A DNA stretch of 42,110 bases from NCBI GenBank assembly GCA_017639935.1, contig JAGFWP010000047.1, positions 1 through 42,110 of the forward strand, written 5' to 3'. The notes beneath the pieces were generated by a model. It was not told the DNA's origin. It was given only the letters and a program-made list of their open reading frames with translations, and made no database searches. This document shows positions 1-42,110 of the stretch, piece by piece. The stretch is from Pelagibacteraceae bacterium (GTDB lineage Bacteria; Pseudomonadota; Alphaproteobacteria; HIMB59; GCA-002718135). The position numbers and the translations under genes are program-made. The stretch's first letter is position 1; each line of letters opens with the position of its first letter.

Positions 1-44
1 GTGTAAAGAATTGAATAACGTTAATAAAATAATATTATGAATTA

Positions 45-767
45 TTATTTCATATTTTTGATGATTAAATTTTTAAATTCTTCAACGGCAACGGTTGCTG
101 GTTTGTGAATGGCTAAATCAAACTGGTCTTGATTGCGACAAGGCTCTAAATTCAATTCAACAGTTGGTTTTTTCATTTCTTTGAACATGGAGACGAAACC
201 GGCAGCCGGATAGACTTCACCCGAGGTTCCAATTGAGACAAAGAGGGCGGATTGTTCCGCTTTTTGATGAATTTCATCCATTTGAAAGGGCATTTCCCCG
301 AACCAGCAGATATGAGGGCGCATCTGGGAGCCGCATTCATGGCACTTATGCGTTTCATTCAAATCAGTGATCCAATGATGGATATGCGAGTCATTACTGA
401 TGCAACGCACTTTGTTCAATTCCCCATGCATATAGATTATTGATGAACTTCCAGCAAGTTCATGCAGATTATCAATATTCTGTGTTATTATATTGATATT
501 TAGAGTTTTTTCTAATTCTGAAAGGATAATATGCGCCCTATTTGGCTTTATTCCGCTATTTAACTCTTTTCGCCGTTTATTGTAAAATTCGTAGACTAGG
601 GAAGGATTCCGGTAGAATGCTTCTGATGTGGCAACATCTTCCACACGATGGTTGTTCCACAAGCCATCCTGATCCCTGAATGTCTGAATTCCGGATTCTT
701 TTGAAATGCCGGCACCTGTTAGCACGAATATCTCCGAACTGGCTGTTAACTGCTTAAAATGTTCCAT
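45..767 (-). CDS. cobB: NAD-dependent protein deacylase, sirtuin (CobB type)
   Basis: This is a class III (SIRT5/CobB-like) sirtuin of 240 aa, expected to remove acetyl or succinyl groups from lysines in the cytoplasm using NAD+. Visible motifs are the NAD-binding GAGISKESGIQTFR (residues 18-31), TQNID (95-99), catalytic His114 in YMHGEL, and the zinc pair CHEC (142-145). The partner cysteine pair is reduced to Cys122, as I recall for E. coli CobB, which the protein resembles along its whole length. Tyr62 and Arg65 (FYNKRR) are the residues that mark desuccinylases. The gene is visibly richer in G+C than the rest of the window and is not coupled to a neighbour. It lies divergent from a recombinase gene, so horizontal acquisition is plausible. 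No strong ribosome-binding site precedes the ATG. Confidence 0.93.
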   Translation of the reverse strand: MEHFKQLTASSEIFVLTGAGISKESGIQTFRDQDGLWNNHRVEDVATSEAFYRNPSLVYEFYNKRRKELNSGIKPNRAHIILSELEKTLNINIITQNIDNLHELAGSSSIIYMHGELNKVRCISNDSHIHHWITDLNETHKCHECGSQMRPHICWFGEMPFQMDEIHQKAEQSALFVSIGTSGEVYPAAGFVSMFKEMKKPTVELNLEPCRNQDQFDLAIHKPATVAVEEFKNLIIKNMK

Positions 768-896
768 TTTAGCTACTATATACAGTAGATCATTACACGT
801 GAAAATCTATATCTAGAATTAACTATAATAAACTATCTACGAAATATATTATAAACAGCTGATATATAACACTATTGACATTTGTATTTACTTAAT

Positions 897-935
897 ATAT
901 TAGGTTTGATATGGGAGAGATATCGAACCTAATAT
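897..935. repeat. Near-perfect 16-bp inverted repeat with 7-bp centre at recombinase start
   Basis: Left arm ATATTAGGTTTGATAT (897-912) and right arm ATATCGAACCTAATAT (920-935) are complementary at 15 of 16 positions, and the mismatch is a G-T wobble in RNA. The spacer is GGGAGAG. The right arm overlaps the ATG (934) of the tyrosine recombinase. Arms of this length around a 7-bp centre match the general layout of a tyrosine-recombinase core site, but could also be an operator or an mRNA hairpin. The purine-rich centre ends 14 nt before the ATG, which is far for a ribosome-binding site. No second copy was found in the window. Confidence 0.75.
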
Positions 936-1905
936 GAATAAAGATCCATATAGCTTTAAATTACAAGATTATATACATAAAGAAAATCCTTATAATACAT
1001 TAAGGGCGTACAAAAGTGATTGGATAGATTTTGAAAAATACTGCAAATTTAATAATTATAACGCATTACCTTCAACTCATGAGACTATTGCTAACTATCT
1101 AATTTACTGTGCTGAAGAAAGATCAATAAAGTTAAAAACTGCAACAATTATAAGACGATACTCAGCAATAGCTAGAAAACACAGGGATAATAAGTACCCT
1201 ATTGATCGAAAGTTATATATCGAGGGAGTTTTAGAAGCAATTGCAAGAAAAAAAGGAAATTCCAATATTTCTGCCAAAGCATTACTTGATACGGATATTA
1301 AAAAAATTATAGATAAAATAGATGAAGATAAAGATGAAGGATCAAGGATCAGGAATATTCGAGATAGAACTTTAATCTTATTTGGCTTTTTTGGAGCTTT
1401 CAGAAGATCTGAAATTAGTTCAATCAACATAGAAAATGTTGAAGAATTAATTCTTGGACTTCAAGTAAGATTAGTAAAATCAAAAACAGATCAGTTTGGT
1501 ATAGGTAGAAATATTGCTATCCCCTACTCTAAAAATACTAAGTATTGCGCAGTTAATTCTTATAAACTTTGGAATGAAGAATTGAAAAAATTTAATATCA
1601 AAGATGGTCCTCTATTTAGAAAAATTAACAAGTCTAATAATGTTGAAATTGGACAATTAAATAGAATGTCACCTCACCGTATTTCATTAATAATTAAAAA
1701 AAGAGCGACCAATGCTGGTTTGAAAAACCCTAAAATATCCGGTCATTCTTTAAGAAGTGGATTTGCAACTTCTGCAGCATTCGCAGGGGCTGAAGAAAGG
1801 GATATTATGCGAACAACTGGGCATAAATCTGAAAGAATGGTGAGAAAATATATTCAGGAAGCAGACTTATTCAAGAATAATGCTGCCAAAAAAATTAATT
1901 TATAA
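934..1905 (+). CDS. Tyrosine recombinase / phage-type integrase
   Basis: A 323-aa site-specific recombinase. Residues 1-105 look like the SAM-like core-binding domain. The catalytic domain follows, with Arg157 (GAFRRSE), a Lys near 182-184 (VKSKTD), the H-x-x-R box His271/Arg274 (SGHSLRSGF), His297 (TTGHKSE) and nucleophile Tyr306 (VRKYIQEA). All residues of the R-K-H-R-H-Y set are present, so the enzyme looks intact. It is followed 13 nt later by an HNH-type gene on the same strand, and its start lies in a strong inverted repeat. Composition is AT-rich like the host, unlike the sirtuin gene upstream. No excisionase, replication or structural phage gene is nearby, so this looks like a minimal element or a remnant. 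It is not XerC/XerD-like enough for me to call it a housekeeping dimer resolvase. Confidence 0.9.
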   Translation: MNKDPYSFKLQDYIHKENPYNTLRAYKSDWIDFEKYCKFNNYNALPSTHETIANYLIYCAEERSIKLKTATIIRRYSAIARKHRDNKYPIDRKLYIEGVLEAIARKKGNSNISAKALLDTDIKKIIDKIDEDKDEGSRIRNIRDRTLILFGFFGAFRRSEISSINIENVEELILGLQVRLVKSKTDQFGIGRNIAIPYSKNTKYCAVNSYKLWNEELKKFNIKDGPLFRKINKSNNVEIGQLNRMSPHRISLIIKKRATNAGLKNPKISGHSLRSGFATSAAFAGAEERDIMRTTGHKSERMVRKYIQEADLFKNNAAKKINL

Positions 1906-1918
1906 AGTCTAAAGGTTA

Positions 1919-2533
1919 ATGAATCTAAAAAATATTCTAATTACAAATAAAGAATTGGGATTACAAAAAAATCATGAAATTTCTTTAATTAAAAGTGGTA
2001 AAAAAAAATATATCGGCGTTATTAACCCATTAAAACCCCTTTCAAGAAAGAATAAACTAAAACCTACTGAATATAGAGTATGCTGGGAATGCTTAGAAAT
2101 TTTGCATTTTTCAAAATTTGGTCCAAGATCTAAGGGGTGGCCAGATTTAAACGGAAATAGACATAAACCTCATTGTCTTCATTGTGATGGTGTTTTACAA
2201 AAAAGAAGACATGAGGCTATACCGCATCATAGATTATATTTATTAGCACAAAGAAGAGCTAAAAGGGATAAACTACCATTTGACTTAACTTCTGATTATA
2301 TAAAATCTATATGGCCAAAAGATAACAAGTGCCCAATATTAGGTACAACATTTAAATTTGGAATAAAAAACAAACATGAATTAGCGACGATTGATAAAAT
2401 GAATCCAAAAAAAGGCTATGTAAAAGGAAATGTAGTAATAATTAGCTTTAGAGCTAATCAGTTAAAAAGCGATATTGAAGATATTGAAATATTTAATAAA
2501 TTATATCAATTTTATAAAAAATATAAGGATTAG
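1919..2533 (+). CDS. HNH-type endonuclease-like zinc protein
   Basis: A 204-aa basic protein. Two Cys pairs (CWEC near residue 56 and CLHC near 90) suggest a treble-clef or zinc-ribbon module. The C-terminal third carries a KCPILG motif, then a stretch around residues 158-182 reading TIDKMNPKKGYVKGNV and RANQLKSD. The pattern I recall for phage and mobile-element HNH/endonuclease VII-like proteins is 'D-[RK]-x-[DN]-P-x-K-G-Y-x-x-G-N-V...R-A-N-x-x-K'. It likely cuts or nicks DNA. The gene starts 13 nt after the recombinase and stops 5 nt before the next start, so all three are probably co-transcribed. The pairing with the recombinase suggests a mobile element. The exact metal ligands and substrate cannot be read from sequence. 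Confidence 0.65.
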   Translation: MNLKNILITNKELGLQKNHEISLIKSGKKKYIGVINPLKPLSRKNKLKPTEYRVCWECLEILHFSKFGPRSKGWPDLNGNRHKPHCLHCDGVLQKRRHEAIPHHRLYLLAQRRAKRDKLPFDLTSDYIKSIWPKDNKCPILGTTFKFGIKNKHELATIDKMNPKKGYVKGNVVIISFRANQLKSDIEDIEIFNKLYQFYKKYKD

Positions 2534-2538
2534 TTAAT

Positions 2539-3027
2539 TTGGATAACCTCTTAGAAAAAAAAACTGTCAGAACTGTTATTGATTATCTGCAAAACTTTGA
2601 TCCAAATTTATCTCTTATTCCTTTAGACACGACAGCAAGAACGGCAAAAGATGCAGCTCAGTCTCTTAATGTAGAAGTTGGAGCGATTGTAAAAAGTTTA
2701 GTTTTTAAGCCTTCAAATAAAAACCTGTATTACTTGTGTTTGGTATCTGGTGATAAATTTGTGTCCCTTAAAAAATTATCATTAAATATTAATGAAGATG
2801 TTGAAAAAGCATCTGCAAATGAAGTAAAAAGTCAGACAGGTTATTCCATCGGTGGTGTTCCACCTGTTGCTCATATAACCACTCCTGCTCAAATATTTAT
2901 AGATTTAAATCTAAAGCGTTTTGAAAAAATTTATGCCGCAGCAGGACATCCATATGTTGTCTTCGGCATTACTTTTGAACAAATTTGTCAAATCACTAAC
3001 GGTAACATTATTGATTTTGTTGAATAA
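2539..3027 (+). CDS. YbaK/EbsC-family aminoacyl-tRNA deacylase
   Basis: A 162-aa single-domain protein of the YbaK/ProX superfamily, which hydrolyses mischarged tRNAs such as Cys-tRNA(Pro). The family pattern is visible in TARTAKDAAQSL near residue 32, GAIVKSLVFK with the conserved lysine near 55, and SIGGVPP near residue 100. The start is TTG, chosen because AAGGA (2525-2529) sits about 9 nt upstream and no ATG occurs near the conserved N terminus. It follows the HNH gene by 5 nt and converges with the pterin dehydratase gene, overlapping it by 20 bp at the 3' ends. Which YbaK subfamily it belongs to is not certain. Confidence 0.85.
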   Translation: MDNLLEKKTVRTVIDYLQNFDPNLSLIPLDTTARTAKDAAQSLNVEVGAIVKSLVFKPSNKNLYYLCLVSGDKFVSLKKLSLNINEDVEKASANEVKSQTGYSIGGVPPVAHITTPAQIFIDLNLKRFEKIYAAAGHPYVVFGITFEQICQITNGNIIDFVE

Positions 3028-3355
3028 TCTGATCAATTTTTGCTGCTAATATAAAATCATTAATCGACAGACCTTTAATAGCATGAGTATGAATCATTAT
3101 TAAACAATATCCAAATCCAATACTTAAATCGGGATGATGCCCCTCCTCTTCTGCTAATTCACCAACTAAATTTGTAAAATGAAGTGCTTTTTTAAAGTTT
3201 TTAAAACTAAATTTTTTAAATATCATTTCCTTATTATCATTTAACTGCCATTCATTTAATTCTGACAATTTTTTTTGAATATCATCTGAAGAAAGTTTTG
3301 GTGTATTCCCTGAGCAAGGTTCACATTTTAATTGAGTTAACGAAGAATTCTTCAT
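3008..3355 (-). CDS. phhB: Pterin-4a-carbinolamine dehydratase
   Basis: A 115-aa enzyme that dehydrates 4a-hydroxytetrahydropterin, recycling the cofactor of aromatic amino acid hydroxylases. The signature is clear: EEEGHHPDL with His73-His74-Pro75, then an aromatic residue, His89 (or His91) and Asp100. It is the last gene of the long leftward operon. Its ATG overlaps the TGA of the upstream lactonase gene (ATGA), so translation is likely coupled. No phenylalanine hydroxylase lies in the window, so the partner enzyme is elsewhere, or the protein serves another pterin pathway. Confidence 0.92.
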   Translation of the reverse strand: MKNSSLTQLKCEPCSGNTPKLSSDDIQKKLSELNEWQLNDNKEMIFKKFSFKNFKKALHFTNLVGELAEEEGHHPDLSIGFGYCLIMIHTHAIKGLSINDFILAAKIDQIIQQNQ

Positions 3356-4290
3356 TTAATATATTTTGCACCTATTTGATTTAATTCCATCGAATAAAGA
3401 GAGCTTGTCGCTGTTACATATAAAATATTACCCTCTTTTCCACCAAATTCTAAATTTGACACCAATTCTGGAACTAAAATTTGACCAATAATTTCGCCTT
3501 CGGGATTAAAACATTTTATTCCTTTCCCTGCGCTGGTCCATATATTGCCGTCTTTGTCTGAACGAAAACCGTCCGAAAACCATGGTTTGAAGTCATAAAT
3601 CAGTTTTTTATTAATTAAGTTACCGCCTTCATCTAAATCATAAACATACAAATGCTTAATATCCTCTCCAGTATCAGCGATATATATTTTTTTTTCGTCT
3701 TGTGAGAATGCTATTCCGTTAGGTCTATCCATATCTTCTAGCACTACATCAAGCTTTTTCGAAATTGGATTATATCTGAATACATAACATCCCCCGTATT
3801 TTTGTTCGCCGGGATAACCCTCATAATCTGATAAAATTCCATAAGGGGGATCAGTGAACCAAATAGTGCCATCTTTTTTTACGACAACATCGTTTGGAGA
3901 ATTAAGTTTCTTCCCTTGGTATGAATTCACTAAAGTTGTGGTGTTAACATAATCCTTTGTTCTATATATGCATCGCCCCCCGTGAGAACATGAAATTAAA
4001 TTTTCTTCAATATCTAGCGTGTTTCCATTGCAAAAATTTGAGGGATTGCGAAATTCAGAAACTTTATTATTAATTAATTTTAACATTCTATTATTGGGGA
4101 TATCGCTCCAAACCAGCATATCTTTATGAGGTACGTAGCATGGCCCCTCCCCCCATAACATTTCATCATACAATTTAGTAAATGTTCTTGTTTTCAAGTA
4201 ACTTTCAAATTGAGAGGTATTGTCAATGTGATCCATTGGAACATCTTTTAATTTTTTTACTGTAGGGCTAAAATCTTTCTTTTGAATCAT
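3352..4290 (-). CDS. SMP-30/gluconolactonase-family lactonase
   Basis: A 312-aa six-bladed beta-propeller of the SMP-30/gluconolactonase/LRE family, which opens sugar lactones with a divalent metal. Expected metal ligands are present: Glu48 (WGEGP), Asn133 (LNSPND), Asn191 (DRPNGIAF) and Asp240 (FSDGF). There is no signal peptide, so it acts in the cytoplasm. It lies 14 nt after a 3-hydroxyisobutyrate-dehydrogenase-like gene and overlaps phhB by 4 bp. The lactonase plus dehydrogenase pairing suggests sugar-acid metabolism, but the substrate is not determined by the sequence. Confidence 0.88.
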   Translation of the reverse strand: MIQKKDFSPTVKKLKDVPMDHIDNTSQFESYLKTRTFTKLYDEMLWGEGPCYVPHKDMLVWSDIPNNRMLKLINNKVSEFRNPSNFCNGNTLDIEENLISCSHGGRCIYRTKDYVNTTTLVNSYQGKKLNSPNDVVVKKDGTIWFTDPPYGILSDYEGYPGEQKYGGCYVFRYNPISKKLDVVLEDMDRPNGIAFSQDEKKIYIADTGEDIKHLYVYDLDEGGNLINKKLIYDFKPWFSDGFRSDKDGNIWTSAGKGIKCFNPEGEIIGQILVPELVSNLEFGGKEGNILYVTATSSLYSMELNQIGAKYIK

Positions 4291-4304
4291 CAGATAATTT
4301 TATT

Positions 4305-5261
4305 TTAGGGTTTAATTTCAATTCCTTTTTTTTTCTGTTCTTTGTCAAGAAGTCGTGATGGAAAACCTTCTGTGCGTAGATCTGTGTTACATTTTTCTTC
4401 TAAAAGTTTTACTATGCTTGTACTTAATGCACGATCTCCATATTTTTTTCTACCTTCATTAAATATTTTAACCATAAGTGGACTGACTTCTGCAGGAATG
4501 TTTAAATTATTGGTTAATTGGTCAAATAATCCAACATCTTTGCACACCAAGTCCATGGTAAATCCAATATCAAATGAACCATTTAAGATTAATTGTGATT
4601 CAGTCTCGTGAACAAAACTGTTACCTGAGCTGATTTTAATCCCTTGATAAGCTTTTTTTAAATCAATACCGTATTTTTTACATACCATTAATGCCTCACC
4701 TATGGATAATAAATTTATAGAAGCTAAATAATTAGTTACTACTTTAAGTGTAGAGGCGTTTCCTAGTTTGCCACAATATAAAACTTCAAAACCGATCTCA
4801 GATAAAATTGGAAACGCTCGATTAAAATTCTCTCTTTTACCCGCAGTCAAAACACTTATGTTGCCACTTTCTGCCTTGTGTTGACCTCCTGTTACAGGTG
4901 CCTCTAAAACGTTTGCGCCCTTTAATTCAATTAATTTTGATAATCTAATCATTTCTTTTTCATCTGTAGTGCTCATTTCAATCCACAAATGTTTTTTATT
5001 AATATAATCGATCATACCTGATTCACCTTCGACAACTTCAGTAACTGCTTGTGGTGAAGGTAGACAGGTAATTATTAAAGAAGTGTTATCAATTATGTCT
5101 TTTACGCTGTTTTTCCATATAGCGCCTTTGTTAACTAATTCATTAGATGTATTTTCATCTAGATCATAAATAAATAAATTGTAGCCTGCATAAAGAATAT
5201 TGCTGGCTAACTTTGAACCAACATTTCCAAGACCAATAAAACCAATGTTGTGATCAATCAT
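4305..5261 (-). CDS. 3-hydroxyisobutyrate dehydrogenase-family NAD(P)-dependent oxidoreductase
   Basis: A 318-aa beta-hydroxyacid dehydrogenase. The N-terminal Rossmann motif GFIGLGNVG (residues 7-15) is followed by an acidic IYDLDE strand end near residue 31, which favours NAD. The substrate-binding APVTGG (121-126) and the catalytic lysine Lys173 in STLKVVTN are present. Likely substrates are small 3-hydroxyacids such as 3-hydroxyisobutyrate, tartronate semialdehyde or a related sugar acid. Its ATG overlaps the TGA of the upstream MBL gene. The ending IEIKP is slightly longer than in common relatives. Annotation beyond family level is not supported. Confidence 0.87.
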   Translation of the reverse strand: MIDHNIGFIGLGNVGSKLASNILYAGYNLFIYDLDENTSNELVNKGAIWKNSVKDIIDNTSLIITCLPSPQAVTEVVEGESGMIDYINKKHLWIEMSTTDEKEMIRLSKLIELKGANVLEAPVTGGQHKAESGNISVLTAGKRENFNRAFPILSEIGFEVLYCGKLGNASTLKVVTNYLASINLLSIGEALMVCKKYGIDLKKAYQGIKISSGNSFVHETESQLILNGSFDIGFTMDLVCKDVGLFDQLTNNLNIPAEVSPLMVKIFNEGRKKYGDRALSTSIVKLLEEKCNTDLRTEGFPSRLLDKEQKKKGIEIKP

Positions 5262-6010
5262 ATGGAAATTTCTAAACCATCATATCCAGGAATGACATTT
5301 TGCGGACACAGATTTAATAATTCCTTTTCATCAATAAGAGCTGTCATATGTGTAAAAATTGTTTTTTTAGGTTTTAAATAATTAACAAATTCCATAATTT
5401 CATCAAAACCAGCGTGTGATGGATGTGGATCCCAACGAAGCAATCCAACAACCCAAAGATCTAAATTTTTTAATTTGTCAATGTCATTTTTGTAGAATTT
5501 TTTAATATCAGTAGAGTATGCAAAATTACCAAAGCGGTATGTTAAGGCATCAATAGAGCCATGATTATGTTTGAACGACACAATTTTAATATTGTTTATT
5601 TGAAATTCATTTTGTACAGTATTTAATTCCATAAAAGGTCTGTAATCTTTATCACCTTTAAAAATATATTTATAACAACTTAAAATTTCTTTTTGCATTT
5701 CAATAGGCGCAAAAGCAGGTATAATTTTGTCATTAATTAATGATATGGCACGCATATCTGGAAGACCGGATGTATGGTCAGAGTGTCCGTGCGTAAACAA
5801 GACAGAATTTATTTGAGTGCATTTAGCATCATAAAGTTGCTGTCTTAGATCAGGAGAAGTATCAATCAAAATATTATTTCCGTTAACGTTTACAAGAATT
5901 GAAGGTCGTGTTCGAAAATTACGCCGATTATTAATGTCTATTTTACCATTTCGTTGCCAAGCTAAAGGACTGCCAAAACTTCCCCCCGACCCCAATATTC
6001 TGATTTTCAT
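5258..6010 (-). CDS. MBL-fold metallohydrolase (PhnP-like)
   Basis: A 250-aa metallo-beta-lactamase-fold hydrolase. It has THGHSDH (His74, His76, Asp78, His79), a later histidine in FKHNHG near residue 155, the bridging aspartate in YSTD near 168, and His in FTHMT near 221. The N-terminal ILGSGGSFGSP and RTRPSILV are typical of the PhnP/phosphodiesterase branch, often placed after tatD in alphaproteobacteria. It probably cleaves a cyclic phosphodiester. No other phn gene is nearby, so a role in phosphonate use is not supported. Its start shares one base with the TAA of tatD. Confidence 0.88.
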   Translation of the reverse strand: MKIRILGSGGSFGSPLAWQRNGKIDINNRRNFRTRPSILVNVNGNNILIDTSPDLRQQLYDAKCTQINSVLFTHGHSDHTSGLPDMRAISLINDKIIPAFAPIEMQKEILSCYKYIFKGDKDYRPFMELNTVQNEFQINNIKIVSFKHNHGSIDALTYRFGNFAYSTDIKKFYKNDIDKLKNLDLWVVGLLRWDPHPSHAGFDEIMEFVNYLKPKKTIFTHMTALIDEKELLNLCPQNVIPGYDGLEISI

Positions 6011-6798
6011 TAAGATATTTCATTATATCTTATTGCTTTAGAAAACAATTTATAAAAATTATTATCAGTGATTTCATTAAATTTTTTTTGAGAAATATTA
6101 AAAAAATTAGAAAGATATTCGCTTATATGTTTGACGTATGAAGGTTCATTCATTTTTCCTCGGAAAGGCACTGGTGCTAGAAACGGACTATCTGTTTCTA
6201 TTAATATTCGCTGAAGTGGAAAATTTCTAATCACTTCACGTAAATCATTTGCATTTTTAAAAGTTATTATGCCGGATAAAGAAATATAAAATTCATTATC
6301 CAAGCAAAAACTTCTTAATTTATTGGATCCTGTGAAACAGTGAAACACTACTTTTAATGGTTTTGATTTTTGATAATTATTTAAAACTTCTATAATTTCT
6401 TTTTCAGAGTTTCGCTGATGAATAATCAATGGTAAATTTGTTTCATAGGAGCTTTCAATATGATTTTCAAAAGATTGGTATTGTTCAGATGTATATTCAG
6501 TTGAACGATAAAAATCCAACCCCGTCTCCCCTATTCCAATTACATATTCATATTCACAATAAAATTTGAGATTAGCAACAGTAGGAACATTAAAAGAATT
6601 CACATTTCCTGGATGAAGTCCATAACTAATAAATAATGATTGGTACTTTTTAATCAATTGATAATGTCTTTCAAATTTTTCAGGATTGGTATTGATAGAT
6701 AAAATTGCCGTTATATTATTTTTCTTTGCTCTTTCAATTATGGATGAAAAATCTTTAGATAAATTGTCAAAATTAAGATGACAATGTGAATCAATCAT
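6010..6798 (-). CDS. tatD: TatD-family metal-dependent hydrolase
   Basis: A 262-aa TIM-barrel hydrolase of the TatD DNase family (3'-5' exonuclease or D-aminoacyl-tRNA deacylase-like activity). All metal motifs are visible: MIDSHCHL (His5, His7), GETGLDFYR (Glu), LIIHQR, FHCFTG and the terminal ETDSPFLAP aspartate. Length matches the family. It overlaps the 3' end of metG by 8 bp and is followed directly by the MBL gene, the common metG-tatD-MBL order in alphaproteobacteria. Confidence 0.93.
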   Translation of the reverse strand: MIDSHCHLNFDNLSKDFSSIIERAKKNNITAILSINTNPEKFERHYQLIKKYQSLFISYGLHPGNVNSFNVPTVANLKFYCEYEYVIGIGETGLDFYRSTEYTSEQYQSFENHIESSYETNLPLIIHQRNSEKEIIEVLNNYQKSKPLKVVFHCFTGSNKLRSFCLDNEFYISLSGIITFKNANDLREVIRNFPLQRILIETDSPFLAPVPFRGKMNEPSYVKHISEYLSNFFNISQKKFNEITDNNFYKLFSKAIRYNEIS

Positions 6799-8317
6799 CG
6801 ATATCTATGCGAGGAAAAACTGGAAACGATTCATTAATTCTATAAGGTTCAGAAAGTGTTGTTTGATAATTGTTTAAAGTAATATCTTTTTTATCAACAT
6901 TAAGTATAGAAAAAACTTTTTCACAGCTCCCAGGCATAACAGGAAATAAAAGTATTGAGGAGCGTCTTATTATTTCAAGGGAAACAAATAATACCGCATT
7001 CATTCTTTCTAAACTTGTTTTTTTTAGTATCCATGGAGCTTGTTTATCAACATAAACATTGGTTTCTGTCAGAAGTTCAAATACCTCTTTTAATGACTTA
7101 TCAATGCTTTGTTCATTCATATATTGCTTATATTTATCAAGTTTATTAATTGAAAATGCTATTAATTTATTATCTTCATCGTTATAATTTACAATGTTAG
7201 AAACAGTTGAGTTACAATTTTTATTAATAAAAGAACATATTCTTTGTACAAGATTTCCAAAATTATTTGATAAATCTGCATTTATTCTTTGTGCTATGGA
7301 TCCTTTTGAAAAGTCGCCATCATTTCCGAAAGGAACTTCTCGAAATAAAAAAAATCTAATTTGATCAAGTCCATAATTTGATACAACTTCATAAGGGTCA
7401 ATAATGTTGCCTAATGATTTTGAAATTTTTTCACCTTCATTTGTCCACCATCCATGGGCAAAAACTCTAGTTGGAGGTTCTAAATCAGCTGCCATTAAAA
7501 ATGCCGGCCAGTAAACGGAATGAAAACGAAGTATGTCTTTTCCCACTACGTGCAAACCTGGCCAATATTTTTTAAAATTTTCATTGTTTGTGTCTGGGTA
7601 ACCGATTGATGTAATATAGTTACATAAAGCATCAATCCAAACGTACATAACGTGTTTATCATTATTCGGAACAGGCACTCCCCATTTAAAAGTTGTTCGA
7701 GAAATTGAAAGATCTTTTAAATCCCCCTTAATAAAACTTAAAACTTCATTAAAACGTGATTGAGGTTTTATGGCATTTGGATTTTTTTCATAAAAATCAA
7801 TTAATTTATCTCGCCATTCTGATAATTTAAAAAAATAACTTTCCTCTTTAATCCACTCAACTTCAGCTCCGCTAGGAGCTATGAATTTATCATTTTTTTT
7901 CGTTAATTCATTTTCAGCGTAAAAAGCTTCATCTCTAACAGAATACCAACCTTCATAATTTGATAAGTAAATTTGGTTATTATCCAATAATTTTTTCCAT
8001 AAAGATTGAGATGCCTTTATATGTCTGTCATCTGTTGTCCTAATAAAGTCACTTATTTCACAATTAAGAAAAGAGACTAGATCTTGGAAATTTTTTGACA
8101 TTTTGTCCACAAATTCCTGAGGTTTTAAAGCGGCTGCATTTGCCGCTTTTTCTACCTTTTGACCATGTTCATCAGTTCCTGTTAAAAAATAAACATCATT
8201 TCCTAATAATTTATTATATCGAGATATTATATCACAGGCTATAGTTGTATAAGCATGACCAATGTGCGGTTTGTCATTCACATAATAAATTGGCGTTGTT
8301 ATATAAAATGCATTCAT
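6791..8317 (-). CDS. metG: Methionine--tRNA ligase
   Basis: A 508-aa class I aminoacyl-tRNA synthetase that charges tRNA-Met. The HIGH motif is PHIGHAY (HIGH at 18-21) and the KMSKS-type motif is KISKS (297-301). The connective region has YEGWYSVRDEAFY (121-133) with no CxxC knuckle, so it is the zinc-less, short MetG type lacking the C-terminal dimer domain of E. coli MetG. It overlaps holB by 4 bp (ATGA) and tatD by 8 bp. Its normal end at a TGA that overlaps the next start also shows that TGA works as stop in this genome. Confidence 0.96.
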   Translation of the reverse strand: MNAFYITTPIYYVNDKPHIGHAYTTIACDIISRYNKLLGNDVYFLTGTDEHGQKVEKAANAAALKPQEFVDKMSKNFQDLVSFLNCEISDFIRTTDDRHIKASQSLWKKLLDNNQIYLSNYEGWYSVRDEAFYAENELTKKNDKFIAPSGAEVEWIKEESYFFKLSEWRDKLIDFYEKNPNAIKPQSRFNEVLSFIKGDLKDLSISRTTFKWGVPVPNNDKHVMYVWIDALCNYITSIGYPDTNNENFKKYWPGLHVVGKDILRFHSVYWPAFLMAADLEPPTRVFAHGWWTNEGEKISKSLGNIIDPYEVVSNYGLDQIRFFLFREVPFGNDGDFSKGSIAQRINADLSNNFGNLVQRICSFINKNCNSTVSNIVNYNDEDNKLIAFSINKLDKYKQYMNEQSIDKSLKEVFELLTETNVYVDKQAPWILKKTSLERMNAVLFVSLEIIRRSSILLFPVMPGSCEKVFSILNVDKKDITLNNYQTTLSEPYRINESFPVFPRIDIDD

Positions 8318-9324
8318 ATTCTGTTGGATAATGGTGAAAATATATTTAAAACAAAAATTTTTTTATCAAGATTATAAACAAATAAATCATTTTCATAAGT
8401 ATTTAAATATTCTAGAATTTTTTGGGAAATTTGATTATCTAAATATTTAGACATTTCTAATAAAGTATTAGATATACCAGAAATAAAATTTTTTTTAATA
8501 TCAATTCCTAAATTAATTTTTGTTGCGTTAACTATTATAAATTTAATTAATGATAAAAATAGTATGAAATGATCATTCGAGTACATCCCAACTTTATCTG
8601 ATAATTGTAAAATATTTGATGATAAAGGTTTTTTTTCTTTAAATATTTCAATTAAATGATCAAAGATTTCTCTGAAATTTTCAGAATATAATTGAATTGC
8701 CAATCCTGGCGAACCTTCAGACAGATCATATAGAAATTTCAAAATATTTTTGTCAATTGATTCATCTTTATTTAAAATAATTTCGTTAAATTGATCAAAT
8801 GTTGGATTAGAAAATTTGAATTTAATACATCTTGAACGAATAGTTGGAAGCAATTTAGATAAATGGTGCGTAATTAAAATTATATAAGCATCTCCTTTTG
8901 GTTCCTCTAAAATTTTTAAAAGGGCATTAGAGCTGCTAATATTTAGGTCATCACTGCTATCTATTATTATAAATTTAGGAGAACCGTCAATCGAAAATTG
9001 ATAAATAAATGATTCCAATTTTCTTATTTGATTAATGATGATGTTGTTTTTAAATTTTTTTGTTTTATCATCATATTCTTTTCGAAGGAGTCTCATGCTG
9101 GGATGTGAATTATTATAAATTAAATTAGTATGATTGGATGAAGGATTTTCTTTATATATTTCATCAAAAACATTATTTATTAGAGAATAAGCTAAAGTGG
9201 ATTTTCCAATGCCCTTATTTCCGTAGAATATAAGTGAATTAGACAGATTTTTATTTATTAAATTTTCTTTAAGAGTAGTAAATATTTTTTCAAAACCTAT
9301 CAATTTTTTCGATAAAGATGTCAT
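8314..9324 (-). CDS. holB: DNA polymerase III subunit delta'
   Basis: A 336-aa AAA+ clamp-loader subunit. The Walker A is GNKGIGKST (residues 35-43), the Walker B region is FIIIDSSDDL, the sensor region reads NALLKILEEP, and the arginine-finger-type IRSRC follows. The zinc-binding cysteine cluster seen in E. coli delta' is absent: the whole protein has a single Cys. Lys/Asn-rich sequence makes family assignment rely on these motifs and on position between tmk and metG, where alphaproteobacteria keep holB. It works with DnaX and HolA to load the beta clamp at the replication fork. Confidence 0.9.
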   Translation of the reverse strand: MTSLSKKLIGFEKIFTTLKENLINKNLSNSLIFYGNKGIGKSTLAYSLINNVFDEIYKENPSSNHTNLIYNNSHPSMRLLRKEYDDKTKKFKNNIIINQIRKLESFIYQFSIDGSPKFIIIDSSDDLNISSSNALLKILEEPKGDAYIILITHHLSKLLPTIRSRCIKFKFSNPTFDQFNEIILNKDESIDKNILKFLYDLSEGSPGLAIQLYSENFREIFDHLIEIFKEKKPLSSNILQLSDKVGMYSNDHFILFLSLIKFIIVNATKINLGIDIKKNFISGISNTLLEMSKYLDNQISQKILEYLNTYENDLFVYNLDKKIFVLNIFSPLSNRI

Positions 9325-9327
9325 TTA

Positions 9328-9954
9328 TTATTTTAATAACTCTTTAATGGATTTGAGAACAGTTTCATGAATCATATCTACCTTTAGTTCAGCATTTATT
9401 TTTATAAATCTTTTATTATTTTTTGATAATTTTTTGTATCCTGAAATAACTCTTGAATGAAACAAAGTATCAATTTTATCATATTTATTAGTAATTTTTC
9501 GTTTTTTTAGCCTCTTATTAATTTCGCCAACTGATAAAAGAAATAAAAATGTTTTTGATGGTAGAAAATCATTTAAAAGTTCTTTGTGTAAATTCATAGT
9601 TTTTTTTAAACCATAATTATTAACAAAACCTTGATATACAAAAGTTGAATCCGCAAAACGGTCAGTGATTACAATCTTGCCATTCTTCAATGCTGGTTTA
9701 ATTACTGTATTGATGTGGTTTAATCTCGAGGACATAAGTAGTAAAATCTCTTCCGTATTTGAAATAAGTTGTTTTTTATCTAATATTATTTTTCGGAGTT
9801 TTTCAGAGACAGGTGTCCCTCCTGGTTCTCTTGTTAATATATAAGGAATTTTTTTATTTTTAAAGAATTTTTGGAGAAGTTTAATTTGTGTTGATTTACC
9901 ACTTGCCTCCGGACCTTCAAAAGAAATAAATAATCCTCGATTGTTAAATTTCAT
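9328..9954 (-). CDS. tmk: Thymidylate kinase
   Basis: A 208-aa dTMP kinase, making dTDP for DNA synthesis. The P-loop is FEGPEASGKST (residues 12-22). REPGGTPVSEKLR carries the substrate-binding arginine, DRFADST matches the DR[YF] motif near residue 97, and a lysine/arginine-rich LID follows (RLKKRK). It overlaps dacC by 11 bp and is 3 bp from holB, so it is part of one translational unit. Confidence 0.95.
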   Translation of the reverse strand: MKFNNRGLFISFEGPEASGKSTQIKLLQKFFKNKKIPYILTREPGGTPVSEKLRKIILDKKQLISNTEEILLLMSSRLNHINTVIKPALKNGKIVITDRFADSTFVYQGFVNNYGLKKTMNLHKELLNDFLPSKTFLFLLSVGEINKRLKKRKITNKYDKIDTLFHSRVISGYKKLSKNNKRFIKINAELKVDMIHETVLKSIKELLK

Positions 9955-11074
9955 CTAAACTCGTTCCAAAAACCAAATATTTTATCGCAGCAAATATTCT
10001 CATAATTGGGTTAATGGAATTAACATTTTTATCTGCAACTAATGGAACAATCATTGGGGGTTTGCCAGAAATATTTATTGTCAAAGAACCTATCTTCTCT
10101 CCAGCTTTAATGGGTGCTGAAATTGGTTTTTCATAATGTATCGTTGATTTAATCAATTTCAACTGATCAAAGGATAGTATTGAGATAATATCTTTTTCAA
10201 CCACTAAATTTACTGTTGGCTTACTGCCAAGCCACACATCAACATTCTTAATTATTTGATCTTTATGGGCTAATATTTTTTCTGTTGTTTGTTTAAAGGC
10301 CCAATTTAATAAATTAGAAGATTCATTTAATCTTGATCTTGAACTGTTTGTGCCATTAATGACAACTGTTATACGTCTTTCATCTCTAATAGCAGATCCA
10401 GCTATGCCCCAACCTGATTCTTTTACATAGCCAGTTTTTAAACCATCTGCTCCATTAACATTACTTAAAAGTCTGTTTCTGTTAGGTTGCTTAATATCAT
10501 TATACGTGAATTCCTTTTCACTAAAATATGTATATAAATCAGTAAAATCTCTGATTAGGGAATTAGATAAGATTGCAAGATCAAGAACAGTTGAATAATG
10601 ATCATCCGCGGGCCAGCCAGAAGAATTTGTAAAATTAGTATTATTCATTTTTAATTTTTCCGCATAAGCATTCATTAGGCTAGCAAAATCATCTTCCGTG
10701 CCAGACAAACATTCAGCTAGTGCTACGGAAGCATCATTGCCAGACTGAATAATTATTCCTCTTAAAAGCGTATTAATAGTAACTTGATCGTCAATTTCTA
10801 AAAAGGTACGTGATCCACCCATACGATAAGCTTTTGCAGACACTGTGCAGGTATCTTCAATTGACAAATTTGTATTATTTATTCTATCAAAAGCCGCATA
10901 AACGGTCATTATTTTAGTCATTGAAGCTGGAGGAATTTTTTGGTTAGAATTTTTTTCGAATAATATTTCGTTAGTATTATAATCAACTACAACAGCTTGA
11001 TTTGCCTTTGTATCAATGGCCCAAGAATTAGAAATATGAAGAAAGACAATTATGACAAATAAACAAAATTTCAT
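9944..11074 (-). CDS. dacC: Penicillin-binding D-alanyl-D-alanine carboxypeptidase (PBP5/6 type)
   Basis: A 376-aa periplasmic serine-type carboxypeptidase that trims peptidoglycan pentapeptides. A signal peptide spans about residues 1-19 (hydrophobic, cleaved near SWA). The active-site motifs are SMTK (Ser51, Lys54), SGN (111-113) and KTG (213-215). A C-terminal beta domain follows from about 275 to 355, and the tail near 360-376 could act as a membrane anchor. It lies between rlpA and tmk in a cell-wall block with mltB. The dacA/dacC choice of symbol is by convention. Confidence 0.94.
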   Translation of the reverse strand: MKFCLFVIIVFLHISNSWAIDTKANQAVVVDYNTNEILFEKNSNQKIPPASMTKIMTVYAAFDRINNTNLSIEDTCTVSAKAYRMGGSRTFLEIDDQVTINTLLRGIIIQSGNDASVALAECLSGTEDDFASLMNAYAEKLKMNNTNFTNSSGWPADDHYSTVLDLAILSNSLIRDFTDLYTYFSEKEFTYNDIKQPNRNRLLSNVNGADGLKTGYVKESGWGIAGSAIRDERRITVVINGTNSSRSRLNESSNLLNWAFKQTTEKILAHKDQIIKNVDVWLGSKPTVNLVVEKDIISILSFDQLKLIKSTIHYEKPISAPIKAGEKIGSLTINISGKPPMIVPLVADKNVNSINPIMRIFAAIKYLVFGTSLDEI

Positions 11075-11113
11075 TTCTATTATATATATGGATAATTATG
11101 ACCCAAGTATGTT

Positions 11114-12040
11114 TTATTTTAGTATAATTTCTGTGTTCTTATACCCTTTGGATATGAAAGAGGAAACTAATTTATTTGCATCAATATTTTCAATAGGTCC
11201 GATTATAACACTATATGCATCACCTTCATTTTGAGTAGTGATATTAAATTTGATGTTAAGTAAATCAATGATATTTTTTGTCTCCTTATAAGAATCAAAC
11301 CCATACACTTTTACAAACAGATCATTATTAGAAACTTCTTCTAACATTAATTCAATCGGTTGTTCAATATTGCTATTAGAAATATTTTTTTCAACAGTTA
11401 CTTCATCTAAATCTGATATAGAAACGCTCTCAGTTGGCGCTGAATCAACAGTTTTATTAAAATCAGCCTGATTCATTGATTCCAAAACAATTTTGCTTTG
11501 CTTGCTTGGATCAGTAAGCACTTCTAACTTAACACGAGCTATTTTGTTTTTATAGAATCGAAGTAATTGAGAAACTTTTCTTGATACTTGAATCAGGGAT
11601 ACATTATCATCATGTCGGTCAATTATTTTAATAATTAAAGATGAGCCGTTTTCAAGGTTAGTAATTTTAACAATGCTGGGTAATGGTAAGGTTTTGTGAC
11701 GTCCCAAAAGTTCGGTTACTTTATTTATATCATTATTTGCAGTTTTAACATTATGCAGCTCTTTATCATAAAATGTTGCTAAACCACTTTGAACATAAGA
11801 ATAATTTTCTTCAGGTATGTATTCAACGCCTTCAATAAAATATGGATCTCCTATTAAATAAAAAATCGCATTATTAGTATTTTGTTTTTTTTCTTTTAAT
11901 TTATTGACACTAACTACTTCAATAATTTTTTTCTCTACATTAACGATCTTCTTTTCTACTTTAGCTATCGTTTTGTTATTTTCTAACTGACAGGATAATA
12001 AAAACAGGATGATGAAAAAAAAACTACTTAGTAATTTCAT
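11114..12040 (-). CDS. rlpA: RlpA-like lipoprotein with SPOR domain
   Basis: A 308-aa lipoprotein. The lipobox is LLSC with Cys17. After a Lys-rich linker, a double-psi beta-barrel (about 85-165) keeps the RlpA residues His115 (RHKTLPLPS) and Asp141 (IIDRHDD), known catalytic positions in lytic transglycosylase RlpA. The usual S-W-Y-G and T-A-N-G-E stretches have drifted (GLATFYD, KTANNDINK). A SPOR domain (about 238-308) should bind denuded peptidoglycan at the septum. It overlaps mltB by 17 bp and precedes dacC. Whether the drifted barrel is still enzymatically active is open. Confidence 0.85.
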   Translation of the reverse strand: MKLLSSFFFIILFLLSCQLENNKTIAKVEKKIVNVEKKIIEVVSVNKLKEKKQNTNNAIFYLIGDPYFIEGVEYIPEENYSYVQSGLATFYDKELHNVKTANNDINKVTELLGRHKTLPLPSIVKITNLENGSSLIIKIIDRHDDNVSLIQVSRKVSQLLRFYKNKIARVKLEVLTDPSKQSKIVLESMNQADFNKTVDSAPTESVSISDLDEVTVEKNISNSNIEQPIELMLEEVSNNDLFVKVYGFDSYKETKNIIDLLNIKFNITTQNEGDAYSVIIGPIENIDANKLVSSFISKGYKNTEIILK

Positions 12041-13073
12041 CGCTCAACAAACCTATTGAAACTGCATAATAAGAGCTGCAATTATAATATAATAAGTTTT
12101 TATAGTTTTGATAGACTATAAACATCCTTCCATCAATTCCATCCGGTGCAATTAAACGTGCTTCAAGATCGTTTCGTTTAGGTAAATTATTGTTATTGAC
12201 GACAATAAAACCAAGTTTGTTCCATTCTGATAATTTTTTTGGAATAGAGCGGGATTTAACTGAACTGCAGCCTTTGGGATTGTTTTGTCTTAATGAATCA
12301 TAAAAATCTAAAATATTTTTTGGAGGCAAAACTTCCCTTCCCCAAGATGCATCAAATAACCATGGATTTTTGTCGATAGAAGTGAGGTAGTTTGCAATAC
12401 TTGCAAATGCATCTGAATAACTGCTCCATATATCCACTCCTCCACCATCCCAATCATAACCACTTTCAATAAAAGTTGTTGGGATCATTTGCGTCATACC
12501 TACAGCCCCGCCCCAGCTTCCTATTAATTTATCTGAATCAACAAGTCCTTGTTCAATAATTTTTAAAGCTGCAAAAAGTTGTTTTTTATAAAATGAGCTT
12601 CTTCGTCTATCATAAGCTAGAGTTGTGACAGCTTCTATTGTACTAATGTTGCCTTGGTTTTTTCCATAAAAACTTTCCATACCCAAAACTGCAATAATAA
12701 ATCTTGGTTGTATGCCAAAATGAGTAGAAATCTGATTTAATTCTTCTTTGTATTTTTTCATCATATTTCTTCCTGCTATAATCCTGGATTTATCTACTCT
12801 ATAATAAAGATATTCTTTTAATGTAATTGTAGACTCAGGTTGACAACGATCTCTCATAATGATTTTCTTTTGAGGTGATACATCTGAAAGTTCTGCATCA
12901 ATTGTATTTTGTGAAATACCTTCTTTCAAAGCTTCTTTTTTAATTTCAGATAACCAATCTAACCATTCATCATTTGTAGGCATAACAGGTTTTTTACAGT
13001 CTGCTGACAAAACATTAAGTGAAATAAAAACAGTAATGATGAAATAAAGTGATAGCGTACAATAAAATCTCAT
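12024..13073 (-). CDS. mltB: Lytic murein transglycosylase B
   Basis: A 349-aa peptidoglycan lytic transglycosylase, family 3. A signal peptide covers roughly residues 1-24. Catalytic Glu133 lies in VLGMESFYGKNQG, and the substrate-binding GSWGGAVGMTQMIPTTF block follows near residue 185. There is no lipobox, so the protein is probably soluble in the periplasm. It is the first gene of the long leftward operon and its 3' end overlaps rlpA. The 98 bp upstream, before the tRNA-Ser gene, should hold the operon promoter. Confidence 0.93.
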   Translation of the reverse strand: MRFYCTLSLYFIITVFISLNVLSADCKKPVMPTNDEWLDWLSEIKKEALKEGISQNTIDAELSDVSPQKKIIMRDRCQPESTITLKEYLYYRVDKSRIIAGRNMMKKYKEELNQISTHFGIQPRFIIAVLGMESFYGKNQGNISTIEAVTTLAYDRRRSSFYKKQLFAALKIIEQGLVDSDKLIGSWGGAVGMTQMIPTTFIESGYDWDGGGVDIWSSYSDAFASIANYLTSIDKNPWLFDASWGREVLPPKNILDFYDSLRQNNPKGCSSVKSRSIPKKLSEWNKLGFIVVNNNNLPKRNDLEARLIAPDGIDGRMFIVYQNYKNLLYYNCSSYYAVSIGLLSDEITK

Positions 13074-13127
13074 ATAATAATAAAGATAACAAAATTAGTA
13101 ATAATTTGGAATTAATATTTGTATATT

Positions 13128-13154
13128 TTGACAAAAATTAGAACTAACTGTAAT
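13128..13154 (+). promoter_or_regulatory. Putative sigma70-type promoter of tRNA-Ser
   Basis: A perfect -35 hexamer TTGACA (13128-13133) is followed 15 nt later by TGTAAT (13149-13154), one base from the -10 consensus. The tRNA begins 17 nt further. The spacer is two shorter than ideal. Confidence 0.5.
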
Positions 13155-13171
13155 GGAATGTTTCATTATTA

Positions 13172-13261
13172 GGAGAGATGGCTGAGCGGTTGAAAGCACC
13201 GGTCTTGAAAACCGGCAAGGTGGCAACACCTTCCAGAGTTCGAATCTCTGTCTCTCCGCCA
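13172..13261 (+). tRNA. tRNA-Ser (anticodon UGA)
   Basis: A type II tRNA of 90 nt. Acceptor strands GGAGAGA (13172-13178) and TCTCTCC (13251-13257) pair fully, with discriminator G and an encoded CCA. The anticodon stem is CCGGT/ACCGG with loop CTTGAAA, giving anticodon TGA, which reads UCN codons. The long variable arm and the T-arm GAGTTCGAATCTC are present. It stands alone between mltB and mfd. Confidence 0.98.
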
Positions 13262-13288
13262 CACTAACTAATCTAGTGGAATTTTTTT
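13262..13288 (+). terminator. Weak intrinsic terminator after tRNA-Ser
   Basis: A 5-bp stem CACTA/TAGTG (13262-13266 and 13274-13278) with a 7-nt loop is followed by GAA and a run of seven T. It overlaps the 3' end of the convergent mfd gene. The stem is short, so termination strength is doubtful. Confidence 0.3.
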
Positions 13289-16200
13289 ATGATGTTTTTC
13301 ACTAATGCGAATCTGTTATCATTTATATTGCCAAGAAAATCGTAAAATACTTTTTGATCAGATCTGATAGTAATCTGTTTATCTTTAGATAATCCTATTT
13401 TTAAAATTTTCTCAGGATTTTTTGGAATATTTTTGTAAAAACTAAATAAAATTCCCTTTCTTCCAAATTCTATCTGCTCAATATTATTTCTTAAACAAAG
13501 TATTTTTATTTCAATCAATTGAAATAAATTCTCAACCTCATTTGGCAATTTACCAAATCTATCCACTAATTCTGTCATAAGGTTATTTCTTTCCTGGTTA
13601 TTGGTGATTAATGAAATTCTTTTATAAACAGACATTTTAATATCAAGATCATTAATAAACTCATCTGGAATAAATATTTCTTCAGGAATCCTTATAATTG
13701 GTTGAAAAGAAGGCTTAATAACAATTTTACTATCTTTAAATAATTGATTTTTTTGCCTTAAAATCTCTTCTTCCAACATTTGATGGTATAGTTCCGTGCC
13801 TACCTCTTTTATGAATCCACTTTGCTCCTCCCCTATAATAGAACCTCCTCCTCGTAAATCCAAATCCTGGGTAGCTATGTTAAACCCAGAACCTATTTTA
13901 TCAAAAGAGTTAATTACATTTAATCTTTTGCGAGCATTTTCTGTCATCTCTTTTTCATTATAGGTTAAATAAGCATAACCTCTCTTTGAAGAACGCCCTA
14001 CCCTTCCTCTTAATTGATATATTCCGGCAAGAGAAAATATGTGACTTCGATAAACAATGATTGTATTGACGTGTGGCAAATCCAAACCATTCTCAATAAT
14101 ATTTGTGCTGATCAGCAAAGGTACTTCTTGATTATAAAATTTTGTTATTCTGGATTCCAATATTTTAGGCGCTAATTGGCCATGGGCTGTTACATATTTA
14201 ACTTCTGGTAATTTTTCATTGATAAATCTCTCTAAAAACGGAATATCTCGTTTTCGAGGGGTTACAAAAAAAACTCCGTTTTTTCTCCCATGAATTTCTC
14301 TTTTAATAGCTTCAATAATTGTAATCTCATCAAAAGAAGAAATGAAAGTTCTAACAGATAGTCTTTCATAAGGTGCTGTTTGTATCATACTCAAATCTCT
14401 AATACCAGATAATGACAATGATAATGTTCTGGGTATGGGCGTGGCGGATAAAGAAAGAACATGCGCACGGGGTGCAATTGATTTAAATTTTTCTTTTTGC
14501 TGAGTGCCTAATTTTTGTTCTTCATCATAAATAATAAGGCCTAGTTTTTTAAAATGTATTTTATTGCTTAAAAGTGCGTGAGTTCCAATAATTACATCTA
14601 TTGTCCCTTCCTTTAGTGAAGAAATTATTTTTAATTTTTCCTTTGCTGGTACAAGTCTTGAAATTTCTCCAACTTTAATGCCGAATGGGATCAATCTATT
14701 AGAAAAATTATTAAAATGCTGTCTTGATAATAAAGTAGTTGGGACTAATACAAGACTTTGAATTTTAGACTTAGCAGCCAAAAATACAGCTCTGATGATG
14801 ACTTCTGTCTTTCCAAATGCCACGTCTCCTACTATCAATCTATCAGCAGGGATTGACTTTGAAAAATCGGCAATGACTTCCTCTATGGTTTTTGCTTGAT
14901 CGTCAGTTTCAATGAACGGAAAAGTGCTGGAAAATTTTTCATATTCAGAGGGGTTAAAATCAATCTTATGTGATTGAGATTTCAATCTTTTTGCAGCCGT
15001 GATCATTAAGTTTTTTGCCGCTTCTTTTATTTTATTTTTTGCCTTAGCTTTTCTTTTTTGCCAATGAGAGCTGCCCAATCGATCAAGCTGTGCATTATTA
15101 TTATCATCATTTCCATATTTTGTAATAAAATTGAGATTCTCAATTGGCAAAAAAAGCTTTTGATCATCTGCGAATTCAAGCTCGACACAATCGTGATGTG
15201 ATTGATTAATTTCTAATTTTTTTATATTCAGAAATCTACACAAACCATATTCAGAATGAACTAATATACTATTCTTTGTTAACTTATTGATTTCTTCAAA
15301 AAATACTTCTTTATTCTGATCTACAGACTTGTGTGTGGAAAAATTGTATCCGAACAAGGATTTTTCATTTAAAAAAATATAATTTTGATATTCAACAGAT
15401 TCATCTATTTTTAATACTGTTATATTTAACTTTTCTTCATTTTCTAATTCATCAAAATTATTAATTGATACAAAATTTATTTGAAGTTGTTCTAATAGAA
15501 TTTTTTTTATTCTATCAAGCGACCCGTTGGAACGTGAACAAATAACAATATGTTTTTTATAATTAATTTCAAAAAATTTTTTAATAAATTTAAAATCTAT
15601 TTCCTTTCTTATTGAAGAAAGGTTAGGTAATTTATTAATTTTAAAATTAATTTCTTTATCCAGATTATATTCATGTAATTTAACCACTGAAAAATTAATA
15701 AAATTATTCTGAATATTCTTGTAATTTAAATATAAGTTTTTCGGAGGAAGGTGAAAATTGTCCCCCCCTTCTTCTCTGGCACTGAAAAAATCATTTATAT
15801 TTTCTATGCGCATATCTAGTAAATTTTGAAAATCATTATTTAGTATAATGTGATAATTTAAGCAGTATGAAAAGATTGTTGACAAAGATTCATTAAATAA
15901 AGGTAGAAAATTTTCACCGCCGGAAGGTATTATTGAGTTAGAAAATAAGTTGTAAATTTGACTATGCCGATATTCAGAAAAAATTTCTCTAAAAGATTTT
16001 CTAAAAAGATTCAAAGATTTATTATTGATTAATAATTCACTGGAGGGAGTAATCAGTATGTTCTCATCTATTTTTTGGGTTGTTTTTTGCGTTAATCTGT
16101 CAAATTCACTAATAGTTTCTATATTTTGATCAAAAAAATCTATTCGTATTGGTTTGTTTCTATCGGATAAAAAAATATCAATAATTGATCCTCTGATTGC

Positions 16201-16659
16201 AAACTCTGATTTTTCTCTTACAACTGATGTTCTTTGATATCCTAGGAAAATTAATTTATTAATTAATTGCTCAAAATTAATTCTTTTATTTAAAAAAATT
16301 TCAATGAAATTATTATTAATAAAATCAACATCAATAGTTTTTTGCAATATTGCATTAACAGAAGAAATGACAATATATTTATTCTTATTATGATAAATTT
16401 TATAAAGAGTATTTATTCTTTCAGATTGAATCTCTCTTGAAGGGGAAACGCTATCGTAAGGAATTTGATCCCAAGATCGATAAACTAATATTTCAACAGA
16501 TGGTATTAACCATTCAATTTTTGATTTAATATCAAAAATTTCTTTTTCATTTCTCGCTATATATAAAAGTGAGCATTTATTATTTTTCTTTAAATAATCA
16601 GCAATAAAGAAAGCTTCATTGCCCTTGTTAACTGATCCTATTAATGTTTCATTACTCAT
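13273..16659 (-). CDS. mfd: Transcription-repair coupling factor
   Basis: A 1128-aa DNA translocase that removes RNA polymerase stalled at lesions and recruits UvrA. N-terminal UvrB-like domains cover about 1-330. The RNA-polymerase-interaction region follows, with the signature pair GDYVVH replaced by SILVHSEYGLCRF near residue 470. The helicase core has Walker A GDVAFGKTE (near 610), DEEQ (near 711), SATPIPRTL, and motif VI QLRGRVGRSSKRGYAY. A C-terminal TRCF domain completes it. Length is close to E. coli Mfd (1148). It overlaps sdhE by 4 bp (ATGA), the alphaproteobacterial arrangement. uvrA is in the same window but not in the same operon. Confidence 0.97.
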   Translation of the reverse strand: MSNETLIGSVNKGNEAFFIADYLKKNNKCSLLYIARNEKEIFDIKSKIEWLIPSVEILVYRSWDQIPYDSVSPSREIQSERINTLYKIYHNKNKYIVISSVNAILQKTIDVDFINNNFIEIFLNKRINFEQLINKLIFLGYQRTSVVREKSEFAIRGSIIDIFLSDRNKPIRIDFFDQNIETISEFDRLTQKTTQKIDENILITPSSELLINNKSLNLFRKSFREIFSEYRHSQIYNLFSNSIIPSGGENFLPLFNESLSTIFSYCLNYHIILNNDFQNLLDMRIENINDFFSAREEGGDNFHLPPKNLYLNYKNIQNNFINFSVVKLHEYNLDKEINFKINKLPNLSSIRKEIDFKFIKKFFEINYKKHIVICSRSNGSLDRIKKILLEQLQINFVSINNFDELENEEKLNITVLKIDESVEYQNYIFLNEKSLFGYNFSTHKSVDQNKEVFFEEINKLTKNSILVHSEYGLCRFLNIKKLEINQSHHDCVELEFADDQKLFLPIENLNFITKYGNDDNNNAQLDRLGSSHWQKRKAKAKNKIKEAAKNLMITAAKRLKSQSHKIDFNPSEYEKFSSTFPFIETDDQAKTIEEVIADFSKSIPADRLIVGDVAFGKTEVIIRAVFLAAKSKIQSLVLVPTTLLSRQHFNNFSNRLIPFGIKVGEISRLVPAKEKLKIISSLKEGTIDVIIGTHALLSNKIHFKKLGLIIYDEEQKLGTQQKEKFKSIAPRAHVLSLSATPIPRTLSLSLSGIRDLSMIQTAPYERLSVRTFISSFDEITIIEAIKREIHGRKNGVFFVTPRKRDIPFLERFINEKLPEVKYVTAHGQLAPKILESRITKFYNQEVPLLISTNIIENGLDLPHVNTIIVYRSHIFSLAGIYQLRGRVGRSSKRGYAYLTYNEKEMTENARKRLNVINSFDKIGSGFNIATQDLDLRGGGSIIGEEQSGFIKEVGTELYHQMLEEEILRQKNQLFKDSKIVIKPSFQPIIRIPEEIFIPDEFINDLDIKMSVYKRISLITNNQERNNLMTELVDRFGKLPNEVENLFQLIEIKILCLRNNIEQIEFGRKGILFSFYKNIPKNPEKILKIGLSKDKQITIRSDQKVFYDFLGNINDNRFALVKNIIKKFH

Positions 16660-16907
16660 TCCATTAATTTTTTAAATAAATTAGCATATTTATTACTGGG
16701 ATTTTTTTTATTGGTTAATATTAAAAACATATCAGCATCAGAGACTTCAATGAATAAATTTGATAATTGATAGAGTTCATTATGAGTTAAGATATCAATT
16801 TTATTAACAATTAACTTTTGATACAACAAATCAGTTTCCTTGGTGCCAGTGTATGAACATCGGTAAATAATCTTCTTTTTTAACTTTTTAATATTGTATT
16901 CACTCAT
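16656..16907 (-). CDS. sdhE: FAD assembly factor SdhE-like (succinate dehydrogenase flavinylation)
   Basis: An 83-aa helical protein of the SdhE/SDHAF2 (DUF339) family, which helps attach FAD covalently to SdhA. Evidence is size, position directly before mfd and divergent from recG, and the YRCSYTGTKETDLL block where the family has a bulky residue followed by RGxxE and a D-L-L. Gly and Glu of RGxxE are kept (Gly22, Glu25), but the first Arg is Thr. The C-terminal acidic helix (FIEVSDADMF) also fits. The Arg change lowers certainty about function but not about family. Confidence 0.78.
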   Translation of the reverse strand: MSEYNIKKLKKKIIYRCSYTGTKETDLLYQKLIVNKIDILTHNELYQLSNLFIEVSDADMFLILTNKKNPSNKYANLFKKLME

Positions 16908-16973
16908 AATATTTCATTATCCATACAAGTTGGTGTAAGAATTAATAATTACATATTTAAATAATACAATTAA

Positions 16974-19055
16974 ATGAGATCTGAAAAAATTAATCCCCTT
17001 TTCTCACCCATATCTTCATTATCAGGTATAGGGCCTAAATTAGAAGTATTATTTAATCGATTAGTTGGTCCAAAATTAATACACTTGCTTTTGCACATTC
17101 CTTATAATGTGATTAAACGAAACAGGCATGAAAATATTCATCAAGCCCTAATTAACAGTATTGTGACTCTGAAAGTCAAAATATTAGAACACAAACCCTC
17201 TCGATTTAAAAAACAACCGTATAAAGTAAATTGTATGTGTGGTGAAGTTCCTATTGATATAGTTTTCTTCTATGCCCGCCATCCTGTTATCAAAACTACC
17301 CTTCCTGTTGAATCAGAAAGATTCATTTCAGGTAAATTAGAATACTTTAGAAATACTTTTCAGATAACTCATCCTTCACATATAATTGAAGTCGAAAAAA
17401 TCAATGAGCTGAAAGAAATAGAACCCATTTATGGTTTGACTGCAGGATTGTCTCAAAGAATTCTCTTAAAGAATATGCAAAAGATCCTTCTTTTGATCCC
17501 AGAACTAGAGGAATGGATAGAAAATAAAATTATTAAAAAATATTCATTTAAATCCTGGAAAAACTCATTGCTCTCCATTCACAATCCTAAATCATCAGAT
17601 GATTTGATATATTCAAATGTGCATAGGAGAAGATTGGCTTTTGATGAATTATTATCCCACCAATTGGCTATAGCAATCATTAGAAATTATAATCAAAAAC
17701 AAAAAGGAATAGAATTTAAATCTTCCTCTCTTTTAGTTGATAATTTTATTGAATTATTACCTTTCAAATTAACAAACTCTCAAAAAAATGTGTGGAAGGA
17801 AATAAAGGAAGATTTAACTTCATCGCATCAAATGGTCAGACTGTTACAAGGAGACGTTGGTTCAGGAAAAACAATCATTGCTCTGCTGACAATATTGCAA
17901 GCTATTGAATCAGGTTTTCAAACAGCAATGATGGTTCCGACTAGTATATTGGCATTTCAACATTTTAATAATGTTCAAATCTTATTTAAAAAATTAGACA
18001 TAAAGATCATCATCTTAACAGGAAAAGATAAGGGCAATTCTAGGTTAGAAAAGTTAAAAAAAATTAAAAGCGGTGAAGCAAAGCTTGTTATCGGCACTCA
18101 TGCTCTAATTCAAGATGATGTAACGTTCAATTCAATTGGCTTGGTTGTAATTGATGAACAGCATCGGTTTGGAGTTTTTCAAAGGATGGCTTTCACAAAT
18201 AAGGGTAGAAAACCATCAATATTAGTTATGAGCGCCACACCTATACCAAGAACGCTTGCCCTGGCTGCATATGGAGACATGGATGAAAGTAAAATCACTG
18301 AAAAACCTATAGGAAGACTTCCAATTAAAACAACTTCATTGTCTATACTCAAGGAAAAGAAATTAATTGAACGACTTCTTATAAAACTTCAATCCAATGA
18401 AAAAACTTACTGGGTATGCCCATTAATAGAAGAATCAGAAGAACTGGATTTAAAGGCTGCTAAAGATAGATATGAAAATTTAAATAAAATTTTTAATAAA
18501 AAAGTATTAATCATTCATGGTCAATTAAAAGAAAAAGAAAAAGAAGAGGTAATGCATAAGTTTCAAAATGAAGATTATAAAATATTGGTTTCAACTACTG
18601 TCATAGAAGTTGGAATTGATATAAAAGAAGCAACAACAATAATTATCGAACATGCTGAACGATTTGGATTAGCTCAACTCCATCAATTAAGAGGACGTGT
18701 TGGAAGAAATGATATCCAATCATCTTGTATATTGCTTCATAAAGATCAAATTGGTGAGAATGCAAAAAAAAGAATTATAAAAATGAAAGAAACTAATGAT
18801 GGTTTTGAAATTGCTAAAAAAGATTTGGAAATCAGAGGTCCAGGCGAAGTGCTTGGGAGAAAGCAGTCGGGTCTCCCCTCTTTTCAGATTGCAGACTTGA
18901 GTTTTGATGGTGATTTATTAGAAGATGTAAGAAAGTATGTTGACTTAATCTTCCAAAATGATCCTAAACTTGAAACTAATGAAGGAATGAATTTAAAAAA
19001 TTTACTCTATTTATTCGAAAGAGATGTTGCAATTAAAACCCTACAGGCAGGATAA
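16974..19055 (+). CDS. recG: ATP-dependent DNA helicase RecG
   Basis: A 693-aa branched-DNA helicase that regresses stalled forks and processes recombination intermediates. An N-terminal wedge/OB domain (about 1-230) with SSLSGIGPK near residue 14 precedes the core: Walker A GDVGSGKTI (near 293), DEQHRFG (near 393), SATPIPRTLAL, and motif VI QLRGRVGRND. The closing LFERD region is typical. Its TAA shares its last base with the ATG of the next gene. It is divergent from sdhE-mfd across 66 bp. Confidence 0.97.
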   Translation: MRSEKINPLFSPISSLSGIGPKLEVLFNRLVGPKLIHLLLHIPYNVIKRNRHENIHQALINSIVTLKVKILEHKPSRFKKQPYKVNCMCGEVPIDIVFFYARHPVIKTTLPVESERFISGKLEYFRNTFQITHPSHIIEVEKINELKEIEPIYGLTAGLSQRILLKNMQKILLLIPELEEWIENKIIKKYSFKSWKNSLLSIHNPKSSDDLIYSNVHRRRLAFDELLSHQLAIAIIRNYNQKQKGIEFKSSSLLVDNFIELLPFKLTNSQKNVWKEIKEDLTSSHQMVRLLQGDVGSGKTIIALLTILQAIESGFQTAMMVPTSILAFQHFNNVQILFKKLDIKIIILTGKDKGNSRLEKLKKIKSGEAKLVIGTHALIQDDVTFNSIGLVVIDEQHRFGVFQRMAFTNKGRKPSILVMSATPIPRTLALAAYGDMDESKITEKPIGRLPIKTTSLSILKEKKLIERLLIKLQSNEKTYWVCPLIEESEELDLKAAKDRYENLNKIFNKKVLIIHGQLKEKEKEEVMHKFQNEDYKILVSTTVIEVGIDIKEATTIIIEHAERFGLAQLHQLRGRVGRNDIQSSCILLHKDQIGENAKKRIIKMKETNDGFEIAKKDLEIRGPGEVLGRKQSGLPSFQIADLSFDGDLLEDVRKYVDLIFQNDPKLETNEGMNLKNLLYLFERDVAIKTLQAG

Positions 19056-19504
19056 TGGACAAAAATATTTTCAAAAAAGGAATAAACTTTCAGTGTCAAG
19101 GATCGTCAAATTGTTGTGTATCTCGAGGAAATTATGGGTATGTGTATTTAAGTAAAAAAGATCTAACCAACCTAGCAAAATATTTAAATTTAACGACCAA
19201 TTTATTCGAAAAAAAGTATTGCGAATTTTCAGATGGTTATCTTCATTTAAGAGAATTTAATATTAATGGAAATTGTCAATTTTTAACAAATAAAAAATGC
19301 TCTATTTATGCTGCAAGACCCATTCAATGCAGGACATGGCCTTTTTGGGAAGAAAATATGAATGCTAAAAAATGGGAGGGAGAACTATTAGATTTTTGTC
19401 CAGGTATAGGAAAAGGGAGAAAAATAAGCGCTTCTATAATTCAAAAAAAAATTAATAGAGAAATGAAAAATGATAAACAAATAATAAAAGAAGAGAAGGG
19501 TTAA
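19055..19504 (+). CDS. YkgJ-family Cys-cluster protein (putative zinc/iron-sulfur binding)
   Basis: A 149-aa member of the YkgJ/UPF0153 cysteine-cluster family. The pattern is FQCQGSSNCC (residues 10-19), then CQFLTNKKCSIYAARPIQCRTWPFW (split here as CQF, KKCSIY, RPIQCRTWPFW) and a final CPG. These cysteines likely hold zinc or an Fe-S cluster. Function is unknown. It starts at the last base of the recG stop codon, so it is co-translated with RecG, and it ends 5 bp from a convergent small gene. Confidence 0.82.
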   Translation: MDKNIFKKGINFQCQGSSNCCVSRGNYGYVYLSKKDLTNLAKYLNLTTNLFEKKYCEFSDGYLHLREFNINGNCQFLTNKKCSIYAARPIQCRTWPFWEENMNAKKWEGELLDFCPGIGKGRKISASIIQKKINREMKNDKQIIKEEKG

Positions 19505-19509
19505 ATATA

Positions 19510-19695
19510 TTAATTTCCAGTTGACACAAATTCCATTTCTTTAAATTTTCCAATATATTTATGGTTATGTTTTTTTAATAAAATTTTAATAGTTGTCCCT
19601 TCAAGGACCACTTCTAATATTTGATCGTTTTTTTTTAATATATCACAATTTTTCGTAACACCAGTTTCAATATTTTGTATTATCGTTTTCTGCAT
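19510..19695 (-). CDS. Small hypothetical protein (61 aa)
   Basis: I do not recognise this protein. The ATG at 19695 is chosen because the reading frame upstream of it runs through the tRNA-Lys gene. The 61-aa product is Lys/Ile-rich and predicted mostly beta (alternating ILEVVLEGTTIKILLKKH), without membrane segment or signal peptide. It may be co-transcribed with tRNA-Lys, whose 3' end lies 22 bp upstream. It converges on the YkgJ-like gene with a 5-bp gap, which fits a real gene in a compact genome. Confidence 0.6.
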   Translation of the reverse strand: MQKTIIQNIETGVTKNCDILKKNDQILEVVLEGTTIKILLKKHNHKYIGKFKEMEFVSTGN

Positions 19696-19717
19696 TTTAT
19701 TGGATAACCTTTTGTAA

Positions 19718-19793
<76 letters not shown>

Positions 19794-19809
19794 ATACATT
19801 TGAAAGTTC

Positions 19810-19836
19810 TATATAGTTCAAATAATTTTAACGCAA
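19810..19836 (-). promoter_or_regulatory. Putative promoter of tRNA-Lys
   Basis: On the minus strand TTGCGT (19836-19831) precedes TATATA (19815-19810) with a 15-nt spacer, and the tRNA begins 17 nt further. The spacing equals that of the tRNA-Ser promoter candidate, which supports both a little. Confidence 0.35.
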
Positions 19837-19846
19837 GTAATTATAA

Positions 19847-20341
19847 TTAGATATTTTTTTTATCTAGAATATCAATTGTATTTTTAGATACAAACTTAGA
19901 AACATCACCTCCAAGTTTGTGAACTTCTTTAATAAAATTAGATGATATAAATGAATATTTTTCTGACGACATAAGAAAGATAGTCTCAAGTCCAGGATTA
20001 AGTTGATAATTCATTCCAGTCATTTGAAATTCATATTCAAAATCAGATACTGCTCTTAATCCACGCATAATGCAAATTACGTTATTTTTAATTGCATAAT
20101 CAGTTAATAAGCCTCTTATAGTATCTACTGATATATCTGCATTATTTTCAAGATAAGTTGTTATATCTGATAAAATTAAATTTTTACGATCATCTGCTGA
20201 AAGTAATGGTTTTTTATTAATATTATCAGCCACGCCAACAATTAATTTATCAACTATCTTAAGTGATCTCTTAATAATATCCAAATGACCAAAAGTTAAT
20301 GGATCAAAAGTACCTGGATATATTCCTATTCTAGTTGCCAT
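19847..20341 (-). CDS. coaD: Phosphopantetheine adenylyltransferase
   Basis: A 164-aa nucleotidyltransferase that makes dephospho-CoA from 4'-phosphopantetheine and ATP, the penultimate step of CoA synthesis. IYPGTFDPLTFGH carries the TxGH motif (16-19), MRGLRAVSDFEYEFQM is the substrate-binding helix, and SSNFIKEV matches the family's ISSxxVRE region. It abuts the gyrA stop with no gap, an arrangement common in alphaproteobacteria. Confidence 0.96.
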   Translation of the reverse strand: MATRIGIYPGTFDPLTFGHLDIIKRSLKIVDKLIVGVADNINKKPLLSADDRKNLILSDITTYLENNADISVDTIRGLLTDYAIKNNVICIMRGLRAVSDFEYEFQMTGMNYQLNPGLETIFLMSSEKYSFISSNFIKEVHKLGGDVSKFVSKNTIDILDKKNI

Positions 20342-23011
20342 CTAATTACTTTCAAGATTTCCAACTCTAGATACATAAACTATTTTATCTCCTTCAGGTA
20401 TCTTAAATATAGAAACGCCTTGAGTTGTTCTGCCAGCTATTCTGATTTGACTAATATTAACTCTGATAATTTGACCTTTGTCACTTACCATAATAATTTG
20501 ATCATATTCATTAATTACAAAACAATCATTTACTTTACCGTTTTTCGGAGTCGTTAGAATGCCCGTTATCCCTTTTCCCCCTCTATTGGATATTCTGTAT
20601 TCATATGCAGAAGATCGTTTACCGAATCCTTTAGTGGTTATAGCCAATAAGAATTCTTCATTTTTTTGCAATTCTATAAAATCATCTCTGATATTATTTT
20701 TATTGTTTTTCCTGTTTTCTGATGCGTATTTTAAGTATTCTTGTCTTATCGACATATCTATAAATGAATGTTTTAGTACTGATTGAGAAATTATATAATT
20801 ATTTTTTTCTAATTTGATTCCACGAACGCCTCCGGAATTAAGACCGGTAAATAATCTTAATTTTTTTATTGGAAAACGTAAACATTTTCCATCTGAACTA
20901 GATAGAAGAATATCCTGATCATCATTTGCAATTTTTACACTTATTAATTCATCTTTTGGTTTAAGTTTAATACTTAATTTTCCAGTCTCTCTTAATTCTC
21001 TTTTGCCACTTTTTGCGATGTCAATTAATTTATTTTTTCTTATCATTCCGTTTTTGGTAACAAAAATCACTAAATTAGAACGTAATTCAGCTTCATTTAA
21101 AGGTAGGGGTAAAAAAGTAGCTATCTTTTCATCTTGAGCAAAAGGCAAAAGATTAATAATTGGTTTTCCTCTTGCTTTTAAACTTGCTTCGGGAATATCA
21201 AATGATTTTAACGCATAAACTTTTCCAAAGCTAGAGAATACAAGTAATTTAGTATGAGTATCAGTTAAGTGAATTTCTTTAACAAAATCCTCTTCACGCG
21301 TAGACATTCCTGTTTTGCCTTTCCCCCCCCTGTTTTGCGCGCGATAATTTTCTAATAGGGATCTTTTTATATAACCATTGTTGGATATAGTAATAATGAT
21401 ATTTTTTTTTTCAATATAATTAATATCATCAATTTGTTCGTATTCTTTTTCAATAATTTCACTACGTCTAGGTGTTGAAAATTCATTTTTAATTTCACTT
21501 AATTCATTTTTAATCACTAACAATAACTTTTCTCTAGAGTTTAATATTTTTAAATAATCTTGAATCTCTAGAATTATATTTTCTAATTCTTTTTTGATAT
21601 CATCACGTTCAAGACCGGTTAATTTATGTAATCTTAAATCGAGAATGGCTTTTGCTTGATTTTCAGAAAAAATATATGAATTATTAGATAGTTGGCTGAT
21701 TTGATCTTCAATCAGTTTAATAAAATTTACATTTGTTTTTGTTAATTTCCACTTTTTTCCAATCAATTTGTCTTTAGCTTCTTTTGAATCTTTAGATTTT
21801 TTTATTAATTCAATAATTTGATCAATATTATTATTTGCTACAACTAATCCAATTAAAACATGGGCTTTTTTTCTAGCTTTATTTAGATCGAATGTCGTTC
21901 TTTTAGACACAATCTCTTCTCTAAATTCTATAAAAGAAGAAATGATTTGTTTTAAATTTAATTGTTCTGGCTTGCCTTTGTTGAGTGCAAGCATATTTGA
22001 ATTAAAAGAGGTTTGAAGTAAAGTGTGCTTATAAAGCTGGTTTAAAATTATATTTGCATCCACATCTTTCTTTAATTCAATTACTATACGAACACCCTTA
22101 CGGTCAGATTCATCGCGAAGATCTGAAATCCCTTCAATAATATTATTTTTCACAGTATCTGCAATTTTTTCTAACAATTTTGATTTGTTAACTTGATAAG
22201 GAATTTCATGCACAATAATTGCTTCTCTATCTTTTCTAAATTCTTCAATGGATGTTTTTGACCTAATTATGCAGCCTCCTCTCCCTGTCTGAAATGCCTC
22301 TTTTATACCTTTAATTCCTATTATTTGAGCTCCTGTAGGAAAATCTGGGCCTAAAACAAATTTTTCAAGATCTTCAATACCGCATTCAGGATAATCTATG
22401 GCATAAAGTGTAGCATCAATTACTTCTCCCAAATTATGAGGAGCAATATTTGTTGCCATACCTACAGCTATGCCTGAAGAGCCATTAACAAGAAGATTGG
22501 GAAATTGTGCAGGAAGAACAGTTGGTTCAAAAATTGAATCATCATAATTAGGTTGAAATATTATAGTTTCTTTATCAAGATCAGTTATTATTTTTTCTGA
22601 TATTTTTGCTAAACGAGCCTCAGTATATCGCATTGCAGCCGGAGGATCGCCATCAAGAGAACCAAAATTTCCTTGACCATCTATTAACTCTAAGCGCATC
22701 GAAAAATCTTGAGCCATTCTCACCATCGAATCATATATAGCCGCATCTCCATGTGGATGATACTTACCCATAACATCTCCGACTATTCTTGCTGATTTTT
22801 TATAAGATTTATTATAATTATAACCTGATTCATTCATTGCGTATAAAATACGTCGATGAACAGGTTTGAGACCGTCCCTTATGTCTGGCAAGGCTCTAGA
22901 GACTATTACAGACATTGCATAGTCTAGATATGACTTTTTCATTTCTTCAACCAAAGAAATGCTTGATATTTTCTCCGATTTACTTGGATTTTGAGAGGTA
23001 ATAGAGTTCAC
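20342..23011 (-). CDS. gyrA: DNA gyrase subunit A
   Basis: An 889-aa type II topoisomerase subunit. The breakage-reunion domain has [19 protein letters not shown] (83-101) and catalytic Tyr129 (MRYTEARL). The C-terminal beta-pinwheel carries the GyrA box RAQNRGGKG and a second SNRGGKG. The position equal to E. coli Ser83 is Ala90, and Asp87 is conserved as Asp94; alanine there occurs naturally in several alphaproteobacteria. The start is GTG at 23011, chosen because about 26 residues before KSYLDYAMS suit the family. An AAGGA lies rather far upstream (about 16 nt). Confidence 0.97.
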
Positions 23012-23041
23012 AGATAAAAAAGAAAATCCTTATTTTTTGGT

Positions 23042-23063
23042 GTTTTTTATATGTTTTTTATAT
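23042..23063. repeat. Tandem 11-bp repeat upstream of gyrA
   Basis: GTTTTTTATAT occurs twice head to tail (23042-23052 and 23053-23063), about 30-52 bp upstream of the gyrA start. The 11-bp period is one helical turn of phased A-tracts, so it could bend promoter DNA or sense supercoiling. It could also be chance in AT-rich sequence. Confidence 0.55.
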
Positions 23064-23158
23064 CAAATTTATAAGACATAAACAATCCATAAAATTTAGA
23101 TAACTGATTTAAATATTTCTTATTATTCAGATAAATAATTTATGTTTTTAATAAAAAA

Positions 23159-23629
23159 TTAGAAAGGAATGTCATCATCAGATTCAGAAGAATCAGTATT
23201 TATTGAACTAATTGGATTTTCAGAACTAGAAGTTTCCTGATCATTGTCTTTTATTTGATCCTGATTATTATTAGCGCTTCTTGAGTCTAATAGTGTCAAA
23301 TTAGAGTTAAAACCTTGCAAAACTACCTCTGTGGTGTATCTGTCGTTGCCGTCTTGGTCTTGCCACTTACGCGTTTGAAGCTCTCCTTCAACATAAATTT
23401 TTGAACCTTTTTTTACATATTTTTCAACTATATCTACTAAGCCGTCACCAAAAACTACAATGTTGTGCCAAGAAGTTTTATCTCTTTGCTCCTGAGTGTT
23501 TTTATCTCTCCATCTTTTTGAAGTTGCCATAGAAAAAGTAGCCATTTTGCTGCCAGTCTGCATAGAACGTATTTCAGGATCCCTGCCTAAATTACCCAAT
23601 AAAATAACCTTATTTACACTTCCAGCCAT
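23159..23629 (-). CDS. ssb: Single-stranded DNA-binding protein
   Basis: A 156-aa OB-fold protein that coats single-stranded DNA. The N-terminal domain (1-110) has NKVILLGNLGRDPEIR, SWHNIVVFG and KGSKIYVEGELQTRKW. A Ser/Asn/Asp-rich linker leads to the acidic tip DDDIPF that docks partner proteins. It is divergent from uvrA, with 69 bp between the two starts, and 147 bp upstream of gyrA on the same strand. Confidence 0.97.
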   Translation of the reverse strand: MAGSVNKVILLGNLGRDPEIRSMQTGSKMATFSMATSKRWRDKNTQEQRDKTSWHNIVVFGDGLVDIVEKYVKKGSKIYVEGELQTRKWQDQDGNDRYTTEVVLQGFNSNLTLLDSRSANNNQDQIKDNDQETSSSENPISSINTDSSESDDDIPF

Positions 23630-23637
23630 ATTTTTCT

Positions 23638-23657
23638 TATGTATATCTATGTATATC
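23638..23657. repeat. Tandem 10-bp repeat in the ssb/uvrA divergent promoter
   Basis: TATGTATATC occurs twice head to tail (23638-23647 and 23648-23657), 9 bp from the ssb start on one side and 42 bp from the uvrA start on the other. It could be a paired binding site. No LexA-type GTTC-N7-GTTC box is visible in this intergenic region. Confidence 0.55.
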
Positions 23658-23698
23658 CTTATAACAAAATTTTTTAATTAACTATAAAATAATTATCG

Positions 23699-26503
23699 AT
23701 GAATCTGGATAAAATTATAATTAAAGGAGCTAGAGAGCACAATCTTAAAAATATTAATTTAGAGATACCAAAAAATAAACTAATTGTAATTACTGGCGTC
23801 AGCGGATCAGGAAAATCAACGTTGGCTTTTGATACAATTTACTCTGAGGGACAGAGAAAATATGTTGAAAGTTTATCAGCGTATGCACGTCAATTTCTAC
23901 AAATGATGAACAAACCAGATGTAGACAGTATTGACGGATTATCACCTGCTATTTCAATTGAACAAAAAACTACACAAAAAAATCCAAGAAGTACTGTTGG
24001 TACTGTGACAGAAATTTATGATTATCTTAGAGTTTTATATGCCAGAGTCGGAACACCCTATTCACCTACTACGGGACTACCAATTAAATCACAAAGTGTT
24101 AGTGAAATAACTGATTCTGTGTTGTCCAATAACCAAAAAAACAGAATATATATTCTTTCACCCATAGTAAGGGGCAGAAAAGGTGAATATAAAAAAGAAA
24201 TCGAAGAATTAAAAAAGAAAGGATATCAGAGATTAAAAATAGATAATGAGATTTATGAGATTCATGAAACTCCTTCATTAAAAAAGAATTTTAAACACAA
24301 CATAGATGTCTTAATTGACAGAATAACTGTAAAAAAAGATATCAAGCAAAGATTGGCGGAAAGTATTGAGGTTGGTTTAACTTTATCAGAGGGACTTATA
24401 TACATAGAAAATTTAGAAACAAAAAAAATACAAATATATTCTTCAAAATTCGCATGTCCGGTTTCAGGTTTCTCAATTGAAGAAGTTGAACCAAGGTTGT
24501 TCAGTTTTAATGCACCTTTGGGTGCCTGTTCTGAATGCGATGGTCTTGGAATTGAAAAATTTTTTGATGAAAATAAGATTGTTCCCGATGAATCCCGTTC
24601 TGTTATTGAAGGAGCTATAAAACCATGGGAAACTAAGGTTTTTGGTTATCAAAAAAAAATGTTTCTAGAAACAATCTCAAAGATTCTTAAGCAATTTAAT
24701 ATTTCTATAAAAACATCGTGGAAAAATATTCCAAAAACAGTGAAAAATTTAATTCTATATGGAGATGATAATTCTACAATTATTGGTCTAAATAAATTTG
24801 AAGGAATCACTAATTTTATTGATCGTAAATATTCTCAAACAGAAAGATTTTGGGTCCAATATGAGTTGGAAAAATATTTATCAGAACGGGATTGTGAAGT
24901 TTGTAACGGTTATAGATTGAATGAAAAAGCTCTCGCAGTTAAGATTAACAATCTTCACATCGGTGAAATAACAAAAAAATCAATAACTGAATGTTTAAAT
25001 TGGTTTAACAATTTAAAGTCAAAACTAAATCAAAGTGAAATTCAAATTGCAGAAGGAGTAATTAAAGAAATACAAGACAGGCTAAATTTTTTACATAAAG
25101 TCGGCCTTAATTATTTATCATTATCAAGAGCAAGTAAAACTCTCTCAGGAGGAGAAAGCCAAAGAATTCGCTTAGCTAGTCAAATTGGTTCCGGGTTAAC
25201 TGGTGTGCTCTATGTTCTTGATGAGCCTTCAATAGGACTTCATCAAAAAGATAATAAACAACTAATTGAAACTTTATTTAGATTGCGTGATTTAGGCAAT
25301 ACAATTATTGTCGTAGAACACGATGAAGAGGCTATAAGAAATGCTGATCACATAATTGACATTGGTCCTAAGGCAGGCATTCATGGGGGTAATATTGTTA
25401 CTGAAGGAAATTTTGCAAAAATTTTAAAAAGTAATAATAGTTTAACAGCTCAATATCTTAACAAGAAAAAAGAAATACCAGTTCCAATAAAAAGAAGAAT
25501 AGAAAGAAAATCTAATATATTTAAACTTTTAAAAGTTAAAACAAACAATCTAAAAAATCTTAATATTTCCTTTCCTTTGGGAAATTTTATCTGCATTACC
25601 GGTGTTTCAGGAAGTGGAAAATCTTCACTTATTATTGATACCCTTTTTGTTCGATTGGATGATTTTTTCAATAAGTCATTAATAAAAGATGAAAAGAATT
25701 TTAATATTAAGGGGGCAAATAATATTGATAAAATAATTGATATAGACCAATCCCCTATAGGCAGAACTCCTAGATCAAATCCTGCGACTTACACAGGTTG
25801 TTTTACACCTATTCGTGATTGGTTTGCTGGTTTAATTGAGTCTTCAGCAAGAGGTTATAAACCAGGAAGATTCTCTTTTAATGTCAGAGGTGGTCGTTGT
25901 GAATTATGTGAAGGAGCCGGATTAAAGACAATTGAAATGCATTTTTTAGCAGATGTTTATGTAAGATGTGATGTTTGTAAAGGCAGAAGATATAATAGAG
26001 AAACTTTAGAGGTTAAATATAATAATAAATCAATAGCTGATATTTTGGATATGACAGTTGAAGAAGGTTATGTTTTTTTTAACAAAATACCTTCTATAAA
26101 ACAAAAATTACAAACATTAATGGATGTGGGTTTAGATTATATTAAAATAGGTCAATCAGCTACAACGTTGTCAGGCGGAGAAGCTCAAAGAATAAAACTT
26201 TCAAAAGAATTATCAAAAAAATCAACTGGTAAAACTCTTTATATTCTTGATGAACCAACTACTGGACTTCATTTTGATGATGTAAATAAATTATTAATAA
26301 TTCTTCACAGACTTGTTGATGAAGGTAATACAGTTATAGTTATAGAACACAATCTGGATATTATTAAAACTGCAGACCACATTATTGATTTAGGGCCAGT
26401 TGGAGGAGATAAAGGTGGAAAAATCATGTTTGAAGGAACTCCGGAAAATATAATAAAAGATAAAAAAAGCTTTACAGGTAAGTATCTAAGGAACTATATT
26501 TAA
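23699..26503 (+). CDS. uvrA: Excinuclease ABC subunit A
   Basis: A 934-aa damage sensor of nucleotide excision repair with two ABC ATPase halves. Walker A motifs are GVSGSGKST (near 32) and GVSGSGKSS (near 634). Signatures are SGGESQRIRLASQ and SGGEAQRIKLSKE. Zinc-binding pairs include CSEC, CEVC, CELC and CDVC. The first zinc pair is CPVS rather than CPxC, a variant I recall from other alphaproteobacteria. It works with UvrB/UvrC (not in this window) and with Mfd encoded upstream. Confidence 0.97.
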   Translation: MNLDKIIIKGAREHNLKNINLEIPKNKLIVITGVSGSGKSTLAFDTIYSEGQRKYVESLSAYARQFLQMMNKPDVDSIDGLSPAISIEQKTTQKNPRSTVGTVTEIYDYLRVLYARVGTPYSPTTGLPIKSQSVSEITDSVLSNNQKNRIYILSPIVRGRKGEYKKEIEELKKKGYQRLKIDNEIYEIHETPSLKKNFKHNIDVLIDRITVKKDIKQRLAESIEVGLTLSEGLIYIENLETKKIQIYSSKFACPVSGFSIEEVEPRLFSFNAPLGACSECDGLGIEKFFDENKIVPDESRSVIEGAIKPWETKVFGYQKKMFLETISKILKQFNISIKTSWKNIPKTVKNLILYGDDNSTIIGLNKFEGITNFIDRKYSQTERFWVQYELEKYLSERDCEVCNGYRLNEKALAVKINNLHIGEITKKSITECLNWFNNLKSKLNQSEIQIAEGVIKEIQDRLNFLHKVGLNYLSLSRASKTLSGGESQRIRLASQIGSGLTGVLYVLDEPSIGLHQKDNKQLIETLFRLRDLGNTIIVVEHDEEAIRNADHIIDIGPKAGIHGGNIVTEGNFAKILKSNNSLTAQYLNKKKEIPVPIKRRIERKSNIFKLLKVKTNNLKNLNISFPLGNFICITGVSGSGKSSLIIDTLFVRLDDFFNKSLIKDEKNFNIKGANNIDKIIDIDQSPIGRTPRSNPATYTGCFTPIRDWFAGLIESSARGYKPGRFSFNVRGGRCELCEGAGLKTIEMHFLADVYVRCDVCKGRRYNRETLEVKYNNKSIADILDMTVEEGYVFFNKIPSIKQKLQTLMDVGLDYIKIGQSATTLSGGEAQRIKLSKELSKKSTGKTLYILDEPTTGLHFDDVNKLLIILHRLVDEGNTVIVIEHNLDIIKTADHIIDLGPVGGDKGGKIMFEGTPENIIKDKKSFTGKYLRNYI

Positions 26504-26509
26504 TTTTTT

Positions 26510-26514
26510 GGAGG
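26510..26514 (+). promoter_or_regulatory. Ribosome-binding site deciding a GTG start
   Basis: GGAGG lies 5 nt before GTG at 26520. The earlier in-frame TTG at 26508 overlaps this site, and the nearby ATG at 26518 is out of frame and stops after a few codons. GTG is therefore the probable start of the PuuD-like gene. Confidence 0.75.
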
Positions 26515-26519
26515 TAAAT

Positions 26520-27122
26520 GTGTCTAATATTTTACAATCACTAAATAGAACTGTTGTTGCGGGAATCATTTTAACGATAGTTTTATTTATAATTATGTAT
26601 TCATTAAGTGGAGGATGGCATTTAGATGCTTATTTTTGGTCGGCTATTTTCCGTTATTTGCATGTTCTTTCTGGTATTATGTGGATTGGACTCTTATATT
26701 ATTTCAATTTTGTCCAGATACCAAATATGCCAAATATACCGGATGAACAAAAACCAGCTATTGGTAAAGTTATTGCTCCTGCAGCCCTTTTTTGGTTCAG
26801 ATGGGCCGCCCTATCGACGATAATAACTGGATTAATTGTCGCCTATTTAAATGGTTACGTCAATCAAGCTATGTCTCTTGGACTTTTAGGCGGTGACGCA
26901 AAAAATATAACAATTGGCATTGGAATGTGGCTGGGTATCATTATGGCTTACAATGTATGGATGGTTATTTGGCCAAATCAGAAAAAAGCTTTAGGAATGA
27001 TAGAGGTTAGCGCAGAAGAAAAAGCAAAATCTGCGAAAACTGCGATGCTTTTTTCTAGAACAAATACATTATTGTCGATACCAATGTTGTTATCAATGGT
27101 AAGTGCTCAAAATTTATTTTAA
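26520..27122 (+). CDS. PuuD-like (urate hydroxylase N-terminal type) membrane protein
   Basis: A 200-aa integral membrane protein with about four hydrophobic segments. Conserved landmarks are FRYLHVLSGIMWIGLLYYFNF near residues 42-62 (written here as RYLHVLSG and GIMWIGLLYYFNF) and the MAYNVWMVIWPNQKK block near 145. These recall the membrane part of PuuD-type urate hydroxylase, but the C-terminal cytochrome c domain is missing. Histidines in the first helices could bind haem. Such short forms are often found in marine alphaproteobacteria, and a role in urate oxidation is not established. It follows uvrA by 16 bp and its stop abuts that of secF on the other strand. Confidence 0.65.
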   Translation: MSNILQSLNRTVVAGIILTIVLFIIMYSLSGGWHLDAYFWSAIFRYLHVLSGIMWIGLLYYFNFVQIPNMPNIPDEQKPAIGKVIAPAALFWFRWAALSTIITGLIVAYLNGYVNQAMSLGLLGGDAKNITIGIGMWLGIIMAYNVWMVIWPNQKKALGMIEVSAEEKAKSAKTAMLFSRTNTLLSIPMLLSMVSAQNLF

Positions 27123-27123
27123 A

Positions 27124-28020
27124 CTATTCTTCTTCTTGCGGTCTGAACTTAAACAAAAGTAAAGTTGGGACCGCAACAAACATTGAAGAATAGGTACCAA
27201 TCAAGACTCCTATAATCATTGCAAAAGCAAAAGGCTTGATGACATGACCACCAAATGCAAATAAACACACTAAGGCAATTAAAGTTGTGATACTTGTCAT
27301 TATGGTTCTTGATAGTGTGTTGTTGATGGAAATGTTAAATACCTCAACTAAATCTATTCTTTTAAATTTGCGAAGATTTTCTCTTACTCTATCAAAAATA
27401 ACTACAGTATCATTAATTGAGTAACCGGCAATTGTTAAAATTGCGGCTATACTAGAAAGAGAAAATTCAATATTCAACAAAGATAATACGCCAAGAGTAA
27501 ATAATACATCATGAACTAGTGCAACAACAGCTCCAAAACCAAATTGCCATTCAAAACGAAGCCAAATATAGATTAATATTGCTAGAAGTGCGAAGAAGAC
27601 TGCCTGCAATCCTTTTAGAAGCAATTCAGAACTAATTGTTGGTCCAACAAATTCAGAACGTCTAAACTCAGATACTTTATCCCTTATAAGTTCTTTTACT
27701 ATATTCACAGTAGTGATGCTTTCAGTATTAGTATCATTTTGAAGTCTAATAATGATTGTTTTTGAGTCACCAAACTCTTGAAGAGAAACTTCATTGAATT
27801 CTGGACTCAATATGTTTCTTAATTCTGAAATATTTGTATTGTTAGTGCTAATTTCAATTAACGTTCCACCTTTAAAGTCAATGCCAAGATTTAATCCTTT
27901 GAATAATAATAATAATACTGAGATAACAATAAAAAACGATGACAGATATAGCATTTGTTTTCTAATGCTCATAAATTGATAATCAGAATCAGTTGGAAAA
28001 AATCTATTTAAGCCAAACAT
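27124..28020 (-). CDS. secF: Protein translocase subunit SecF
   Basis: A 298-aa inner-membrane protein that, with SecD, uses the proton gradient to help pull secreted proteins through SecYEG. It has six transmembrane segments. The first periplasmic domain opens with NLGIDFKGGTLIEI, and TM4-5 carry AGYSINDTVVIFDRVREN. It overlaps secD by one base (TGATG). Length is normal for a free-standing SecF. Confidence 0.97.
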   Translation of the reverse strand: MFGLNRFFPTDSDYQFMSIRKQMLYLSSFFIVISVLLLLFKGLNLGIDFKGGTLIEISTNNTNISELRNILSPEFNEVSLQEFGDSKTIIIRLQNDTNTESITTVNIVKELIRDKVSEFRRSEFVGPTISSELLLKGLQAVFFALLAILIYIWLRFEWQFGFGAVVALVHDVLFTLGVLSLLNIEFSLSSIAAILTIAGYSINDTVVIFDRVRENLRKFKRIDLVEVFNISINNTLSRTIMTSITTLIALVCLFAFGGHVIKPFAFAMIIGVLIGTYSSMFVAVPTLLLFKFRPQEEE

Positions 28021-29570
28021 CAGAGAATAATCACTTTCTTTTTAGAAATAAATAACCAAAGATGAATCAAAAAATTAGTAAACATAATTGCAGTAAACAT
28101 TGAGGCAAGAACTCCTAATGAAAGCGTAATAGAAAAACCTTTAATTGGTCCAGAACCAAATACAAAAAGTAAAAGAGCTGCTATTAGTGTCGTAATATTT
28201 GCATCTAAAATGGTTGAAATTGCCTTATCAAAACCATTTTTTATTGCTACTATTGCTTTTGAATTCTTAGAAAGTTCTTCTTTAATTCTTTCAAATACTA
28301 AAACATTTGCATCAACAGCCATACCGATTGTTAAAACAATCCCTGCTATACCTGGCAAGGTTAAAGTTGCCCCAATAGTTCCCAAAAGAGAAACGATAAT
28401 AAATAAATTTGCTATAAGAGATATGTTCGCTAAAAGACCAAAAACCCCATAAATAAGAATCATAAATACACAAACACAAAGCATACCAATAATTGAAGCT
28501 ATCTTTCCTGAAGATATTGAATCTGCACCTAAACCAGGACCAACAGATCTTTCTTCAACTATATTTAGTGGCGCTGGTAAGGCTCCCGCCCTCAATAAAA
28601 CTGCTAAATCTGCAGCTTCTTGACTAGTGAAATTTCCTGAAATTATACCTGAGCCTCCTGTTATTGCTGATCGTATTACAGGTGCAGTAATAACTGCACC
28701 ATCCAAGATAACCGCAAATCTTTTTCCTACATTATCTGATGTGGCTTTGCCAAATTTTTGAGCACCAGTAGTATCAAATCTAAAAGAAACAGCATGTCCT
28801 TCATTTGAATCAAAAGAAGCATTGGCATCAACTAAGTTTTCACCGCCAACACGGGATTTTTTTTCGACTAAATATTTAATTTCTGGATTAATGTAATCTT
28901 GAACAATCATTTTACCAAAAGGTGCTTTATTAGCTTTTAACGAAACAGTATCCTCTTCATCAACCATATGAAAAGTCAATTTAGCAGTTGTGCCTAATAA
29001 CTCTTTAATCCTTTCCGGATCCTTAACTCCGGGTAGTTGGAGAAGTATTCTTTTTTTGCCAGATCTTTGAATTAATGGTTCTTTTGTGCCAGATTCATCA
29101 ATACGTTTTCTAACTATTTCGAGAGACTGTTTTAAAGCAGCTTCTTGAATGCGTTTTTTAAAATCATCATTAATGATGATTTTCATTATATTTTTATTAA
29201 CGACAACTTTCACATAGTTATATTTATTAATGAATTGATTTCTTATATTTTCAATTGATGAAGCGTTCTTAAAACGAAATTGAATTTGATCTTCTTCGGG
29301 AATGACATTGGTAATATTGACTTTTTCATTCCTTGAAATCTGCCTAACCGTGTCACTAATGTTTTCTAACTCTTCTTTTAGTAAAACATCTGTTTCTACC
29401 TCTAATAAAAGATAAGAACCACCTTGTAAATCAAGTCCTAAATTAACTTTATTATCTAAAAACCAATTACTTGGATTTTCAGAATATATAATGGAAGGAA
29501 TTGCAAAAATTATTCCTGTGCAAATTACCAAAATGACAACTATAGATTTCCACAAAGGATAATTTTTCAT
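28020..29570 (-). CDS. secD: Protein translocase subunit SecD
   Basis: A 516-aa inner-membrane protein of the Sec accessory complex. It has an N-terminal membrane helix, then NLGLDLQGGSYLL, the periplasmic P1 region (about 60-340), and a C-terminal six-helix block with the proton-relay AVDANVLVFERIKEE. It lies between yajC and secF in the standard order. Length is at the shorter end for the family. Confidence 0.97.
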   Translation of the reverse strand: MKNYPLWKSIVVILVICTGIIFAIPSIIYSENPSNWFLDNKVNLGLDLQGGSYLLLEVETDVLLKEELENISDTVRQISRNEKVNITNVIPEEDQIQFRFKNASSIENIRNQFINKYNYVKVVVNKNIMKIIINDDFKKRIQEAALKQSLEIVRKRIDESGTKEPLIQRSGKKRILLQLPGVKDPERIKELLGTTAKLTFHMVDEEDTVSLKANKAPFGKMIVQDYINPEIKYLVEKKSRVGGENLVDANASFDSNEGHAVSFRFDTTGAQKFGKATSDNVGKRFAVILDGAVITAPVIRSAITGGSGIISGNFTSQEAADLAVLLRAGALPAPLNIVEERSVGPGLGADSISSGKIASIIGMLCVCVFMILIYGVFGLLANISLIANLFIIVSLLGTIGATLTLPGIAGIVLTIGMAVDANVLVFERIKEELSKNSKAIVAIKNGFDKAISTILDANITTLIAALLLFVFGSGPIKGFSITLSLGVLASMFTAIMFTNFLIHLWLFISKKKVIIL

Positions 29571-29579
29571 TAATTATTA

Positions 29580-29930
29580 TTATTTTTTTCCGAACAAGTT
29601 TGAAAATATACTAGTTTTATTTTTAGCATTTTCTTTTTGTGGAGAAGCTTTTTGCTTTTCAGTATCTGGCGAGACATATAAATCAGTTACCATTCCAGGC
29701 GCAATTTTTATTTCCACATTTTCAGATATTTCAACTAACAGCTCTTTATTATCATTAACTTTATTGATTGATCCTATAATGCCTCCAGAAGTAATAATTT
29801 TATCTCCTCGACGCAGATTATTAATCATTTCGCGGTGTAGTTTTACCTTTTTTTGTTGAGGTCGAATTAATAAAATATAAAAAACACCAAAAATTAATAT
29901 CAACGGTAAAAAAGCCCCCATTTGTTCCAT
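29580..29930 (-). CDS. yajC: Sec translocase accessory subunit YajC
   Basis: A 116-aa single-span membrane protein. The N-terminal helix LPLILIFGVFYILLIRPQQKK (residues 9-29, given here as FGVFYILLIRPQQKK) is followed by the RGDKIITSGGIIG signature. The Lys/Ser-rich tail is extended relative to E. coli. It begins the yajC-secD-secF operon. The upstream 82 bp, shared with a divergent ATPase gene, should hold the promoter. Confidence 0.95.
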   Translation of the reverse strand: MEQMGAFLPLILIFGVFYILLIRPQQKKVKLHREMINNLRRGDKIITSGGIIGSINKVNDNKELLVEISENVEIKIAPGMVTDLYVSPDTEKQKASPQKENAKNKTSIFSNLFGKK

Positions 29931-30012
29931 AAAAATCCTATTATTAATTAAATTGTGGATTTACTTATACTGTGTAAAAGAAAAATGCAATTAGAGTTCT
30001 GATGAGAATAAA

Positions 30013-30819
30013 ATGGATTTTTATACTTTGTTTTTCTTAAGATTTGCCCTTTTAAAAAATAGATCTTTCATTTGGGAATCAAAACAAAAAAGATTAAAAG
30101 TTATTGGAAAGATCATATCCATAGATACCGATTTACTTATTGGAATTGATAGACAAAAAAATACAATTATTAATAACACAATCAATTTTGCTAAAGGCAA
30201 TTTCACTAACAATGCTCTTCTTTGGGGGGCTAGAGGTAATGGGAAAAGCACTCTAATTAAATCGGTTTTTAATCAAATATCCAAAGATTACAAATCTCTC
30301 AGATTAATACAGTTAAACAAAAACAATATTGACGATATAGAACTAATTTATTCAATTATAAGAAAATTCGGTGATTTACGTTTTATTATATACATAGATG
30401 ATCTGTCTTTTGAGAAAATAGATAGTGATTATAAAATTATAAAATCAACTTTAGACGGAAGTATACAGAATCAACCAAATAATATTATGTTATATATTAC
30501 TTCTAATCGACGTCATTTGATGCCTAGAGACATGATTGATAATGAAAGATCATCAGCTATACATACTGATGAAAGTGTAGAAGAAAAAATAAGTCTAAGT
30601 GATAGATTTGGCTTATGGATTGGCTTTCATAATATATCACAAGAAGTATATATAAATATCATTAAATCTTACTGTAATCATTATAAAATTGATTATTCTA
30701 ATGAAGAACTAAATGATAGTATTAAATGGAGTATTCAAAGAGGGAATCGAACGGGAAGATCTGCTTGGCAATATATTATTGAACTTGCATCTAAAAAAAA
30801 TTTAAAAATTAATTTTTGA
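30013..30819 (+). CDS. DUF815-family AAA ATPase
   Basis: A 268-aa P-loop ATPase. The Walker A is WGARGNGKST (71-80), the Walker B is IIYIDDL near 121-127, and a sensor-1-like ITSNRRHLMPRDM follows. The C-terminal part has SLSDRFGLWIGFH. This set and the length match DUF815 ATPases, which in alphaproteobacteria often sit beside yajC as here. The cellular role is unknown. Confidence 0.88.
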   Translation: MDFYTLFFLRFALLKNRSFIWESKQKRLKVIGKIISIDTDLLIGIDRQKNTIINNTINFAKGNFTNNALLWGARGNGKSTLIKSVFNQISKDYKSLRLIQLNKNNIDDIELIYSIIRKFGDLRFIIYIDDLSFEKIDSDYKIIKSTLDGSIQNQPNNIMLYITSNRRHLMPRDMIDNERSSAIHTDESVEEKISLSDRFGLWIGFHNISQEVYINIIKSYCNHYKIDYSNEELNDSIKWSIQRGNRTGRSAWQYIIELASKKNLKINF

Positions 30820-30898
30820 TATCATCAACTTTTATTATAAAATTTCTGATTTAATTTAACTAATCGTTAATTTATTTTTTTTATGATAAAACTAAATT

Positions 30899-31834
30899 TT
30901 ATAATAACAAAAATAAGACTATAGGAACTGTAAAAGTTGAAAGCACAGTGGTAGCAAGTATTGAACTAGAAGTAATTTTTATAAAAGTATCATAGTAAAT
31001 TGACATTGCAAATACATTTCCTGCAACTGGTAAACAGGAACATAGTATAGCTACTTTAATCCATACATCAGGGACGTTATTGGTTGGAAAAAAATAAAAA
31101 ATAGAGAATAACAAAATTGGATGAATAATTAATTTAAATGTACTTATGATTGTTATTTGTTTTATCAAATCATTCTCAATTCTATTGTATAAATTTATAC
31201 CAATAGCGAACAATGCAGTGGGTGTTGCTGCATAGGATAAAATTTCTAAAAATTTATAAATTACACTATGAATTTTGATGTTGAATATAACAAAAATTAA
31301 ACCCAAGGAAACTGCCAGTAATATTGGATTTTTAAACATTTGGATAAGAACCAAAAAAAATTCATTTATCAAATTATTTTTTTCAGAATGTGTGGCAAAA
31401 AAAGAGGTAAAAATTAATAAAACCAACGTATCTATCAATAGTATTAAACTAATGGGTATAGAAGCTATTTCACCAAAGGCTAATATACTTAGAGGAATAC
31501 CCATATACCCATAGTTTGGATATGTTGAATTTAATGCAAACAAAGATGATTTTTTTTTATTATTATTTAATATGAAGAAAGATATTAAAAAACTTAAGGA
31601 TAATAATAATAAAGAAATTATTTCAAAACGAATGATAAAATTCCAATTAAAAATATTACTATTTGTTGAAGCCTTTAAGATATTAGTAAACATAAATGGG
31701 GGCAAAGTTACATACAATGCAAATTTTGTAAGTATTTTTGCATTTTCACTATTAAATATTTTTTTTACACTAAATGCCGTGCCTAAAAAAATAATAGCAA
31801 AAAATGGAATTGTGATAGATAAAACTGTTCCCAT
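30899..31834 (-). CDS. AEC-family (auxin efflux carrier-like) permease
   Basis: A 311-aa membrane protein with about ten hydrophobic segments in two repeats. ALYVTLPPFMFTNIL near residue 39 and NSTYPNYGYMGIPL near 105 match the family, as does the second-half CLPVAGNVFAMSI. Relatives export organic acids or other small anions; the substrate here is unknown. It is divergent from the DUF1330 gene across 52 bp and convergent with the DUF815 gene. Confidence 0.85.
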   Translation of the reverse strand: MGTVLSITIPFFAIIFLGTAFSVKKIFNSENAKILTKFALYVTLPPFMFTNILKASTNSNIFNWNFIIRFEIISLLLLSLSFLISFFILNNNKKKSSLFALNSTYPNYGYMGIPLSILAFGEIASIPISLILLIDTLVLLIFTSFFATHSEKNNLINEFFLVLIQMFKNPILLAVSLGLIFVIFNIKIHSVIYKFLEILSYAATPTALFAIGINLYNRIENDLIKQITIISTFKLIIHPILLFSIFYFFPTNNVPDVWIKVAILCSCLPVAGNVFAMSIYYDTFIKITSSSILATTVLSTFTVPIVLFLLL

Positions 31835-31886
31835 CTTGATTTTATTTAATTCAAGTTTATAGATTAATTCATATAAAAGAAAATAT

Positions 31887-32174
31887 ATGCCAGGTTATTT
31901 TATTATACAAATCAATATTACTAATCCTGAAAACTATAAAGATTATATAGCTCAGGTAACACCAATAGTTAATAAATTTGGAGGAGAATACTTAATTAGG
32001 GGTGGAAAATCTGAAAATGTTGAAGGGAACTGGCCCTATGAAAGAACTGTGGTATTAAAATTTCCTTCTTTTGACATAGCAAAAAAATGGCATAACTCAG
32101 AAGAATACAAACCGATTAGAAAAATAAGAGAAGAGAACTCGGAAGGAAATGCAATTATAATTGAGGGTAATTAA
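31887..32174 (+). CDS. DUF1330 family protein
   Basis: A 95-aa dimeric alpha-beta-barrel (ferredoxin-like) protein. The family pattern is clear: IIQINITNPENYKDYI near residues 5-20 and YLIRGGKSENVEGNW, then a closing FPSFDIAKKWHNSEEYKPIRKIR block (here FPSFDIAKKWHNSEEY). Function is unknown. Its TAA abuts the TAA of the convergent FKBP-rhodanese gene with no gap. Confidence 0.87.
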   Translation: MPGYFIIQINITNPENYKDYIAQVTPIVNKFGGEYLIRGGKSENVEGNWPYERTVVLKFPSFDIAKKWHNSEEYKPIRKIREENSEGNAIIIEGN

Positions 32175-32978
32175 TTATATGTTTATTTTATTGCCTTTTA
32201 TTATCCATTCTTGAATTCCACCTTTTAACGAATAGATATTTTTCATTCCTAAATTTTCAACAAATCCATTTGCTAGAATAGATGATATTTCGCCTTTATC
32301 GCTTAAAAAAACTACATAATCATTTTCCTTTACGTTTTTTTTATACATTTTTAAAAAATTTGGATTTAAATTACCCTTAGAATCAAATGCTGAAATTTTA
32401 TATGAACCTTCAATCACTCCAGTATTTTGCCATTCTTTTTCAGTTCTAATGTCTATTAATATAAATTTTTTTTCCATTAATAAAAAAAATTTTTCTTTTT
32501 GCAATGACAAAAGTTGTTCTGAATTAATTTCTATATATCCAGGTGGTTTGATGTTTATTATTTCTACATCAAATATCAAAAATGAATTAGGCGGAATTGA
32601 ATCACCTGCTCCTGAATTACCATAAGCTAAAGATGGTGGAATTTTAAATTTTTTCTTGCCTCCAACTTGCATTCCCATTAGTGCAATTTCCCATCCAGGA
32701 ATCACTTGATTTAAACCAATTTGAAATTCAAAAAGTTGATTTCTTATATAACTATTATCAAATTCTGTTCCATCTTCCAGAGCTCCAACATAATGAACGC
32801 TTATCTTATAATGATTTTTTATCTTATCACCAAACCCATAAATTTCAGACAAGATTTCAATTGATTCGTTATCAAATGAATTATCAGAGTTTTTAATTTT
32901 TGAAGTGCAAGAAAAAATAAATAAAACTGATAACAATAATAAAATTTTATTTGTATATAATAAATAATTTCTATTCAT
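32175..32978 (-). CDS. Lipoprotein with FKBP-type peptidyl-prolyl isomerase and degenerate rhodanese domains
   Basis: A 267-aa predicted lipoprotein. ATG 32978 is preferred over an in-frame ATG 39 bp upstream because it gives a standard signal peptide ending in lipobox FIFSC (Cys24). Residues about 52-145 are an FKBP domain (YVGALEDGTEFDNS, GWEIALMGMQVGGKKKFKIP, LAYGNSGAG). Residues about 155-265 are a rhodanese domain with LIDIRTEKEW and SLKGGIQEW. The active-site loop reads FLSDKGEIS instead of the C-R-x-G-x-R type, so the catalytic Cys is replaced and sulfur transfer is not expected. It overlaps the EamA permease gene by 8 bp. It probably assists folding or binding of envelope proteins. 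Confidence 0.86.
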   Translation of the reverse strand: MNRNYLLYTNKILLLLSVLFIFSCTSKIKNSDNSFDNESIEILSEIYGFGDKIKNHYKISVHYVGALEDGTEFDNSYIRNQLFEFQIGLNQVIPGWEIALMGMQVGGKKKFKIPPSLAYGNSGAGDSIPPNSFLIFDVEIINIKPPGYIEINSEQLLSLQKEKFFLLMEKKFILIDIRTEKEWQNTGVIEGSYKISAFDSKGNLNPNFLKMYKKNVKENDYVVFLSDKGEISSILANGFVENLGMKNIYSLKGGIQEWIIKGNKINI

Positions 32979-33843
32979 CAATTTGTTTGTATTGAGCTGG
33001 AATTGAAAAAATGCCACTCATAACAATCAATAATGCACCGGATATTGCAAACAAATTTAAATATTCATTAAATATGAATAATCCAATAAGTACTGACCAA
33101 ACTATTTGTAGGTATACTAAACAAAAAACAGAAGAATAGTGATTTTGTGCAGTTTTAAAAGCTAATGTGACTAATAATAATGCAATATTAATTAAGATTG
33201 AAGCAATAGTAATTAAAATAAATACATAAAAATTAACTTTAATTGGATCCCAAATAAATAATATTAGAGATATTATGTGTATGAAAAACCCTCCATACAT
33301 AAAATATCCCAGAGTAGTTGTAACATTATTAAATTTATTAACTATAGTTGTAGTTGTAGTAATTAATATCACGCCAAATAAAGTAACCAAAAAATAAATA
33401 TTAAATGTCTCAAAACCAGGTTGAATAACTAATAAAACACCGGAAAAACCAAAAGCTAAAGAAATATAAATATATCTATTTAATTTTTCATTTAAAAAAA
33501 TAATTGCATAAATTGCTCCAAATAATGGTGCGGCCATGTTTAAAGTTGTAAATTCAGGAAGAGTTATATTTTTTAAAGAAACAAAAGTTATAAACGGCAT
33601 AGGCGCAAAAATTATTCCCCTAATCATTGGTATCCTATAATCTTCACATCTTAAATTCCTTTTTAAATTTCCTTTAATTAAAAGAAACAAAGGTACAGAC
33701 AAATAAGCTGGCGTTCCATAGAAAATAAAATGATAAAAAGTAATATTGATTGAAGATAAATAATTTATAATTGCATCATTTATAACAAAAAATATACTAG
33801 AAAAAACAATTGATAAAGATGCAATTAGGATATTTTTTTTCAT
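32971..33843 (-). CDS. EamA/DMT-family permease
   Basis: A 290-aa membrane protein with ten predicted helices arranged as two EamA repeats. FTTLNMAAPLFGAIYAIIFLNEKLN near residues 95-120 (here LNMAAPLFGAI and FLNEKLNR) is the classic repeat end, echoed by WSVLIGLFIFNEYLN near 250. Substrates of this superfamily range over amino acids, nucleosides and others; none can be assigned. It is divergent from acylphosphatase and upstream of the FKBP-rhodanese gene on the same strand. Confidence 0.87.
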   Translation of the reverse strand: MKKNILIASLSIVFSSIFFVINDAIINYLSSINITFYHFIFYGTPAYLSVPLFLLIKGNLKRNLRCEDYRIPMIRGIIFAPMPFITFVSLKNITLPEFTTLNMAAPLFGAIYAIIFLNEKLNRYIYISLAFGFSGVLLVIQPGFETFNIYFLVTLFGVILITTTTTIVNKFNNVTTTLGYFMYGGFFIHIISLILFIWDPIKVNFYVFILITIASILINIALLLVTLAFKTAQNHYSSVFCLVYLQIVWSVLIGLFIFNEYLNLFAISGALLIVMSGIFSIPAQYKQIDE

Positions 33844-33915
33844 AAATTAATTGATAAAATAGATTGTATGCAGATATTCACAACTTATATTTATAAAAAA
33901 TAAATTGATACAGTT

Positions 33916-34215
33916 ATGAATACAAAGAAAATTAAAACTTACAGACTAGTCATAAAAGGTAAAGTTCAAGGTGTTGGATTTCGTCATTGGTTTAGTAATT
34001 TGGCAATCTCTCTTGGTTTGAATGGGTATATTCAAAATCAACACAATAAATGTGAAGTTGAGGCAATTATTCAAGGTGATAAGGAAAGCATTCTCAATAT
34101 TGCAGAAAAAAGTAAAACAGGACCAGAATTAGCACATGTTGAAGACGTAATACCAAGTAAAATTGTTAACAATGCAACCTATTCTGGTTTTATTGTTAAA
34201 TATGATAATAAATAA
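33916..34215 (+). CDS. acyP: Acylphosphatase
   Basis: A 99-aa small hydrolase that cleaves acyl phosphates such as carbamoyl phosphate. The catalytic arginine is in GKVQGVGFRHWF (residues 16-27) and the catalytic asparagine in GLNGYIQNQ (near residues 34-42). Length and ferredoxin-like pattern are normal. It stands alone, divergent from the EamA gene, and ends 29 bp before the convergent aminotransferase gene. Confidence 0.94.
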   Translation: MNTKKIKTYRLVIKGKVQGVGFRHWFSNLAISLGLNGYIQNQHNKCEVEAIIQGDKESILNIAEKSKTGPELAHVEDVIPSKIVNNATYSGFIVKYDNK

Positions 34216-34244
34216 TAACGTAAGAAAATCTTTACAAAAAGATA

Positions 34245-35624
34245 TTATATATCCAATTTTTTTATATCTTCTAAGGTAGCATCTAATGATTTCTTGAAAC
34301 GTTCAACACACTTGTCAATATCATCTTTTGTTATTGTTAAGGGAGGAGAACACATCATCCCATCACGAACAGCGCGCATAATAAGATTATTATTCATGCA
34401 ATGATCCCTACATATATTCCCTACTGTGCCAACAGGATCAAACATTTCTTTTTTTTCTTTATTCTTTACTAATTCAACCCCAACTAGCAATCCCTCTCCC
34501 CTTACCTCTCCAACAAGAGGATGATTTTCAAACTCACGCATTCTTTTTTGCAAATAGGGTGCAATATTTTTTTTAGTATTTTCTATCATCCTCTCTTCCT
34601 TTATGATTCTAATGTTCTCTATTGCAACAGCACAAGCTACAGGATGACCAGAATAAGTATATCCATGATAAAATTCACCACCTTGTTTTATGACAACATC
34701 TGATATTTTTTTTCCAATACCTACACCTGATAATGGAAGATAGCCCGAGGTTATACCTTTTGCAAAAGTAATAACATCTGGCTTAATATTATAATGTTGT
34801 GAACCAAACCATTCACCTGTTCTTCCAAAGCCGCATATTACTTCATCAATGCATAAAAGTATGTCATATTTCTTACAAAGATCTTGAATTAAATTCCAAT
34901 AATCTCGAGGGGGGACTATTACTCCTCCTGCACCTTGTATGGGTTCACCAATAAACGCCGCAACATTATCAGAACCTATCTCAATAATTTTTTTTTCAAT
35001 TTCATTAACAGCAAATTTACAAAATTCATCTTCATTAATATTTTTGCCAAATTTATATTGATATGGAGGCATAGCGTGAACAAAACCAGGCAGTGGTAAA
35101 TCTCCTTGATTATGCATAGCTTGCATACCTCCAAGGCTTGCTGACGCCATTGTACTTCCGTGATAAGCAAACGTTCTGCTAATAAAGGTTTTTTTATTTT
35201 TTTTTCCTAAAATATCCCAATATCTTCTAACCAAGCGTACAACTGTATCATTTGATTCAGATCCACTGGAACCATAAAAGAATCTCTCAATTCCTTCTGG
35301 AGTAATATCTGCTAATATTTTGGATAATTCAATAGATGGTGTTGTTGCTGTTTTAAAGAAAGAATTATAATAAGGTAACAATTGCATTTGTTCAAAAGCA
35401 ACTTCTGCTAATTCTTTTCTTCCATAGCCAATATTAACGCACCATAATCCTGCCATCATATCAAGTATTTTATTATTCTCACTATCTGTGACATAATTAC
35501 CTTTGCCTGAAATTATGATTCTAGTGCCAGTGTTTATCAATTCTTTAAAGTCCGTAAATGGATGTAAATGATGGGCTGAATCAATCTTCTGCCACTGTTC
35601 TGTAGTACGATTACTTAAATGCAT
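34245..35624 (-). CDS. SpuC-like polyamine:pyruvate aminotransferase (class III)
   Basis: A 459-aa PLP enzyme of the class III aminotransferases. DSAHHLHPFTDFKEL, the MAGLWCVNIGYGR block and GEPIQGAGGVI match SpuC-type putrescine:pyruvate transaminases along the whole length, as I recall them. The PLP lysine is in FAKGITSGYLP (near residue 288), preceded by the aspartate in CIDEVICGFGRTG. It likely turns putrescine, cadaverine or a related omega-amine into an aldehyde and alanine. Beta-alanine or taurine transamination are alternatives. A 45-aa membrane ORF ends 12 bp upstream. No other polyamine gene is adjacent. Confidence 0.85.
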   Translation of the reverse strand: MHLSNRTTEQWQKIDSAHHLHPFTDFKELINTGTRIIISGKGNYVTDSENNKILDMMAGLWCVNIGYGRKELAEVAFEQMQLLPYYNSFFKTATTPSIELSKILADITPEGIERFFYGSSGSESNDTVVRLVRRYWDILGKKNKKTFISRTFAYHGSTMASASLGGMQAMHNQGDLPLPGFVHAMPPYQYKFGKNINEDEFCKFAVNEIEKKIIEIGSDNVAAFIGEPIQGAGGVIVPPRDYWNLIQDLCKKYDILLCIDEVICGFGRTGEWFGSQHYNIKPDVITFAKGITSGYLPLSGVGIGKKISDVVIKQGGEFYHGYTYSGHPVACAVAIENIRIIKEERMIENTKKNIAPYLQKRMREFENHPLVGEVRGEGLLVGVELVKNKEKKEMFDPVGTVGNICRDHCMNNNLIMRAVRDGMMCSPPLTITKDDIDKCVERFKKSLDATLEDIKKLDI

Positions 35625-35636
35625 TTTATAAAAAAA

Positions 35637-35774
35637 TTACTTTTTTGAAGTAGTTGCAAGAAGTAATGGGATTATTATCACCAAAGTCATTAAGATTGAT
35701 GGATTAAATAGCCAATATAAAAGACCAAAAGAGAAGATTATCATCCAAAATTCATTTTTTTGAAATGTTTCCAT
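35637..35774 (-). CDS. Putative 45-aa single-span membrane protein
   Basis: Not recognised. ATG 35774 to TAA 35637 encodes 45 residues: a short polar start (METFQKNEF), one or two hydrophobic stretches (WMIIFSFGLLYWLF and LMTLVIIIPLLLA) and a basic end (TTSKK). It fills the gap between the SRAP gene and the aminotransferase on the same strand, with 12 bp to the aminotransferase start, so coupled expression is plausible. No clear ribosome-binding site is visible. Confidence 0.5.
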   Translation of the reverse strand: METFQKNEFWMIIFSFGLLYWLFNPSILMTLVIIIPLLLATTSKK

Positions 35775-35811
35775 AATCAACAAATAAACAATTTTTAATA
35801 AAATTCTATAA

Positions 35812-36468
35812 TTAATTTATAGGTTTAATGCATTCTGAAGAATTATTAATTGGATTATTTACAAATTTACTAATTTTGAAAAATTCAAAATATTCTTCAA
35901 GGATTAGTTGAGCATTATTTGTCAAATAATTAGAGTTATTATGATCTAAATAATCTTTAGATTCTTCAGCTGAAAGAGTTACTGGCATTCTGTCATGAAT
36001 TTCTTTTAACAAACTGTTTGCAGGTTTGGTAATAATTGAAAACAACTTCATTGAACTTTTTTTAAAATTAAAATATTTCCAAATACCGGCAAAATATATC
36101 ATTTCTTTGTCTGGTATATTAATAAAATATGGATTTTTAATATTATCTTTAATCGACCATTCATAATATCCGTTTGCCGGTATTACACATCTTCTTTTTT
36201 CAAACGAATCTTTAAATAAAATTTTTTTTTGTATTGTTTCTAATCTTGAATTTATAATGTTTTTTTCTTGATTTTGTCTTTTATCAAAATACTTTATGCC
36301 CCAATTAGCTTTCTCAATTTTAAAAAATTTTAAATTTGTAATTATGATAGTTGGTTGAGAGGGGGCTATATTATAGGAAGTTTCATTCTCAATGTTTTTT
36401 GATTCGTTTATTTCAAAAATCTTGTTTAATTTATCAATTTTATTTAAATTAATAAATCTTCCACACAT
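35812..36468 (-). CDS. yedK: SRAP domain protein (YedK/HMCES type)
   Basis: A 218-aa protein that forms a thiazolidine crosslink with abasic sites in single-stranded DNA and shields them. Catalytic Cys2 follows the start Met (MCGRF), which fixes the start. Other active-site residues are in INSRLET (Asn), PANGYYEW (Glu) and IHDRMPV (His). Length is usual. It is divergent from the pseudouridine kinase gene across 235 bp. Confidence 0.92.
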   Translation of the reverse strand: MCGRFINLNKIDKLNKIFEINESKNIENETSYNIAPSQPTIIITNLKFFKIEKANWGIKYFDKRQNQEKNIINSRLETIQKKILFKDSFEKRRCVIPANGYYEWSIKDNIKNPYFINIPDKEMIYFAGIWKYFNFKKSSMKLFSIITKPANSLLKEIHDRMPVTLSAEESKDYLDHNNSNYLTNNAQLILEEYFEFFKISKFVNNPINNSSECIKPIN

Positions 36469-36703
36469 AAAAAATAGAATATATCTAGTTAATTAGTTTT
36501 AAAAGAAAAATATTTCATATTTAATGACTTCTAAAAAATTTATTGAAATATTAAATAATAAGATCACAACAAAATATATTAATGACAGTAGAGGTTTTGT
36601 TTAATAGCATTATTATAAGATAGATTGGTAGATAATGTAATAATTTTATTAATTTTTGATGGTACTAAACTAAAAACTGACTTAAATATAATGTAATCTA
36701 CAA

Positions 36704-37618
36704 ATGTTTGATAAAGGAAACAAATTTATATGTATTGGCGCAGTTCATACAGATTATATTTTGCAACTTAAAACAAAGCATATTAATAATAGAACCAATC
36801 CAATAAAACAAACACAATGTTTGGGTGGTGTTGCATATAATATCGCAGAAAAACTTTCTTTTTTAAATTTAAAAACGGAATTAATTTCATTAAATTGCCA
36901 GAAAAACAATATTGAAAAAATATCAAAAAACAAAATAACTTTTAAGGCACTGAACCTAGAAATTTATGATAGATCTTATACAAGCGTACTTAATACAAAG
37001 GGAGAAATGATATTAGGATTAGCCAATATGGACAATTACGAAAGACCATTAGCTATAAAAAATATAATAAATAATAAAAATAATAGAATTATTTTAGATT
37101 TAAATTTTTCACTTAAATCAATCAAATCCTTGGTTTCAAAATATTCCTCTCTAAATACTATATGTGTTTGTGGAACTTCAGTTTATAAAGTGTACAAAAT
37201 AAAAAAGTTACTTCACAAAATAAATATTCTTATTCTGAATAAACAAGAAAGTTTAAATCTTTCCAATAAAAAAAACATTAAAGATGCATTAAAATTTATA
37301 ATTACTAAAAATAAAAATTTAACTGTTGTAATTACTAATGGTAAAAATTATGTAAAGGCGTATCATAATAAAAATATATATAGTTGTAAGCCTTTAAAAA
37401 CTAATATTAAGAATGAGAATAAGGCAGGTGATGTAATGAGTGCTTTTTTTTATTACTATTTTTTTCAAAAATTAAATTTTGCTTCAGTGCTCTCTAAAAG
37501 TATTGCTGCTGGCAGTCTTCACGTCTCTGGTTTTATTTCAACTAAAATAAATTATCTAAAAATGATTGATGAATTATCAGAAAAAATAAAAGTAAGAATA
37601 AAAAAAAGTGTTAGATAA
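36704..37618 (+). CDS. psuK: PfkB-family kinase, probable pseudouridine kinase
   Basis: A 304-aa ribokinase-like enzyme expected to phosphorylate pseudouridine at the 5' position. The N terminus FICIGAVHTDYIL and the CLGGVAYNIAEKL block (near residues 43-55) are the PfkB substrate-binding region. The catalytic motif is KAGDVMSAFF, where the family has G-A-G-D: the first glycine is Lys while the catalytic Asp remains. The assignment to pseudouridine rests mainly on an 11-bp overlap with psuG. The protein is unusually Lys/Asn-rich. Confidence 0.85.
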   Translation: MFDKGNKFICIGAVHTDYILQLKTKHINNRTNPIKQTQCLGGVAYNIAEKLSFLNLKTELISLNCQKNNIEKISKNKITFKALNLEIYDRSYTSVLNTKGEMILGLANMDNYERPLAIKNIINNKNNRIILDLNFSLKSIKSLVSKYSSLNTICVCGTSVYKVYKIKKLLHKINILILNKQESLNLSNKKNIKDALKFIITKNKNLTVVITNGKNYVKAYHNKNIYSCKPLKTNIKNENKAGDVMSAFFYYYFFQKLNFASVLSKSIAAGSLHVSGFISTKINYLKMIDELSEKIKVRIKKSVR

Positions 37619-38525
37619 TTCATATTTAGAAATAAACAAAGAAATTAAATTGGGTTTGATGAAAAATAAACCTATTGTTGCTTTAGAAAGCACTTTAATT
37701 AGTCATGGATTGCCTTATCCTGAAAATATCAATGTAGCTAAATTGTCAATTGATGCTGTGAGAAAAAATGGTTCTATCCCTGCCACTATAGCTATTATTA
37801 AGGGAAAAATAAAAATTGGATTAGATGATAAAGAAATTAATATTTTAGGACAAAATAATAATGTTCATAAAGTTTCAAGACATAATCTTTCTATTGCAAT
37901 AAGTAATAAACATCATGGTGCTACTACAGTAGCTTCAAGTATTTATATAGCTTCACAATTAGGAATTAAGTTTTTTGCCACAGGCGGCATTGGTGGTGTT
38001 CATTTGGGATCAGAAAAAACATTTGATGTATCTGCCGACTTAAGCGAACTTTCAAGAACTAAAATGTTTGTAGTTTGTAGTGGTGCTAAATCAATATTAG
38101 ATTTGGATAAAACTTATGAAAAATTGGAAACTTTAGGAATATCAAGAATAGGTTTTAAAACTAATTACATGCCTGGTTTTTGGTATTATCAAACCGATAA
38201 AAAAGTAGACTTTAATTTCACAAAAATAAATAATCTAGTAAATTTTTTAAAAATTCACGAAAGTTTAAATCAACACAGCTCTGTTTTATTATTTAATCCA
38301 ATTCCCAAAAATAAAGCAATAGAAAAAAAAAATATTGATAAATGGATTAATGATTCAATAAAAAAAGCAAAAAATAATTCAATAGAAGGAAAAGAATTGA
38401 CCCCTTTTTTAATCAAAGAAATTAACTCACTGTCAAAAAACAAAACTCTTAAAGCAAATATGGAATTGATAATTAACAATGCATTACTAGCAGGAAAATT
38501 AGCGAAAAATTATAATTCTAATTAA
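37608..38525 (+). CDS. psuG: Pseudouridine-5'-phosphate glycosidase
   Basis: A 305-aa C-glycosidase that splits pseudouridine 5'-phosphate to uracil and ribose 5-phosphate. VALESTLISHGLPYPEN (near residues 24-40), HHGATTVASS, FATGGIGGVHLG and FKTNYMPGFWYY are strong family motifs. The GTG start at 37608 is kept because it supplies the N-terminal helix seen in E. coli PsuG; an ATG at 37659 would leave only four residues before the core. It overlaps psuK by 11 bp and converges on the nucleoside hydrolase gene with an 8-bp overlap. Confidence 0.95.
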   Translation: MLDNSYLEINKEIKLGLMKNKPIVALESTLISHGLPYPENINVAKLSIDAVRKNGSIPATIAIIKGKIKIGLDDKEINILGQNNNVHKVSRHNLSIAISNKHHGATTVASSIYIASQLGIKFFATGGIGGVHLGSEKTFDVSADLSELSRTKMFVVCSGAKSILDLDKTYEKLETLGISRIGFKTNYMPGFWYYQTDKKVDFNFTKINNLVNFLKIHESLNQHSSVLLFNPIPKNKAIEKKNIDKWINDSIKKAKNNSIEGKELTPFLIKEINSLSKNKTLKANMELIINNALLAGKLAKNYNSN

Positions 38526-39465
38526 GTGATTTTAGTTCTTTTTTAAGTAAAGAAAAAAAACTTTTGTGATCAACTTCTGTTATTACAGTGCAGTTAGCTT
38601 CTCTTTTTGTAACTCCTAACCAATCAACTACAGTCTCCCCTCTTGTTATTAAAGAATCTTTTTCAACTACTACGTTCACAAACTTGCCTTTAAATAGAGA
38701 TGGATCAATTAAATAAGCTATTACACAAGGGTCGTGTAAAGGTGATTCACTGGTTTCATAAAGTTTACGATGAAACTTGGAATAAAAATTCATTAAATCT
38801 GCAAAAAAATATGATGACTTGTTTCCATTTTTTTTAAAGTCTTCTATTATCTCATCATTTACCATCACTTTATGTGTAACATCCAATCCCATCATTACTA
38901 ACGGGATGCCAGAATTAAAAACAATATCAGCAGCATGAGGATCAACGTAAATATTAAATTCTGCTGCCGGCGTTATGTTACCTAATGACATACCTGCTCC
39001 ACCCATAAATACGATTTTTTTAATATTATTCTTTATTGATGGCTCTTTTTCTATTGATAAAGCAATATTCGTTAAAGGTCCTGTTGGACATAAGTAGATT
39101 GGTTCAGATTGTTCTAAGCAAGTTTGGATAATATAATCAACTGCATTTAAATCTTGAATTGTGTAATCATCGGCAACTTCTATTAGACTACCCTCTATAT
39201 CCAATCCACTTTTACCATGAACGTGCGCTGCAGTAACTAAGTCTACATTAATTGGTTTATTTGAGCCCGCAAAAATAGGAATATTTGTCTTACCAATTAG
39301 TGAACAGATTTTAAGTGCATTTAATTTTGTATTTTCAAGAGTAGCATTCCCCGCAACACATGTTATTCCAAGAATTTCAATTTTATCACTTGCTGCGGCT
39401 AACATAATTGCTACTGCATCATCATGACCTGGATCACAGTCCAAAATAATTTTTCTTTTAATCAA
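38518..39465 (-). CDS. Inosine-uridine preferring nucleoside hydrolase
   Basis: A 315-aa calcium-dependent hydrolase that cleaves ribonucleosides to base and ribose. DCDPGHDDAVAIM near the start gives the DxDxGxDD metal site, followed by TGPLTNIALS, EFNIYVDPHAA and SPLHDPCVIAYL. The start chosen is TTG at 39465: it overlaps the TGA of the upstream dioxygenase (TTGA), is preceded by AAAGGGA, and puts the conserved core right at the N terminus. Together with psuK-psuG it suggests salvage of ribose and bases from scavenged nucleosides. Confidence 0.92.
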   Translation of the reverse strand: MIKRKIILDCDPGHDDAVAIMLAAASDKIEILGITCVAGNATLENTKLNALKICSLIGKTNIPIFAGSNKPINVDLVTAAHVHGKSGLDIEGSLIEVADDYTIQDLNAVDYIIQTCLEQSEPIYLCPTGPLTNIALSIEKEPSIKNNIKKIVFMGGAGMSLGNITPAAEFNIYVDPHAADIVFNSGIPLVMMGLDVTHKVMVNDEIIEDFKKNGNKSSYFFADLMNFYSKFHRKLYETSESPLHDPCVIAYLIDPSLFKGKFVNVVVEKDSLITRGETVVDWLGVTKREANCTVITEVDHKSFFSLLKKELKSLN

Positions 39466-40331
39466 ATAAATCCCTTTAATGGCAGTGAAGGTCTTTGCAA
39501 CCAATTTTCCTTTGGGTATACAGAGTTTCCATCAATTATATGAAGCGCATAAGCATGTCGTGATTTTTTACTTTTATTTTCACAAGAATAATGCGGTAAT
39601 CTACCGTGCAATAAAACCAAAGAACCTTTATTTACCTCAACTGCTGTTTCAGTTTTTTCAAAAGGGGTTGAATCAAGAGTAATTATTTGCATTTTGCCGT
39701 TAATTTTTATAAATAATTTTCTAAGAGGACCTTTGTGTTTTCCCCTTGCTACTCATAAGCATCCATTCTCAATTGTAGCGTCTTCTAAAGCTACCCAAAA
39801 ACCAACAGCTGATTCAGGTTTAGTATAAAGAAATGTTGAATCTTGATGACAAACTACTTCACCGCCAATTTGTGGTTGTTTAAAAATATACATAGATTGA
39901 AGAAGCTTCGGAGAACTGATACCTATAGATAATGCTATATTATTTAATTCTTCGCGATGTGAAAAATTAAAAAAAACTGAATCTAAATCGTGAAGAGCAT
40001 GGCCTATTTTATTAATAACAAGATCTATGGAATTATTTAACTTACCATTCTTATCAAATGAATTTTTTTCAAAAAAAAAACGAATTTTATCTCCTGATTC
40101 TAAAAAATAATCATCTTCAGCATGTTTTTGATTGTTGGTATCAAAAATTGATCGAACACTAGAATGTTCAAAATCATTAATTAATTCTTTAGCCCTATAT
40201 CTAAGACTATCACATTCTGGAGAATCATAAAATTGTTCAATGACTAAAAAACCTTCTTCATTCCAAAATGACAGCATTTCATCATTGAACGGAAGTTGTT
40301 TATTATTAAACTTTTTAAACTTGATATTCAT
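39462..40331 (-). pseudogene. Phytanoyl-CoA dioxygenase-family gene interrupted by one in-frame TGA
   Basis: A PhyH-like 2-oxoglutarate/Fe(II) oxygenase in one reading frame of 289 sense or stop codons plus final TGA, broken only by TGA at 39753-39755 (codon 193). The N-terminal part has His162/Asp164 (CHQDSTFLYT) and ENGCL just before the stop. Downstream the frame goes on with GKHKGPLR and PHYS..NKS..SR, giving the second iron His (247) and the 2-oxoglutarate Arg (258). Relatives usually have Trp right after E-N-G-C-L, so TGG to TGA is the simplest cause. The rest shows no decay, so sequencing error, recent loss or readthrough all remain possible. The final TGA overlaps the nucleoside hydrolase start. 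Confidence 0.85.
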
Positions 40332-40343
40332 AACAAATAATTA

Positions 40344-40577
40344 TTAAATCCCAATGAATTTAGTTAAAAAAGGAAGGGCTAATTTAAATATTTGTAATAT
40401 CTGAGGAAGAATAAATTTTCCTGATGTAACAAGAAAAATTAAAACAATACCAATAATAAACACTAAGATTATTTTTTTATAAATATCAGATTTGTTTGAA
40501 TTAGTTTTTTTTCTATTACTTCTAATAATAAGCAAAATTGCTATTATGATTACAGCAACAATTAATAATCGAATCAT
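40344..40577 (-). CDS. Small two-helix membrane protein (77 aa)
   Basis: Not recognised with confidence. The 77-residue product has a hydrophobic N-terminal helix (LLIVAVIIIAILLII), a basic loop (RSNRKKTNSNKSDIYKK), a second helix (IILVFIIGIVLIFLV) and an amphipathic tail (FKLALPFLTKFIG). The layout recalls the membrane part of alphaproteobacterial Tim14/DnaJ-like proteins, but no J domain (HPD) follows, so I do not assign it. It lies 12 bp before the dioxygenase gene on the same strand. Confidence 0.55.
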   Translation of the reverse strand: MIRLLIVAVIIIAILLIIRSNRKKTNSNKSDIYKKIILVFIIGIVLIFLVTSGKFILPQILQIFKLALPFLTKFIGI

Positions 40578-40871
40578 TTTATAAATTTATATTATGTATT
40601 CCCAAGTTATCAATAACTAGCTAGAGCATTTTATAAATATGTCCCTTTTTTTTAAAATTTTCCATATATTTTAACAAATATGGTGACAATTAAATAAACA
40701 GCAATATTTTAGTTGTGTTTATGGATTTTTGATTGAAAAATTAATAGTATAAAATAATCACATATTTATAATTAATTTATATTTTTCAAATAGTTAATAA
40801 ATTTTATATGGGTTTTATCGATTCCATCTAAAAAAAGGTTATATCAAAAAATATAAATACAATAAAATCAA

Positions 40872-40883
40872 ATACTTAAGTAT
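40872..40883. repeat. Perfect 12-bp palindrome ATACTTAAGTAT
   Basis: A perfect palindrome about 114 bp before the miniprotein start. Its CTTAAG core recurs in both arms of the hairpin at 40935-40955, suggesting a repeated operator. Confidence 0.6.
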
Positions 40884-40934
40884 ATATCAGTGGTTTTTTA
40901 TAGAATATGTGATGAAAATATATAGTCAGTGGCA

Positions 40935-40955
40935 CACTTAAGATAAGCTTAAGTG
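40935..40955 (+). promoter_or_regulatory. Leader hairpin CACTTAAG/CTTAAGTG
   Basis: Perfect 8-bp arms (40935-40942 and 40948-40955) around loop ATAAG, 19 nt before the GAGGAG site. It could be a 5' stabilising hairpin in the mRNA or a DNA operator. Confidence 0.6.
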
Positions 40956-40974
40956 ACGTGATGAACAAGAGTTC

Positions 40975-40980
40975 GAGGAG
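40975..40980 (+). promoter_or_regulatory. Strong ribosome-binding site of first miniprotein
   Basis: GAGGAG lies 5 nt before ATG 40986, which favours that start over GTG 40980 (inside the site) or ATG 40992. Confidence 0.7.
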
Positions 40981-40985
40981 TGTAT

Positions 40986-41213
40986 ATGAATATGTTAGAC
41001 ACTGTTAAGGGCTGGCTGAGGCAGGTATCAGAAGTTGGTCTTTTGGTTATTGCAGCAGCAGTAGTTCTCGAGTTGATTTTTGGAAGCCCAGTCCAATTTG
41101 TAGGGGTGAGTGTTCTGAACAACATCACGGCGCTCTCTACTCAATTAGGCGAACAAGGACTTGTTGGAATTATTTCAATAGGTATCATTATTTGGCTTTA
41201 TTTGCGTAGATAG
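40986..41213 (+). CDS. Membrane miniprotein A, paralogue of B (75 aa)
   Basis: Not a family I can name. After a short amphipathic start (MNMLDTVKGWLRQVSEVG) come a hydrophobic helix (LLVIAAAVVLELIFG), a glycine/valine-rich middle (VQFVGVSVLNNITAL) and a second helix (GLVGIISIGIIIWLY) ending in LRR. No signal cleavage site is evident, so it probably sits as a helical hairpin in the inner membrane. The gene is clearly less AT-rich than its surroundings and has a strong ribosome-binding site, both signs of high expression. It shares its plan and many residues with the next gene, 29 bp downstream. Confidence 0.85.
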   Translation: MNMLDTVKGWLRQVSEVGLLVIAAAVVLELIFGSPVQFVGVSVLNNITALSTQLGEQGLVGIISIGIIIWLYLRR

Positions 41214-41226
41214 GATTTCTTTAACA

Positions 41227-41233
41227 AAAGGAG
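41227..41233 (+). promoter_or_regulatory. Ribosome-binding site of second miniprotein
   Basis: AAAGGAG, 9 nt before ATG 41243; a second ATG follows at once (41246), so the first residue is uncertain by one codon. Confidence 0.65.
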
Positions 41234-41242
41234 TTTAGCGAT

Positions 41243-41461
41243 ATGATGGATACAGTTAAAAGTTTTTTAAGAGGAATTATGGATGTGGCTCTAGTAGTTA
41301 TTCCATTGAGTGTTGTATTGGGCATTATTTTTGGCCCATCAGTTCCTTTTATAGGTACTGCAGTAGTAGGTAATATTTCAGGTTTAGTTTCCGATCTTGG
41401 CGGAGGCGGACTTGTGGGTATTATTACTCTAGGTGTTTTATATTGGTTAGCTCGTAGATAG
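41243..41461 (+). CDS. Membrane miniprotein B, paralogue of A (72 aa)
   Basis: A tandem paralogue of the preceding gene. Shared landmarks in order are DTVK..LR, a V-rich first helix ending in IFG, a P-F-[IV]-G-type turn, N-I-[ST]-[GA]-L, LG--GLVGII, and a final W-L--RR. It differs by GGGG before the second helix. Two hydrophobic helices (ALVVIPLSVVLGIIFG and LVGIITLGVLYWLA) are linked by a glycine-rich segment. An intrinsic terminator follows 22 bp after the stop, closing a two-gene unit. Structural membrane component, channel-like oligomer or toxin-like peptide are all possible; nothing in the sequence decides this. Confidence 0.85.
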   Translation: MMDTVKSFLRGIMDVALVVIPLSVVLGIIFGPSVPFIGTAVVGNISGLVSDLGGGGLVGIITLGVLYWLARR

Positions 41462-41482
41462 TTAACTAATAAAATATAGATT

Positions 41483-41515
41483 AAAAAAGCCCTTAAATAT
41501 ATGAGGGCTTTTTTT
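41483..41515 (+). terminator. Intrinsic terminator of the miniprotein unit
   Basis: AAAAAAGCCCT (41483-41493) pairs with AGGGCTTTTTT (41504-41514) around a 10-nt loop, with a T-run on the plus strand and an A-run on the other side. It can work in both directions, so it may also end the convergent TVP38-like transcript. Confidence 0.9.
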
Positions 41516-41554
41516 ATTTTATTAATAAGTTTTCAATTAGAAATTATCAAAAAA

Positions 41555-42110
41555 TCAATTATTTTTTTTAAATTTAATTTTTAAAATTAAAAATAATATT
41601 AATACAGAAATAATTAATACAATATCCCATGTAAAAAGATCTTGACCAGTAATTCCTTTAATTAATTGAATGTTTTTTATCCTACTCCCAATAATTACAG
41701 ATGTAAAAAATATTGGAGTGAAACCGATAAAAGTTGCTAAAAGAAATTTAAATTTAGGAATATCTAACAATGATAGAGTGATATTTTGTGCCATTAGTGG
41801 AAGTCCCGGTACTAATCGAAAAATTATAAGATATTCAAGAGATGAATGAGAAATAAATTTATTGATGTTTTGAGCATATTTTTCATAATATTTTATAAAA
41901 AAATATTTAAAAAAATTTTTTGATAAAATAAAAAATATTAAACTTCCAATAGTAACTGACAAAATTGAAACAATGAAACCATAGTATATTCCAAATAAGT
42001 ATCCTGACATACAAGTAAAAATTAAAAGACCAGGCAAAGAAAAAGCAGAATAACAAATTAAAAAGAAGAAAAAGGCTAAAATTGAAATAAAATAATTATC
42101 TTGAGAAAAT
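41555..42110 (-). CDS. TVP38/TMEM64 (DedA-like, SNARE-associated) membrane protein, 5' end outside window
   Basis: A membrane protein whose frame is open to the right edge, so the N terminus is missing. The visible 184 residues contain SLPGLLIFTCMSGYLFG (the SNARE-associated/VTT domain entry motif) and FRLVPGLPLMAQNI, the conserved R-x-x-P-G segment, with about five hydrophobic segments. Relatives are lipid scramblase or undecaprenyl-phosphate flippase-like proteins. A TTG at 42037 in the same frame is not a likely start because homologous-looking membrane sequence continues upstream of it. It converges on the miniprotein unit. Confidence 0.82.
   Translation of the reverse strand, partial: FSQDNYFISILAFFFFLICYSAFSLPGLLIFTCMSGYLFGIYYGFIVSILSVTIGSLIFFILSKNFFKYFFIKYYEKYAQNINKFISHSSLEYLIIFRLVPGLPLMAQNITLSLLDIPKFKFLLATFIGFTPIFFTSVIIGSRIKNIQLIKGITGQDLFTWDIVLIISVLILFLILKIKFKKNN

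Follow-up and report, generated by a model that had tools for sequence, protein, structure and literature searches.

The inverted repeat at positions 897 to 935 of the window, the 42,110-nucleotide stretch of DNA analysed here, most probably represents a chromosome-dimer-resolution site of the dif/Xer kind (we would put this at roughly 80%), served by a single recombinase and lying inside the promoter of that recombinase's own gene. This reading draws on the site itself, its conserved linkage to the gene, its single copy, an asymmetric and conserved spacer and arms that change with the recombinase clade, as well as on the absence of XerC/XerD from the family and SAR11 genomes surveyed, the presence of FtsK-gamma and the location of the site at the terminus in nine relatives. 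From these sequence comparisons we infer binding, recombination, dimer resolution and autorepression: recombinase protomers would bind both arms; in dimeric sister chromosomes the two terminus copies of the site would meet at division, with FtsK activating or orienting the reaction; and strand exchange in the 7-bp centre would turn the dimer into two monomers. Bound recombinase would also block its own transcription, keeping the recombinase level low. As a counterpoint, small genomes may tolerate losing dimer resolution.

The geometry of the repeat is as the preliminary description had it: the arms at 897-912 and 920-935 are complementary at 15 of 16 positions (94%) around the spacer GGGAGAG at 913-919, and the right arm runs into the ATG, covering the first two bases of 934-936. 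When the 42-kb window was searched for arms of at least 16 nt with at most one mismatch and a spacer of 4-12 nt, only this repeat and one at about 41889 were found, while 30 windows simulated from its dinucleotide statistics contained no repeat of that grade; the 897-935 repeat is thus far beyond chance. The other strong repeat, at about 41889, also has arms of at least 16 nt, with a spacer of 10, and lies near the window end. The promoter and the site comprise the following features.

875-880, + strand: -35 hexamer TTGACA, from the sequence; SAR11 loci have the same box at an equal distance from the site
896-901, + strand: candidate -10 element TATATT, 15 bp after the -35 box, proposed from the run ACTTAATATATTA common to SAR11 promoters
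897-912, + strand: left arm ATATTAGGTTTGATAT of the dif-like site, a proposed recombinase half-site, from the repeat search; the slot holds TTACTAAYGATAA in SAR11 and TTACGATAA in the window's own family
913-919, + strand: 7-bp central spacer GGGAGAG, the proposed crossover region, from the repeat search; SAR11 spacers are likewise 7 bp long
920-935, + strand: right arm ATATCGAACCTAATAT, from the repeat search, reaching two bases into the start codon

Because the site overlaps both the -10 region and the start codon, autorepression would be expected, and a role of the site as autorepressor is plausible. Read as RNA, the site strand has a predicted fold of -19.4 kcal/mol with a z of -3.7, and its loop GGGAGAG resembles a Shine-Dalgarno sequence, as would suit a hairpin that controls translation of the recombinase. 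However, transcription from the proposed promoter would begin within the left arm or beyond it, leaving the full hairpin out of the mRNA, and the SAR11 arms are imperfect yet preserve the GATAA/TTATC core, an indication of recognition by a protein; we regard control by such a hairpin as very improbable.

The recombinase gene and its neighbours are arranged as follows.

934-1905, + strand: proposed cognate single tyrosine recombinase of 323 aa, Cre/Xer-like according to PF00589 (E 3.6e-13), alignments and the predicted fold
45-767, - strand: SIR2-family gene (PF02146), the usual left neighbour across the family; in most of the family genomes compared it holds this position and is 60-83% identical
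1919-2533, + strand: HNH/endonuclease-VII-like gene (phrog_3322, E 4.7e-24), missing from this slot in the relatives examined
2539-3027, + strand: YbaK/aminoacyl-tRNA editing gene (PF04073), the native right neighbour, 61% identical in the relative G001, where it directly follows the recombinase

Alignments show the catalytic set of the 934-1905 recombinase to be complete (R157/R158, K184, H271, R274, H297 and Y306). Its predicted structure (mean pLDDT 84) is matched best by Cre-loxP complexes, with a TM of about 0.76, and next by XerA, an integron integrase and XerH. With 53 bits against the XerD model (cut-off 329.6) and 42 bits against XerC (335), the protein lies far below XerCD. As a single query it had no matches in IMG/VR and the genome collection; relatives there were found with an alignment query, and those nearest to the window protein among named organisms are Pelagibacteraceae (SAR11), including Pelagibacter HTCC9565, at up to 46% identity. 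Other tyrosine recombinases of the same genome were considered as Xer candidates and set aside, as they look like phage-type integrases.

Of 110 family genomes, 81 encode a related recombinase (about 31-46% identity, nearly always one copy), which normally adjoins the same SIR2 gene. It is preceded by TTGACT and then TTACGATAA CTGTAA TTATCGTAA, and the remaining flank diverges; mean per-position identity is 1.00 within the site and 0.81 further upstream, 5' of the -35 box. The 18-bp core CGATAACTGTAATTATCG, spacer included, is found just upstream of the recombinase in about 75 genomes from five genera, one copy per genome except for one genome with an unrelated second match. The 6-bp spacer of this type A site, CTGTAA, is asymmetric and conserved across the five genera, and it is retained in genus g6, in which the same site is inverted relative to the gene. 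In the window the arms are longer than in other lineages, and the spacer GGGAGAG matches no other lineage; the window's genus is represented here by one genome only, so its site is known from that single genome. A divergent locus on contig C6 of genome G062 (about 68427, L115) encodes a recombinase 31% identical to that of the window beside a correspondingly changed site, TATGATAA-GTGTAA-TTATCATA.

None of the 110 family genomes, the window's own included, contains a match of XerC/XerD strength, the best reaching 56 bits, although these genomes are incomplete; most of the weak matches to the XerD model are the same recombinase or other integrases. In the sister family, by comparison, most genomes have two proteins at about 190-226 bits (XerC/XerD). 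FtsK-gamma is found in 87 of the 110 family genomes, the window's own among them. On seven long family contigs GC skew switches sign around the site, with the cumulative maximum 8-26 kb away. To the right of the site in the window, the skew is mostly negative, as expected; the contig begins 900 bp to the left, which leaves one side only to be read.

These observations bear on whether the palindrome could be an operator only, at which the recombinase or another regulator represses the gene while recombination happens elsewhere or never. In every lineage the site does overlap the stretch from the -10 element to the start codon, and there is a precedent in IntS of KplE1, an integrase reported to be tightly regulated at its own att-overlapping promoter (PMC2951348). 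An operator, however, needs neither an asymmetric spacer that is fixed across five genera and unchanged even in g6, whose site has the opposite orientation to the gene, nor a terminus position, and no alternative single-copy dif candidate was noticed in the sequences examined. We therefore consider an operator without a recombination function unlikely.

The dif-like arrangement recurs in SAR11, where GATAA-N7-TTATC occupies the same slot in 74 of 76 loci, with TTAATTG or TTAATGG as spacer in 71. Between the site centre and the ATG there are usually 21 nt in SAR11 and 18 nt in the window, and mean per-position identity in SAR11 is 0.98 in the site versus 0.52 upstream. The recombinase is the only clear Xer-like one in 50 of 50 SAR11 genomes, three of which have a second weak or fragmentary match; since genomes and loci were picked by recombinase similarity, this figure gives no prevalence for SAR11. 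No match of XerC/XerD strength was found in the same 50 genomes, although these are incomplete; 48 of them have just one copy of the site, and FtsK-gamma is present in 20 of 24 SAR11 genomes. From the cumulative skew maximum to the site it is 1.9 kb in Pelagibacter HTCC9565; a second SAR11 genome gives 3.5 kb. In a SAR11 sub-clade with 304-aa recombinases, both arms are changed symmetrically (TTTCCGATAA/TTATCGGAAA) and the spacer is kept, which is what a recombinase reading the arms would lead one to expect. In SAR11 AG-325-C03 (L330, about 2813-2905), a second left half-site with its spacer lies about 40 bp beyond the complete promoter site, resembling a remnant of an integration or a duplication.

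Within the family, the window's genus appears to carry a replacement. Between SIR2 and mfd, the window and G001 are collinear except for the extra HNH gene; neighbouring proteins are mostly 55-84% identical (one 46%) and the recombinases 36%, the G001 recombinase being 83% identical to that of another genus. A tree grouping the window with type A alone is rejected (p 5e-5), while grouping it with SAR11 (p 0.36) or with the A and B types together (p 0.40) is not. Over the 38 nt from the -35 box through the left arm, the window shares 26 positions with SAR11 (median) and 17 with type A, against a null of 13.2 +/- 2.5 with a maximum of 21 in 2000 shuffles, and its 7-bp spacer is like that of SAR11, the family's type A having 6 bp. 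The likeliest explanation for these sequence relationships is that recombinase and site were swapped together in situ, with a SAR11-like donor. The HNH gene at 1919-2533 probably arrived with the replaced unit: a search of the family stretches returned no homologue, and one homologue at 37% identity (L365) lies beside a SAR11-type recombinase.

The preliminary description had proposed that the repeat is the core site of a recombinase. This is supported by its upstream place, kept in about 75 family genomes and 74 of 76 SAR11 loci, by its conserved asymmetric spacer and by arms that both vary with the recombinase clade. Two further parts of that proposal, that the site is an element's own and that recombination there changes expression of the recombinase, are not supported, given the single copy, the fixed place between SIR2 and YbaK, the lack of an inverted partner and the terminus location in relatives. 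A second copy of the 39-bp site, for which a search had been proposed, is absent from its own genome (1.33 Mb in 70 contigs, 92% complete). The same description would have given up the idea of a recombination site if there were no second copy and only a promoter palindrome. Taken literally, this is what we find, but the argument does not apply to a dif-type site, because such a site is single copy and recombines with the sister copy in a chromosome dimer.

The same evidence speaks to the possibility that a mobile element has integrated here, with 897-935 as its attachment or core site and the 934-1905 recombinase as its integrase. A tyrosine recombinase beside an HNH nuclease, related recombinases on viral contigs and, in G061, a second recombinase directly against a dif half-site would fit such an element. 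But the genome holds no second site copy, the SIR2-YbaK slot is where family chromosomes carry their own recombinase, and the site shows neither att duplication nor an element-sized insertion, making this origin improbable. Less probable than any other explanation we considered is an invertible or excisable promoter switch for phase variation of the recombinase: a recombination site within a promoter could in principle flip it, but inversion requires a second, inverted copy, and none was found in window or genome. On contig C2 of G061 (53598-57123; L116, L171), a second SIR2 gene and a type B recombinase abut the native recombinase. The junction is a hybrid site, TTACGTTAA-CTGTAA-TTATCGTAA, with roughly 25 kb resembling G062 to its left, an arrangement suggestive of an element that inserted at the dif-like site, or else of a chimeric contig.

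Among 52 more distant relatives, GATAA-N6/7-TTATC lies within -182 to +6 of the start in seven, compared to 0.08 expected; these are viral and Bacillota relatives (L319, L388, L409, L412, L415, L427 and L430). The gene-linked site therefore seems to be an ancient trait of the recombinase family. Scanning viral contigs for ACGATAA-N6-TTATCGT gave none with the family spacer among the loci examined, and the window palindrome had no match in IMG/VR.

As to FtsK guidance, the KOPS octamer GGGNAGGG shows a polarity toward the site of 19:1. We dropped this as evidence because permuted G-rich octamers of the same composition give similar values, the effect not being specific to that octamer. The window contains a weaker candidate.

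1522-1529, - strand: weak KOPS-like octamer GAGTAGGG, pointing at the site; the octamer flanks type-A sites on both sides in the family

In the family, GAGTAGGG flanks the type-A site inward, about 302 bp to the left and 287 bp to the right, in 30 and 34 of 38 loci, respectively (L010-L038, L110-L129). On the right side it is encoded by the codons CCC-TAC-TC, which are kept despite the AT-rich codon use of the gene; this suggests that the octamers act as a signal in the DNA itself, for example as a motif that orients FtsK.

The nearest structural comparison is Cre/loxP, which belongs to phages and plasmids and has a spacer of 8 bp. Its solved structures are the closest in both sequence profile and fold, and it shares with the system described here one recombinase, symmetric arms and a short asymmetric spacer, but here the locus is a fixed chromosomal one, at the terminus in the relatives measured. 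Single-recombinase systems already known are XerS/difSL, XerH/difH and XerL/dif (PMC5357621, PMC2731167, PMC9765430). With dif/XerL of Legionellales (PMC9765430) our system has in common that a lone divergent recombinase, overlooked in earlier surveys, replaces XerCD, that the inverted arms are long and uninterrupted, that the site is at the terminus (here in the relatives measured) and that mobile elements exploit it; xerL, however, lies more than 400 kb from dif, whereas here the site is in the recombinase's promoter and can overlap the start codon. XerH/difH is alike in that a single recombinase is as a rule linked to the site, which lies close to the switch in skew and has inverted repeats with a short centre, but its arm sequence is different and the window fold is nearer to Cre (TM 0.76) than to XerH (TM 0.5-0.65). 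XerS/difSL, too, is a module of a single recombinase with the site adjoining its gene; the centre of difSL measures 11 bp and its arms are unequal, in contrast to the 6-7 bp and near-perfect symmetry seen here.

On balance, it seems probable that an undescribed one-recombinase dimer-resolution system, whose site sits within the promoter of its recombinase and probably autoregulates it, serves SAR11 and a second streamlined lineage, and that it moves as a recombinase-plus-site cassette replacing the resident in situ, as in the window's genus. The survey by Carnoy and Roten in 2009 listed Pelagibacter ubique as being without dif/Xer and took this absence as a sign that streamlining can dispense with dimer resolution (PMC2731167); in the open-access literature, to which our search was confined, we found no report of dif/Xer in SAR11 and no revision of that claim. 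If SAR11 indeed has a one-gene, one-site system, the 2009 conclusion on Pelagibacter would fall, and a group of very abundant marine bacteria would gain a terminus marker and a testable function in chromosome segregation. In the window's genus, the cassette swap would directly exemplify how a recombinase is exchanged jointly with its cognate site.
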